Assembly (NCBI GenBank): GCA_903840015.1
Contig: CAIMEL010000022.1
Location: 1 to 56,613 of the forward strand
Direction: 5' to 3'
Source of the DNA: an uncultured bacterium
GTDB lineage: Bacteria; Patescibacteriota; Dojkabacteria; SC72
DNA: 56,613 nucleotides
Below, in pieces: positions 1 to 56,613 of the stretch (within the stretch, counting starts at the first letter, position 1; each line of letters opens with the position of its first letter). A model generated the notes under the pieces. That model was not told the origin of the DNA and made no database searches. It was given only the letters and a program-made list of their open reading frames with translations. Position numbers and translations under genes: made by a program.

Positions 1-1505
1 GAAACCTCCTTACTCTTTTTTTCTACTTTAGGTAAATTTCTCAATACAAAATCAGCATCTGACTTTCCCTTAGGCTTAATTGCTTCATTAACATGACAAT
101 CTATACTACATGCCACACCATATATTTTTTGAAAAACCTCAGAAATTATATTCCTACTCTTTGGAATTTCCATTCTCTCCTTGTGGAATTTGAATGGAAC
201 ATCTAGATACATAATCCCATTTTTAAAATCTACTACAGTAGCTCCTCCCAAGAAAGCATAAAGATGACCATTAAAAGGTTTAATTTCAGTAACAAACAAC
301 TCCCACTTTGACACTATCTCTGAAACTGGGATATCCTCACATCTAATAGTTTTGTTCTCACTTTGTACATCTCCCTGCTCAACTGGTTCAACTTGCGAAA
401 TTCTTTTCTTAACATCCTTGTTTACAATCTTAACGCCACTATTTGCTCCTGCCTTCATCATGGATGGGATTATCATTTCAAGAACAAGAGCTTGGTTATT
501 TGCATATCGAATCTTGTTCTCCGCATCTAGGAATAGATTTATGAGTTGATGAAGATCCTTAATATCTATATTTATCACGAAATCATACTCTTTTCTAATT
601 TTCCCACGAATCTTTTCAGAGAGAACCTCCCTAAGAATATCCAAGATATAGCTGGTAAATTGCTGCATATTAACACCACTATTTTCCAAACTTTCAATAA
701 TCTCAAGAGACTTGGAACCATCCCCTACTAACAAACTATTAAGAAGATTCAAAACTTGTTCACTATCTGGAATTCCAAGAATCTTTCGGACCTCCTCCAT
801 TGTTATTTCCTGCTTAGTATCTTCCTGCCCAGAATATACAACATCAAGAATTGATAGTGCATCACGATAACTACCCTTCGCGTTGTTCACAATCAAATCT
901 AATGCATCGCCTTTGATATGAATCTTCTCCTTCTTAGCTATCTCCTCTATCAAGCTTTTAATTTCACCATCTGTACCCAATCTAAAATCATATCTTTGAC
1001 ATCTAGAAAGTATTGTTGGTGGTAACTTGTGGACATCAGTTGTAGCGAATATGAAAATAACATGCTTAGGAGGCTCCTCAAGGGTCTTCAACAGGGCATT
1101 AAATGCCTCTGTGGTTAACATGTGCACCTCATCCACTATATACACTTTAAATTGCCCCTCAGAAGGGGAAAACTCTATCTTCTCCTTCAACTCTCGTATC
1201 TGATCTATGCCACGATTTGAAGCAGCATCAATCTCAATTAAATCTAGAAAAGTTCCATCAGCGATACTCTTACATACAGAACATTCATTACATGGATTTC
1301 CACTGGATGTTAATGCAAGACAATTCACCGCCTTTGCCATTATACGTGCCATACTAGTCTTTCCAGTTCCTCTAGATCCAACAAAGAGATATCCATGAGA
1401 AATCTGTTTCCCTTTAACAGCATTCTTTAAAAGCCTAGTAATATGTTCCTGGCCTTTAATTTCATCAAAATTCGTAGAACGATATTTTTGGTACAAAGAA
1501 GACAT
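1..1505 (-). CDS. dnaX: DNA polymerase III subunit gamma/tau (3' end runs off the window)
   Basis: Reverse-strand translation from ATG at 1505: MSSLYQKYRSTNFDEIKGQEHITRLLKNAVKGKQISHGYLFVGSRGTGKTSMARIMAKAVNCLA...NPCNECSVCK; Walker A and zinc module typical of DnaX. Confidence 0.93.
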   Translation of the reverse strand, partial: MSSLYQKYRSTNFDEIKGQEHITRLLKNAVKGKQISHGYLFVGSRGTGKTSMARIMAKAVNCLALTSSGNPCNECSVCKSIADGTFLDLIEIDAASNRGIDQIRELKEKIEFSPSEGQFKVYIVDEVHMLTTEAFNALLKTLEEPPKHVIFIFATTDVHKLPPTILSRCQRYDFRLGTDGEIKSLIEEIAKKEKIHIKGDALDLIVNNAKGSYRDALSILDVVYSGQEDTKQEITMEEVRKILGIPDSEQVLNLLNSLLVGDGSKSLEIIESLENSGVNMQQFTSYILDILREVLSEKIRGKIRKEYDFVINIDIKDLHQLINLFLDAENKIRYANNQALVLEMIIPSMMKAGANSGVKIVNKDVKKRISQVEPVEQGDVQSENKTIRCEDIPVSEIVSKWELFVTEIKPFNGHLYAFLGGATVVDFKNGIMYLDVPFKFHKERMEIPKSRNIISEVFQKIYGVACSIDCHVNEAIKPKGKSDADFVLRNLPKVEKKSKEV

Positions 1506-1547
1506 GCATATATACTAGATGAAAGTGAGGAATTTGCCAAGTGAAAT

Positions 1548-3971
1548 TTATTTACCCATCACCTTAAGCTTCTCTACTGCCTCATTTAAAAGTTGAGTAT
1601 ACAAACCATACCCGACAGAATTAATCACTCCCGACTGATTATTCCCTAATATATCACCAGCACCTCTAATTTCTAAATCTTTACTTGAGAGCAAAAAACC
1701 CGACCCTAGCTCTGCAGATTCTTTAATAGCTTCGAGACGAAGTTCAGCAGAACCATTCAAAACATCATAATAGAAGTAGGCATAGGCTTGCCTTTCTGAC
1801 CTACCTATCCTCCCCCTTATCTGATACATCTGAGAAAGACCCAATGAGGACGCATCATCGACGATCAAGGTATTAACATTAGGAATATCCAAACCATTTT
1901 CAATAATTGTAGTACAAAGAAGAATATCACTCTCCTTTTGTATGAATCTTGCCATTCCATCATATAGTTCCTGTGAGCTCATTTGCCCATGTACTACAAC
2001 AATTTCATTGTTTGGAAAAAGTTCAGTTAATTTCCTGTACACACCCGATATTGTTGCCACCCTGTTATGCAAAAAGTACACTTGCCCTCCTCTTTCCAAT
2101 TCTTTCGATATCGCCTGCCTTACATCTTCCCAATCGAATTTTTTAAATGTATTAATAATATTCTTCCTACCTTCAGGAGGTGTCGCGAGTACTGAAATAT
2201 CACGAATACCGACCAAGGCCATATTGAGTGTCCTAGGAATTGGTGTTGCCGTAAGAGAAAGAACATTACTGTTAACACGACACCCTTTTATTTTCTCTTT
2301 CTGTTTTACTCCGAATTTCTGTTCTTCATCTATGATTAATAGCCCTAGATTTTTAAACCTTACATCTTCATTTAGAAGAGAATGTGTTCCAATGACAATA
2401 TCTACTGTACCTTTCTCCAAACCCTCAAGTACCTCTTCTCTTTCATCATTGGAAGAGAATCTAGACAAGGAGGAGATATTGAATGCATACTCTTTAAATC
2501 GCTCCTTAAATGTTGCTATGTGCTGTTGTACTAATACCGTTGTAGGAGCAAGAACTGCAACCTGATAGCCCTCGTTTACAATAGCGAAACACGCTCTCAT
2601 TGCAATTTCTGTTTTACCATAACCAACATCTCCCACCAACAATCTGTCCATAGGTGTATTTTTTTGCAAATCATCCACTATATGCTTAGTCGCTAAGAAC
2701 TGATCTTCTGTATCCCTAAATTCAAATTTCTTCACAAAAAGATCAAAATCATTTAAAGAATTTTCAGAGGATACTAATGGATCCCTCTTAGCCGTTTTAC
2801 GCAAAGCATACAATTGAAGAAGCTCTTTGGCGATATCCTCTGCTCTTTCACTAGCTTTCTTTGATATCCTACTCCAAACACCACTATTTAAACCGGTTAA
2901 TTTAGGTTTAACCCTACCTGCTCCTACATATTTAGTCAATTTCTCGGATGCACTTAATGGTACATATAGTCTATCTTTCCCAGCATAGGCAATTTCTATG
3001 TAATAGCCAGTTTCTTTTCTTGATATTTCGACATATCGTCCGATACCGTGGTCCGCATGAACAATATAGTCTCCTGGTAATATCTTCTTCAAGATATCAA
3101 CAGAAGCAGGGTCCATCTTAAGGTTTTTTTCTTGATACAAGGACAAATCTACCTCTCCAAGAACTTCAAAATCAGTAAGAAGTAGAACCTTTGCAATTGA
3201 AGAAACAAATCCCCTGATTAAAATTTTTGATAACTCGCCATCTCTTTCAAAGACATGATCTATCTTCTTGCTCAATACTTCATTACTATTTGCCTTAAAA
3301 TGCTCAAGATTCCCTGTAATATACACTATCTTGTAGCTTCTTGCCTTGTAATTATTAACTATTTCCAAAACAGATCTACTGGTAGAATAACTATCGATAT
3401 ATGGAATTCTTCGAATAGCCAAATCTACAGCATTTGAATCAAAATCTGGACCTGCAAGAACTGAAAGATTTATACTCTTTTGAGCCTCTTCATTACCTAC
3501 CAATAATTTAGATGATCCATTGACAAAGCTTTTACTCTGAACTGTCCTCACTTTCTTTCTACTTACAGCATCCACCAAGTCTATACTCTCTACAACATTA
3601 TTGTCTAAACTAATCCTAACAACCTGCTTCATACTGAAGGGCCAGATTAGAACAACATCCCCCAAGATAGCGATTTCTCCTTCACTCCAAACTCTCTCAA
3701 CTCTCTGATATCCTTGTTTTACAAAACTCTCAACATCAAAGATATCTCCTACCGAGATTGTAAAGATACTATCTTTCTGGCTGCCTTCCTCGCCCTTGAA
3801 TAGCCATACTGAAGAGTCAAACATAATACCTAGCATCTCAGATACAAACTCGTAAAAATCAGGGTCTATTCCTGTAACACATTTCCTCTCAAGAATATCT
3901 TCCTTCAAGGACTTGTACTCAGGATTCAGAAGAGAAACTAAACTTTTTATTGTATCTTTACTGCTATTCAC
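1548..3971 (-). CDS. mfd: Transcription-repair coupling factor, short form
   Basis: CarD-like domain (PGDYIVHADHGIGRYVEI), helicase motifs GDVGYGKTEIAMRA, DEEQKFGVKQKE, QIRGRIGRSERQAYAYF; GTG start. Confidence 0.93.
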   Translation of the reverse strand: MNSSKDTIKSLVSLLNPEYKSLKEDILERKCVTGIDPDFYEFVSEMLGIMFDSSVWLFKGEEGSQKDSIFTISVGDIFDVESFVKQGYQRVERVWSEGEIAILGDVVLIWPFSMKQVVRISLDNNVVESIDLVDAVSRKKVRTVQSKSFVNGSSKLLVGNEEAQKSINLSVLAGPDFDSNAVDLAIRRIPYIDSYSTSRSVLEIVNNYKARSYKIVYITGNLEHFKANSNEVLSKKIDHVFERDGELSKILIRGFVSSIAKVLLLTDFEVLGEVDLSLYQEKNLKMDPASVDILKKILPGDYIVHADHGIGRYVEISRKETGYYIEIAYAGKDRLYVPLSASEKLTKYVGAGRVKPKLTGLNSGVWSRISKKASERAEDIAKELLQLYALRKTAKRDPLVSSENSLNDFDLFVKKFEFRDTEDQFLATKHIVDDLQKNTPMDRLLVGDVGYGKTEIAMRACFAIVNEGYQVAVLAPTTVLVQQHIATFKERFKEYAFNISSLSRFSSNDEREEVLEGLEKGTVDIVIGTHSLLNEDVRFKNLGLLIIDEEQKFGVKQKEKIKGCRVNSNVLSLTATPIPRTLNMALVGIRDISVLATPPEGRKNIINTFKKFDWEDVRQAISKELERGGQVYFLHNRVATISGVYRKLTELFPNNEIVVVHGQMSSQELYDGMARFIQKESDILLCTTIIENGLDIPNVNTLIVDDASSLGLSQMYQIRGRIGRSERQAYAYFYYDVLNGSAELRLEAIKESAELGSGFLLSSKDLEIRGAGDILGNNQSGVINSVGYGLYTQLLNEAVEKLKVMGK

Positions 3972-4036
3972 AAGCCTATTTTATCAATACTAACAAAATA
4001 TGTATAATTATTAAGATAATTTGACTCATTATTTGG

Positions 4037-5263
4037 ATGTTAATTGCACACGCCCCACTGTCATATCTAGGAAACGAACTAATTCAAAGAAAGAGAATCA
4101 AAACTCTTCAATCCGGAGAACAGCTATTGATTGCCCTCTTTAGCCTCTTCTTTGGCATTTTGCCTGACTTTGACCTTTTCTTACTAACACTTTTCCGAAT
4201 TCCAACATTTCTACATCACGAAGTAATCACTCATACACCGATCTTCTACCTAATAGTATGGATAATACTGAAGTTAATATACAAAACATTCCATAATTTA
4301 CTAAACAAGAAAATCCAAAAGGTGTTAAATTTGAATTTACTAGAGATACTCATAGACACATTTCTGATTACAACCCTCTTACACCTTTTAGGAGATCTCC
4401 TAGTAACCGAAGTAATGGTTCTGTTTCCTTTAATGTCAGAGCAATTTGTAATATTGAAATATATCCTTGAGCCAAACCGCTTTTCAGGATATTCATTCAG
4501 TCCGTTATTTGCAATAGAGATTTTGATTTTGTCAATTTTCCTAGGAACAATAGTTCGAAAATATTTGAAAGAGAACAAGGTTTTAGATATTGTTTCCAAA
4601 TCAGTATTCATACTCTCCTGTATATACATACCGTTATCAATCCTAGTTAATTTCAGGACATACAACAGCAGCTATCTTTACGACAAGAACGGCAACATTA
4701 ATTATGATATGGATTACGATGGCACCGTAGATCACAATGATTTGGATATTGGAAATACTGGAAATGGAAATATTCTGCAACCTACTAGTGACAATCTCTT
4801 TGATGCTACTTTAGATATTGTCAATTCCAAGAAACTTGTAGCCCAGAAAGGCTCTCTCTCTTATATCTTGGGAGGGCTAGATTCCTACAGATTGATCTCA
4901 CAAGCCTACTATAATTTGCATCTACCGATAGAGTCTACATTAGGTAGTTACAAACAATCAAAGAGTGATTCCCAAGGTTATGAAAACGAGATTGATTACT
5001 TAGATACTTTAAGGGAATATTTAACAGAGAAAGAACTCTTAATTGAGTTGAATCTTTCATCTACTCCAAACATTCCGAGAGGGAAAATACTCTTTTTAAT
5101 AGACAAAGAGGAAAAAATTATTAATGCAGGGATATCCTTAGAGGGTAACTACATAGGGATTGTACTAGAGAGTGACAAATACTTACAGATGCATTCATAC
5201 TACAGTGTGATAGAGTATTACGAAGAAAAAGTAGACAGCATTTACATCGTTACTGACAATTAG
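4037..5263 (+). CDS. Membrane-bound metal-dependent hydrolase (YdjM/DUF457-like)
   Basis: N-terminal MLIAHAPLSYLG, GILPDFD, HHEVITHTP motif with several TM segments. Confidence 0.6.
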   Translation: MLIAHAPLSYLGNELIQRKRIKTLQSGEQLLIALFSLFFGILPDFDLFLLTLFRIPTFLHHEVITHTPIFYLIVWIILKLIYKTFHNLLNKKIQKVLNLNLLEILIDTFLITTLLHLLGDLLVTEVMVLFPLMSEQFVILKYILEPNRFSGYSFSPLFAIEILILSIFLGTIVRKYLKENKVLDIVSKSVFILSCIYIPLSILVNFRTYNSSYLYDKNGNINYDMDYDGTVDHNDLDIGNTGNGNILQPTSDNLFDATLDIVNSKKLVAQKGSLSYILGGLDSYRLISQAYYNLHLPIESTLGSYKQSKSDSQGYENEIDYLDTLREYLTEKELLIELNLSSTPNIPRGKILFLIDKEEKIINAGISLEGNYIGIVLESDKYLQMHSYYSVIEYYEEKVDSIYIVTDN

Positions 5264-5823
5264 AGCAATATTTCTGCTAAAAGAGATTTAGTGGCTTCTT
5301 CCAAGGTTTCATCTAGGATGATACGCTCCTCTTTTGTGAAATTCATCAACACATAATCTTCTCCAGGAATCTTACTATCGTATCTGTTTTCAATGCCGAT
5401 TCTCACTCTCCGGAAATCTGTTGTCCCTACCTTTTGTTCTACACTCTTAACTCCATTATGACCCAAAGGAGATTTGCCTTGTTGAATCTTAAACTTACCA
5501 AGTTTGAGATCTAAATCATCATGAATGAGAATAAGGTTCTCGCTTGGAGATCCAACTTCATATTTCTCAATAACTTTCGACACCATTGCCCCAGAATTAT
5601 TCATATATGTTAGTGGCTTTTGTAATACGGCAAGAATCGTAGAGCCTTTTTTGATAAATGATAATAGAGAGTTAAAGGTTGTCTCTTCTCTCCATTCTGT
5701 GGCATATATATCTCCCATATACAGAAATTTCTCCTGTACTCTATCTAGAAAAAGGAAACCAGCATTATGCCTAGTATTGATATATTTTTTCTCAGGGTTA
5801 CCTAGCCCTACTATTAATTTCAT
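5260..5823 (-). CDS. pth: Peptidyl-tRNA hydrolase
   Basis: MKLIVGLGNPEKKYINTRHNAGFLFLD; KPLTYMNNSG; HDDLDL; GHNGVKS. Confidence 0.95.
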   Translation of the reverse strand: MKLIVGLGNPEKKYINTRHNAGFLFLDRVQEKFLYMGDIYATEWREETTFNSLLSFIKKGSTILAVLQKPLTYMNNSGAMVSKVIEKYEVGSPSENLILIHDDLDLKLGKFKIQQGKSPLGHNGVKSVEQKVGTTDFRRVRIGIENRYDSKIPGEDYVLMNFTKEERIILDETLEEATKSLLAEILL

Positions 5824-6241
5824 CTAATATATTCTGCAATATATTCTCTTGTTTTACAAACATCTCCTCTGGAGATACATTGCCTTCTTCAAATTTACCA
5901 GTATGATCATATCCAAGAAGATGTAAAAATCCGTGAATTATGTCTCTCAAAACCTCTTCAAAAGAGTAATTCAAAGATATATATTCAGGGCATATATACA
6001 CCTCTCCAGAAAAAGGCTCCCTATCAATCTCAAAGGATAACACATCTGTAACAGAATCCACCTCCCTATACTCTCTATTCAACCTTCTGATCTCCTCACT
6101 TGTGACAAAGATTATACTCAGGTCTGAAATATTGTATACAGAAAAGATCTTCTCCAAAGAAAGTTTCAATATTTGTTTTGTAAAAGACACCTTAGGAAAA
6201 CTCTTTCTGAAAATACCCCAATTGAAAATATTCAACTTCAT
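5798..6241 (-). CDS. ybeY: Endoribonuclease YbeY (16S rRNA maturation)
   Basis: LNREYREVDSVTDVLSFE and HGFLHLLGYDH zinc motif. Confidence 0.93.
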   Translation of the reverse strand: MKLNIFNWGIFRKSFPKVSFTKQILKLSLEKIFSVYNISDLSIIFVTSEEIRRLNREYREVDSVTDVLSFEIDREPFSGEVYICPEYISLNYSFEEVLRDIIHGFLHLLGYDHTGKFEEGNVSPEEMFVKQENILQNILDEINSRAR

Positions 6242-6242
6242 A

Positions 6243-6686
6243 CTATTGCAGAAGACTTTCTACAACATTTTTAACAAGCATACCATCAGCCTTACCATTC
6301 AATTCCTTCATAACAGAACCCATCAATCTTCCCATATCATGCTTACCACTAATTGAAAGCTCTGACATTTTAGCTTTAACCACAGCAAGAACTTCTTCCT
6401 CAGACATAAGGGTTGGGAGATATGATTGAATGACAGCCAATTGCCTCTGCTCTTTCTCAACAAGATCTTCTCTTTGCATCTTAGTAAACTGGTCGATAGA
6501 ATCCTTGACCTTCTTCTCTTCCTTTCGAAGAACTTTCTCTATTTCGCTATCTTCAAGCTCTTTGCCTATCTCTATTGAATAGTTTTTACATGCAGCTATT
6601 ACCATTTTAAGGATATCCGATCTATCAGTATCACCATCTTTCGTAGCAGAGAACATATCTTTTCTTAAGGTTTCTAGCAAAGACAT
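6243..6686 (-). CDS. GatB/YqeY domain protein
   Basis: Length and sequence typical of YqeY (KDGDTDRSDILKMVIAACKN, SYLPTLMSEEEV, GRLMGSVMKELNGKADG); adjacent to rpsU. Confidence 0.85.
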   Translation of the reverse strand: MSLLETLRKDMFSATKDGDTDRSDILKMVIAACKNYSIEIGKELEDSEIEKVLRKEEKKVKDSIDQFTKMQREDLVEKEQRQLAVIQSYLPTLMSEEEVLAVVKAKMSELSISGKHDMGRLMGSVMKELNGKADGMLVKNVVESLLQ

Positions 6687-6702
6687 ATTAGAAAAATCAA
6701 AG

Positions 6703-6903
6703 TTATTTTGCTCTTCGTGCAGCAGATCTTCTTCTTCTCTTCATCTTAGCCCACTCTTTCCTCTTAGCAATTTCCAAATCAGCCTTTCGAACTCTGAAAG
6801 CCTTCGTTCTGTAGGTTTCTAAGATTTTTTCTCTCAAAACTTCTCTATGAAGTCTCTTAAGAGCACTATCTATATTTTCGTTGGAATGTACAATTACTGA
6901 CAT
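6703..6903 (-). CDS. rpsU: Ribosomal protein bS21
   Basis: 66 aa basic protein MSVIVHSNENIDSALKRLHREVLREKILETYRTKAF; AGGAGG Shine-Dalgarno upstream. Confidence 0.9.
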   Translation of the reverse strand: MSVIVHSNENIDSALKRLHREVLREKILETYRTKAFRVRKADLEIAKRKEWAKMKRRRRSAARRAK

Positions 6904-6953
6904 TTTACCTCCTTTAAATTAATAACTACGCAAGTCGATTATATCACACCATT

Positions 6954-8531
6954 TTACTTTTTTACTACCTTCTTTTCGAAATTGTTTCTCCTTTTTTTAA
7001 CATTACTCTCTTCTTTCTCCTTATTAGCCTTTTTAATATTCTTCACTATGTTCTTTGTTAGCAATACAAGACTACTCCTAGCAGAAGAGAACATATCCAT
7101 CAACAAACCCCAAAGAATACCCAAGAACAGAAGTATTGCTCCAATCTTTATGATCCTAGAGGATTCAGTAGGCAAAGCGGTATCTGGCAAAGGTTCATCA
7201 TTTGTAATGATACAATCTGCAACTATTTCTGCGGAATCAGACAGCGAAGAACCTGATTCTGGATATACCGTAACTGTATTTATATATCTACCAAAATCTA
7301 GTTTCCCTAACAGGTATGAATATGTATATGTTTTCTGTTGTCCTCCAAGGAATTCAGCATCCGTACCACTCAAATTCCAAGTGATTACGCCATTAGAAAA
7401 TGTTCCTCCCTTTGATATAGAGCCCATTTGATCTTTGCGAACTTTTGGATCTAGATTATCGACAATCTTAGTTATTTTCCTGCTACTTTGTGAGAGATTC
7501 TTAACTGCGATTACATAGGAAAGGCGGGCTTTTGGAGAGCTGGTTTTTTCATCAATACAACTCTCGACAACGTTCTTTTGGACACTCCATCCAGGTTCTC
7601 CGATTGTGAATGTTGTTGTCAATGTACAAGCAGAGCTAGCATTTCCCTTTTTATCCTTCCAAGATAGATCCAGTGTGTATGTCCCTGGTTCAAGACATTT
7701 ACTTGATGTACTGAGAGTTTCAGAAATTGTAGTTTGTGTAGCAGACTCTGATTTTTTGTATGAGGATCTACCCTGCCCATTCAATTTAACAGAAATAGTA
7801 TTGGCATCAATGCCATCACTATCCTTTGCAAGAGCATCATATTCTATTGGATCACAGTAATTGTACTGTCCAGAGGGTTTTTTGTTCCATGAACCTGAAT
7901 CGCAGACATTCTTAGTTTCCGTACAAGGATTATCAGCGTATGGGTTCTTACATTGAGAAAGCTTACCATAGCAAGGATGACCAGGTCCATAATCTTGAAT
8001 ACTAATTTGACCTGAGCTTACATTACACATAGCAACTTTCGGAGCGCAATCTTTCTTTGCCGCACTATTTACACTACTTTGAGTTCCACTTGGGAACGTG
8101 CAGTTTGTACCACATCCATCGGACCAAGAAGCACAACTACATTTTACGACTGGAGTATCGCCATCACAGTCACCATACTGACCACCATTACCTGAACAAG
8201 CATCTGAACAACTCCCACTATTAACTGTAACCCATCTCCCATCACAGCAGTGACATCGTTTTGCAGTTCCACAAGCAACTGTACCGCAAGGTTTACCGTT
8301 TTCTTCACAGGGGATGAACCCATTAGTGCTTCCACACTGAGCATAACACGCCGCCGTCGCCGCAGCAGAACAACCTTCTCCACCTCCACCTCCCGCATCG
8401 CTATCCCCGGGCCCTAAACTATCCTCTTGGTTAACTCTCCAAAGGAGATATCCTCCAGCTCCTGCAAAAAGTATACAGAAAACAATTAGAAGTATTAAAA
8501 TGGTGTTTTTCTTTGTTCTGAGCAGTACCAT
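6954..8531 (-). CDS. Cys-rich secreted/surface protein with N-terminal TM, DUF11-like domain and C-terminal LPDTAL-TM-basic tail
   Basis: N-terminal TM, many Cys in the first ~200 aa, DUF11-like segment (YVIAVKNLSQSSRKITKIVDNLDP), C-terminal PLPDTALPTESSRIIKIGAILLFLGILWGLL. Confidence 0.6.
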   Translation of the reverse strand: MVLLRTKKNTILILLIVFCILFAGAGGYLLWRVNQEDSLGPGDSDAGGGGGEGCSAAATAACYAQCGSTNGFIPCEENGKPCGTVACGTAKRCHCCDGRWVTVNSGSCSDACSGNGGQYGDCDGDTPVVKCSCASWSDGCGTNCTFPSGTQSSVNSAAKKDCAPKVAMCNVSSGQISIQDYGPGHPCYGKLSQCKNPYADNPCTETKNVCDSGSWNKKPSGQYNYCDPIEYDALAKDSDGIDANTISVKLNGQGRSSYKKSESATQTTISETLSTSSKCLEPGTYTLDLSWKDKKGNASSACTLTTTFTIGEPGWSVQKNVVESCIDEKTSSPKARLSYVIAVKNLSQSSRKITKIVDNLDPKVRKDQMGSISKGGTFSNGVITWNLSGTDAEFLGGQQKTYTYSYLLGKLDFGRYINTVTVYPESGSSLSDSAEIVADCIITNDEPLPDTALPTESSRIIKIGAILLFLGILWGLLMDMFSSARSSLVLLTKNIVKNIKKANKEKEESNVKKRRNNFEKKVVKK

Positions 8532-8542
8532 AGTTACATAGA

Positions 8543-9685
8543 TTACATAAACATATTCTTCAAACTCTCTATATTAACAATATCTTTAATAATTACAAAG
8601 ACTATCAATACGATGAGAAGACCAAAACTAATATTTATTATCAAAGCTTCTACTCTTTCATCCAAATTCTTCCTCAACAAACCCTCTATAGTCAAGATAA
8701 AGACACGACCACCATCAAGAGCAGGTATTGGTAAGAGGTTAACTATTGCCAAAGAAAGAGATAGATCAGCAATAATGCTTAAGAAAGGTATCAATCCGAA
8801 ATCTTTAAAATAGTCTATAACAAAGTAGATACCAACTGGACCAGAAACTGAATTAGAAAGCTCTGTATAATCACCAGTATCCTGAGCCTTATTTATAATT
8901 TCACCAAATTTAATCCAAATTAATCGCAAGGTATTTACCAAGTGAACAGGCCCTGCAATCAACCTGTTATCTTCATACGACAGGATAACAAGATAGTTAC
9001 TTGGTAACGAAATACCAACCTTGCCTTCTGGAGAAACACCAACCAAATACTCTTTACACTCCTGATCTACACAGATATCCATAGATACATTCTGCCCTCG
9101 ATTCTCCCAGAGTAGAAGTCCAACCTCGTCTGAATTCTTAATATCTTGCCCTTGAATAGATACAATCTTACCCTTCTCAGGGATACCAGCCTTCTGTGCA
9201 CCCCCACCATCTAAAACTTCAAGATATTCCACATCCCCTATTCTTTCCCTGTAAAGCTCTCCTCCAATTGCATCGAATTTCTCAAATTCACTACCGATAA
9301 CAAGCTTCCATCCAGAGGCTCCAAGAACTATATAGTAAAAAAGTATTGCAAGGAAGATATTCATCGTAACTCCTGCAAGCATTACAAATATCTGTTGAAC
9401 TTTAGGCTTTTTCGATAAATTTCCCTTTGGATTAGACTTAGAATCCTCTTTTCCCGGATCTCCATCACCCAGAATCTTCACATAACCACCCAAGGGAAAC
9501 AACCTTATACTATACTGTGTACCTTTGAACTTCTTAGATATTAATTGGGGACCAAAGCCCAATGCAAATTCAAAAACTTTTGCTCCAACAATTTTCGCAG
9601 CTACAAAATGCCCCAACTCATGAACAAAAGTTAAGGTCCCTATAACTAGGATGAAAAGTAGGATATTTACAATCACAGATTCCAT
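8543..9685 (-). CDS. rseP: Site-2 zinc protease, RseP/M50 family with PDZ
   Basis: HELGHFVAAK, GFGPQL, PLGGYVKILGD, NLLPIPALDGGRV. Confidence 0.88.
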   Translation of the reverse strand: MESVIVNILLFILVIGTLTFVHELGHFVAAKIVGAKVFEFALGFGPQLISKKFKGTQYSIRLFPLGGYVKILGDGDPGKEDSKSNPKGNLSKKPKVQQIFVMLAGVTMNIFLAILFYYIVLGASGWKLVIGSEFEKFDAIGGELYRERIGDVEYLEVLDGGGAQKAGIPEKGKIVSIQGQDIKNSDEVGLLLWENRGQNVSMDICVDQECKEYLVGVSPEGKVGISLPSNYLVILSYEDNRLIAGPVHLVNTLRLIWIKFGEIINKAQDTGDYTELSNSVSGPVGIYFVIDYFKDFGLIPFLSIIADLSLSLAIVNLLPIPALDGGRVFILTIEGLLRKNLDERVEALIINISFGLLIVLIVFVIIKDIVNIESLKNMFM

Positions 9686-9701
9686 TCAAGTAAAGTATAA
9701 A

Positions 9702-10262
9702 TTATATTGTTAAAAGATCCTTTTCTTTCTCCTCCCTAATATCTTCAATAGTCGTATTTGCAGATTTAACCTCTTTCTCGATCTCCTCTCGCAATCTGTC
9801 TGCTTCATCTTCAGAGAAACCTTCCTTCTGAGCTTCATCAATCTCCTTCATATACTTCTGTCTAACCTGTCTTACAGCAACTCTTCCATCTTCTATTCTC
9901 TCTTTCATAACTTTCACATACTCTCTCCTTCTTTCCTCTGTCAAATCAGGGATTTTAACCAACACCCTATCACCCTCTGTTATTGGTGAGAAACCAAGAT
10001 TTGCGGAATTTATCGCTTTAGAAATATTATCTAAAATACTCTTGTCCCATGGTTGAATAATTACAGTCTTTGCATCAAGAGCATTTATGGAAGCGAGATT
10101 TTTCAAAGGTGACGATGTCTCATAGGCATTCACCATAACATCCTCAACTAATTCAGGTGTAGCTCGACCTGTACGAATCTGTGAGAGATCCTCCTTTATA
10201 TGGGCAATACATTTAGCAATATCAATCTGAAATTGTTTGAAATCCATTTGCAAAATACTCAA
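9702..10262 (-). CDS. frr: Ribosome recycling factor
   Basis: LSQIRTGRATPELVEDVMVNAY; ITEGDRVLVKIPDLTEERRREYVK. Confidence 0.95.
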   Translation of the reverse strand: MSILQMDFKQFQIDIAKCIAHIKEDLSQIRTGRATPELVEDVMVNAYETSSPLKNLASINALDAKTVIIQPWDKSILDNISKAINSANLGFSPITEGDRVLVKIPDLTEERRREYVKVMKERIEDGRVAVRQVRQKYMKEIDEAQKEGFSEDEADRLREEIEKEVKSANTTIEDIREEKEKDLLTI

Positions 10263-10301
10263 AGATTATTAGGATATTGTATCCCAATGGTATAATCTTG
10301 T

Positions 10302-11018
10302 CTACTTTTTACCTAACTCCCAAATAAGGATTCTGGAGATCTCCAAAGGCTCTCCCATTTTCTGGATTGCTTCATCTAAGAGATCTTTGATTGCTTTAGA
10401 TTCATCTTTAAACCATTTCTGCTCTAGAAGGCACTTCTCTGCATAATATTTATTTATCTTACCCTGAAGAATCTTCTCTATCATCTCCTTCGGCTTATTC
10501 TCTGACTCCAATTCCTTTGCGAATAGTGCCATAAGTTTTTCGACTTCCTCAGAAGGGACTGAATCTCTCGACACAAATTCCGGCTTCATTGCCGCAACTT
10601 GCAAAGATAACTCATGAACAAAACTTCTAAAATCCTCATTTCTTGCTACAAAGTCAGTCTTAGTCTTAACCTCAACAAGTGCTACTAACTTCTGCTCCTT
10701 ACCATGAACATAGACATCTATAACACCCTCCTGTTTCTGTTCACAATCAGGTTCTATTGGCTCATCCCAACCCCTTTCTTTTATAATTTCTACCGCCTTT
10801 TCAAAATCCTTTTCTGCCTCCTCTAATGCTAGCTTACAAAGACCTATCTTTGCACCGGTAAGATTTCGCAACCTACCGATGACATCACTTCTTTCATTTA
10901 TATACTCGATTGCCTTTGCCATATCACCATCACTCTTCACCAAAGCTTCCTTACACAACCCCATACCAGCAGAAGTTTTTGCTCGAAGCACTTTTATATC
11001 ATCTATTGTTACTCCCAT
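10302..11018 (-). CDS. tsf: Elongation factor Ts with two N-terminal UBA-like repeats
   Basis: VLRAKTSAGMGLCKEAL plus second copy NLTGAKIGLCKLAL; core VEVKTKTDFVARNEDF. Confidence 0.9.
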   Translation of the reverse strand: MGVTIDDIKVLRAKTSAGMGLCKEALVKSDGDMAKAIEYINERSDVIGRLRNLTGAKIGLCKLALEEAEKDFEKAVEIIKERGWDEPIEPDCEQKQEGVIDVYVHGKEQKLVALVEVKTKTDFVARNEDFRSFVHELSLQVAAMKPEFVSRDSVPSEEVEKLMALFAKELESENKPKEMIEKILQGKINKYYAEKCLLEQKWFKDESKAIKDLLDEAIQKMGEPLEISRILIWELGKK

Positions 11019-11036
11019 TAGATTGAAAACTAGAAA

Positions 11037-11696
11037 TTATTTAATTGCTTTCAAAATCTCATCAACCGCCTTCGCACCAATTCCTTTCACAGAGAGAAGC
11101 TCTTCCTTTGGAGTTGATTTCACCTTTGCCACTGTTGTAATTCCAGCATCCAGAAGAGCCTTAACTATTCGAGATGAAAGACCTAAGTCCTCCAACCCCT
11201 TGTTATCTTCCTCCTCTTTTACCTTCTCAGCTGCTTCTATCTCCGCAGAGATATCTTTCTCCTTTTTTACAACTCTAACTACAGAGCCTGTATTCTCAGC
11301 CTTAATCTTTCCTTCCCTCAAAGCTTTCATTCTCTCTCTCTCCTCTTCTTCCATCTTTGCCATTCGCATCTTCTCTTCTTCAAAATCCTTTGTCCATTTG
11401 CTCAAAAGTGCCTCCTGATCTCTCCTCAAAGACACAACAGAAAGAGATTTCTTAGATTTACCAACTACATCTCCTAGAAGATTTACCAAAAGTGATACAC
11501 TCTTCAAAGAATCATCATTCGCAGGTATTGGGTAATCTACTAAATCTGGATTACAATTAGTATCAAGGATTGCAATGATTGGTATATTCATACTCCTAGC
11601 CTCTTTGATTGCATTCTTCTCAACTTTCGTATCAATTACAACAACAGCCTCTGGTAATTTGTCCATAAATTTAATACCTTGATAGATCCTATTCAA
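11037..11696 (-). CDS. rpsB: Ribosomal protein uS2, C-terminal part after an in-frame stop, with C-terminal HhH-like extension
   Basis: DKLPEAVVVIDTKVEKNAIKEARSMNIPIIAILDTNCNPDLVDYPIPANDD continues uS2 in the same frame as 11712..12173; the track start at 11696 is TTG. Confidence 0.85.
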   Translation of the reverse strand: MNRIYQGIKFMDKLPEAVVVIDTKVEKNAIKEARSMNIPIIAILDTNCNPDLVDYPIPANDDSLKSVSLLVNLLGDVVGKSKKSLSVVSLRRDQEALLSKWTKDFEEEKMRMAKMEEEERERMKALREGKIKAENTGSVVRVVKKEKDISAEIEAAEKVKEEEDNKGLEDLGLSSRIVKALLDAGITTVAKVKSTPKEELLSVKGIGAKAVDEILKAIK

Positions 11697-11711
11697 CCTC
11701 TCTACATCTCG

Positions 11712-12173
11712 TTACATCAACAAAACTTCCTTCTTGACCAATCCTCTAGCTCCTTTCGCAAGAAGTTCTTCCATCTTCACCAAACCTTGAACACTCTTTT
11801 TCATACCTTCGAAATTTGTAAAGAGACCACCAGGCCATCTTCTATTTACATAGAACATACCATTTTTCTCCGCAACAGCCTGAACAATGGATGCTGCTTG
11901 TCCCTTTGTCCCAACTATCAAAATATTACCAGTTTCAGAATATTTAGAAAGAACAGCAAGAGTCTCCTCAAGAAGCTCCTTCGTTTTAACCAAATCTATA
12001 ATGTGAATTCCATTTCTCTCTTCGTAGATATACTTCTTCATTCTCGGATTCCAAGCACTTTTCTTGTGACCAAAATGGGCTCCGGCTTTAAGTAAATCTA
12101 TGAGTTCTGGTGTTTGAAAACTTTTATTTTTAGTCTCTGTTTTCTCTGAGACCTTTTCTTTTAACTCGGTCAT
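11712..12173 (-). CDS. rpsB: Ribosomal protein uS2, N-terminal part, ending at an in-frame TAA (11712-11714)
   Basis: LLKAGAHFGHKKSAWNPRMKKYIYEERNGIHIIDL...NRRWPGGLFTNF; likely ATG at 12173 (MTELKEK) with GGAAGG upstream. Confidence 0.88.
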   Translation of the reverse strand: MTELKEKVSEKTETKNKSFQTPELIDLLKAGAHFGHKKSAWNPRMKKYIYEERNGIHIIDLVKTKELLEETLAVLSKYSETGNILIVGTKGQAASIVQAVAEKNGMFYVNRRWPGGLFTNFEGMKKSVQGLVKMEELLAKGARGLVKKEVLLM

Positions 12174-12360
12174 TATATTTTTCCTTCCTTTTATTAATAT
12201 CTTTGTAGGACTTATGTCCAGGAATGACACAAAGATATATGAGATTAATTAACTGTAGGATTATACTAATTAAAGATATCTTTGACAACCCTGTTCTACC
12301 TAGTCTTTGATTTAGGAATATGGTAGCATACGATTTGAGTAATTCCAGATAGAAATCATC

Positions 12361-12954
12361 ATGAAGATACATATTCCAAAGAAAATTAACAGAATTATCT
12401 TAATCCTAATCGTTTCGGATGTCTTGATTATCTCTGCATGGGGACTGATTTCTCCATTTCTAACAATCTTCATGACAGAACAGATCTCAGATGGGACTAT
12501 TCAAGCTGCAGGATTTGCCACTACTATCTTTCTGATTGTAAGTGGAATTTTACAAATACCCATATCTATTCACCTAGACAAGAAGGAAGGATATATGGAT
12601 GAATATTTCTTCATTGTAGCAGGCTCTTTGCTTTCCGCTATTTCATGCCTACTTTTCATACTTTCGACACAAATGATCCATATATATCTAATTCAGATAA
12701 TATATGCTCTTGGTTGTTCATTTGCATATCCAGCTTGGTATAGTCTATTTTCCCGAAATGTAGATGAAGAAAATACTGCTTTTGAGTGGACTATATACAA
12801 TACAGCTATTGCTCTAGGAACTGCAGTATCAGCCTCTATCGGAGGCTTGATGATATCAGGATTAGGATATCAAACAACATTTATATGCGTAGCAGCAGTC
12901 TCTGTCATTGGTTCTATTCTTTTGATGTCTCTCAAGAAATATCTTAAGGATTAA
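12361..12954 (+). CDS. MFS-type membrane protein, half-length
   Basis: 197 aa with about six hydrophobic segments; resembles one half of an MFS transporter. Confidence 0.55.
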   Translation: MKIHIPKKINRIILILIVSDVLIISAWGLISPFLTIFMTEQISDGTIQAAGFATTIFLIVSGILQIPISIHLDKKEGYMDEYFFIVAGSLLSAISCLLFILSTQMIHIYLIQIIYALGCSFAYPAWYSLFSRNVDEENTAFEWTIYNTAIALGTAVSASIGGLMISGLGYQTTFICVAAVSVIGSILLMSLKKYLKD

Positions 12955-13613
12955 CTCAAGTCGACCCTTTCCCACCCTTTCTCCCCTATTACAATATGGT
13001 CAAGTAAATTCAATCCGACAAGACCCAATCCTTCCGAAATACGCTTAGTAATAACGATATCATCACTACTTGGGGTATGATCTCCTGAAGGGTGATTATG
13101 CGCAAGAACAACACTGCTTGCATTTACCTCGAGTGCTGGAATTATTATATCCCGAGGCAAAACAGAAACCCCATCTAAGCTCCCAATACATATCGTTCTA
13201 CGTGCTAGCAATTCGAATCTTGAGTTTAGGAACAACGCTACAACATGCTCCTGTTTCCTTCTGGAAATATCCCGAAGCAGTGTATATGCATCATTCGATG
13301 TTTTCAAAAAAATCTTCTCACCCGAATCAACCTCATACAATCTTCTCCCCAACTCTATCCCACTTAAAATTCTCATTGCGGTAACCAACCCAATCCCTTC
13401 TACACCAACAATGTCCTTTATATCTATCTCCGTTTTCTTCTGAACAACTCTTTTCATCTGTAAAAGTACACTTTTAGAAACGTCTAAAAAATTTCTACCT
13501 TTTACACCTTTCCCTACTAGAATAGCTATCAATTCCATATCTGACAGATTCGTCAGACCTTTTTGTAGGTATTTCTCCCTTGGAAGCATGGAGAATATTT
13601 TAGAGGAGGGCAA
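12951..13613 (-). CDS. radC: RadC family JAB-domain protein
   Basis: MPREKYLQKGLTNLSDMELIAILVGKG; VLAHNHPSGDHTPSSDD; LLDHIVIGE. Confidence 0.92.
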   Translation of the reverse strand: MPSSKIFSMLPREKYLQKGLTNLSDMELIAILVGKGVKGRNFLDVSKSVLLQMKRVVQKKTEIDIKDIVGVEGIGLVTAMRILSGIELGRRLYEVDSGEKIFLKTSNDAYTLLRDISRRKQEHVVALFLNSRFELLARRTICIGSLDGVSVLPRDIIIPALEVNASSVVLAHNHPSGDHTPSSDDIVITKRISEGLGLVGLNLLDHIVIGEKGWERVDLS

Positions 13614-13624
13614 TTAAGAAATTA

Positions 13625-15784
13625 TTAACTCTCGGAATCTTTCTTGGCTTTTGACTTTTTTACTTTCTTAATATACTTACAGTTTGGATAATTGCTACAC
13701 CCAGTAAAGCTTCTACCCCATTTCCCTTTTCTTTCTACTAAGTGATACCCACACTCAGGACATTTCTCGTTTAGCAGCAATGGAACCAATCCCTTACAAG
13801 TTGGATATTTCTCACAGGCCCAGAATTTACCATACTTACCATTTTTAAGTACAAGTTTTGATTTACACAAAGGGCATTCTTCAGGCTTAAAGTACTTGTT
13901 ATAGTCTAAAGTATCCTCTTTACCTTCTAAATCCTTCATACCTTTACATTCTGGAAACCTATTACAGCTTAAGAACTTACCATATCTCCCAACCCTAATA
14001 ACAGTACCACTCCCACACTCAGGGCACTTCTCCTCTGACTCGCCTAAAATCACCACATCCTCCTTCTTAACACTCTCCTGAGCTATATTAATTCCCTCTT
14101 GCAACATTTTGTACTCTCTGTCTATCACAGGGACATATTTCTTCTTCCCAAGCGCTATCCCATCTAACTCATCCTCTACCTTTGCTGTATATGCGTAGTC
14201 CATAAGCCTATCAAAGCTATTACGCAGGAAGTTGGTTACAATCCTACCAACATCTGTTGGGAACAAGGATCTTGCCTCTCTCTCAACATATCCCCTACCT
14301 TGAATAGTAGAGATAATTGTAGAGTATGTAGAAGGTCTACCAATACCAAGCTCTTCAAGCTTCTTTATCAAGGAGGCCTCTGTATACCTGGCAGGAGGCA
14401 GAGTAAACTTCTGCTCATTGACGAACTCAACCTTTTCAAGCTCATCCCCTTTGGTAATCTGACAAATTTCCTGTAAATCATCTTCCAACTCCTTGGTTCC
14501 TAAAACTTTTCTAAAGCCATCAAACATCGTTATCTCTCCACCCATTGTAAAGATATACTCTGGAGAACTAGGTTCTCTTGGTACTAAGGAAACAGTTAAA
14601 ACTTGAACTCTCTTCTCAGCCATCTGACTAGAAACTGTTCTCTTCCAAATCATTTCATACAACTTAGCTGCAGCAACTCCCAAATCTTTCTGTACAAGCT
14701 TAATATCAAGATTAAAATCTGTAGGACGAATTGCCTCATGTGCTTCCTGTGCATTCTTAGACTTGTTCTTGTAATAGTTTGGCTTCTCTGGAACATATTC
14801 CTTTCCAAAGCGAGAAGAAACCAAGGAACGAATCTCTTCAACAGCTTTACTGCTAAGAAAAACAGAATCCGTTCTCATATATGTAATATATCCTGCTTGG
14901 TACAAGATCTGCGCCAAACCCATTGTCTTTTTTGATGTATATCCAAGAGCATTATATGCTGATTGCTGCATTGTAGAGGTTGTAAAAGGAGGATATGCAT
15001 GCTTCTTCACATCTCTCTTTACAACATCTTTTACACGGAATTTTGAATCTCCCATTTTAGCTTCAAAGTCCTCCACCTCACCTTTTGATTTGGGCACATA
15101 TTTCTTTCCATCTTTCTTAGATAATTTCGCCGTCAATATCTTCCCGTTATCTTCCTTCAGTTTTACCGAAACATCCCAATACTCCTCAGAAAGAAATGCC
15201 TCCCTTTCCTCCTCTTTTTCAACAATCAACCTCAAAGCAACAGATTGCACCCTTCCAGCAGACAATCCATACCAAATCTTTTTCCAAATCAATTCAGAAA
15301 GTTTGTAACCAACTAATCGATCTAATACTCTCCTTGCCTTTTGAGCATCAACCAGGTTGACATTGACAACTGTGGGATTTGCTATCGCTTCCTCTATGGC
15401 AGTTTTAGTAATTTCATGGAAAGATACTCTTTTAGCATTTTCCAATTTCAATTCATTTGCAACATGCCAAGCAATAGCTTCTCCCTCTCTATCAGGGTCC
15501 ATTGCAAGAAAGACTGAGCCCTCTTTTGGAATTGATTTCTTCAAATCTTTCAGAATCTTACCCTTACCATATATTGTTTCAAACAGTGGTTCATATTCAT
15601 TCTCCAAATCAACCCCCAGCTTATTCTTCGGAAGATCAATAACATGGCCAACTGTTGCCATAACTTTGTAATCAGTTCCCAGATACTTATTTATAGTTTT
15701 AGCTTTGGAAGGAGACTCTACTATGAGTAGATTTCTGTATGATTTTTTCTCACTCTTTGTGGTTTTCTTTTTACTACTCATCAA
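13625..15784 (-). CDS. topA: DNA topoisomerase I
   Basis: LLIVESPSKAKTINKYLG; AMDPDREGEAIAWH; GYITYMRTDS; three C-terminal zinc ribbons. Confidence 0.97.
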   Translation of the reverse strand: MMSSKKKTTKSEKKSYRNLLIVESPSKAKTINKYLGTDYKVMATVGHVIDLPKNKLGVDLENEYEPLFETIYGKGKILKDLKKSIPKEGSVFLAMDPDREGEAIAWHVANELKLENAKRVSFHEITKTAIEEAIANPTVVNVNLVDAQKARRVLDRLVGYKLSELIWKKIWYGLSAGRVQSVALRLIVEKEEEREAFLSEEYWDVSVKLKEDNGKILTAKLSKKDGKKYVPKSKGEVEDFEAKMGDSKFRVKDVVKRDVKKHAYPPFTTSTMQQSAYNALGYTSKKTMGLAQILYQAGYITYMRTDSVFLSSKAVEEIRSLVSSRFGKEYVPEKPNYYKNKSKNAQEAHEAIRPTDFNLDIKLVQKDLGVAAAKLYEMIWKRTVSSQMAEKRVQVLTVSLVPREPSSPEYIFTMGGEITMFDGFRKVLGTKELEDDLQEICQITKGDELEKVEFVNEQKFTLPPARYTEASLIKKLEELGIGRPSTYSTIISTIQGRGYVEREARSLFPTDVGRIVTNFLRNSFDRLMDYAYTAKVEDELDGIALGKKKYVPVIDREYKMLQEGINIAQESVKKEDVVILGESEEKCPECGSGTVIRVGRYGKFLSCNRFPECKGMKDLEGKEDTLDYNKYFKPEECPLCKSKLVLKNGKYGKFWACEKYPTCKGLVPLLLNEKCPECGYHLVERKGKWGRSFTGCSNYPNCKYIKKVKKSKAKKDSES

Positions 15785-15849
15785 ATTTAAAATACCTTAA
15801 TTAGTTAATTGATGTCAAATCAAATGTCGCCAGTTATATATTATTGAAG

Positions 15850-16518
15850 CTATTTAAGCAATAGCTGCTCCTCTCGAATTGACAATATCTCCTTCATCGT
15901 ATTTACCCCTCTTACTACTTCTGCACCCTCAGCCAAGAGCATATTACATCCTTGAGAACCTACACTGTCTATCCTTCCTGGTACCACATAGATATCACGG
16001 CCATATTCTAAAGCATACCTTGCAGTATGGAGTGAACCACTATTTAACCCAGCCTCTATGAGTATTGTCGTATCAGAGATTCCTGCCAGTAACCGATTAC
16101 GCATAGAATACATACCTTTATGGAGTTTTACCCTCTCCGGGAATTCCGCCAGGATCAAGCCTTTTTTACGTAACAAATTGTATATCCCCATATTTGCTTT
16201 GGGTATCGCTGTACAGATTCCACCTGGAACTATTGCCAGGGTCTTTATACCTCTTCGTAAACAAACTCTATGAACCTCAGCGTCTACTCCCAATGCCAAA
16301 CCACTAACTATAGCAACATCTAATTTGCTCAAGAAGGAAGGCAGTAGTGAGTTAATAACTTTAATTCCATAACCTGTGATTTTTCTTGTACCTACGATAG
16401 TAATCGATCTTGCCGAGAGAAAAGAGATATCACCATAGCAGTACAATTTGGTTGGAGCTCTCTCTATCTCCCTGAAAAGAACAGGATACCTGGAATCACT
16501 TCTCATTATCTCCACCAT
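15850..16518 (-). CDS. dprA: DNA-processing protein DprA (Rossmann core only)
   Basis: ITIVGTRKITGYG; VSGLALGVDAEVHR; LIEAGLNSGSLHTARYALEYGRDIYVVPGRID. Confidence 0.9.
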   Translation of the reverse strand: MVEIMRSDSRYPVLFREIERAPTKLYCYGDISFLSARSITIVGTRKITGYGIKVINSLLPSFLSKLDVAIVSGLALGVDAEVHRVCLRRGIKTLAIVPGGICTAIPKANMGIYNLLRKKGLILAEFPERVKLHKGMYSMRNRLLAGISDTTILIEAGLNSGSLHTARYALEYGRDIYVVPGRIDSVGSQGCNMLLAEGAEVVRGVNTMKEILSIREEQLLLK

Positions 16519-16540
16519 ACCAAATGATATTGTGAAGATA

Positions 16541-18547
16541 TTAATTTTGGATTAACCCCTCCTTTATCATCCAAAGTATCATCTCACGAGCCATTCTCAC
16601 AGCATTTACACTTTCCCCACCATCCTCCAAGAATATTGTTAAGGCATACTTAGGATTTGCAAAAGGAAAAAACGATGTAACCCAAGCATGAGTATGTTCA
16701 TACTCTCCTTTGCTATTAAGCTTCCCAAACTCAGCTGTTCCTGTTTTAGCACCAACCTCAACCTTCATACCTGAAAGAGTACGTATTGTGGCCCTTGAGC
16801 CATTAACTGCATTCCACATTCCCTCTTTAGTAGTCCTGATAGCATCCCTGGAAGCTATCTTGGTATATATTGGCTTAAACAACAATTCATCTTTTTCGTT
16901 CTCTTCATTCTCAAAATACTTCGCAACATGAGGAGTATGTAAGGTTCCCTCATTTGCGATCGCAGATGTCCAATTAGCCATTTGTAAAGGAGTAACCAGA
17001 GTGATTCCCTGTCCAATGACAGAGTTACAGGAGTCTCCTTCAGGGTACCAGATTGGATCCAACCACGGACTCGTTGTATTAGCTAATGCTATCTTGTTTG
17101 CTGGGGAAGGTAAACGACCAGGAGCCTCTCCTGGCAGATCGATACCTGTATAACTACCAATACCAAATTTCTCTAAGTATGGAACCAATTTATTCATATC
17201 CCAATTCCTAATTACTTCACAGAAGTAGATATTTGAAGACACAGAAATAGCATCAATTAGATTAAGCGAGCCGTAAGCACTATTTCGATAGTCTTGGAAT
17301 GCAGCACCATTGGAAAAAGTATAGCCTCTACGACTAACATACCTAGTATCCCGAGTTATGGCGCCCGCATCTAGGGCCGCGACAGAGACAATTGTCTTAA
17401 ATGTAGATCCAGGAGGCATTTGTGCAGCTATGGCCCTATTCATCAATGGATTTCTCTTGTCTTTAATGATTCGTGCATACTCTTTGAAAGATATTCCACC
17501 AACAAAAAGATTGTTATCATAACCAGGGAAAGAAACCAGAGATATTAGCTCCCCCGAATTCACATCTTCCAGCACAGCAGCTCCTGCATTTGCGGAGTAT
17601 GTCTTAACACCCTCATTGACAATTGAATACAGCCTCTTTTGAACATCCGCATCAATCGTAAGATACAGATTATCCCCTGACACTGCCTCCTTGACGACAT
17701 AGCCTTCCTTGGAAAGAGTTCGACCAAGAGCGTCAACCTCCCAAGCTATCTCACCACTCTTTCCTGCCAATCTTTCATCATACTCTCTCTCCAAACCACT
17801 TCGCCCAATCTCATCCGTTGGCAAGACATAATTAACGGTATCAAGATCTTCGGCAGTTACTCTTCCAGTATATCCAAGAATATGGCCTAAAACTTCTTTC
17901 TGAGAATAGACTCGCTTACTACCATTCTCTATATATACACCAGGTAATTCTTCAGCCTTTGCTTTTATCTTGATGGCAATATCATCATTAATATCTGAAG
18001 AAATAAGGATTTCTTTAAAATACACATTATCAGCATAAACAGAATAGATCTTCTCTGAGATACTCTTAAACTGATAATTATCTTCCCCAGAGAAGCTATT
18101 CCACCTCGTACCAAGGATACCCCCAAGGGTATCAGATGTTTTCTCCAATAGCTCAGAGTCTATATCCCCCTTACTGTCCAAATAATGCTCCAAAGAGACA
18201 TAGACCTTCATAGAAGCCGAATTTTGTGCAAGCAATTTCCCATTCCTATCAAAGATGACACCCCTATATGGAGGAATCTTTCGAATTTTTACCTGATTAT
18301 TCACAGACTTAGACAACATCTCCTCCCCCTCAGTTATTTGCAATCTAGACAAATCAATTACCAAAGCACCAAAGAAAAGGAAAAACAGTAGAAAGACAAG
18401 AGAATACATCAACAAAGGGTTACCTTCTGAACTCTCGTTACCTTTCACAATCTTCTTTAAAACACCAATACCATCAATCCTTTTCGCTCCATTACGAGAC
18501 GACTTGACTCTCTTGGGAATAATGTTCTTCGAAAATTTTAAATCCAT
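16541..18547 (-). CDS. mrdA: Penicillin-binding protein 2-type transpeptidase
   Basis: PPYRGVIFDRNGKLLAQN; transpeptidase motifs PGSTFKTI, SSN, AKTGTAEFG. Confidence 0.9.
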   Translation of the reverse strand: MDLKFSKNIIPKRVKSSRNGAKRIDGIGVLKKIVKGNESSEGNPLLMYSLVFLLFFLFFGALVIDLSRLQITEGEEMLSKSVNNQVKIRKIPPYRGVIFDRNGKLLAQNSASMKVYVSLEHYLDSKGDIDSELLEKTSDTLGGILGTRWNSFSGEDNYQFKSISEKIYSVYADNVYFKEILISSDINDDIAIKIKAKAEELPGVYIENGSKRVYSQKEVLGHILGYTGRVTAEDLDTVNYVLPTDEIGRSGLEREYDERLAGKSGEIAWEVDALGRTLSKEGYVVKEAVSGDNLYLTIDADVQKRLYSIVNEGVKTYSANAGAAVLEDVNSGELISLVSFPGYDNNLFVGGISFKEYARIIKDKRNPLMNRAIAAQMPPGSTFKTIVSVAALDAGAITRDTRYVSRRGYTFSNGAAFQDYRNSAYGSLNLIDAISVSSNIYFCEVIRNWDMNKLVPYLEKFGIGSYTGIDLPGEAPGRLPSPANKIALANTTSPWLDPIWYPEGDSCNSVIGQGITLVTPLQMANWTSAIANEGTLHTPHVAKYFENEENEKDELLFKPIYTKIASRDAIRTTKEGMWNAVNGSRATIRTLSGMKVEVGAKTGTAEFGKLNSKGEYEHTHAWVTSFFPFANPKYALTIFLEDGGESVNAVRMAREMILWMIKEGLIQN

Positions 18548-18549
18548 AC

Positions 18550-19050
18550 CTATTTAAATCTAAGATTACTTTTTGATTTCCCATCTCTAAACCTAACAAA
18601 TATCCTCTCTAGCAAGAAAGCCACCGAAACAGAAACTACTGCTCGCAAAATCCAACCCCATACCTGGCCCCAACCAACCAAACCACCATTACCAATGAGG
18701 AAGAAGTTCTGAGCATAGAAATATGCTATGTAGAAAAGCAGAAATCCAACAAATTTGAATATGTAAGAATAGAAACCAGTTTCAGTCGAAAGAGAGAATG
18801 AAAGCAGATTATAGATTAGAATAGAAAGAAGATATACCAACATTGTTACTCCCAGAGGGATATTAAGAACTACATCTATGAAGACAGAAAAAAGAGCAGT
18901 TCCTAAAAGTAAAAGTTTCCAATTAACCTTCTTAAACAGAAATAGACATAGAACAAAAACAATACTAATCCCAAACATTGAAAGTAGAAAACTCTCAAGG
19001 AAAAAGATTCCCAGAAAAAGCAAAATAATTAAAAGTATGTAAAGCAACAT
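18550..19050 (-). CDS. mreD: MreD-like rod-shape membrane protein
   Basis: 166 aa hydrophobic protein located between mreC and PBP2. Confidence 0.6.
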   Translation of the reverse strand: MLLYILLIILLFLGIFFLESFLLSMFGISIVFVLCLFLFKKVNWKLLLLGTALFSVFIDVVLNIPLGVTMLVYLLSILIYNLLSFSLSTETGFYSYIFKFVGFLLFYIAYFYAQNFFLIGNGGLVGWGQVWGWILRAVVSVSVAFLLERIFVRFRDGKSKSNLRFK

Positions 19051-19069
19051 TAATATATTCTAATACAAT

Positions 19070-19900
19070 TTAACGAACTCTGATAAAAACAGTTATCAGA
19101 TCATCATATTCAACAACAGGGACAACAACTCCACTACGAGAAGTCTCCGCAGGATTATTGGAAAGATTAACGATATAACCTAATACTAGAGATTCTCCAA
19201 CCTTAGAATCATTAACAACTACCAGATCACCATTTTTCACTTTCGAGTTCGCAGAGATATTCTCTATCCTTATCCCATCCGACGTACCACTAACAACAGC
19301 TTTACTTAAGATTGGAACCTTTCTATTATCCTTAACATCCATCCAGTCGCCATTAACAACAATAACCTCTAAATTATTATTCTTACTACGTGGCAACCTT
19401 ACAACAGAGCTCTTGTCATCTACCTGAACAACACTCCCTAGATACAAATTCCCAAGAACTGCAATATCCCCCATTTCGATCCCAGAAGCTTTACCCTCAT
19501 TCAAACGTAAGAATTCGACAGAATCTGTACTCAGTACCTTTACTAAAAGATACTCTTTTTCATCGTTTGCTAGGTTTACCTGTTTGCGCAGAGATTCGTT
19601 TTCCTCAACTAACATTGTAAAGTAAGAATTTTCGACATTCTTTGCGTTAAAATCCTCTTTCAAGGCATCACACTCTTTTCTAAACTCACCAAAATCCTTA
19701 AAGATTTCAAAAGAAGAAGCAACCTCTTTCCCTGCAGAGTTAGCACCAACAAATATTGGCTCAGCTATGTAAGAAATTCCACTTCGCACGAAGGAAACAC
19801 CTATCAAAGAATCTAAGAGAACAAGGGTAACAGCAAGGAATATCCCTATGGGAAAGAATAAAAGATCTTTCTCAAATATACTCAAGGCATTTCTCTTCAT
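19070..19900 (-). CDS. mreC: Rod shape-determining protein MreC
   Basis: N-terminal TM, coiled coil, VLSTDSVEFLRLNEGKASGIEMGDIAV; downstream of mreB. Confidence 0.8.
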   Translation of the reverse strand: MKRNALSIFEKDLLFFPIGIFLAVTLVLLDSLIGVSFVRSGISYIAEPIFVGANSAGKEVASSFEIFKDFGEFRKECDALKEDFNAKNVENSYFTMLVEENESLRKQVNLANDEKEYLLVKVLSTDSVEFLRLNEGKASGIEMGDIAVLGNLYLGSVVQVDDKSSVVRLPRSKNNNLEVIVVNGDWMDVKDNRKVPILSKAVVSGTSDGIRIENISANSKVKNGDLVVVNDSKVGESLVLGYIVNLSNNPAETSRSGVVVPVVEYDDLITVFIRVR

Positions 19901-19916
19901 CAGATAGTAACAAAAG

Positions 19917-20972
19917 TTAAACTAACTCATCCCAAGACTTCTGGACCCTATCCAACAGTTCGATATGATCAAGCATCAAGGAAGTTCCTCTCGCAACTGT
20001 AGACATAGGATCTTCAACAACTTTAACTGGGAGATTCAATTCAGCAGAAAGGTAAGAATCAAGACCACGAATCAAAGCTCCACCACCAGTTAAACAAACC
20101 CCAGTCATCAAGATATCCTTAAGAAGTTCTGGTGGTGTATCCTCAATGGTATCCTTGATCGATTCTGTTATTATCGAAATAGTGCTAGCCATAGCTTCTC
20201 GAACCTCTATACTACTTAGCTCAACTGTTTTTGGTAACCCAGTTAACAAATCTCTACCTTGAATCCCAGATTTCTTCTCTTTCTTTAGAGGCATTGCAGA
20301 ACCCATTGTTATTTTAATATCCTCAGCTGTTCTCTCTCCTATGAGGATATTATATTTGCCTCTAATGTAGCTAATTATATCCTCATCCATCTCATCACCA
20401 GCAATTCGAACAGTACCATCTACAACTATATCGCCAAGAGAAAATACGGCAATATCGGTAGTACCACCTCCAATATCTACAATCATACTACCAGAAGCTT
20501 CCTCAATCCTCAGTCCTGCCCCGATAGCTGCAGCCATAGCTTCTTCAACAACAAAAACCTCCCTTGCACCTGCTGTCTTAGCAGCATCAATCACGGCCTG
20601 TCTCTCAACTTCTGTAACCGAAGAAGGCACGCCTATAATTACTCTAGGTCTAGGGATCTTAAATGTCTTACCAAAATATCCATGGGCTCTATGAATGAAA
20701 TGATGAATCATTGCCTGAGTCGTATCAAAATCGGAGATAACACCATCCTTCAAAGGTCTAACAGCAATAATATTCGCAGGAGTCCTACCTATCATCTGTC
20801 TTGCTTCCTTACCTACTGCCAATACAGTTTTACTCTTTTTCTCAATAGCTACAACAGATGGCTCCGAAACAACAATACCGTGATTACGCATAAAAACCAT
20901 AGTATTGGCTGTTCCTAAATCTATTCCTAAATCGTATGTAAATAAACCCCAAAGGGAATCAAATATGCCCAT
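19917..20972 (-). CDS. mreB: Rod shape-determining protein MreB
   Basis: YDLGIDLGTANTMVFMRNHGIVVSEPSVVAIE; MIVDIGGGTTDIAVFSLG; LTGGGALIRGLD. Confidence 0.96.
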   Translation of the reverse strand: MGIFDSLWGLFTYDLGIDLGTANTMVFMRNHGIVVSEPSVVAIEKKSKTVLAVGKEARQMIGRTPANIIAVRPLKDGVISDFDTTQAMIHHFIHRAHGYFGKTFKIPRPRVIIGVPSSVTEVERQAVIDAAKTAGAREVFVVEEAMAAAIGAGLRIEEASGSMIVDIGGGTTDIAVFSLGDIVVDGTVRIAGDEMDEDIISYIRGKYNILIGERTAEDIKITMGSAMPLKKEKKSGIQGRDLLTGLPKTVELSSIEVREAMASTISIITESIKDTIEDTPPELLKDILMTGVCLTGGGALIRGLDSYLSAELNLPVKVVEDPMSTVARGTSLMLDHIELLDRVQKSWDELV

Positions 20973-21069
20973 AACAGTATCTCAAATTATTGATGAATTG
21001 TATCACTTTAAAAAAAAGAACACGAGCTTATGTGTTCTTAAATTACACACTCCGAGTATTAAATTACCC

Positions 21070-21279
21070 CTATTCCTCTTTTCGAAGCTTCTTATAGCAT
21101 TTCATACAGGAAGAAACACGAACAGTAGCTCCATCTAATTCTAAATCTATATTCTTTAGATTTGGTTTGAATTTTCTTTTTGACTTTGGTGCTTTGTACC
21201 TCCAACCCACAGAGTGCTTGTGTTGGATTCTGTTACCAGCTACCGTAGATTTTCCACAAATTTCGCATATTTTTGACAT
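21070..21279 (-). CDS. rpmB: Ribosomal protein bL28 (zinc-ribbon form)
   Basis: MSKICEICGKSTVAGNRIQHKHSVGWRYKAPKSKRKFKPNL; CxxC pairs. Confidence 0.93.
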   Translation of the reverse strand: MSKICEICGKSTVAGNRIQHKHSVGWRYKAPKSKRKFKPNLKNIDLELDGATVRVSSCMKCYKKLRKEE

Positions 21280-21354
21280 AACGAGGGTATTATATATAAC
21301 TTATTAAGATACGTCAAACATTCCCAACTTAAAACAAATTGGTATAATACTAAG

Positions 21355-21981
21355 ATGTTTGAGATATCATCAGAAACAATATATTGGATACTCTTTGCAA
21401 TACCATCTATTCTCATTGCTTCTACTATTCACGAATACTCACACGGATTTGCAGCTTACAAGTTAGGTGACCCAACAGCAAAAGCTGCAGGAAGGCTTAC
21501 ATTAAATCCTTTAACCCATATTGATCCCATCGGAGCAATATGTATGATCCTTTTTCGCTTTGGATGGAGCAAACCCGTTCCAATAAATGAATATAATTTT
21601 CAAAATAGAGAGGTAGGAACTGCCATTACAGCATTTGCCGGACCACTTTCAAATATTATCATGGCTTCGTTAACTGGACTCTTAAATTTCCTGTTGAATA
21701 TAGATCCTACAAGTATATTAGGAACATTTCTCTTCACATTTGCCCTCATTAATGTTGTTCTTGCAGCATTCAATCTTTTACCAATACCACCTTTGGATGG
21801 GCATAAAATAGTTAGAGCTTTTTTACCAAGGACATTGAGATATTACTGGGAAAAACTAGAGAAATTTTCTATTGTTCTAATAATAATTCTCATACTACCA
21901 ATTTTACCAACTGGTTCCATTGCTTCCTTTCTAATCTCCTCTATTATTCCAAAAGCGCTTGCCTTACTAGGTTTTATATAG
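21355..21981 (+). CDS. Site-2 protease family (M50) membrane protein
   Basis: STIHEYSHGFAAYKLGDPTAKAAGRLTLNPLTHIDPIG; NLLPIPPLDGHKI. Confidence 0.88.
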   Translation: MFEISSETIYWILFAIPSILIASTIHEYSHGFAAYKLGDPTAKAAGRLTLNPLTHIDPIGAICMILFRFGWSKPVPINEYNFQNREVGTAITAFAGPLSNIIMASLTGLLNFLLNIDPTSILGTFLFTFALINVVLAAFNLLPIPPLDGHKIVRAFLPRTLRYYWEKLEKFSIVLIIILILPILPTGSIASFLISSIIPKALALLGFI

Positions 21982-22007
21982 AATAGTCATTATAGGTCAG
22001 AATATAT

Positions 22008-22036
22008 TTGTATTGCCCTACCCTGCATAGTAAAAT
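22008..22036 (+). promoter_or_regulatory. Sigma70-type promoter for the ncRNA candidate
   Basis: TTGTAT (22008-22013), 17 bp, TAAAAT (22031-22036), just upstream of the structured region at 22041. Confidence 0.55.
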
Positions 22037-22040
22037 ATAG

Positions 22041-22180
22041 TGCTCTAGTGGGAGAAAAGGTGGTTTCATAGCTCCATACTAAAGAGCTCGGGATCCCACA
22101 AATCGCTTAACCTCGTGGGGTTAAGTTGAGGGAACCCACTTAATTGTCTGAGCTCTATGATTCCGCTTCCTGCTAGAGCA
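22041..22180 (+). ncRNA. ssrS: Structured ncRNA candidate, 6S RNA-like
   Basis: Closing helix TGCTCTAG/CTAGAGCA, unpaired central region, CATAGCTC/GAGCTCTATG helix, inner hairpin CTTAACC-GGTTAAG, GGGAACCCAC; preceded by a promoter. Confidence 0.45.
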
Positions 22181-22233
22181 TTTCCTCTTTTGTATTGATT
22201 ATCTTCTTTAAATATAATAAACTTCTCTAAGTT

Positions 22234-22310
22234 GCCGAAGTAGCTCAGTTGGTCAGAGCAACTGTTTTGTAAACAGTAGGTCGAGAGTTCGAATCTCTCC
22301 TTCGGCTCCA
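22234..22310 (+). tRNA. tRNA-Thr(TGT), CCA encoded
   Basis: Cloverleaf: acceptor GCCGAAG/CTTCGGC, anticodon loop TTTGTAA, T arm GAGAGTTCGAATCTCTC. Confidence 0.95.
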
Positions 22311-22315
22311 GTTGT

Positions 22316-22398
22316 GCAGAGGTGGCGGAGTGGTCAAACGCATTGGACTGTAAATCCAACTCCTTCGGGATACACAGGTTCAAATCCTGTCCTCTGCA
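22316..22398 (+). tRNA. tRNA-Tyr(GTA), long variable arm
   Basis: Acceptor GCAGAGG/CCTCTGC, anticodon loop CTGTAAA, long variable arm. Confidence 0.95.
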
Positions 22399-22424
22399 TA
22401 TATCTAAATTTACTCATAATCATC

Positions 22425-23144
22425 ATGAGTGAAGCTTTCGGCGTGGTGTTCTTCGTTCTCTCTGCACTACTTAGCCTTTTAGGCGTAGTCGGTGTTGTTT
22501 ACTTCATCTTTTTCCTAGTTAGAAATAAGGATAAAGATATAAAAATAACAACAGATACCCTACTGAAAGTATATCTGTACCTCATCACCTTCGTCACTCT
22601 ATTTGTTGCAGTTGGTGGTGCTACAGTATTCTTGAATTCAGCCTTCTCATACAAATTTGGGATACCATTTTCATTCAAATTAGAAAAAACCAATCAGTAT
22701 TACGACAAGTCTCTTAGTGAACCATCTAAACCAGATTACATGGGCCCTGAGTGCTATATGGGCAATCCAACAGTAATCGAAGACCAAACTGTATGTTTCG
22801 ACAAAGAGGCACAGAAGCAGGGGTTAATTAATGGCTTGACAATTTCCATATCAATGATCCTTCTCTTTGTAATGCACAGAGTTGGAATCTTTTTTGCAGA
22901 AAAGAAAAAGATTATGTATTGGTTAAAGAAAACTTACACCTTTACATCTCTCATTGTATTTAGTGTTGTTGGAGTAGTAACAATTCCAATCGCAGCATAT
23001 CAACTAGCTACATTCCTATTCTCTAGACCTGAGGACATCACTATGATTAATCCTCCAGGGATAGCTGTTGCAACTGTAATATTTGTACTTCCCCTTTGGA
23101 TATATTTCTTGATAAGTACAATAAAACTCAAGGAAGAAAACTAA
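22425..23144 (+). CDS. Conserved-looking membrane protein, unknown function
   Basis: ATG at 22425 (MSEAFGVVFFVLSALL...), several TM segments; the longer track start at 22314 overlaps tRNA-Tyr. Confidence 0.65.
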   Translation: MSEAFGVVFFVLSALLSLLGVVGVVYFIFFLVRNKDKDIKITTDTLLKVYLYLITFVTLFVAVGGATVFLNSAFSYKFGIPFSFKLEKTNQYYDKSLSEPSKPDYMGPECYMGNPTVIEDQTVCFDKEAQKQGLINGLTISISMILLFVMHRVGIFFAEKKKIMYWLKKTYTFTSLIVFSVVGVVTIPIAAYQLATFLFSRPEDITMINPPGIAVATVIFVLPLWIYFLISTIKLKEEN

Positions 23145-23172
23145 ATACAAATATAGTATAATCAATCTCAAC

Positions 23173-23249
23173 GCTGGATTAGCTCAGTTGGTTAGAGCAC
23201 ATTCATGGTAAGAATGAGGTCCTGAGTTCGACTCTCAGATCCAGCTCCA
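23173..23249 (+). tRNA. tRNA-Thr(GGT), CCA encoded
   Basis: Acceptor GCTGGAT/ATCCAGC, anticodon stem CATTC/GAATG with loop ATGGTAA. Confidence 0.93.
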
Positions 23250-23251
23250 GA

Positions 23252-24493
23252 TTAGACAGAATTCATTTCTCTCACTACCAAATCCCTGTAATAATAACCA
23301 CTTTTCTTCACCATCCTCTCTTTACTCTTAGAATCTATCTTGACTAAACCAAACTTTGGCCAAAAGCCACTATCCCATTCAAAATTATCAAGTAGAGACC
23401 AATGCATATACCCTCGCAAATCAACACCTTCCCTATTCAGTCTCCTCAGTGCCTTAAATGTTTCATCTAGCCACCACTCCCTGTGAATATCTTTTTCGTC
23501 GGCTAATCCATTTTCGGTAATAACGATTGACAATCTATATCTGTCATATATATCTCGAAGCAATTCGTAAATTTTACTTGGGTTCATATACCAACCCATA
23601 TCCGAAAATTGTCCTTTCTCTTTTTTCATAAAAAGGGTTTTAGGATCTATGTACATATAATAATTTATACCTAAAAAATCGACATGATTCTTTACCCTAT
23701 CAAGATATGACAGAACAAGGTATTTACGTAAAAACCATAATAGCGGTTTCAGCAAAATACAATCTGTAGAAAAATAGTAACAATTCTTAGCGATAGAGAC
23801 ACAAGCTTCAGGATTACTCTTTTTAATAATCTCATAAGCCCTCTTATGGGCCTCCACAAAGGTATGTAGATACAATTTGTTAAAACTAAATGGATTAAAA
23901 TGCTGTGGTGGCCACTTCCCAATCAAGTGAGATACAGCAAAGGACTCAGGTTCGTTAATAGTTATCCAGTATTTTACATCTTCACCAAGTCTTGCAACCA
24001 GAAATTCAACATACTCCAAATACTTCTCGACAAAGCACTTTGACAAAACTCCTCCTTGAGCCTCCAACCATGTCGGTACTGTCCAATGCCAAGTTGTCAG
24101 TAGTGGCTCTATATTGTTCCTTCTTAACTCTTTTATCAATTTAACATAGTAGGATATCCCTTCTTCGCGGAAAACCCCCTCTTCAGGTTCTACCCTTGCC
24201 CACTCTACAGAGAATCTGTATGCATTTAAGTTCATCTCCTTTAAACTCTCAACATCCTCCTTCCAATGGTTAAAACTGTCACATGAGAATAAAGAATTAG
24301 AGAGGAAATTCTCCTCTGATAAACCAGCCCTCTTACTCCTCTTTAACAACTTCTTAGCATTCTTCTCTTCCCACTCGGTCCAGTTATTTTTCAATCCACC
24401 TTCAATCTGATGACTCGAAGAAGCCGCCCCCCAAAAAAACTCTCTCGAGAAAGATTTTCTTTCCTTGCTTTGGATACTATTCATAGCTCCCAT
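23252..24493 (-). CDS. Glycoside hydrolase family 1 (beta-glucosidase-like)
   Basis: FSREFFWGAASSSHQIEGG; acid/base motif TINEPE; nucleophile motif VITENGLAD; YMHWSLLDNFEW. Confidence 0.93.
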   Translation of the reverse strand: MGAMNSIQSKERKSFSREFFWGAASSSHQIEGGLKNNWTEWEEKNAKKLLKRSKRAGLSEENFLSNSLFSCDSFNHWKEDVESLKEMNLNAYRFSVEWARVEPEEGVFREEGISYYVKLIKELRRNNIEPLLTTWHWTVPTWLEAQGGVLSKCFVEKYLEYVEFLVARLGEDVKYWITINEPESFAVSHLIGKWPPQHFNPFSFNKLYLHTFVEAHKRAYEIIKKSNPEACVSIAKNCYYFSTDCILLKPLLWFLRKYLVLSYLDRVKNHVDFLGINYYMYIDPKTLFMKKEKGQFSDMGWYMNPSKIYELLRDIYDRYRLSIVITENGLADEKDIHREWWLDETFKALRRLNREGVDLRGYMHWSLLDNFEWDSGFWPKFGLVKIDSKSKERMVKKSGYYYRDLVVREMNSV

Positions 24494-24589
24494 TATACAT
24501 TTAAAAATGGATATTTAAATGTCGCCGTTTTACACTTCCCAAATATTCATATATAATCACCATTTCTAATAAATTATGTATTAAAACAA

Positions 24590-25009
24590 ATGAGAGACGA
24601 TATATTCACACCATTCAATTGCAAACCTACCCCTATGGAAATGGATCCTGATTCTCTTGCTGTAATTGCAGAGGAATTAAACGGATTCCTTGAAGAGAAT
24701 GACGTACCGGAGATGTTAGAGATGAGCGACTATGTACAAGCAACCTACGAAGCAGATAAATTCAGAGGACCACTCTTCAACATTACAAACATGGTAACAG
24801 AAGATGATGTTTTCCAAGTTATTCATTTAGGAAAAGCTATCAAACATGCTTTTCTACGAAGAAACTCAGATGGCAGTGTCGACTTCTTAGAGCACAACTT
24901 TGACAAAGGCTACAGAAATGCACTCCCGGACTGGTTTAGAGGTATATACAAAGGTATCCAGGTTGCAAAAGAGAGAGACTCTCTCAAATGGAAAGCTTCT
25001 TCAAAATAA
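24590..25009 (+). CDS. Hypothetical protein, 139 aa
   Basis: Open reading frame in an otherwise unoccupied interval; no family recognised. Confidence 0.5.
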   Translation: MRDDIFTPFNCKPTPMEMDPDSLAVIAEELNGFLEENDVPEMLEMSDYVQATYEADKFRGPLFNITNMVTEDDVFQVIHLGKAIKHAFLRRNSDGSVDFLEHNFDKGYRNALPDWFRGIYKGIQVAKERDSLKWKASSK

Positions 25010-25085
25010 TATTTGACCTAACAAACTATTTCCAATATAATACGAAGTATTTCCCATAATATACTAATTTTGATCCCTGAGGAAA

Positions 25086-25250
25086 ATGGCTAAAGTAAAA
25101 AGAGATATGATGGCTTTCAAGTGCGAGAAGTGTAATGAGAAAAACTACACAGCCTTCAAGACCAAAAATATCAAGGAGAAAATGCAAATTAAAAAGTACT
25201 GTTCAAGATGTCAGGAACATACAGTGCACAAGGAGACAAAGATAAAATAG
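25086..25250 (+). CDS. rpmG: Ribosomal protein bL33
   Basis: Translation MAKVKRDMMAFKCEKCNEKNYTAFKTKNIKEKMQIKKYCSRCQEHTVHKETKIK; not in the supplied ORF track. Confidence 0.92.
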   Translation: MAKVKRDMMAFKCEKCNEKNYTAFKTKNIKEKMQIKKYCSRCQEHTVHKETKIK

Positions 25251-25268
25251 ACGCTCTTTACCAAACCT

Positions 25269-25343
25269 GGGCCCATAGTTTCAATGGTAAAATAGCGGTC
25301 TCCAAAACCGTGGTTCTCCGTTCGAATCGGAGTGGGCCTGCCA
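25269..25343 (+). tRNA. tRNA-Trp(CCA)
   Basis: Acceptor GGGCCCA/TGGGCCT (one G-U), anticodon loop CTCCAAA, encoded CCA. Confidence 0.93.
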
Positions 25344-25353
25344 AAACAGAAAT

Positions 25354-25527
25354 ATGAAAACGATAAAAAATATAATAACAGAACTAAAATCTACAAAGTG
25401 GCCATCTAAATTAGAAATATTGCAGATGACCATATACACCATTATCCTTTGTGCTGTACTTGCAGCCATAATGGTTGGTTTAGATCTAGTACTGTTCAAA
25501 GTAAGAGATTGGTTTCTTAATATTTAA
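25354..25527 (+). CDS. secE: Preprotein translocase subunit SecE
   Basis: Translation MKTIKNIITELKSTKWPSKLEILQMTIYTIILCAVLAAIMVGLDLVLFKVRDWFLNI; directly upstream of nusG; not in the supplied ORF track. Confidence 0.92.
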   Translation: MKTIKNIITELKSTKWPSKLEILQMTIYTIILCAVLAAIMVGLDLVLFKVRDWFLNI

Positions 25528-25537
25528 AATATAGAAA

Positions 25538-26101
25538 ATGGAAAAAGAAATAAAAAAGAGTAAGAAAAAAGAAAATCCTAATGCCAAGTGGTATGTACTA
25601 AATATCCGAACAGGATATGAGAATAGTATTCAGAAGGAGATAAAACAGAGAGCAGAAGCAACAGGGATGGAAGACAAAATTGTTGAGATTCTTGTACCCG
25701 TACAGAAGAAGATCTTTGTTAAAAAGGGTAAACAGGATATAAAGGAAGAGAAGATTTTTCCTGGCTATGTGTTAATAAAAATGGAATTGGAGAATAAGAC
25801 TTGGGATTTGGTACAAAATACTGAAGGAGTTAGGGGATTTGTAAAAACTGATAGATATCCAAAACCATTAGCAGAATCAGAGGTTAAGGCCATCACCAAA
25901 TTCATGGAAGTTGAACAACCATCATATCAGTCCTCATTTAGTATTGGAGAAGCAGTAAAAATTACTGAAGGTGCATTCGCAGATTTCATAGGTAGCGTAC
26001 AGGAGATTGATACAACTAAGGGTAAGATAAAAGTCCTCATCTCATTCTTAGGAAGAGAAGCTCCTGTTGAGTTAGAGCTATCTCAAGTTACAAAACTTTA
26101 A
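25538..26101 (+). CDS. nusG: Transcription termination/antitermination factor NusG
   Basis: KWYVLNIRTGYENSIQKEI; FPGYVLIKM; KITEGAFADFIGSVQEID. Confidence 0.95.
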   Translation: MEKEIKKSKKKENPNAKWYVLNIRTGYENSIQKEIKQRAEATGMEDKIVEILVPVQKKIFVKKGKQDIKEEKIFPGYVLIKMELENKTWDLVQNTEGVRGFVKTDRYPKPLAESEVKAITKFMEVEQPSYQSSFSIGEAVKITEGAFADFIGSVQEIDTTKGKIKVLISFLGREAPVELELSQVTKL

Positions 26102-26118
26102 TTGATATATAAATAGCA

Positions 26119-26544
26119 ATGGCAAAACCGATAAAAAAAGTTATCAAAATAACTATTCCAGCAGGGATGGCAACTATGGCCCCCCCTATTGGCCCTACAC
26201 TTGCTCCTTACGGAATTAACACACAGGATTTCTGTGCTCAATTCAATGAGAAAACAAGAGAGAACAATGGTATCTTAACTCCAGTCATTTTGACTATCTA
26301 CGATGATAGATCTTTTTCTTTCATTCTAAAAACTCCCCCTACTTCAGAATTGATTAGGAGAGAGTTGAAGATAAGTAAGGGTTCAGACAAACCAAACTTG
26401 AACAAAGTTGGCAAACTTTCTAAAGAGCAATTACAAAGAATCATAGAAGTTAAAATGCCAGATTTAAATACATCGGATCCAAAACAGGCAGCTAAAATAA
26501 TTGCTGGTACTGCAAAACAGATGGGTATCGAGATAGAAGTTTAA
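26119..26544 (+). CDS. rplK: Ribosomal protein uL11
   Basis: ITIPAGMATMAPPIGPTLAPYGINTQDFCAQFN. Confidence 0.97.
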   Translation: MAKPIKKVIKITIPAGMATMAPPIGPTLAPYGINTQDFCAQFNEKTRENNGILTPVILTIYDDRSFSFILKTPPTSELIRRELKISKGSDKPNLNKVGKLSKEQLQRIIEVKMPDLNTSDPKQAAKIIAGTAKQMGIEIEV

Positions 26545-26561
26545 TTGATAGAAAAACAAAC

Positions 26562-27251
26562 ATGAAAAGAGGAAAAAAACATATAAAAGTAACCAAAGAC
26601 CTAGACAGATCAAAGACATACTCTTTGGTAGATGGAATAAAAAAAGTTAAAACACTTTCTTACAGCAAATTTGTTGGGACATTAGAAATACATGTAGATA
26701 TTAAGTTACCTAAAGATAAAGATCCTAAATCTCTCAAAGGTGCAGTATCTTTACCCCACTCTAGTACGGCGAAAGACATTAAGATTGCAGTCTTTACTAC
26801 ACCAGACAGAGACGAAGAAGCTACAAATGCAGGTGCTGATTTAGTAGGTATGGATAAACTTGTCAAAGATGTTAAGGCTGGCAAGATCGAGTTTGATATT
26901 GCAATAGCATCACCATCAGTCATGCCTAAAATAGCTATAATTGGAAAAGAGTTAGGTCCAAAAGGATTAATGCCAAACCCAAAGAATGGTACAGTTACAG
27001 ATGATATTGTTAAGGCAATACAGGAATACAAGAAGGGCAAACAAACATTCGCATGCGACGCATCAGGTGTTGTACATATGAATGTTGGGAAATTGGACCT
27101 TGAGACAGAGAAATTAATAGAAAATATAGAAACTGCAATTGCTTCAATTTCCGATGTGGTTGGAAAACCAACTGAGCAAATGATACAGCGTATGCACCTT
27201 GCCCCTACTATGGGACCAAGTGTGAAAATCGCATATTCAAAACAAGTCTAA
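26562..27251 (+). CDS. rplA: Ribosomal protein uL1
   Basis: IIGKELGPKGLMPNPKNGTVTDDI; HLAPTMGPSVKI. Confidence 0.97.
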   Translation: MKRGKKHIKVTKDLDRSKTYSLVDGIKKVKTLSYSKFVGTLEIHVDIKLPKDKDPKSLKGAVSLPHSSTAKDIKIAVFTTPDRDEEATNAGADLVGMDKLVKDVKAGKIEFDIAIASPSVMPKIAIIGKELGPKGLMPNPKNGTVTDDIVKAIQEYKKGKQTFACDASGVVHMNVGKLDLETEKLIENIETAIASISDVVGKPTEQMIQRMHLAPTMGPSVKIAYSKQV

Positions 27252-27280
27252 CCCATAGGCTATCTTATGTGAATTTAGAA

Positions 27281-27306
27281 GACCTCCTTCGGAGGTCTTT
27301 TTCTTT
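27281..27306 (+). terminator. Rho-independent terminator after rplA
   Basis: GACCTCCTTCGGAGGTC followed by a T-rich tract. Confidence 0.9.
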
Positions 27307-27308
27307 AG

Positions 27309-27337
27309 TTTACAAAAAACACAACATCCTATAGAAT
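27309..27337 (+). promoter_or_regulatory. Cassette 1 promoter
   Basis: TTTACA, 17 bp, TAGAAT. Confidence 0.65.
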
Positions 27338-27383
27338 ATGGTTTGTCTTTGCTCTTTAGGGAAACAGATCACGGGAGAATTAC

Positions 27384-27728
27384 ATGGCACAGGAAATAGT
27401 AGTAAACGGTCAGACGTACACCATTTTAAAAGAGTATGGAGATGCACATCTCGCACAGCTAGGAGATGACCATTTCTTACTCATTCCACGATTAAAGGAG
27501 GTATTAAAAATCAGGAAGTGCGAAGAGATTCGCGTTACTCTCCGGAACTGCAAAACACTTCTTCTCAACGAGCTATCGTTCGTTAGAAAATCCCCAAGAG
27601 ATTTTCAAAGCTCACGAGAGAATCAAGGCAGAGAGAGCAATATCTTCGTAAAAGTTGGAAAGAAATCCATGATTATTATCTTCGACAAAGAAATGGTCTT
27701 GGATCGAATCTGCGTTCCACAGTTCTAG
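27384..27728 (+). CDS. Cassette 1 small protein, unknown function (114 aa)
   Basis: ATG preceded by GGGAG; bounded by promoter and inverted repeat. Confidence 0.6.
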   Translation: MAQEIVVNGQTYTILKEYGDAHLAQLGDDHFLLIPRLKEVLKIRKCEEIRVTLRNCKTLLLNELSFVRKSPRDFQSSRENQGRESNIFVKVGKKSMIIIFDKEMVLDRICVPQF

Positions 27729-27754
27729 AAATCAAACCCTAAAGACAAGACAAA

Positions 27755-27826
27755 GTGAGTCTGGTAGAAGAATGCTGATTAGCAATATAGAAGTATTTCA
27801 GCTTCATCCATTTCTACCAGACTCAC
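27755..27826 (+). repeat. Long inverted repeat H1
   Basis: Perfect 15-bp arms GTGAGTCTGGTAGAA / TTCTACCAGACTCAC with inner GCTGA/TCAGC; similar to H2. Confidence 0.9.
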
Positions 27827-27834
27827 CACAACCC

Positions 27835-27863
27835 TTTACAAATCCCAGTATAAAGCGTAAAAT
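27835..27863 (+). promoter_or_regulatory. Cassette 2 promoter
   Basis: TTTACA, 17 bp, TAAAAT. Confidence 0.7.
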
Positions 27864-27910
27864 CACATTCCAAGCTCTTACCAATACACAGAAAAGGAGA
27901 TAACTACAGA

Positions 27911-28069
27911 ATGGTCAAGATATACACAGTATGCGGCAAGGAACGGTTTTCCTGGAATGGGAAGATATTCTTCCTCCTCTTCCACCGAAACGGTATATAC
28001 ATCGGGAAACACCAATCCAAAATCTACGTTTTCGTTGAGAAAACCGAGGAATTGATACAGATCGAATAA
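27911..28069 (+). CDS. Cassette 2 small protein (52 aa)
   Basis: MVKIYTVCGKERFSWNGKIFFLLFHRNGIYIGKHQSKIYVFVEKTEELIQIE; AAAAGGAGAT SD upstream; not in the supplied ORF track. Confidence 0.55.
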   Translation: MVKIYTVCGKERFSWNGKIFFLLFHRNGIYIGKHQSKIYVFVEKTEELIQIE

Positions 28070-28088
28070 CAGTATTGGTAAGCACAAA

Positions 28089-28163
28089 AGAGAGTCTGGT
28101 AAAGAATGCCTCGTGGGCTAAACACTTTCGCCTCATAGGCTTCATACCATTACCAGACTCTCT
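28089..28163 (+). repeat. Long inverted repeat H2
   Basis: Perfect 14-bp arms AGAGAGTCTGGTAA / TTACCAGACTCTCT with inner GCCT/AGGC. Confidence 0.9.
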
Positions 28164-28169
28164 CCTCTC

Positions 28170-28198
28170 TTTACATGGTTTGGGAATAAGGGTAAAAT
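28170..28198 (+). promoter_or_regulatory. Cassette 3 promoter
   Basis: TTTACA, 17 bp, TAAAAT. Confidence 0.7.
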
Positions 28199-28258
28199 TA
28201 CTTGGCAACAAGCCTGTTGCTCTTACCAACACCCTAAAAAGAAAAGGAGATTATTATC

Positions 28259-28429
28259 ATGGAATGCAAGTTCTGTAATAAGGAATGCAATGCTAATTGT
28301 CCGTGCTTCGCACTCAAGAAGCTCATTGAAACAGAAATTCTACGAGCGGAGGTGACGAAGCTTCCAGAAGAAGAAAAGATTGTATTCCTAGAGGAAGTAT
28401 TAGTAATGGAGGGATTGGCACCAATCTAA
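28259..28429 (+). CDS. Cassette 3 small Cys-rich protein (56 aa)
   Basis: MECKFCNKECNANCPCFALKKLIETEILRAEVTKLPEEEKIVFLEEVLVMEGLAPI; AAAAGGAGAT SD upstream; not in the supplied ORF track. Confidence 0.6.
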   Translation: MECKFCNKECNANCPCFALKKLIETEILRAEVTKLPEEEKIVFLEEVLVMEGLAPI

Positions 28430-28462
28430 GGTTTCAAAAATTAAAGCAACGGCTTTGTTAAG

Positions 28463-28516
28463 CAAGAGAGGATGATTGATTTCATCAACATATGTATCAC
28501 ATATCATCCTCTCTTG
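28463..28516 (+). repeat. Long inverted repeat H3
   Basis: Perfect 14-bp arms CAAGAGAGGATGAT / ATCATCCTCTCTTG. Confidence 0.9.
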
Positions 28517-28542
28517 ACCCTCCCCTCTCCTACTGCTATAAT
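28514..28542 (+). promoter_or_regulatory. Promoter upstream of rplJ-rplL
   Basis: TTGACC, 17 bp, TATAAT; the -35 overlaps the right arm of H3. Confidence 0.65.
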
Positions 28543-28628
28543 CAGCCTAGTTTGTAACCAAAGAAACAGGGTATCAAAATAAATCCCTGCGAGGTTATAC
28601 TACAATTCTATTTTAAAAATCTATTACA

Positions 28629-29150
28629 ATGTCTAAAACTCGTTCTCAGAAGACAGAGTTGCTGAATAAGTATAAAGAGATCCTTGAAACAAAAAAGGGA
28701 TATCTTTTGGTAAACTCTGACAAAACAAATACCTCTACAGTTACAAAGCTCAAGATACAGCTAAAAGATGTAGATGCTAACTACGCCGTTGTAAAGAACA
28801 GTATCTTTAAAGTTGCATTGCAGGAAACAAATCAACCACTTCAAACACAAGAGTTAGATGGTCCAACAGCAATAATATACTTTGAGGAAGATCCAACAGG
28901 TGCAGCGAAACTAGTTAAACAAACACAGAAAGAATCTGAGCTTTTGTCAGCAAAAGGAGGAGTCTTCGAAGGAGAATTTCTTTCAGAGGAGAGAGTTATG
29001 CAATTAGCAGAGATTCCTTCAAGAGAAGTTCTACTATCAAGATTGGTTGGGACAATGAATGCACCTCTTACAGGATTTATGAATGCTGTTACTGGCAATG
29101 TTCGAGGTTTAACTATGGTTCTGAAGGGCATATCTGAAAAGAATGCTTAA
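28629..29150 (+). CDS. rplJ: Ribosomal protein uL10
   Basis: KKGYLLVNSDKTNTSTVTKLKIQLKDVDANYAVVKNSIFKVAL; upstream of rplL. Confidence 0.92.
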   Translation: MSKTRSQKTELLNKYKEILETKKGYLLVNSDKTNTSTVTKLKIQLKDVDANYAVVKNSIFKVALQETNQPLQTQELDGPTAIIYFEEDPTGAAKLVKQTQKESELLSAKGGVFEGEFLSEERVMQLAEIPSREVLLSRLVGTMNAPLTGFMNAVTGNVRGLTMVLKGISEKNA

Positions 29151-29186
29151 TTAGATACAAATACTTAATTTAATATACAAACTAAT

Positions 29187-29591
29187 ATGGCAGAAGAAAC
29201 AAAGACCTTACCTGAGCTATCAGAGAATGGTAATAAAGTTCTTGAAATAGTTGAGAAAATGTCTGTCTTGGAACTTGCTGATCTTGTAAAAGTGATGGAA
29301 GACAAGTTTGGAGTAAGTGCAGCAGCTCCAGTTGCAGTTGCAGCAGTTGCAGCAGCTCCAGCAGAGGAAGTAGAAGAGAAATCTACTTTTGACATCATCC
29401 TCAAGGAAGCAGGTGCAAACAAGATCGGAGTAATCAAGGCTGTTAGAGAAATAACAGAGTTGGGACTCAAAGAAGCTAAGGATCTTGTAGAAGCAGCTCC
29501 TCAGACTGTTAAAGAGGGAGTAGCAAAAGCAGATGCAGAGGCTATCAAAGCCAAATTTGAAGAAGCAGGTGCAAAAGTAGAATTAGCATAA
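29187..29591 (+). CDS. rplL: Ribosomal protein bL12
   Basis: [45 protein letters not shown]; Ala-rich hinge. Confidence 0.97.
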
Positions 29592-29614
29592 ATCTTCTTG
29601 AATTAGGTCATATG

Positions 29615-29643
29615 GAGGCTACCTTACGGTAGCCTCTTTTTTA
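29615..29643 (+). terminator. Rho-independent terminator after rplL
   Basis: GAGGCTACCTTACGGTAGCCTC followed by T tract. Confidence 0.93.
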
Positions 29644-29732
29644 TTCACCATATCGACAAAACATACTATGAAGAAGTATAATCTTAGCAATCTGCCATAA
29701 CTAAATATATCTAAGCTATTAGCGTAAAAACA

Positions 29733-30401
29733 ATGGATTACTCACCACTAACATTGTGGATTTTAGAAAATGGTGTATCTGAACAAACGCTTGACTTGTT
29801 TGTAACTATAACAATACTCGCAACCATAGTTAGTATCGCAAGATATATATTTGGTTCCAAGACATATGGAATATATGCCCCTATAATTCTAGCCATAGCT
29901 TACTCCTACACAGGTTTTCGATATGGATTAGCAATTACCTTTGTTGTCATAGCTACTACCCTACTTTCTTATTCCATACTTAAGAAGATTAGGATGCACT
30001 ACATAACTCGTATTGCCATAAATTACTGTTTACTTTCAATCTCATTGGTTATTTTCTTTCTCCTAATCGGGAAGTATAGTTTAGGCTTGGACAATATGTC
30101 ACAAATACCCTCTCTGGCAGTAATATCTATTGCCGCCCTATCCGATTTCTTCATAAAGCAGTTTGTACAAAAATCTTTCAAGACTGCAGTTATGGTTCTT
30201 TTCTCAACACTAGTTGTTGCCTCAATTGGTTGGTATGTAATATCAAGAGATGTAGTCACAGCATACACCATAAACAACCTATGGTTAGTTCCCCTATTCA
30301 TAGCAATTAATCTAGGCATTGGCCAGTTTAAAGGCTTAAGAGTAAAAGATCTTTTCCGTTTTAACTCAATATTGAAAGAGAAGGACAATGTTTCAAAGTA
30401 A
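29733..30401 (+). CDS. 7TM membrane protein of an ATP-grasp/retropepsin locus
   Basis: About seven TM segments (KTYGIYAPIILAIAYSYTGFRYGL...), overlaps the start of the ATP-grasp gene; resembles the 7TM half of transglutaminase-7TM proteins. Confidence 0.6.
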   Translation: MDYSPLTLWILENGVSEQTLDLFVTITILATIVSIARYIFGSKTYGIYAPIILAIAYSYTGFRYGLAITFVVIATTLLSYSILKKIRMHYITRIAINYCLLSISLVIFFLLIGKYSLGLDNMSQIPSLAVISIAALSDFFIKQFVQKSFKTAVMVLFSTLVVASIGWYVISRDVVTAYTINNLWLVPLFIAINLGIGQFKGLRVKDLFRFNSILKEKDNVSK

Positions 30402-31851
30402 TAGAATCAAAGAAATTCTTGGACTTAACCGAAGGAACCAAGAGTACATCCGTCCATTCAATCCACCCTCTGCAAAAAAGATTGCAGATAACAAGATACT
30501 TACAAAGAAAGTGCTAGCAACAGAAGGTATCAATACCCCCTCTGTATACAAATTGGTAAAGAACAAAAAGCAACTTCAATTTCTAGACTGGGAATCACTC
30601 CCAAAAAGTTTTGTGATTAAGCCAAACCAAGGAACTGGAGGAAATGGAATCATAGTTTTCTATGGTAAAAAGAAGGGACAGAATTCCTGGATTAGACCAA
30701 ATGGAACTGTAATGAATCAGAAAGACATAGCATTACACATAGAGAATATCCTAGAAGGGCGATTCTCTATGGGCAATCGTAGTGATATAGCCATCATTGA
30801 AGAGAGAGTGAGAACAGATCCACTCCTTAAACAGTATTCCTACAAAGGAGTTCCAGATATCAGGATAATATGCTTCAATGGAGTCCCAATAATGGCAATG
30901 ACAAGGCTTCCAACGAAAAGATCAAATGGTACAGCAAATCTACACTCTGGGGCCATATGTACAGGACTTGATATTAGTACAGGAATAACCACCTACTCTA
31001 TGCAGATGAATCCCCGAACTATTTTTAGTGATACATACGAGAGTATTGAAAGCACAACAGATCTTAAGGAAAATAAAAAACTAAGTGGCATACAGATACC
31101 AAATTGGAATGACATTTTAACAATAGCCTTGAAGTGCCAACGAGCAAGCAAACTTGGTTATGTTGGTGTCGATATAGCATTGGACATAGAGAAAGGACCT
31201 GTCGTATTTGAACTAAACGCTAGACCGGGACTAGGAATTCAGGTTGCCAACCAAGCAGGTTTAAGGTGGAGACTTGAAAAGGTCAAAGGATTAGAGATAA
31301 AGAATATAAAGCATGGAATTAGAGTCGCACAAAATCTTTTTGGGGGAGAAATCGAAGAGAGTATCGAAGCCATCAGTGGGCGAAAAGTAGTAAGTATTAC
31401 TGAAAAAGTTGTCCTCTTTCACAAAGGATATGACAGTAAGAGTAAAAAGAATTCTATGCTGAAAGAAACAACAACAGCTTTTATGGACACAGGAATTCTT
31501 ACCTCAAGGATAACAAAGAATCTCATAAGTAGAATGGGCTATTTAGATACAGTAAAATACTTTGATTCTCTTAATATACCTAAGAAATTTGAATCCCTTC
31601 AATCAGCTCAGAAATTTATCGATGAGAACCTCTCTCTTTTTCAGGATACAGATATTAAGAGGCTTGCAAAAATTATTGATAATGGTGAGATATGCGTCAG
31701 ACCTGTATTAGAAATAAAGATTAAAATATCTGGTGATATTAAAGATGTTGATATGGTAATCACTGAAGAAACAGAACACTCCGTAGTCATTGGTCGAGGA
31801 GAATTAAAAGGATATTTAATAGATACAAGTAAAACATTTAGAAAAATATGA
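30388..31851 (+). CDS. RimK-like ATP-grasp (alpha-L-glutamate ligase-like) fused to a retropepsin-like (ATP-dependent zinc protease/RimB-type) domain
   Basis: ATP-grasp: FVIKPNQGTGGNGIIVF, VGVDIALDIEKGPVVFELNARPGLGIQ; C-terminal AFMDTGILTSRI and VVIGRGELKGYLIDTSKTF retropepsin-like motifs. Confidence 0.8.
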   Translation: MFQSNRIKEILGLNRRNQEYIRPFNPPSAKKIADNKILTKKVLATEGINTPSVYKLVKNKKQLQFLDWESLPKSFVIKPNQGTGGNGIIVFYGKKKGQNSWIRPNGTVMNQKDIALHIENILEGRFSMGNRSDIAIIEERVRTDPLLKQYSYKGVPDIRIICFNGVPIMAMTRLPTKRSNGTANLHSGAICTGLDISTGITTYSMQMNPRTIFSDTYESIESTTDLKENKKLSGIQIPNWNDILTIALKCQRASKLGYVGVDIALDIEKGPVVFELNARPGLGIQVANQAGLRWRLEKVKGLEIKNIKHGIRVAQNLFGGEIEESIEAISGRKVVSITEKVVLFHKGYDSKSKKNSMLKETTTAFMDTGILTSRITKNLISRMGYLDTVKYFDSLNIPKKFESLQSAQKFIDENLSLFQDTDIKRLAKIIDNGEICVRPVLEIKIKISGDIKDVDMVITEETEHSVVIGRGELKGYLIDTSKTFRKI

Positions 31852-32831
31852 AAGAATACAAAGAGTATTTAAAAGAAGCGGGCAATGTTCACTTGGCATA
31901 CTACCTTGAAGCTGCAGATTCTTTAGATATTAAATACTCTGTTTTAATACCTAGCTTACTCGCGTTGTTTGAATACAAGAATAAACATTGGTACATCATT
32001 AATACTGTAACTCCCCTAACCTCTTCTCCTAGCACAACAATCTGCAAGAGAAAACACCTTACAAATCTCATTCTGAAGAGATATGGACTTCCTGTACCAT
32101 ACCAGGAGAATATTGGAAGTGTTATAGATGCAATTAAATTTTTTAATAAACACAAGGATATTGTAATCAAACCTACACAGCAACTCGGAGGGCACGGCGT
32201 CTCAATCCTACCTCAAACAGAAGATCAGGTAATTCAGGCATATGAGAATGCTTTTAAGGAGTCACACTCCTCTGGGTCCAACAAAGTTATCGCGGAAGAG
32301 TTCTTTCATGGTGAGAATTACCGTTTCTTAGTCGTTGGCCAAAAGGTTATAGGTGTTGTCAGAAGAAAAGCAGCCCATGTTATCGGCAATAGCAAAAACA
32401 CTATAAGAGAATTAGTGCAGGCGGAGAATGACTTGCGCAAAGAGAAGCTCTTAATGCCGATCTTGATCGACAATGAAGTGAATCTAAAACTCACACGAAG
32501 CAATCTAGATTTAGACTCTATACCAGCTGAGGGAGAAGAAATTATCTTAAGATATAACTGCAATCTAACAACAGGAGGAACAACTGAAGAATGTATGCCA
32601 GAGGTTCACGACTACTACAAACAGATAGCCATCAAAGCGATTAGCTCTGTAGGATCAGAATTCGGAGGAGTTGATATCATCGCAGAGAATATCTCCAAGC
32701 CATCCAAAGTCGCAATCAATGAAATTAACTACAATCCAGGATTAAGGTTACATTACAAGGTAAATAAAGGTAATATTGTAAAAGTGGCCATACCCATTAT
32801 GGAATATATCCGAGATAAGTATATAAATTAA
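31848..32831 (+). CDS. ATP-grasp ligase, cyanophycin synthetase-like ATP-grasp domain
   Basis: DIVIKPTQQLGGHGVSI; NYRFLVVGQKVIGVVRRKAAHVIGNSKNTIRELV; GGVDIIAENISKPSKVAINEINYNPGL. Confidence 0.8.
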   Translation: MKEYKEYLKEAGNVHLAYYLEAADSLDIKYSVLIPSLLALFEYKNKHWYIINTVTPLTSSPSTTICKRKHLTNLILKRYGLPVPYQENIGSVIDAIKFFNKHKDIVIKPTQQLGGHGVSILPQTEDQVIQAYENAFKESHSSGSNKVIAEEFFHGENYRFLVVGQKVIGVVRRKAAHVIGNSKNTIRELVQAENDLRKEKLLMPILIDNEVNLKLTRSNLDLDSIPAEGEEIILRYNCNLTTGGTTEECMPEVHDYYKQIAIKAISSVGSEFGGVDIIAENISKPSKVAINEINYNPGLRLHYKVNKGNIVKVAIPIMEYIRDKYIN

Positions 32832-32842
32832 TATTTACCGAA

Positions 32843-34528
32843 ATGACAGATATAAGAGTTCAACAAGGAATAAACCTAGAATCAGAGATTTCCTTAATTA
32901 CAATCCCCATTCCTTTTAACAAAAACGTTGACACCCTACTTCGTCTAATTGGATCTTTTCATCCAATTTTTATTAAGTCATATACTTACGAAAAAAACTT
33001 AACAATAAAATCTCACCTAACATCCCTCTGGAGGGAAATAGGTACTGTTCTAATTAAACTCTCAAACGAGGAGATAAAATATGAGAAAGCAAAAGAGCTT
33101 TGTGTAGACGAGATTATACGAGAACGCATATCATCGATGTCAACGATTCCTTTACTATTTACATCACACAGTATGGGGCTTGAAACAACGCCCACACTAC
33201 TTCTGGATGAAAGAGTCACATATACAAAGGCATACAACAGACACTATACAATCGGTACTGGACGGAATTCACAGATCATATATTCAATATCTTCTAGTAT
33301 GGACTCCAAGATAGCAAAGGAGGTACAGAAAGATAAATGGTCTTCGAATTTGATGATCTCTCGGCTTGGACTACCAATCCCAAAGTGGGAGGTTGTAGAT
33401 AATGTTTCAGAACTCGAACGAATCTGGGGTCAGTATCAGAAGCCGGTAGTAATCAAACCGACTGGTCTTGTCGGAGGACATGGAGTTGTGGTTGGAATAG
33501 AAACTATCGAAGAGGCAAGAAAAGCATTCAAATTTGCTCAAGACGCCTGCAATACAAATATGCGTAAAGAGTGGCAGCAGAAGATAATGATACAAGAGCA
33601 AATCAAAGGAGAAGATTATCGTCTTTTGGTAATAAATGGGAAATTGGAGATTGCTACAAAGAGAATCCCTGCATTCATAGTAGGAGATGGGAAGCACAGT
33701 ATAGAGGATCTCATAATTGAGACAAACAAAGATCCTCGTAGAGATATATCGAACCCATCACATACGCTGAAGCCAATAGTTATAGACCAGCCATTAAGAG
33801 AATATCTAAAACAACAGAATCTAACTCTTGCATCTATACCTACGAAAGAAGAGAAAATATATGTTAGAAAAGTTGCCAGCATGAGCCAAGGGGGAATAAC
33901 TGAGGATTTTACAGACAAGGTAGGACCAGAGATAAAGGCAATTGTTGAAAGTCTTGCAACCTCAATACATGCATTCACTCTCGGGGTAGATGTAATGTGC
34001 CAAGACATCTCTAAACCACTGACCAAAGAGAATGGAGCTATTCTCGAATACAATACTATGCCAGAAGCATATCTCAACATGTACCCTGTGATAGGCAAGC
34101 AGAGAGAATATGTATTTAAGAGGTATCTAGAAGCTTTAATGAAAGAAAATAGAACAAAACAGATAGCTGTTGTTGGGAACTCTTCTAAAGACATTCCTAC
34201 ACTACTTCGCCAAAAAACATTCTTCAGCTCATATATCGGTGATAATGATACTATCGGAGAATATAAGAATGGAGAGATCAAAATAAACGGATTGGATATA
34301 AATAAAGACCTAGAGAAATGGAAGGCTATTGAGGGATTAAAAGTAAACGCATCATTAGATGCAATCATAATACACCATCGAGATTGGGAAGATGTTCAAG
34401 AATCAGGTTTAGGATTTGACAGAATCGATATGTTGCTTGTTGCCAAAGAGCTTACAAGCCAGAAAGAATTTAGTATTATCAAGAAGTACCAAAGAAGGAA
34501 ATATATAAATAAAATTAAAATATTTTAA
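32843..34528 (+). CDS. ATP-grasp ligase, cyanophycin synthetase-like, with N- and C-terminal extensions
   Basis: PVVIKPTGLVGGHGVVVGI; DYRLLVINGKLEIATKRIPAFIVGDGKHSIEDLI; LGVDVMCQDISKPLTKENGAILEYNTMPEA. Confidence 0.8.
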   Translation: MTDIRVQQGINLESEISLITIPIPFNKNVDTLLRLIGSFHPIFIKSYTYEKNLTIKSHLTSLWREIGTVLIKLSNEEIKYEKAKELCVDEIIRERISSMSTIPLLFTSHSMGLETTPTLLLDERVTYTKAYNRHYTIGTGRNSQIIYSISSSMDSKIAKEVQKDKWSSNLMISRLGLPIPKWEVVDNVSELERIWGQYQKPVVIKPTGLVGGHGVVVGIETIEEARKAFKFAQDACNTNMRKEWQQKIMIQEQIKGEDYRLLVINGKLEIATKRIPAFIVGDGKHSIEDLIIETNKDPRRDISNPSHTLKPIVIDQPLREYLKQQNLTLASIPTKEEKIYVRKVASMSQGGITEDFTDKVGPEIKAIVESLATSIHAFTLGVDVMCQDISKPLTKENGAILEYNTMPEAYLNMYPVIGKQREYVFKRYLEALMKENRTKQIAVVGNSSKDIPTLLRQKTFFSSYIGDNDTIGEYKNGEIKINGLDINKDLEKWKAIEGLKVNASLDAIIIHHRDWEDVQESGLGFDRIDMLLVAKELTSQKEFSIIKKYQRRKYINKIKIF

Positions 34529-34529
34529 A

Positions 34530-35486
34530 ATGAAATACCTCATAATTGATAAAAGACAACGAGTGGATATAGATGGTATGGGTGATATTCCTACTGCCTC
34601 TGCGAGATTACTAGAGGAACTAGCTAAAAAGAATCTCTCTGGAGATTTTGCATACAATGATCAACTTGAGTTTCTTTTTCTAGACGGGAAAGTTGCTATA
34701 AAAGCTAACGGTAAAGATATTACCGATTATTCACACATCATCTTCAGAGGCCATGCCCTACACAATGACAAAGAGTATCATTTCAAGAGGTACATCATAG
34801 AATACATAGACCAGTATAACGAAGAAAATCCTGAGAAGAAAATCATAGTACAGAATTCCGAAGCAATTAAAAGATTCCCCTATTACAACAAAATAGCCAT
34901 AGCAATGCTCTGTGCTCAAAATAACATTCCTCACTTTAACACATACTTTAGAACGGATGGCGATTATTCACAGGCGCGGGAGATGCTCAATCAATACCCT
35001 CTAATTATAAAAGAGTATTCTGGAGTAAATCGTGTAGAAATTATCGACGGAAAAGAGAAGATTAAGAAGAATGTATTCAAATTGGACACCTTAGAAGATT
35101 ATAAACAGGAAGGACTAAATGGTCAGGATCTCTCAAACTTCTTTTTGCAGGAGTTTTCTGACGCGGGAGAAGATTATCGAATATTTGTTAAACTTGGGAA
35201 AGTTATTGCAGGTTGGAAAAGGATAGCATCAGAAAGCTTTATGACTGTAAGTAAAGGGATCTATGAAATGTATAACGAACCAAATGATGAGATTAAAAAT
35301 ATTGCAGAAAAAATAGCTACTATACTTGATGCAGATTTCATGGCAGTAGACTTTATGAACATTAACGGTAAGCCATATATACAAGAAATTGGATTTCATC
35401 CAGGATATAAAGCGTACGAAACAAAGATAGAAAAAGGAGAGCCTGTAAATATTGCAGAAGCAATTGTTACTGCTTTCAAACAATAG
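34530..35486 (+). CDS. ATP-grasp ligase, RimK/glutathione synthetase-like
   Basis: YPLIIKEYSGVNRVEII; DYRIFVKLGKVIAGWKRIA; DADFMAVDFMNINGKPYIQEIGFHPG. Confidence 0.75.
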   Translation: MKYLIIDKRQRVDIDGMGDIPTASARLLEELAKKNLSGDFAYNDQLEFLFLDGKVAIKANGKDITDYSHIIFRGHALHNDKEYHFKRYIIEYIDQYNEENPEKKIIVQNSEAIKRFPYYNKIAIAMLCAQNNIPHFNTYFRTDGDYSQAREMLNQYPLIIKEYSGVNRVEIIDGKEKIKKNVFKLDTLEDYKQEGLNGQDLSNFFLQEFSDAGEDYRIFVKLGKVIAGWKRIASESFMTVSKGIYEMYNEPNDEIKNIAEKIATILDADFMAVDFMNINGKPYIQEIGFHPGYKAYETKIEKGEPVNIAEAIVTAFKQ

Positions 35487-36656
35487 CTATATACCAACCT
35501 TCTTGAATATCTCTTCCCAAAGAGCTTTTGAAGGAACGAGAAGAGGTTTAGGTATTAATCCGTCCTCTACCCAATCACACTGTTTGAACGATATCTTTCC
35601 TGCATACAGTGAAGAATATAGATTTGGTGATTTAGAAAGTTTCCACAAAACACGCTTGAAACCTCTGAAATAGCAGATGTCTTTAGTGTAGATACCGGGC
35701 CTATTAGTATCTGACAGGCCTCGTTTTACACGGAAAGTAACATCAAAAGCAGAATACTTTGGCAAAACACCCAATAGAGAGTTATATAGCTGTCTAAATG
35801 ACAATAATTCCCCTATATATATAGCGTAAACCATTGCAGCTTTATTCCTCAACCATCTCTCAGTTAACAGTGACATATTATGCTCATTCCAAGTTGCCAG
35901 CCCCTCCTCTATATCCAAATATTCAACCAAATTAGGCTTACTCAAGGCGTCGAATCCACTGTTAAGTCCATTGTGTGCTCGTAATACATGGGTTCCAACT
36001 TCATGCACCAAGGTTTTCCTCAACTTATACTTACTTCTCTCAATATTAGGATCTACTAAAATCTGCTTGGTTTTTACACCAACTTTCACCCCATTCTTTG
36101 CTATATTCATGGACTTACTTACTCCCCATCCCTCAAGACCTAATTCCTGAAGTACAGTGTTACAGATTTTTTCAATATCATCATATTTGAGCATTTCACC
36201 TCTTTTACCACTCTGCTCAACCAGAAGATTGTAGTTCGAGGTATTTCCTCTTAGTACCCTGCATGCATTTCTAAACAATTTTATGCTGGGTAATCCATAC
36301 CTCTTTATTGAAATGTCAGTAAATTTCTCATTCTCTCCTACTGCATTCATTAGAGAATTTGCTTCTGCTTTAGAATCGATAAGTTTGATGTAAAAATCAG
36401 ATATACGAGGATCTACATCTGTAATCTCATCAACATCAGATAATTCTTTTAATATTCTCTCATTATCATTTTTGACAATCCTGTATTCGAACTGTGGTTC
36501 ATATGTATCTGAATTGAAAAACTTCTTTTTTTCTGACTCTAAATTGGTCGGCGTAAAGACTAAAGCCGTTGGGATTCTAAGGTTATTCAAAAGAGAAGAG
36601 ACCTCCTGTAGTGTCAACTTGGTTTTCTTGCGAGAGAATATATTCATAGTTAACAA
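35487..36656 (-). CDS. DUF1704 (QEGLA-motif/MATCAP-type) zinc metallopeptidase
   Basis: RKTLVHEVGTHVLRAHNG and downstream EEGLATWNEH, the HExxTH + (Q/E)EGLA signature of DUF1704. Confidence 0.82.
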   Translation of the reverse strand: MLTMNIFSRKKTKLTLQEVSSLLNNLRIPTALVFTPTNLESEKKKFFNSDTYEPQFEYRIVKNDNERILKELSDVDEITDVDPRISDFYIKLIDSKAEANSLMNAVGENEKFTDISIKRYGLPSIKLFRNACRVLRGNTSNYNLLVEQSGKRGEMLKYDDIEKICNTVLQELGLEGWGVSKSMNIAKNGVKVGVKTKQILVDPNIERSKYKLRKTLVHEVGTHVLRAHNGLNSGFDALSKPNLVEYLDIEEGLATWNEHNMSLLTERWLRNKAAMVYAIYIGELLSFRQLYNSLLGVLPKYSAFDVTFRVKRGLSDTNRPGIYTKDICYFRGFKRVLWKLSKSPNLYSSLYAGKISFKQCDWVEDGLIPKPLLVPSKALWEEIFKKVGI

Positions 36657-36671
36657 GTATATACTAATTTA

Positions 36672-37691
36672 TTACCTTCTGTAATCTCTATTAAATGAAA
36701 ATGTTCTCTCACCGGAAGCCATCAATTCTAATGCTATACCTGTTCCATTAGCTACACAAAATATTGGATTCTCTGCAACATAGCAAGGTACATTGGTAGC
36801 TCTAGAGAACAGTTTATCTATATTCCTTAATTTTGCAGTACCTCCACTCATAACAATACCTCTATCAATTATATCTGCAGAAAGTTCGGGTGGTGTCTTC
36901 TCAAGAACATTCTGGATTGAACGAATAATACTTTTTAATGGAATTTCTAATGCATTAGCAATATCGTTTGAATTCACCACTATGGATTTTGGCATACCTG
37001 CACCAATATCTCGACCTCTTACCTCAGTTTCTTTAGGATCTTTCACTTCTACAGCAGAACCAATGCTCATTTTTATATTCTCAGCTGTCTGTTCTCCTAT
37101 TAAGATACCTTTCTTCTTCCTCATAAAAGAGATTATATATTCATTTAAGGCATCACCAGCAACCCTTAGAGACTCATAACCAACAATTCCATCAAGAGAT
37201 ATTACAGCAATTTCAGAGGTCCCCCCTCCCATATTTATAATCATATTGCCAGAAGACGTATTAATTGGTAAACCTGCTCCAAGCGCAGCAAGTAAAGGCT
37301 CTGGCAAAAGTGTAATACTTTTCGAACCCACAGCATTAGCAGCTTTTAAAACAGCCCTCTCCTCTACTGATGTTATTCCAGCAGGAACACTTATGACAAC
37401 ATCTGGTTTAAAAAATCTAGATCTTCCAAGAGCTTTATCATAGAAATATCTAAGCAGAGCTTCTGTAACCCTAGAATCAGCTATCACACCATTACGAAGA
37501 GGTCTCTTCGCTATAATGTTCTCTGGTGTTTTCCCTATCATCTCCTTGGCCTCTTTCCCTACTGCAATAACCGTAGCAGTATTAACATCTATAGCCACAA
37601 CAGTTGGTTCAGTTAATACAATACCCTCACCCTCTACAAAGGCTACGGAGTTGGCAGTTCCTAAGTCTATACCAAGTTTTTTACCAAACAT
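36672..37691 (-). CDS. mreB: MreB/Mbl-like actin homologue, second copy
   Basis: KKLGIDLGTANSVAFVEGEGIVLTEPTVVAID; MIINMGGGTSEIAVISLDG; MSGGTAKLRNID. Confidence 0.93.
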   Translation of the reverse strand: MFGKKLGIDLGTANSVAFVEGEGIVLTEPTVVAIDVNTATVIAVGKEAKEMIGKTPENIIAKRPLRNGVIADSRVTEALLRYFYDKALGRSRFFKPDVVISVPAGITSVEERAVLKAANAVGSKSITLLPEPLLAALGAGLPINTSSGNMIINMGGGTSEIAVISLDGIVGYESLRVAGDALNEYIISFMRKKKGILIGEQTAENIKMSIGSAVEVKDPKETEVRGRDIGAGMPKSIVVNSNDIANALEIPLKSIIRSIQNVLEKTPPELSADIIDRGIVMSGGTAKLRNIDKLFSRATNVPCYVAENPIFCVANGTGIALELMASGERTFSFNRDYRR

Positions 37692-37725
37692 GACAGCTTA
37701 CTAATTATAAGATAATTATTACAAA

Positions 37726-38727
37726 CTAAAACTTCAACTTCATCGCTTCCTTCATGCTATCGGCGATACCTCTAGCGATTGCTGAAACTTTCTGACTACC
37801 AACTACTGCTTTCTCAAGCAATTCTTTCTTCATACCCTCAGCTTCGATTCTACGCACACGTATTGGTGCCAATTTTTCATTCATAACTTCGAATAACCTC
37901 TCTTTAATTTCTACATCTTTGATCCGACCCCTTTCATACAGACATTTCATTTTAGAAACTTCCTCAACATTCGGATTAAACAAATCGTGATATACGAAAG
38001 CTATATTACCTTCTACCTTACCAGGATCTGTAGCATGAATTCGATTTGGATCTGTATATATTTTAAAAACTTTCTTCCTCAACTCCTCCTCAGAATCAGA
38101 GAGATATATACAGTTATTCAGACTCTTACCCATCTTCTCAGCACCATCAATACCTGGCACATTAATTTCTGTACCAAAAAGGGCTTGAGGTTCATTCAGT
38201 AGTTCAACTCCATACGTTCTGTTGAACTTTCTAGCCAACTGCCTTGTATCCTCTACCATTGGAGCCTGATCCTTACCAACAGGAACAAGATCTGCATTAA
38301 CACACAGAATATCTGCTGTTTGATGAATTGGATAAAGGAAAAACCCAAGAGGTGTTGAATCCCCTAAACCTTTTTGAATCAACTCCGTTTTTATCGTTGG
38401 ATTATGTTGTACCTGTTGAACAGTAGCAAAGTTGGAAAGATACATAAAGATCTCATGTATTTCTGGTACTTCACTTTGAATAAAGACTGTAGCCTTATCA
38501 AAATCCAATCCTGTAGCATAGTAATCACACAGCAATTCCTCTATATTTTCTCGAACTTTATCTGGGTTCGCAAAATTATCTGCCAAGGCTTGTATATTTG
38601 CTACTATGATAAATTCTTCATATTCGTCTTGTAGTAAAACCCTATTTTGCAAAGTACCTAATAAATGACCAATATGTAACCTACCTGTCGGCCTATCGCC
38701 TGTTAAAATTCTTTTTCTTTTTTCCAT
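37726..38727 (-). CDS. trpS: Tryptophanyl-tRNA synthetase
   Basis: GDRPTGRLHIGHLLGTLQN; PVGKDQAPMVEDTRQLARKFNRTYG; KMGKSLNNCIYLSD. Confidence 0.97.
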   Translation of the reverse strand: MEKRKRILTGDRPTGRLHIGHLLGTLQNRVLLQDEYEEFIIVANIQALADNFANPDKVRENIEELLCDYYATGLDFDKATVFIQSEVPEIHEIFMYLSNFATVQQVQHNPTIKTELIQKGLGDSTPLGFFLYPIHQTADILCVNADLVPVGKDQAPMVEDTRQLARKFNRTYGVELLNEPQALFGTEINVPGIDGAEKMGKSLNNCIYLSDSEEELRKKVFKIYTDPNRIHATDPGKVEGNIAFVYHDLFNPNVEEVSKMKCLYERGRIKDVEIKERLFEVMNEKLAPIRVRRIEAEGMKKELLEKAVVGSQKVSAIARGIADSMKEAMKLKF

Positions 38728-38774
38728 AATAACCTATTCTAACAACTTATCTTCCATTATGCTATACTTTCAAA

Positions 38775-40301
38775 ATGACAAACAAATCATACACAGCTTC
38801 AACAAACCTGCTTCACATACTTTTACCAATCCTTTCAACGGTATTCATATTCGGAATATCTCTTGGTATCTATTACTTCTCCAAAGGATACCGATTCAAT
38901 ATATCTAACAGAGAAATCACAATGACTGGTGTTCTCACAGTCAAAACAGATCCCTCCTTTGCAACTCTATACATTGGGGACGAGGACACGGGAAGAACAC
39001 CAAATAGTACATCTTTGGATATTGGGGATTACAAAATAAGTGTAAAGAAGGATGGATACAACGATTGGCATAAAGACATCACAATACTGGAACAGAAATC
39101 AACACTGATATATCCATGGATGGTACTGAAGGATATTAAAAGCAATAATCTGTGGACGAATAAGAGTAAATTAGTAAAGTATTGGATTAATACAGAGTAC
39201 GACACCTTCCTATTTCTACTTCAAGTTGCTGAGAATAAATACTCTTTATGGAGCTATCGCGTCAACACATCTCTTTGGGATTTCAATACTAACCCTGTTG
39301 AAATACTTGAGTTAACAACAAAAGATATTGAGATTAAGCAATCAAATAAGGGTAACCTCATCTTGCTAACTCAGACTATTGATAAAAAGAAATCTTCATA
39401 CATTCTTGATAGTACAAAGAAGAACGAATTGAAATCTACCCCTGTATTTAATACAGATGGATATGAAAAGCATACCATTACTTGGGCAAATGATAATAGA
39501 CATTTGATTTTAGAATCAACAAACGAATTGCTCTCATACGACACAGTTAGACAAAATATGAATATATTGGCAAAGAAGACCAAAGGTAATACATATATAT
39601 GGACAACTGATGAACAGGGTTTCTTTTACATAATAAAGCAGCTTTCCGAAACAGATCAAAGCATAATATATTCACTTGTACAGTCTAAGATAGATGGCTC
39701 AAGTCCAAAGGAAATAATTGAGAAAATATATATGCGTAAGGAAGCAAAGTATGTCGAATACTACAGGGAAAACGGCTATACTTTAACACCATTTACTAAT
39801 TCTCAGGAAAGTACTCAAACAGCTGGCAAGATAATTTCCATCTTGGTAGATCAGAATGCAAAGGGTGTCTTCATCCAGACCGAATATGCATCCTACTGGT
39901 ATTACATCGATTCGCAGAAATATATAATAGCCTATCCTTACCCAGCAAAACTAATCAGTCTTGCTCCAGATTTGAGAAAAGCCTTACTGTCAGAGAATAA
40001 CAAAGTACTACTATTCACTTTTGACAAGGATGATGCAGACCACACAGAGATAATCGGTACAGAGGAAATTCAAAATATACCAGATGCAAAGAGTATTCGA
40101 TGGGTATCGAATTCGTTAAATATCTACTTTACTCGTGAGAATTCATTATACTCAGCAGATAAGGATGGCGGTAATGAGTGTAAGATTTATGATATTGGAA
40201 GCAAAAAGCTATCTACAATAAGGTCATCCCGTGACCATATCGTTTCTTTGGAAGAGACGACAGCTGGAGAGGTTGTAATAAACGAATATAGAATTCATTA
40301 A
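38775..40301 (+). CDS. PEGA-domain membrane-anchored protein
   Basis: N-terminal TM; LTVKTDPSFATLYIGDEDTGRTPNSTSLDIGDYKISVKKDGYNDW; beta-propeller-like remainder. Confidence 0.7.
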   Translation: MTNKSYTASTNLLHILLPILSTVFIFGISLGIYYFSKGYRFNISNREITMTGVLTVKTDPSFATLYIGDEDTGRTPNSTSLDIGDYKISVKKDGYNDWHKDITILEQKSTLIYPWMVLKDIKSNNLWTNKSKLVKYWINTEYDTFLFLLQVAENKYSLWSYRVNTSLWDFNTNPVEILELTTKDIEIKQSNKGNLILLTQTIDKKKSSYILDSTKKNELKSTPVFNTDGYEKHTITWANDNRHLILESTNELLSYDTVRQNMNILAKKTKGNTYIWTTDEQGFFYIIKQLSETDQSIIYSLVQSKIDGSSPKEIIEKIYMRKEAKYVEYYRENGYTLTPFTNSQESTQTAGKIISILVDQNAKGVFIQTEYASYWYYIDSQKYIIAYPYPAKLISLAPDLRKALLSENNKVLLFTFDKDDADHTEIIGTEEIQNIPDAKSIRWVSNSLNIYFTRENSLYSADKDGGNECKIYDIGSKKLSTIRSSRDHIVSLEETTAGEVVINEYRIH

Positions 40302-40307
40302 AGTACG

Positions 40308-40381
40308 CGCACCCGGTCGGAATCGAACCAACAACCTACGCGTTAGGAGTGCGTTGCTCTATCCTATTGAGCTACGGGTGC
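40308..40381 (-). tRNA. tRNA-Arg(CCT)
   Basis: Reverse strand: acceptor GCACCCG/CGGGTGC, anticodon loop CTCCTAA; no encoded CCA. Confidence 0.92.
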
Positions 40382-40496
40382 ATAATCTCAGACTCAATTC
40401 TACATCAACAGAGCCCAATATACCACTATGCTAGAGACGGAAGCACACACTACAGGGCAGTAAATATATACTAATGGTGATATAATATATATCGGC

Positions 40497-43352
40497 ATGA
40501 TACAAGAATATATAAAAATAAAAGGTGCGAAAGAGAATAATCTTAAAAATATCTCTGTTAATATCCCTAAAAACAAGCTAGTTGTTCTTACTGGAGTCTC
40601 AGGGTGCGGTAAAACATCTCTAGCCTTTGATACACTCTATGCAGAAGGACAACGCAGATATGTAGAATCTCTCTCCTCCTATGCTAGACAATTTCTAGGA
40701 GTGATGAAGAAGCCAGATGTAGAGTCAATAACAGGACTCTCCCCAGCAATTGCCATAGACCAAAAAACAACATCTTCAAATCCACGATCAACAGTAGGTA
40801 CTGTAACCGAAATATATAACTATCTTCGATTATTATATGGTCACATAGGAACTGTATACTGTCCAAACTGTAGCATCCCTATTCGATCACAAACAATCAA
40901 TGAAATATCAAAAAAAGTACTCAACCATATAAAAGGTTCCACGAAAAAGGTAAGCATAGTTTCACCCTTAGTAAAAAACAGGAAAGGACAGTATTCCAAC
41001 CTCTTCCTCAAATTACTTAACCAAGGTTTCCTGCGTGTCATCGTAGATGGAAATATCCATATGCTTGATGATATAGAAGAAATAAACATTGATGAAAACA
41101 AGAAACACACCATCGACCTTATTATAGACAGACTAGATCCAAACAATATGGATGATTCTGATCTTCAAAAAAGAGTTACAGATGCTGTAGAACTAGCAAC
41201 TAATCAATCAGGAGGTGAAGTAAAAACCATAATAGAAAAAGAAGAGATACTCTACTCTGAAAAGAATACATGTTCCAAATGTGGAATATCGTATCCCAAT
41301 ATAACTCCTGCATCTTTCTCATTCAATTCACCGGAAGGTGCTTGTAATAACTGCTCAGGCTTAGGCTTCCTTCAAGAAATCGATATAAATCTAATATATA
41401 ATCCCAATTTAACAATCCAAGAGGGAGGTATATTTCCATGGGGCAACAGAACAACAAAAGACAGTTGGACCACAAGAATATTACAGAGTCTTGCAAAGGA
41501 GCACAAATTCGGATTAGCAACACCTATCAAAGACTACCCCAGAGAGATCTTTGATTTAATATTCTATGGGTCAGGCTCTAAACCATATTACAAAATCCTA
41601 TATACAAACAGATTCGGAAGAACTAGTGTATACGATGCTCAATACGAAGGAGTTATTCCAGAATTAAAGAGAAGATATAAGGAGACAACATCGGAATACT
41701 CTAGGGCAGAGATAGAGAAATATATGAGTGAAAAACAATGTCCCATATGTAACGGGGAAAGATTAAAACCTTACTCACTAGCAGTAAAAATTGACGACAA
41801 AAATATCAATGAAGTAACAAATACCTCAATCTCCGATTTAAAAACCTTCCTAAACAAATTAAAACTAAACAAAACAGCTACAACTATTGCCCAGCCAATA
41901 ATAAAAGAGATCATTCTAAGATTAGATTTCTTAATAAATGTTGGATTAGAATATTTAACACTATCTCGCAAATCAAATTCTCTCTCAGGAGGCGAATCAC
42001 AAAGGATAAGGTTAGCTTCACAGATAGGCACAGGACTCTCAGGAGTATTGTACGTGCTTGACGAGCCGTCCATTGGTCTACATCCTAGGGACATAAAAAG
42101 ATTAACAAAATCCTTGAGATCCCTTAAAGATGAAGGAAATACAGTAATAATCGTAGAGCACGACGGGGAGACTATGAGCCAATCTGACTGGATAATAGAC
42201 TTAGGTCCGAAGGCAGGCAAGCATGGAGGAGAAGTCATTGCTGAGGGCACTTTTGAACAAATCAAGCAAACAGATACCCTCACCGCCAAGTACCTAAACA
42301 AATCATTGGGAATACAACACCTAGCAACAGGCTCCTCGCAAGAGAGCAACAACAACTGGATAGAAATTCGAAACGTTAGAACCAACAATTTAAAAGATAT
42401 AAATCTAAAAATCCCATTATCTAAACTAATTTCAATCACAGGGGTTTCTGGCAGTGGCAAATCATCTTTGATAGAAAACACACTCTACCCCGTTCTATCA
42501 AATAAAATAATGCGTTCCAAATTGCTCGAAGGCAACTATACTGAAGTCATAGGAGCAGAAAAAATCAACAAAGTAATAGCCATCGACCAATCCCCTATAG
42601 GTCGAACTCCACGCTCCAATCCAGCCACATATACAGGTTTGTTCACCCCTATCCGGGAACTCTTCGCACAGACCAACGAAGCTCAAGCAAGAGGGTACAA
42701 ACCCAATAGATTTAGTTTTAATGTTAAAGGAGGAAGATGTGAGAAATGTAAGGGAGATGGACAAATAAAAATTGAAATGCAATTCCTTCCTGATATGTAT
42801 ATAACTTGCGACCTCTGTAATGGCTCAAGATACAACGAAGAGGCTCTACAAATAGATTTTAGAGGTAAGAATATCTCAGATGTTCTACACATGACAGTAG
42901 AAGAAGCTCGTCTTTTCTTCAAAAATATCCCGTCAATATACAGAAAACTCGACATTTTGAATGATGTTGGGTTAGGATATATAGAATTGGGGCAATCAGC
43001 CTTAACTCTCTCTGGTGGAGAATCCCAAAGAGTAAAACTCGCGAAAGAGCTATCAAAGATCTCAACTGGGAATACAATGTATATTTTAGATGAACCAACT
43101 ACAGGTCTTCACTACTACGATGTAGACAATTTGCTAAAAATATTGAGAACTTTAGTTGAGAAAGGTAATACGGTATTAGTTGTTGAACACAATCTAGATG
43201 TAATTAAGAATTCAGATTGGATTGTAGATCTTGGTCCAGATGGAGGAGATAACGGGGGTGAAATCATAGCAGAAGGAACCGTTGAGGATATAATCCAATC
43301 AAAACAAAGCTATACAGGGCAATTTTTACAACAATACCTCAAAGAGACTTAG
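40497..43352 (+). CDS. uvrA: Excinuclease ABC subunit A
   Basis: [61 protein letters not shown]; two ABC domains and zinc modules. Confidence 0.98.
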
Positions 43353-43609
43353 AGAGAAAGAGTTTCTGAGCCATCACTTACAATTCTTTAATCATTCTAG
43401 ATAGTGAAACAACAAGACACTCTAAGGATAACAGAGTGGTTGCCCTCACCATGTACCTATGTGTAAAATTTTTCGTACAATTTAATAAGCCTTTACGGAG
43501 CAGTAAATTGCCATCTGTAAAAAATTATGTTTAGAAATTTAAAACATCGAGAACAGTAATTATCATCAGAACAGTTAGTGCACACTTTTGGAAATTTCCT
43601 ACAGTTTCA

Positions 43610-45085
43610 CTAATATGACTTAGCCCAAATCCATTCGTCGTGGGCATCCTTGCCACAGTAAATACAGTGACCATTCTTACCTTCTCCCTCAACAGTCAGA
43701 CACCTTGTAGTAGCCTTAGTCTCGTATTTGATACTGTCTTCACATTCTTTACTTCCACACCAACCTGCCACAAGAAATCCTTCATTTTCTTCGAAATGCT
43801 TCTTAAATTCATCATACGACCCAACTCTATGGGTCTTCGATATCAAATTCTGTTCAGACTTTTTCAATAGAGATTCTTGTATATCCTCAAGTAAAACACC
43901 TATCCTTTCTCTCAATTCAGCTAGACCAACCGTTAGTTTCTCATTACTATCCCTCCTAACAACAACACATGAACTTGCATTCATATCTCTCTCCCCCACT
44001 TCAATCCTTATTGGCACACCCTTTTTCTCCCATTCATTAAACTTGAAGCCTGCGGAAACAAAATCTCTAGTATCAATCTCTACATCTTCTATTCCCTCTA
44101 AAAGCTCTCCCCTCATTTCTTCACAGAATGCCAACACCTTTTCCTTGTTTTGATCATTGAAGATAGGAACTACTACTACCTTTATTGGAGCAATTTTAGG
44201 AGGCAATACAAGCCCATTGTCATCTGAATGCGACATAATTAAGGCACCTAACATTCTAGTACTGGTCCCCCAGCTTGTTTGCCACGGATTCTGCATATTA
44301 CCCTCTTTGTCAGCGAATTGAATATTAAAGACTTTCGAAAAATTCTGACCCAAATCATGAGAGGTTCCAAATTGTAAAGCTTTTCCATCCTGCATCATTG
44401 CTTCGACACCATATGTATTCAATGCTCCTGCAAATTTTTCGGATTCTGATTTCCTTCCAAAATATGTATGCATAGCAAGATATTCCCTAGCAAATGTTAC
44501 ATACATATTTAAACGATCCAAGACCTCTTTCTCGGCTTCCTCATGTCTAGAATGAACTGTATGACCTTCCTGCCACAAAAATTCGGCAGTTCTTAGGAAA
44601 GGTCGAGTCCTTTTCTCCCACCTTACAATGTTTGCCCATTGATTGATCTTCAAAGGAAGATCTCTCCACGAAGTAATCCACTTAGAGAAAGTATCATACA
44701 TTATGGTTTCCGACGTTGGTCGGACTATTAACTCCTCCTCTAATTTCGATTTCTCATCAACCTCAACACCATCTCCAGTAGAATTCTCTTTGAGCCTGTA
44801 ATGCGTCACAATTGCACACTCTTTTGCAAAACCTTTAACATGACTGGCTTCCCTTGAAAGAAAAGATTTTGGTATGAAGAGTGGAAAATATGCATTTTTT
44901 ACCCCAGCTCTCTTAATCATTTCTCCCATATTCTTCTGAATATTCTCCCAGATTGCATAACCATATGGCTTGATTACCATACAACCACGAACTGCAGAGT
45001 TCTCTGCCAAATCAGCCCTCTCTATGATATCCAGATACCATTGAGAATAGTTTTCACTTCTTGGTGTAATACCTTTGTTTGACAT
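43610..45085 (-). CDS. proS: Prolyl-tRNA synthetase, archaeal/eukaryotic-type architecture
   Basis: RSENYSQWYLDIIERADLAENSAVRGCMVIKPYGYAIWENIQ; RPTSETIMYDTFSKW; Cys-containing C-terminal domain ending in Tyr (DEWIWAKSY). Confidence 0.93.
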   Translation of the reverse strand: MSNKGITPRSENYSQWYLDIIERADLAENSAVRGCMVIKPYGYAIWENIQKNMGEMIKRAGVKNAYFPLFIPKSFLSREASHVKGFAKECAIVTHYRLKENSTGDGVEVDEKSKLEEELIVRPTSETIMYDTFSKWITSWRDLPLKINQWANIVRWEKRTRPFLRTAEFLWQEGHTVHSRHEEAEKEVLDRLNMYVTFAREYLAMHTYFGRKSESEKFAGALNTYGVEAMMQDGKALQFGTSHDLGQNFSKVFNIQFADKEGNMQNPWQTSWGTSTRMLGALIMSHSDDNGLVLPPKIAPIKVVVVPIFNDQNKEKVLAFCEEMRGELLEGIEDVEIDTRDFVSAGFKFNEWEKKGVPIRIEVGERDMNASSCVVVRRDSNEKLTVGLAELRERIGVLLEDIQESLLKKSEQNLISKTHRVGSYDEFKKHFEENEGFLVAGWCGSKECEDSIKYETKATTRCLTVEGEGKNGHCIYCGKDAHDEWIWAKSY

Positions 45086-45126
45086 AATTTTGTATTCTAC
45101 TACATTTTCGATATGAATTTAAACTA

Positions 45127-46488
45127 TTACGGAATTAATTTCCAATGAGCAACTGCTTTTGATAGTGCGGAGGAAGGATTAGAAGCAACCCACTCTTCTA
45201 AGGATCCCCTGCCAAGGGCTACCTCCTTAGCCTCCAACATTGCCTGAGCACCCGCCTCAAGCCCCCAGGGGTGCCCTATCACACCCTCAGATGATTGTAG
45301 AAGGATATCTCCTCCAAAATGACTTAGAGCACCTAGAACCTCTCCTGGATGTGCAAGTCTAGATACCATATACCAAACAGGCTTCATTCCAAACCAGTTC
45401 TGTCCAAGAGTTACAGCTGACTCTGGTGTTGTATCAAGTTGTAGTGCATCGCGAACAAATTTCGATTCTTTTTGGTTAGAGACATTTCCTCCATCAAAAG
45501 AATCAGCTCCAAGTAATCTGTGTATTTTTGCATTTAATACTGCTGATATTGAGAAACTTTTAACTTCACCATTCTCGTAAGATCCCTGCCCAAATTCATT
45601 TGCAAAGGAACTATTCATTCCACGACAGGCATGAATGATCAAACCAGGATTCATATCACGCAACGAATGTAAAGCTGAGAAACCGGTTGTTACAGTATCA
45701 ATCATTAACCACTCTCCTCCATAACTCTTAATCATATCCGACCTCTCTATCATCTTCTCCAAACTTGAATGAGATATATTCGGTATATATATTTTCTTTT
45801 TTGATATCTTTTCTTCAATATCTTCCTTAATATTCAATATGTATTTGCATCTTTCTTCAAATTTGTTGAAAGAGGTATCTGTAAGATTCTCTGGATCTTG
45901 GATACCATGATATTCACCCTGACAGCATGTAAAAATACTTTTAGCAATTCCAGCCTCCTCACGTGCGCTCAATCCAATCTGTGGTAATGGAACTGTTACA
46001 AACAAGGGGCCTTCCTCTTGCAGGACTTTCTCCCTAGTTCCATATATACCGAATTGGGGACCTGGGAAAGATTTGATTAAATCCTCCGGGAATCTAATAT
46101 CCAAACATCTCAACCCATTAATACCCTCTATATTCCAAAGCGATCCAACAACAGAAGAGAGTATATTGGACATATTGCCTAATTCAAAAACCTCCTTTGG
46201 ATATGCTATCTTAAAAGTCTTTTCCGCAAAGTTAAGATCAAAAGCTACAGCCTTAAGGTTTTTTGCACGCGACAGACCCGGGAGATCTTTTGTATAATCA
46301 TCGTCCCATAATCCAACAGAACTACGAGCAGCACATAAAGCAACTATCTGTTTAAATTCATCCTCAGTACATTTCTTTGGGACATCAAGATCTAGAAAAC
46401 TAATGAGAGACTCTTTGTCGGGCTTAGCTGGAGTCCAACCCTTTGAAGCAAGATACTCCTCATGCCTAAAACGTGACTTAAACATCAT
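45127..46488 (-). CDS. RuBisCO large-subunit-like protein, catalytic residues not conserved (RLP)
   Basis: GPQFGIYGTREKV, PQIGLS, QDPENLTDTSFNKFEER, TTGFSALHSLRD, IHACRGMN, GHPWGLEAGAQA align to RbcL landmarks; see finding. Confidence 0.85.
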   Translation of the reverse strand: MMFKSRFRHEEYLASKGWTPAKPDKESLISFLDLDVPKKCTEDEFKQIVALCAARSSVGLWDDDYTKDLPGLSRAKNLKAVAFDLNFAEKTFKIAYPKEVFELGNMSNILSSVVGSLWNIEGINGLRCLDIRFPEDLIKSFPGPQFGIYGTREKVLQEEGPLFVTVPLPQIGLSAREEAGIAKSIFTCCQGEYHGIQDPENLTDTSFNKFEERCKYILNIKEDIEEKISKKKIYIPNISHSSLEKMIERSDMIKSYGGEWLMIDTVTTGFSALHSLRDMNPGLIIHACRGMNSSFANEFGQGSYENGEVKSFSISAVLNAKIHRLLGADSFDGGNVSNQKESKFVRDALQLDTTPESAVTLGQNWFGMKPVWYMVSRLAHPGEVLGALSHFGGDILLQSSEGVIGHPWGLEAGAQAMLEAKEVALGRGSLEEWVASNPSSALSKAVAHWKLIP

Positions 46489-46508
46489 AAAGTAAACAAA
46501 GTTATTCC

Positions 46509-47198
46509 TTAAAAATCCTTTTCAACACGTGACCTTCGCTTCATAGTCTCTCTCTCTTCCATCTCCTCTCTCGCAGCCTTAACCTTGCCCATAAAGAGAA
46601 CTCCCACATTTGAAACTTTGTTCCAGAACAGACCAAGAAGCATAACAACAACACCCATTACTATTAAACTTCTAGAATCATCAAATAATCCGGAATCAGG
46701 TAAACCTCCTCCTGTACCAGTATTAGGGTTTGTTGCTGAAGTCAAAGTATATGTACCTCCTGTCTTTACAGGTGCATTTGGGTCCACAGATGTAAAGGAA
46801 ATACTTGCAGTACCACTAGATGCAGTTGATTTGAAATACAGCGTTGCAATAACACCGCTGTATGCTTGACCTGTACTATGCTGGGTTGAGAGACAAAGTA
46901 TATTTAAAGTTCCAGTTCCTGGAGTAATTGTAAATGTAGAACATCTGGCAGCACCAGTTCCACTTAAATACTGTATAGAACCAGTATACGCCAAATCTAT
47001 ATCTACTCCTGCAAATTCGTCAGTACCACTATTTACATAGACAGAGATAGCTGTACTGTCTGAATATATGTTTCCTGTTGCAGGACTTACGGTAGCCGAT
47101 GTTAAAGTAAGCACCTGAGCATTAGAGTCAGTATGCATCAATGGCAAGATAAGGGCAACAAAAGCAACATACAAAACAGTTTTTCTTAGGCAGTGCAT
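46509..47198 (-). CDS. Secreted cohesin-like domain protein with C-terminal LPDSGL-TM-basic tail
   Basis: Signal peptide; TVSPATGNIYSDSTAISVYVNSGTDEFAGVDIDLAYTGSIQYLS...VIATLYFKS; C-terminal GLPDSGLFDDSRSLIVMGVVVMLLGLFW. Confidence 0.65.
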   Translation of the reverse strand: MHCLRKTVLYVAFVALILPLMHTDSNAQVLTLTSATVSPATGNIYSDSTAISVYVNSGTDEFAGVDIDLAYTGSIQYLSGTGAARCSTFTITPGTGTLNILCLSTQHSTGQAYSGVIATLYFKSTASSGTASISFTSVDPNAPVKTGGTYTLTSATNPNTGTGGGLPDSGLFDDSRSLIVMGVVVMLLGLFWNKVSNVGVLFMGKVKAAREEMEERETMKRRSRVEKDF

Positions 47199-47337
47199 AA
47201 GATATATATTTTAAAATTACCTAATAAATATATTGCACTATCCTAGTATATTTGTCAATCAAGAATACCAATACTTTACATTGTATATTTACTCTGATAC
47301 TCTAGAATGTATAGAAATAAATTTTTAATTTTCTAAA

Positions 47338-47964
47338 ATGAAATTAAATCGGAATATGATTATGGGAGCATTTTTCGGAGCATCCTCCCTACTTCTTTTT
47401 TCTCAGAATGCATATGCGAAGGTTGATATAACCCTCGAGGACAACACGGAAGCCAAGAGCGTCACAGTGTCTGTAAACACAAATGGTAGTTATATTGATG
47501 GAGTTGATATGACTCTTGTACTTAGCGAAGATATCAATATAACAGAGATTAAACAGACTGATTCGTTCTGTACTATTGGTAAGAGTAGCAAACAATTACC
47601 TGGGAACAAATTAGCTTTAGAGTGTTTCAATGATAAGAATGTAGAAATGACTGGAATGTTTGCAGTGCTAACTTACGAGACAGAGAAAGATGATTATTTC
47701 TTCTACTTAGAGGAAGACACTTTGGATATTGGATCTTTGGTTCTTGGTACTGTAACAAATATAAACAAGCCAGAGATAACAGCTCCTGTTGAGACAGACG
47801 AAGAGGAAGCAACAACAACAGAGGAGGAAAAAGACACATTGACAGTTGTAAGAGATTTCTTAAAAGATAACTCTATGTATGTTTTAGCTGGTGTAATATT
47901 CTTAATCGCAATCACAATTGGATTGGTTGGCTTATCTTCAAGGGAAACCACTACTACGGAATAG
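47338..47964 (+). CDS. Secreted, membrane-anchored cohesin-like protein
   Basis: Signal peptide (SLLLFSQNAYA), beta-rich domain VSVNTNGSYIDGVDMTLVLSEDI, acidic linker, C-terminal TM. Confidence 0.5.
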   Translation: MKLNRNMIMGAFFGASSLLLFSQNAYAKVDITLEDNTEAKSVTVSVNTNGSYIDGVDMTLVLSEDINITEIKQTDSFCTIGKSSKQLPGNKLALECFNDKNVEMTGMFAVLTYETEKDDYFFYLEEDTLDIGSLVLGTVTNINKPEITAPVETDEEEATTTEEEKDTLTVVRDFLKDNSMYVLAGVIFLIAITIGLVGLSSRETTTTE

Positions 47965-47986
47965 TAAAATTACTTGCTTAGAGAAA

Positions 47987-48015
47987 TAAAAGACCGAGGT
48001 TAACCTCGGTCTTTT
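47987..48015. terminator. Bidirectional rho-independent terminator between convergent genes
   Basis: AAAAGACCGAGGTTAACCTCGGTCTTTTT palindrome. Confidence 0.92.
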
Positions 48016-48039
48016 TCATTCTAGTTATAACCCTACTCC

Positions 48040-49485
48040 TTATTTAGGAAACTGCTTGGAATAGAATGATGGTGTTGTAGAACCAGATATGACACTAGAG
48101 TAATATACTGCGATTCTACCTGTTCCACCTAGACCATATGTTGTCCCTCCATTTACTAAGATCTTGTTGGTCCCTAAGACCACATTATCCCCAACAAGCT
48201 TCACAGAACCACCAGAACCAGCACCTCTTGGTTGAGTTGTACTGTTTCTAACTGTACCATTTGCACCGGTTGCATTGATTGTACCATTGACATTGATATC
48301 TTTTGCCAGGATGAAGACTATTCCACCACCATTTGCTCCTGCTCTCGAGGCTCTATCACCAGACTGCTTGACGGAAGAACCACCAGAACCTAAATATAAC
48401 TTTGCCAAATCAGCCACACCATATACTAAGCCAGGACCAGTCCCATCAACTCTAGTAGCGTAAGCTCCACCAAAAGCACCCACAGCTGCACCTCCAAAGT
48501 TTGCAATTCCACTGGCAACTGAACAACTAGACATACCCTCTCCACTTGAGCCAGAAGTGTTATTCTTCAAACCACCTCTAAAACCATCAGCTGTAACACT
48601 AATACTCCCATTTATATTAACTGTACCACTAGCCTTAAATACAACAATTCCTCCTTTATCACCATTCCAAGCTTTCGCACTTAATGTTTTGTCAGCATTG
48701 ATGGTCACATCTTTAAACTGAGGAATCCTCTGCATTACAACAACTTGAGAACCACAACCCTTTCCAATACCAGCATCAGTACCTGAAGAGGAACCATAGA
48801 ATTTTACTTTTGCTGCAGTGAACTTAACAGTAGAACCAGTCACTGAATCAATCTTCAAAATCTCGTGATTTCCGACATTATCATATGTACCACCACCTTG
48901 GACATTGATAACCAGAACTTCATCCCCTGCTTTCAAACATGTACCTGGTGTGCTGTCAACTGTTGCGCTCTTTCCATCAGAGGCAAAGGACATTACATTG
49001 TAACTAGGTGCAAAACCACCAACAGTACATTTTTCAGTTTGAGCATCAATATCTACATTCCCAGAGACAACGAAATCTCCATCTGATCCATTTCCCCAGT
49101 TGTAATTTACAAGCCCAGCCAGATCACCACCACTCCCAGGTTCATTCGTCCCCTTAAACTCCCTATATGCATTCAGCCACAGTGAGAAATCCATAATGGT
49201 TATCGCTCCGTCAGAATTCAAATCAGCCCTGGCTGCAAAAGCCGCTGGATTTGCCTTGTAATCTCTGTATGAAGATAACCAAATACCGAAATCACTAATG
49301 GTAATTTTATTATCCCCATTTAAGTCAGCCTTCTTCAAAGCTTCAGGAAGTTCTTCTGTAGTTCCAGCCCTACTCCTTGTATCAAACACTCCCGCGCCAT
49401 CCAAAACATAAAATACAACCAAAGGAGTTATTAGGAAGAAAGAAAGCAATCCTAGAATGATCTTCCCTTTATTATTTATTCTCAT
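48040..49485 (-). CDS. Dockerin-like, Gly-rich membrane-anchored surface protein
   Basis: N-terminal TM; two calcium-loop repeats ADLNGDNKITISDFGIWLSSYRD and ADLNSDGAITIMDFSLWLNAYREF; Gly/Asn-rich C-terminal domain. Confidence 0.7.
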   Translation of the reverse strand: MRINNKGKIILGLLSFFLITPLVVFYVLDGAGVFDTRSRAGTTEELPEALKKADLNGDNKITISDFGIWLSSYRDYKANPAAFAARADLNSDGAITIMDFSLWLNAYREFKGTNEPGSGGDLAGLVNYNWGNGSDGDFVVSGNVDIDAQTEKCTVGGFAPSYNVMSFASDGKSATVDSTPGTCLKAGDEVLVINVQGGGTYDNVGNHEILKIDSVTGSTVKFTAAKVKFYGSSSGTDAGIGKGCGSQVVVMQRIPQFKDVTINADKTLSAKAWNGDKGGIVVFKASGTVNINGSISVTADGFRGGLKNNTSGSSGEGMSSCSVASGIANFGGAAVGAFGGAYATRVDGTGPGLVYGVADLAKLYLGSGGSSVKQSGDRASRAGANGGGIVFILAKDINVNGTINATGANGTVRNSTTQPRGAGSGGSVKLVGDNVVLGTNKILVNGGTTYGLGGTGRIAVYYSSVISGSTTPSFYSKQFPK

Positions 49486-49598
49486 ACAGAAAATATTAAA
49501 AAGTTATAATTTACTACATAGAAATACTTTACATATATAGAGGAGCACTGTCAAGAAACCAACTTTCTTTACAACCTACATTCTAGTAGAATAGCGAT

Positions 49599-50603
49599 AT
49601 GATAGATTTCCTAATGGAAAGATATAATCTTCCAAAGTATAGAAAAGAACAATTTCTGAAAGCATTCTTTCAGGAAGGTATAAATTCCTGGGACGAAATG
49701 ACTACATGGCCTACAAGCTTACGAGACATTCTTAAGAAGGAGATTCCGTTCACCACGCTACAGAACTTCACAGAAGTAACTTCCAGAGATGGAAGAACAA
49801 CAAAACTTCTCTCCTATACACAAGATGGCTATCCCATAGAAACTGTGTTGATGAGAGCACCGAAAAGGAACACAGTTTGCGTAAGTTGTATGAGTGGATG
49901 TCCCGTTGGTTGTAAATTCTGCGCAACAGGTCAAATGGGATTTAAGGAACAGCTTGATCACAGAGAAATCTTAGATCAGATTATGTATTTTAAAAGGGTC
50001 TTAAAGAAAGAATCAAAAGAATTAACTAATGTTGTATTTATGGGAATGGGAGAACCATTGTTAAATTTTGATAATGTAGTAAAAACAATAAAAGATATAA
50101 TAGATCCGAGAATGCTCGGCATCAGCCACAGAAAGATTACCCTGTCTACAGCAGGATATGTCAAAGAACTCGAGAAGTTTCTAGCTCTCAATCTAGGAGT
50201 TAAGATTGCAATAAGTTTGCACGCCCCGAATCAGCAACTAAGAGAGGAAATAATGCCAACTGTTGCCAAAGCAAATAATCTTAAAGATCTCCTACTGACA
50301 CTGAAGAGGTATCAATTGAGAACAAACAAGAGAATTACATACGAGTATCTCCTACTTAGGGATATTAACGACACAAGCTCACATGCTAAAGAATTGGCAA
50401 AGTTGTTAAGGAATCAAATATGTTTGGTAAATTTGATAAACTTTAATGAGTCTGAAGGTATCGATTTTAGACCAAGTAGTAAGAAGGATATAGATGGATT
50501 TAGAAGGATACTTGATCAGCAAGGTATTACAAATACTCTGAGGTATTCTTTTGGTGGAGAAATATCTGCAGCGTGTGGGCAATTAGCTAAGAAATCGGGG
50601 TGA
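49599..50603 (+). CDS. rlmN: 23S rRNA (adenine2503-C2)/tRNA methyltransferase RlmN
   Basis: Radical SAM CPVGCKFCATGQMGF; FMGMGEPLLNFDNV; ISLHAPN. Confidence 0.95.
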   Translation: MIDFLMERYNLPKYRKEQFLKAFFQEGINSWDEMTTWPTSLRDILKKEIPFTTLQNFTEVTSRDGRTTKLLSYTQDGYPIETVLMRAPKRNTVCVSCMSGCPVGCKFCATGQMGFKEQLDHREILDQIMYFKRVLKKESKELTNVVFMGMGEPLLNFDNVVKTIKDIIDPRMLGISHRKITLSTAGYVKELEKFLALNLGVKIAISLHAPNQQLREEIMPTVAKANNLKDLLLTLKRYQLRTNKRITYEYLLLRDINDTSSHAKELAKLLRNQICLVNLINFNESEGIDFRPSSKKDIDGFRRILDQQGITNTLRYSFGGEISAACGQLAKKSG

Positions 50604-50668
50604 TCCGACTTGAACGGACGACCTCTACATCCCGAATGTAGCGTTCTAGCCATCTGAACTACACCCCG
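50595..50668 (-). tRNA. tRNA-Pro(CGG)
   Basis: Reverse strand: acceptor CGGGGTG/CACCCCG, anticodon loop TTCGGGA. Confidence 0.92.
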
Positions 50669-50671
50669 CTA

Positions 50672-52455
50672 TTACATTTTCTCAACAGTATTAATTCCCA
50701 GTCTATCCAGACCAACCCTCATTGTAGTCATCACAGCTTTCAACAGTAAAAGCAGGATCTCTCTTTCTTCTTCCCCTGCGTCAAGCACCCTAACGTTCTG
50801 ATAGAAGTTATTGAATACTTGACCCAAGGTAAACAAATAACTACATAGAATTGAGGGAGAATATCCTTCGGCAGAAGCAAGCATTAAATATCTCCCCCTG
50901 CCAATGGCCCTCACTAGCTCCTTCGTATGAGGATTATCTAAACACAGATCTAGGCACAAGTTACTTGACCCAACAGACTCAACAGAATCAAGAATCGAAC
51001 GACACCTCGAATAGACATACAGAAGATATGGGCCCGTATCTCCATCAAAGGCAACAGATTTCTCAATATCAAATATTATATTTTTACCAACACTTACTTT
51101 AAGAAATGCATATTTGATCGCTGCTATGGAGATTTTTTCGCTCACATCCTCTACATCCAAATCATCAACCCTATTACTTGCCTCCATAAGCTCCTCAACC
51201 CTACTTTGAACATCTCCCAGAAGGTACTCTGCATTTGCAAAGCCCCCTTTTCTACTACCCATTTTCTTACCATCAGGCGTTTGAATTATCCCATGTGGGA
51301 TATGCTTAGATCGCTCACTTAAAGCAGGGTCTATCTTGCTCAGGACATCAAAAACAACTTTGAAATATGGAGCCTGTTCACTACCAGTAATAACTATAGA
51401 TTCATCATACTTTATCAAACCACCTTTCTTGATAGCCAAAGCAAGCTCTTTTGCCTCGTATGTTGGTAACCCATGACTATTCACAAAAACTCTCGTATGA
51501 AGACCCAAATCTTCCTTCCCCTCATATATTATTGCCTGGCCATCCTGCTTAAAGATCTCTCCAACATTATCCAGAACCAATTTTAATCCCGCTTCTCCAA
51601 CTTCACTTTCAAAGAAATAGTAATCAAACTTCGTTCCTAGTCTTTTATATATCGTTTCAAAATAATCCAAGCACCACTGCCTGCCTTTAGTATATTTTTC
51701 AAGATATTTCTTCTCTTCGTATTCAGAGGACTCCTTGCTTGGTAGAGAGGGAATATTCTTCGAATATATGTAATAGTTGATACTGTCTATTTCTTTTTGA
51801 ACCTTCTTGTCACTCTCGACGTCGTATTGCTGGGAACCATAGATATACGAATCTCCGAGGTATCTCACCCTGTCTTCGAGTGAGTATCCTTCAATCTCTT
51901 CGAATGTTACACCCTCTAACAACATTTTTCTCTCCAACCCCCACAATGTTTTAGCCACATGCAAACCAACATCACCCTGATAGTTAGCACGCTTTACATT
52001 AGCCCCTAGCGACTCCTGAAGCCTCGCAAACGATTCGCCAACTATATTGGTATACAAATGGCCAACATGTAACACCTTAAAGGGATTGGGGTCTGTATAC
52101 TCGATAACAATATTCCTTCCTACCTTAGAATCAAATTTGAAATATTCATCTTCTTGCTCAACAATCTTAGATAGCTCGGTTAATAAATATCTACTTGAAA
52201 GGAAGAAATTAATAAAGCCTGGCGCTACAACTTCAATTTCTTCGATAGAATCATCTGTAACGATCCCAGAAACAATTTCTCTTGCCAATTCTACAGGATT
52301 CTTCCCACTCTTAGACGCCAATCTCATCGCAATATTTGTGGTGTAGTCACCCTTCTTAGGATCTCCAGGTACCTCAACAAAAATATCTCCCAACTCTGCG
52401 GAAAACCCTTTAGAATTTATCGAATCCAAGACCAACTTCGCAAGCTTAGTAACCA
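50672..52455 (-). CDS. argS: Arginyl-tRNA synthetase
   Basis: IEYTDPNPFKVLHVGHLYTNIVGES; KMGSRKGG; ATG at 52455 (MVTKLAKL) preferred because the track start at 52507 lies inside tRNA-Arg. Confidence 0.95.
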
Positions 52456-52480
52456 TATTTAGCTTGGTTATTATATTAAG

Positions 52481-52554
52481 CGCACCCGGAGGGAGTTGAA
52501 CCCCCAACCCTCGGTTCCGAAGACCGATGCTCTATCCAGTTAAGCTACGGGTGC
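52481..52554 (-). tRNA. tRNA-Arg(TCG)
   Basis: Reverse strand: acceptor GCACCCG/CGGGTGC, anticodon stem TCGGT/ACCGA, loop CTTCGGA. Confidence 0.92.
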
Positions 52555-52580
52555 ATGTAGCTAAAATATTCTATCACATA

Positions 52581-52654
52581 CGTACCTGGTTGGGATCGAA
52601 CCAACAACCTTTGGTTCCGCAAACCAATGCTCTATCCAATTAAGCTACAGGTAC
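52581..52654 (-). tRNA. tRNA-Arg(GCG)
   Basis: Reverse strand: acceptor CAGGTAC/GTACCTG, anticodon stem TTGGT/ACCAA, loop TTGCGGA. Confidence 0.92.
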
Positions 52655-52690
52655 AAAAGATCTTCTATTAAGAAGATTTTATCACAATAA

Positions 52691-53530
52691 TCAGAATTTA
52701 ATAACTATATCACCCTCTTCATATGTTACCAGATATTGCACATTGTATTTTGAAAATTTTTCTATGGTTTCATAATGAGGATGTCCGAATTTATTCTCTC
52801 TACCAACGGAACAGATGGCCACCTTCGGACCAACAGTTTTGAGAAACATCTCAGAGGTAGAAGTTCTAGAACAGTGGTGTCCAACTTTTAACATATATAT
52901 TTCTCCCAAATCCTCTCCCAACAGCTCTTCCTCCACTTCTACCTCAGCATCACCCATCAGCAGAATGCGGTAATCATCGACTTCAAGCAGAGCAACTAGA
53001 GACTCATTGTTCAGATTACTGCTTTGGGCATCATTGATATCAAAAGGATAAAGAATTTTTAAACTCAGATCCCCATATTCCACAAGATATCCGTAGGAAA
53101 CAGGGGTTAACAAATTCTCGTATTGGGTAAGGATATAATCATAGTTTTGATTATTAGCCATAGTCGGATTGTAAAGTATCTTGCCAACCTCATACCGAGA
53201 CAAGAGATGTAAAATGCCCACAAGATGATCATCATGAGGATGAGTTAAAACTACAACATCTATATAGTTATCGAACCAGGGCATATACTGGGGCAATTTA
53301 TACACGATACTATCATCTGGTCCTCCATCTATTAATATTTGGAACCTTTCTTTCTGAACTAAGATGGTGTCTCCCTGCCCAATATCAAAAAATATCAATT
53401 GAGATCTCTCCATTTCACCAATGGAACCAGAAACAACAAGAAGGACAGAGACTAGAAGCGAGAGAACATTAAGGAAATTTTCTTTTACAAACCAAAGCAG
53501 CACTTTTAATATAGTAGTTATATTTTTCAT
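52691..53530 (-). CDS. ComEC-type metallo-beta-lactamase domain protein
   Basis: FFDIGQGDTILVQ, VVLTHPHDDHLVGILHLL, LLMGDAEVEVEEEL, LKVGHHCSRTSTSEMFL. Confidence 0.88.
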   Translation of the reverse strand: MKNITTILKVLLWFVKENFLNVLSLLVSVLLVVSGSIGEMERSQLIFFDIGQGDTILVQKERFQILIDGGPDDSIVYKLPQYMPWFDNYIDVVVLTHPHDDHLVGILHLLSRYEVGKILYNPTMANNQNYDYILTQYENLLTPVSYGYLVEYGDLSLKILYPFDINDAQSSNLNNESLVALLEVDDYRILLMGDAEVEVEEELLGEDLGEIYMLKVGHHCSRTSTSEMFLKTVGPKVAICSVGRENKFGHPHYETIEKFSKYNVQYLVTYEEGDIVIKF

Positions 53531-55175
53531 TTTCTAAAGGGTAGAAATATATTACAAAAACAAGAATAACCAATCCCAGCAGGATAGAAAGAATTCTTGA
53601 ATACAGAGGATCTATACTCCATACTCCCCAGTTAACCCTCCCAACATACTCCACCACCCACTGAAAATATTTCAATTGGATATTTACAATTGAAAAGAAA
53701 AAATATGATAACTGCGGCAACAGTTGTTGAGAGATAATGGCAAGGACTCCCCAAAGCATAGTCCCCTCTATTACTGGTAAAATTAAAGTATTTGCGAGAA
53801 CAGACCAAACCGAGAAAGAATTAAACACACTGAGTGTAACTGGCATTGTGGCGATAGTGCAGCTCATAGTGGGCAGAACATATCCTTTTAAAAAATCTGA
53901 TTTCCCGAAACAGGAATTAGCAACATTCTCGAAGACTGGTAAAAGATATACCAATCCCAAGGTTGCTAACAGGGATAACTGCAAACCTACACTTTCTAGG
54001 ATATACCTATCAAATATCAAAAAGGTTGCCACAGTGAACGGAATAGCTATATGTATTGAATTACTCCTACCGAATAGAACTGCAACGAGAGATACACTTG
54101 TCATTATACAGGCTCGCACTATAGACGCAGACAATCCTGAAAGCATAGCAAACATCCATATTACTACAAGACCAATTATATTCTTTGATTTTCTTTCTAA
54201 GAACGAAAAAGTTCTATTAGAAAAAACTATTAATATCGAGACGTTGTATCCAGAGGCCGCAACTATATGACTAACACCGGAATCCCGAACAGCTTTCTCG
54301 AAACTTTTACTAAATAGCCTTTCCTGACCAAACAGAATCCCTACTAACAAGGATGATTGTGGTTCAAATAGTACAGTGTCAACTTTCGATATCAGGTAAT
54401 ATTTCAGATCAACCAAAAAATTCCTTACTACAAAGCCATATCTCGCATCAGAAACGGAATCGCATTCCACAGATATAGCTTCAAATATAATATAGATACT
54501 TTTCCCTCTCAGATATTTTTTGTAGTCAAAGTCAGAAAAATTTTTAGGTTCCACAAAACTCCCATAGAAAAAACATCTCTGCCCTATGCTAAATATTTGA
54601 AAGGGGCTAGATCTTACAAGAATATTACCCTCATACTTATCCAAATTAGTACCATTTCGGGTCCCACCCCATAGTGCACGGGTTTCAACTGATTGTAATA
54701 TATGCCCTTCGCTTGGTTCGGACAGTACAAACCCAACAAAATCTGTGTTACTAAGTGTGAAACCACCCACTGCCTCATCCTGTTCTCTTTCATACCTGCA
54801 AGTCAAGAAAGCATAGACAATAGCCAGGATGCTTACTATGAGAGCGAATCCTATACCTCTGATTTTGTATACAAATTCCCTACTCCACATTTTACTCTTA
54901 GAAAGCATAGAGAGGTTCGGCATCTTGAGTAAACCGACGAAAACGAAGAGAAATATTAAAAAAGAAATGACAGATACTAGCAGAAGAACTCCCATAGTGT
55001 GGAGATGTGTAACGTTTCTCAGTACCAAAAGGCCTACAAGATAAGAAAATAGGAATAGCAGAGAATACAGAATGAGTTTGTAATCAAGAACATACGAATA
55101 CAAAGCATAAGATCTGATTGCTAGCTTTAAGATAAAAGCCTTGAAAGCGTGGAACAATCTATATGCAGACAGCAT
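53469..55175 (-). CDS. comEC: ComEC/Rec2 competence (DNA channel) domain protein
   Basis: LLVGILFGQERLFSKSFEKAVRDSGVSHIVAASGYNVSI; polytopic membrane protein upstream of the MBL domain gene. Confidence 0.87.
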   Translation of the reverse strand: MLSAYRLFHAFKAFILKLAIRSYALYSYVLDYKLILYSLLFLFSYLVGLLVLRNVTHLHTMGVLLLVSVISFLIFLFVFVGLLKMPNLSMLSKSKMWSREFVYKIRGIGFALIVSILAIVYAFLTCRYEREQDEAVGGFTLSNTDFVGFVLSEPSEGHILQSVETRALWGGTRNGTNLDKYEGNILVRSSPFQIFSIGQRCFFYGSFVEPKNFSDFDYKKYLRGKSIYIIFEAISVECDSVSDARYGFVVRNFLVDLKYYLISKVDTVLFEPQSSLLVGILFGQERLFSKSFEKAVRDSGVSHIVAASGYNVSILIVFSNRTFSFLERKSKNIIGLVVIWMFAMLSGLSASIVRACIMTSVSLVAVLFGRSNSIHIAIPFTVATFLIFDRYILESVGLQLSLLATLGLVYLLPVFENVANSCFGKSDFLKGYVLPTMSCTIATMPVTLSVFNSFSVWSVLANTLILPVIEGTMLWGVLAIISQQLLPQLSYFFFSIVNIQLKYFQWVVEYVGRVNWGVWSIDPLYSRILSILLGLVILVFVIYFYPLENEKYNYYIKSAALVCKRKFP

Positions 55176-55878
55176 CTTTGAATTTGTTCAACGTTGCCTC
55201 GCCTATCCCACTTACATTTAGTAAATCTTCGATTTTTGTATAAGGCCTACCCAAAATTATTTTTTCAGCAGTAACTTCCCCAACACCATTTAAACTAGTA
55301 AGCTCTGATTTAGATGCAGTATTGATGTTCACACATTGTACCCCCTGCCCATTTGTATTACCTCCCTCAGTGGAATTAGAAGTTTGAGTACCAGAACTTT
55401 CCGCCCCTGTAGACTGATTACTACTAAAGGTCCCAACTTGGGGCAGGAAACTTAATAACTTACACTCCACCTCCTTTTCTAAAGGAAAATATATCTTTTG
55501 ATTTGCTGTTAAAGGCAGTGCAAGGTTAATGTTTCTAGAAACAAAGCTCAATGCAACTCCTTTAGAAAAACCTCCTGCTTTGTTCACAGCATCTATCATA
55601 AGAGCCTCACTATCTAAACAGTACACACCAGGCTCCCTGACAGCACCGCTGACATCTATATAGATTGAACAGCCACGCTCTATGAATAATGACTTGTCGC
55701 TCTTCACAGCCTCTACAGACAGAACTTCAGGACTCTCAACCCCAGTTTGTGTATCAACTACCTTTTCACTGAAGTCAAAATATTTAAGTAAAACATACTG
55801 AGAAAAAAATATTCCTAGAAGAAAACTGACCAAGAATACAGCTATATACTTTATACTAACTTTCTTCATATCCTTCAT
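55159..55878 (-). CDS. comEA: ComEA-like DNA-binding protein (SLBB + helix-hairpin-helix)
   Basis: IYIDVSGAVREPGVYCLD and VNINTASKSELTSLNGVGEVTAEKIILGRPYTKIEDLLNVSGIGEATLNKFKDAV. Confidence 0.9.
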   Translation of the reverse strand: MKDMKKVSIKYIAVFLVSFLLGIFFSQYVLLKYFDFSEKVVDTQTGVESPEVLSVEAVKSDKSLFIERGCSIYIDVSGAVREPGVYCLDSEALMIDAVNKAGGFSKGVALSFVSRNINLALPLTANQKIYFPLEKEVECKLLSFLPQVGTFSSNQSTGAESSGTQTSNSTEGGNTNGQGVQCVNINTASKSELTSLNGVGEVTAEKIILGRPYTKIEDLLNVSGIGEATLNKFKDAVCI

Positions 55879-55912
55879 AAGAAGAATATATAAAGAAGAG
55901 ATTAAGTTTGGA

Positions 55913-56572
55913 TTAATTCTCGATTATCTGAACACTCTCTATTACCACCTTGTTAACCGGTTTCTCTTTTGAATCCGTTTCAACTCTACCAATAGAATCA
56001 ACCACTGCAAAACCATCTACAACCTCTCCGAAGAGCGTGTATACACCACTGTTTAGAGCCTCTAGATTACCTTCCGATATATTACCAAGAGTTATGAAGA
56101 ACTGGGATCCATTGGTATTAGCACCTGCATTGGCCATCCCTACAGAGTAAGCTTTGTACTTTCTTGCAGTGACCTCATCTTTGAAAGAATATCCGGGACC
56201 TCCTGTACCTATTCCTGTAGGATCTCCACCTTGGATTACAAAACCTTCTACTACCCTGTGGAATATGATGCCGTTATAGAATTTCTCTGACGCCAAGAAG
56301 AGGAAGTTATTAACAGCTAAAGGTGTTTCCTTTTCAAACAAATCTATCTCGATATTTCCCAAAGATGTTTTCAGGATAACTCTGTAATCTACACCATCCT
56401 CCATGACATTTTTAGCCTCAGTATATTTTTTTGTTTGAACGATATTATTAGTAATATTTGTATTCATACCATTTTTTGTCATATATAGCCCTGCAATAGA
56501 GACAATCAACAGGCCAACGACAAGAAACAATATCTTCTTGTTATCCTTTACTGCCTCTCCAACCTGACTCAT
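55913..56572 (-). CDS. Membrane-anchored cyclophilin-type peptidyl-prolyl isomerase
   Basis: N-terminal TM; IIFHRVVEGFVIQGGDPTGIGTGGPGYSFKDE; NGSQFFITLG. Confidence 0.93.
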   Translation of the reverse strand: MSQVGEAVKDNKKILFLVVGLLIVSIAGLYMTKNGMNTNITNNIVQTKKYTEAKNVMEDGVDYRVILKTSLGNIEIDLFEKETPLAVNNFLFLASEKFYNGIIFHRVVEGFVIQGGDPTGIGTGGPGYSFKDEVTARKYKAYSVGMANAGANTNGSQFFITLGNISEGNLEALNSGVYTLFGEVVDGFAVVDSIGRVETDSKEKPVNKVVIESVQIIEN

Positions 56573-56613
56573 ATATACACATTATATTTAATTTATATAC
56601 TTATATAATACTA

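Follow-up and report, generated by a model that had tools for sequence, protein, structure and literature searches.

Three consecutive small open reading frames (ORFs), each with its own promoter, leader and hairpin, lie between rplA and rplJ in the genome of an uncultured ultra-small bacterium (Ca. Dojkabacteria). What kind of transcription unit are they, and why do they stand inside a ribosomal-protein cluster? A preliminary description regarded them as a modular acquired array or as an undescribed family of small expressed genes. The stretch of DNA analysed here (56,613 nucleotides, the window) was compared with related genomes, and genome-wide questions were addressed by pattern and profile searches. 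All evidence is sequence, mostly from MAGs, and transcription starts were placed by consensus. The common plan claimed for the three units was borne out, every element being found where it had been reported (all on the + strand):

27277..27301, +: T-tailed intrinsic terminator (hairpin) of rplK-rplA, left edge of the array
27309..27337, +: unit 1 promoter, TTTACA-17-TAGAAT, 79% identical with the sister species
27342..27361, +: unit 1 leader strand TTTGTCTTTGCTCTTTAGGG, pairs with 27737-27754
27351..27358, +: unit 1 boxA-like element GCTCTTTA, similar to the consensus GYTCTTTAANA (PMC5725501)
27384..27728, +: ORF1, orphan protein of 114 aa, all-beta in the structure prediction (mean pLDDT 78.9)
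27737..27754, +: unit 1 trailer strand CCCTAAAGACAAGACAAA, directly abutting the hairpin (27754/27755)
27755..27826, +: hairpin 1, arms GTGAGTCTGGTAGAA/TTCTACCAGACTCAC (15 bp, 100% complementary), internal GAATG...CTTC
27835..27863, +: unit 2 promoter, TTTACA-17-TAAAAT
27874..27887, +: unit 2 boxA-like element and leader strand GCTCTTACCAATAC, pairs with 28072-28083
27911..28069, +: ORF2, 52 aa, homolog in the sister species (E 8e-9)
28072..28083, +: unit 2 trailer strand GTATTGGTAAGC
28090..28162, +: hairpin 2, arms GAGAGTCTGGTAA/TTACCAGACTCTC, GAATG...CTTC
28170..28198, +: unit 3 promoter, TTTACA-17-TAAAAT
28201..28225, +: unit 3 leader strand, boxA-like element included, pairs with 28442-28462
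28219..28226, +: unit 3 boxA-like element GCTCTTAC, inside the leader strand
28259..28429, +: ORF3, 56 aa, N-terminus rich in Cys, EGL.PI conserved at the C-terminus
28442..28462, +: unit 3 trailer strand TAAAGCAACGGCTTTGTTAAG
28463..28516, +: hairpin 3, arms CAAGAGAGGATGAT/ATCATCCTCTCTTG (14 bp, 100% complementary), 3' arm overlapping the rplJ -35
28514..28542, +: rplJ promoter, TTGACC-17-TATAAT (-35 TTGACC at 28514-28519), right edge of the array

Layout and coding content of the units

The GCTCTT sequence common to the leaders is present at 27351, 27874 and 28219, all three ORFs are preceded by a Shine-Dalgarno sequence, and in each unit the 3' arm of the inverted repeat either ends shortly before the next -35 element or overlaps it. 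The number of promoter hexamer pairs alone is within chance (14 in 4 kb vs 9.9 ± 3.4 expected). Promoter and GCTCTT together occur at exactly three places in the 680-kb genome, which are the three units, and reversed-pattern controls gave 0 matches.

Sequence searches with the unit proteins (Pfam, NCBIfam, PHROG, PADLOC and PDB) returned no relatives, the ORF1 model had no match at E<=0.001 in PDB and BFVD (Foldseek), and an Rfam search of the units found nothing above chance, in agreement with the suggestion that the family is undescribed. The structure model of ORF3 was too weak for use; the protein is predicted to be Cys-rich and helical.

The closest relative of rplA is in a sister MAG (G022, locus L010; 81% amino-acid identity), which is labelled Microgenomates; the other closest sequences are Dojkabacteria contigs. 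Between the two species the promoters of the window units are 59-83% identical, the unit 1 promoter and its 3'UTR plus hairpin 78-79%, and rplA 78%. The ORFs are 60-62% identical at the nucleotide level, and the same alignment method gives ~61% on random sequence. The frames thus stay similar while the ORFs diverge to background. Homology to the sister species is still detectable in the proteins (E 3e-15 and 8e-9), which marks the ORFs as real genes that change fast. GC3 of the window unit ORFs is raised (0.45-0.63 vs 0.23-0.39 in 37 other window genes), as it is in relatives. Codon usage like that of ribosomal proteins, a possible sign of high expression, was rejected, as only the raised GC3 was found.

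Signals at the transcript ends

BoxA is the NusB/S10 site, with the consensus GYTCTTTAANA in gamma-proteobacteria (PMC5725501). By resemblance only, GCTCTT followed by TAGGG or ACCAA is a boxA-like candidate NusB/S10 site. Twenty-eight units were collected from 16 family genomes, and the motif G[CT]TCNT is present in 25 of their leaders, 9-34 nt downstream of the -10 element, compared with a mean of 1.6 (maximum 7) in 500 shuffles of the leaders and with 3/47 ordinary window genes. In the three window units it is 25-32 nt from the start codon, within the 50 bp that characterize suhB-type sites. NusB and Rho are encoded in all eight genomes of the genus. The gene for RNase III, looked for in the own genome only, is present ~40 bp after nusB (G000:C4:152139-153213), an adjacency in keeping with the two acting together on boxA/leader-trailer RNA.

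In each window unit the leader begins with a stretch complementary to what immediately follows the unit's own stop codon: TTTGTCTTTGCTCTTTAGGG pairs with CCCTAAAGACAAGACAAA in unit 1 and CTTACCAATAC with GTATTGGTAAG in unit 2, and the stretch in unit 3 is longer but interrupted. When the 3'UTRs were shuffled 1000 times, the observed complementarity was matched by 2, 7 and 1 shuffles for units 1, 2 and 3, respectively. Summed over the 28 units, cognate complementarity was 772.5 vs 567 ± 20 after reassignment of the trailers, and for a subset of 16 less related units it was 432 vs 323 ± 16; in both cases none of 20,000 reassignments reached the cognate value. This control is conservative because the units are homologous. 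Seventeen of the 28 units score above every ordinary window gene. The two strands differ in a compensating manner between units and species (e.g. TTTTTGCAG/CTGCAAAAA vs TTTTTGTAG/CTACAAAAA), and concerted changes gave TGTCTTTTTGCAG/CTGCAAAAAGACA in G022 and TGTCTTTTTGTAG/CTACAAAAAGACA in G004. In the global folds of most units the 5' end was part of the trailer helix, as with the first 20 nt of unit 1, where the helix abuts the hairpin (mean P 0.87), and with unit 2 (mean P 0.97); the exceptions were window unit 3, whose leader-trailer pairing is weak (mean P 0.26), G015, G018 and G022U3. A clear cognate helix is absent in ~6/28 units (e.g. G022U2, G013, G017, G024).

The hairpins covary as well. 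GAATG does not vary among the eight hairpins that were aligned, and it faces a YTTC-like bulge; of the stem cells 94.9% are paired, with two-sided changes in 10/15 pairs, and the covariation score was reached by 0/500 shuffles. When the partner was slid by one column, pairing fell to 27-35%. A search for terminator-like matches found no T-tract after the stem at any of the three hairpins, and these are not canonical intrinsic terminators, unlike those of rplA and rplL in the same region.

The complementarity of the leader to its own 3'UTR, the boxA identity and the invariant GAATG had been absent from the preliminary description; boxA and the leader-trailer helix are a stronger regularity than the modular layout.

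Comparison with pre-rRNA and with ordinary mRNAs

In E. coli pre-rRNA, boxA recruits NusB/S10 and RNase III cuts the leader-trailer helix (PMC10250234). The host's own 16S rRNA leader has GCTCCTTAAAA, followed by AGTGACAGGAAGTC, which is complementary to the spacer after 16S. BoxA combined with a leader-trailer helix is thus the anatomy of pre-rRNA, found also in the host's 16S operon, so that the window units look like mRNAs built on an rRNA plan. They share with the rRNA operon the boxA near the 5' end, the complementary flanks of the product and a host with NusB, RNase III and Rho; they differ from it in being small mRNAs (ORF 160-350 nt) with a shorter helix (11-18 bp) that sometimes includes boxA, and in the hairpin that follows the trailer. 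Functional boxA on mRNA is already known: according to the available text of PMC5725501, the suhB 5'UTR and candidate boxA mRNAs likewise have boxA within ~30 nt of a start codon, but in suhB it lowers the expression of a Nus factor gene, and a unit array, a trailer helix and a hairpin are not reported in that text. In the literature searched we found no description of small-mRNA cassettes with rRNA-like start and end signals, and nothing relevant linking boxA or hammerhead ribozymes with Patescibacteria/CPR.

The reading that we prefer, and to which we give about an even chance, is that the units are Dojkabacteria-specific single-gene transcription units which use the end-architecture of rRNA operons for mRNA. 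The roles of the parts can be deduced by analogy with pre-rRNA. The sigma70-like promoter would start a transcript whose first ~20 nt form one strand of a long-range helix and carry boxA. NusB-S10 bound to boxA would stay with RNA polymerase, protecting the enzyme from Rho and holding the leader. The trailer strand of the emerging 3'UTR would pair with the leader and so bring the two ends of the message together next to the hairpin that comes after. This hairpin, which abuts the next promoter, would set the 3' end, either through being cut by RNase III or by blocking exonucleases, and the outcome would be a message, both stable and insulated, that encodes a small protein of fast evolution. With NusB binding, antitermination, processing and mRNA stability so assigned, the units would most likely function as a class of mRNAs which are antiterminated through boxA, sealed at their ends and devoted to hypervariable orphan proteins. 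Several points speak against this model: the pairing of unit 3 is weak and some units have no clear helix, the helix covers part of boxA in several units and could compete with NusB, a short translated ORF should rarely be in need of antitermination, and for RNase III a helix of 11-18 bp is short.

Alternatively, the units could be ordinary small genes that have one promoter each and a transcription-ending hairpin, and in which neither the boxA-likeness nor the leader-trailer pairing serves any special function. A promoter of its own and a hairpin downstream do suit a monocistronic gene, the order of the units is the same in the sister species, and ORF3 has been inherited at one site in four genera. 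On the other hand, ordinary genes would not account for hairpins devoid of T-tracts next to the canonical terminators of rplA and rplL, for boxA frequency and cognate pairing far above the controls, or for frames that are kept while the ORFs drift to random-level identity. We consider this explanation rather unlikely, if still worth keeping in mind.

A further possibility, which appears less probable still, is that the trailer acts as an anti-boxA off-switch: it would recapture boxA and displace NusB-S10, thereby ending antitermination, and the hairpin or Rho would stop transcription before the next promoter. The helix indeed includes boxA bases in window units 1-3, G003, G005U1 and G006U1, and the hairpin is the next element after the trailer. 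However, in V1-V3, G004b, G014, G015, G016 and G005U2 the helix is upstream of boxA; therefore it is the closure of the 5' end that is the shared feature.

Distribution of the units and a long-leader class

The rplA-rplJ interval was compared in 24 genomes of the family in which the two genes are placed together (three further genomes, in which rplA was not found upstream of rplJ, were left out). Depending on the species it contains 0, 1, 2 or 3 units: in 18 genomes there are 1-3 units (short-leader type in 16, long-leader type in two), and in the remaining six the interval is near-empty or has another gene. In the slot upstream of rplJ, G021 (L121) has an NAD-epimerase-like gene, and G003 (L135), G026 (L118) and G020 (L122) have similar-looking NWG-containing ORFs. 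The sister species has the same three units in the same order, and on contig C43 (L180) a second three-unit array of the same design between ychF and rpsF. The ychF-rpsF site of the own genome (contig C7, L192) is ~110 bp only and without units, whereas G004, of another genus, has one unit upstream of rpsF (contig C5, L181). In the rpsF-site array the V2 and V3 hairpins are nearly identical. The ORF3 family is present in 6/86 class genomes from four genera, each time upstream of rplJ. The three ORFs are thus not a set fixed in all relatives and confined to one site. Unit number ranging from 0 to 3 and the second array in the sister indicate that the units are modular and have been gained and lost, but they are also partly inherited.

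Could a recombinase that recognizes the hairpins or the leaders move or exchange the units, as in integrons? The variable number at rplA-rplJ and the second array where the own genome is empty would fit, as would the raised GC3 of the unit ORFs and the interval of G029 (L141), where three tandem units have 93-96% identical leaders (288-298 nt) and ORFs of random-level identity. In G029 each leader is followed by a different ~90-aa ORF and a T-tailed hairpin; G028 (L140) has a single copy. Integron arrays likewise consist of head-to-tail, single-ORF units of variable number, each ending in a hairpin. In contrast to integron cassettes, the units have near-perfect, unit-specific hairpins, whose arms differ among units, and there is a promoter-like site in each unit where integron cassettes are promoterless. 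No integrase was visible by eye in the ORF list of the window, nor was a recombinase, target-site duplication or shared attC-like sequence seen, and the viral collection contained no relative of ORF1 and no copy of the promoter/leader. Moreover, duplication and gene conversion in the flanks account for the same facts. Given that ORF3 is inherited and that neither a recombinase nor a target-site duplication nor a viral relative turned up, we regard a mobile array as improbable; the modular acquired array proposed previously is supported in its modular part, while acquisition by a mobile element stays conjectural. Forty-six viral matches to a long-leader 15-mer were dismissed as chance, none of them having boxA plus trailer.

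A type I toxin-antitoxin system of the hok kind, in which the 5'-3' fold-back would yield a stable untranslated toxin mRNA held by antisense RNA, is most improbable: inhibitory intramolecular structure is known in type I toxin mRNAs (PMC11228461), and small ORFs, long-range 5'-3' pairing and tandem copies are shared, but the unit proteins are not hydrophobic peptides (ORF1 is predicted all-beta, ORF3 Cys-rich and helical), the Shine-Dalgarno is outside the predicted leader-trailer helix, boxA is present, and no convincing antisense promoter was seen, a weak minus-strand promoter match at 28279-28250 being the only hint of an antisense RNA.

The rRNA-like reading may gain from a sister class. 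A family search with the unit 1 promoter core plus boxA gave about 40 matches, many of which are predicted transcripts with CCTATAGTATAAT and TGCTCTTTAA, leaders of 100-350 nt and then small membrane or secreted ORFs. In 10/11 loci examined the leader has the motif AAATAG[CT]GTGTGATG (or a variant) and a matching trailer, e.g. CATCACAC[GA]CTA, with compensating leader/trailer variants in L168 and L179. The match counts (12-13 of 16) are modestly above those of random 16-mers, therefore the weight rests on fixed position and covariation. Directly after the trailer, ~1-1.4 kb downstream of the boxA promoter, 8/11 loci (L144, L151, L160, L161, L162, L166, L168, L177) have a type III hammerhead-like core. 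Rfam scores of these loci are below gathering (L151: RF00008, 36.7 bits, E 2.7e-4), yet the CUGAUGA/GAAA core is complete; across both strands of 94.7 kb of control sequence, the regular expression for the core had a single match. If the predicted ribozymes cut, the 3' end would directly follow the trailer strand, and this would favour 5'-3' closure as a principle common to the two classes.

More tentatively, and with doubt prevailing, both classes may belong to an unrecognized Dojkabacteria mRNA class of rRNA-operon design, with a boxA leader, 5'-3' closure and a dedicated 3'-end element (GAAUG-motif hairpin or type III hammerhead), which would serve as an interchangeable frame around the genes of hypervariable small proteins, next to ribosomal operons and at other sites. 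If so, boxA/Nus and the leader-trailer machinery, seen mainly as rRNA equipment, would build sealed-end mRNAs in some ultra-small bacteria, and such frames would hold a reservoir of small orphan proteins that change fast and that annotation does not see. Covarying helices, and the hammerhead which the sister class has in the same place, would offer a handle on co-transcriptional end closure, a question open for pre-rRNA too.

Two neighbouring features of the window deserve mention. The rplJ leader (28543-28628; CC..AGAAAC..GGTA..AAAATAAATCC..GCGAGG) is strongly conserved across the family and is probably the L10 autoregulatory leader; no match to it was reported in the Rfam search. Downstream of rplL, at 30388-35486, four consecutive ORFs of 318-561 aa resemble, by eye, ATP-grasp ligases of the cyanophycin-synthetase/RimK-like kind.
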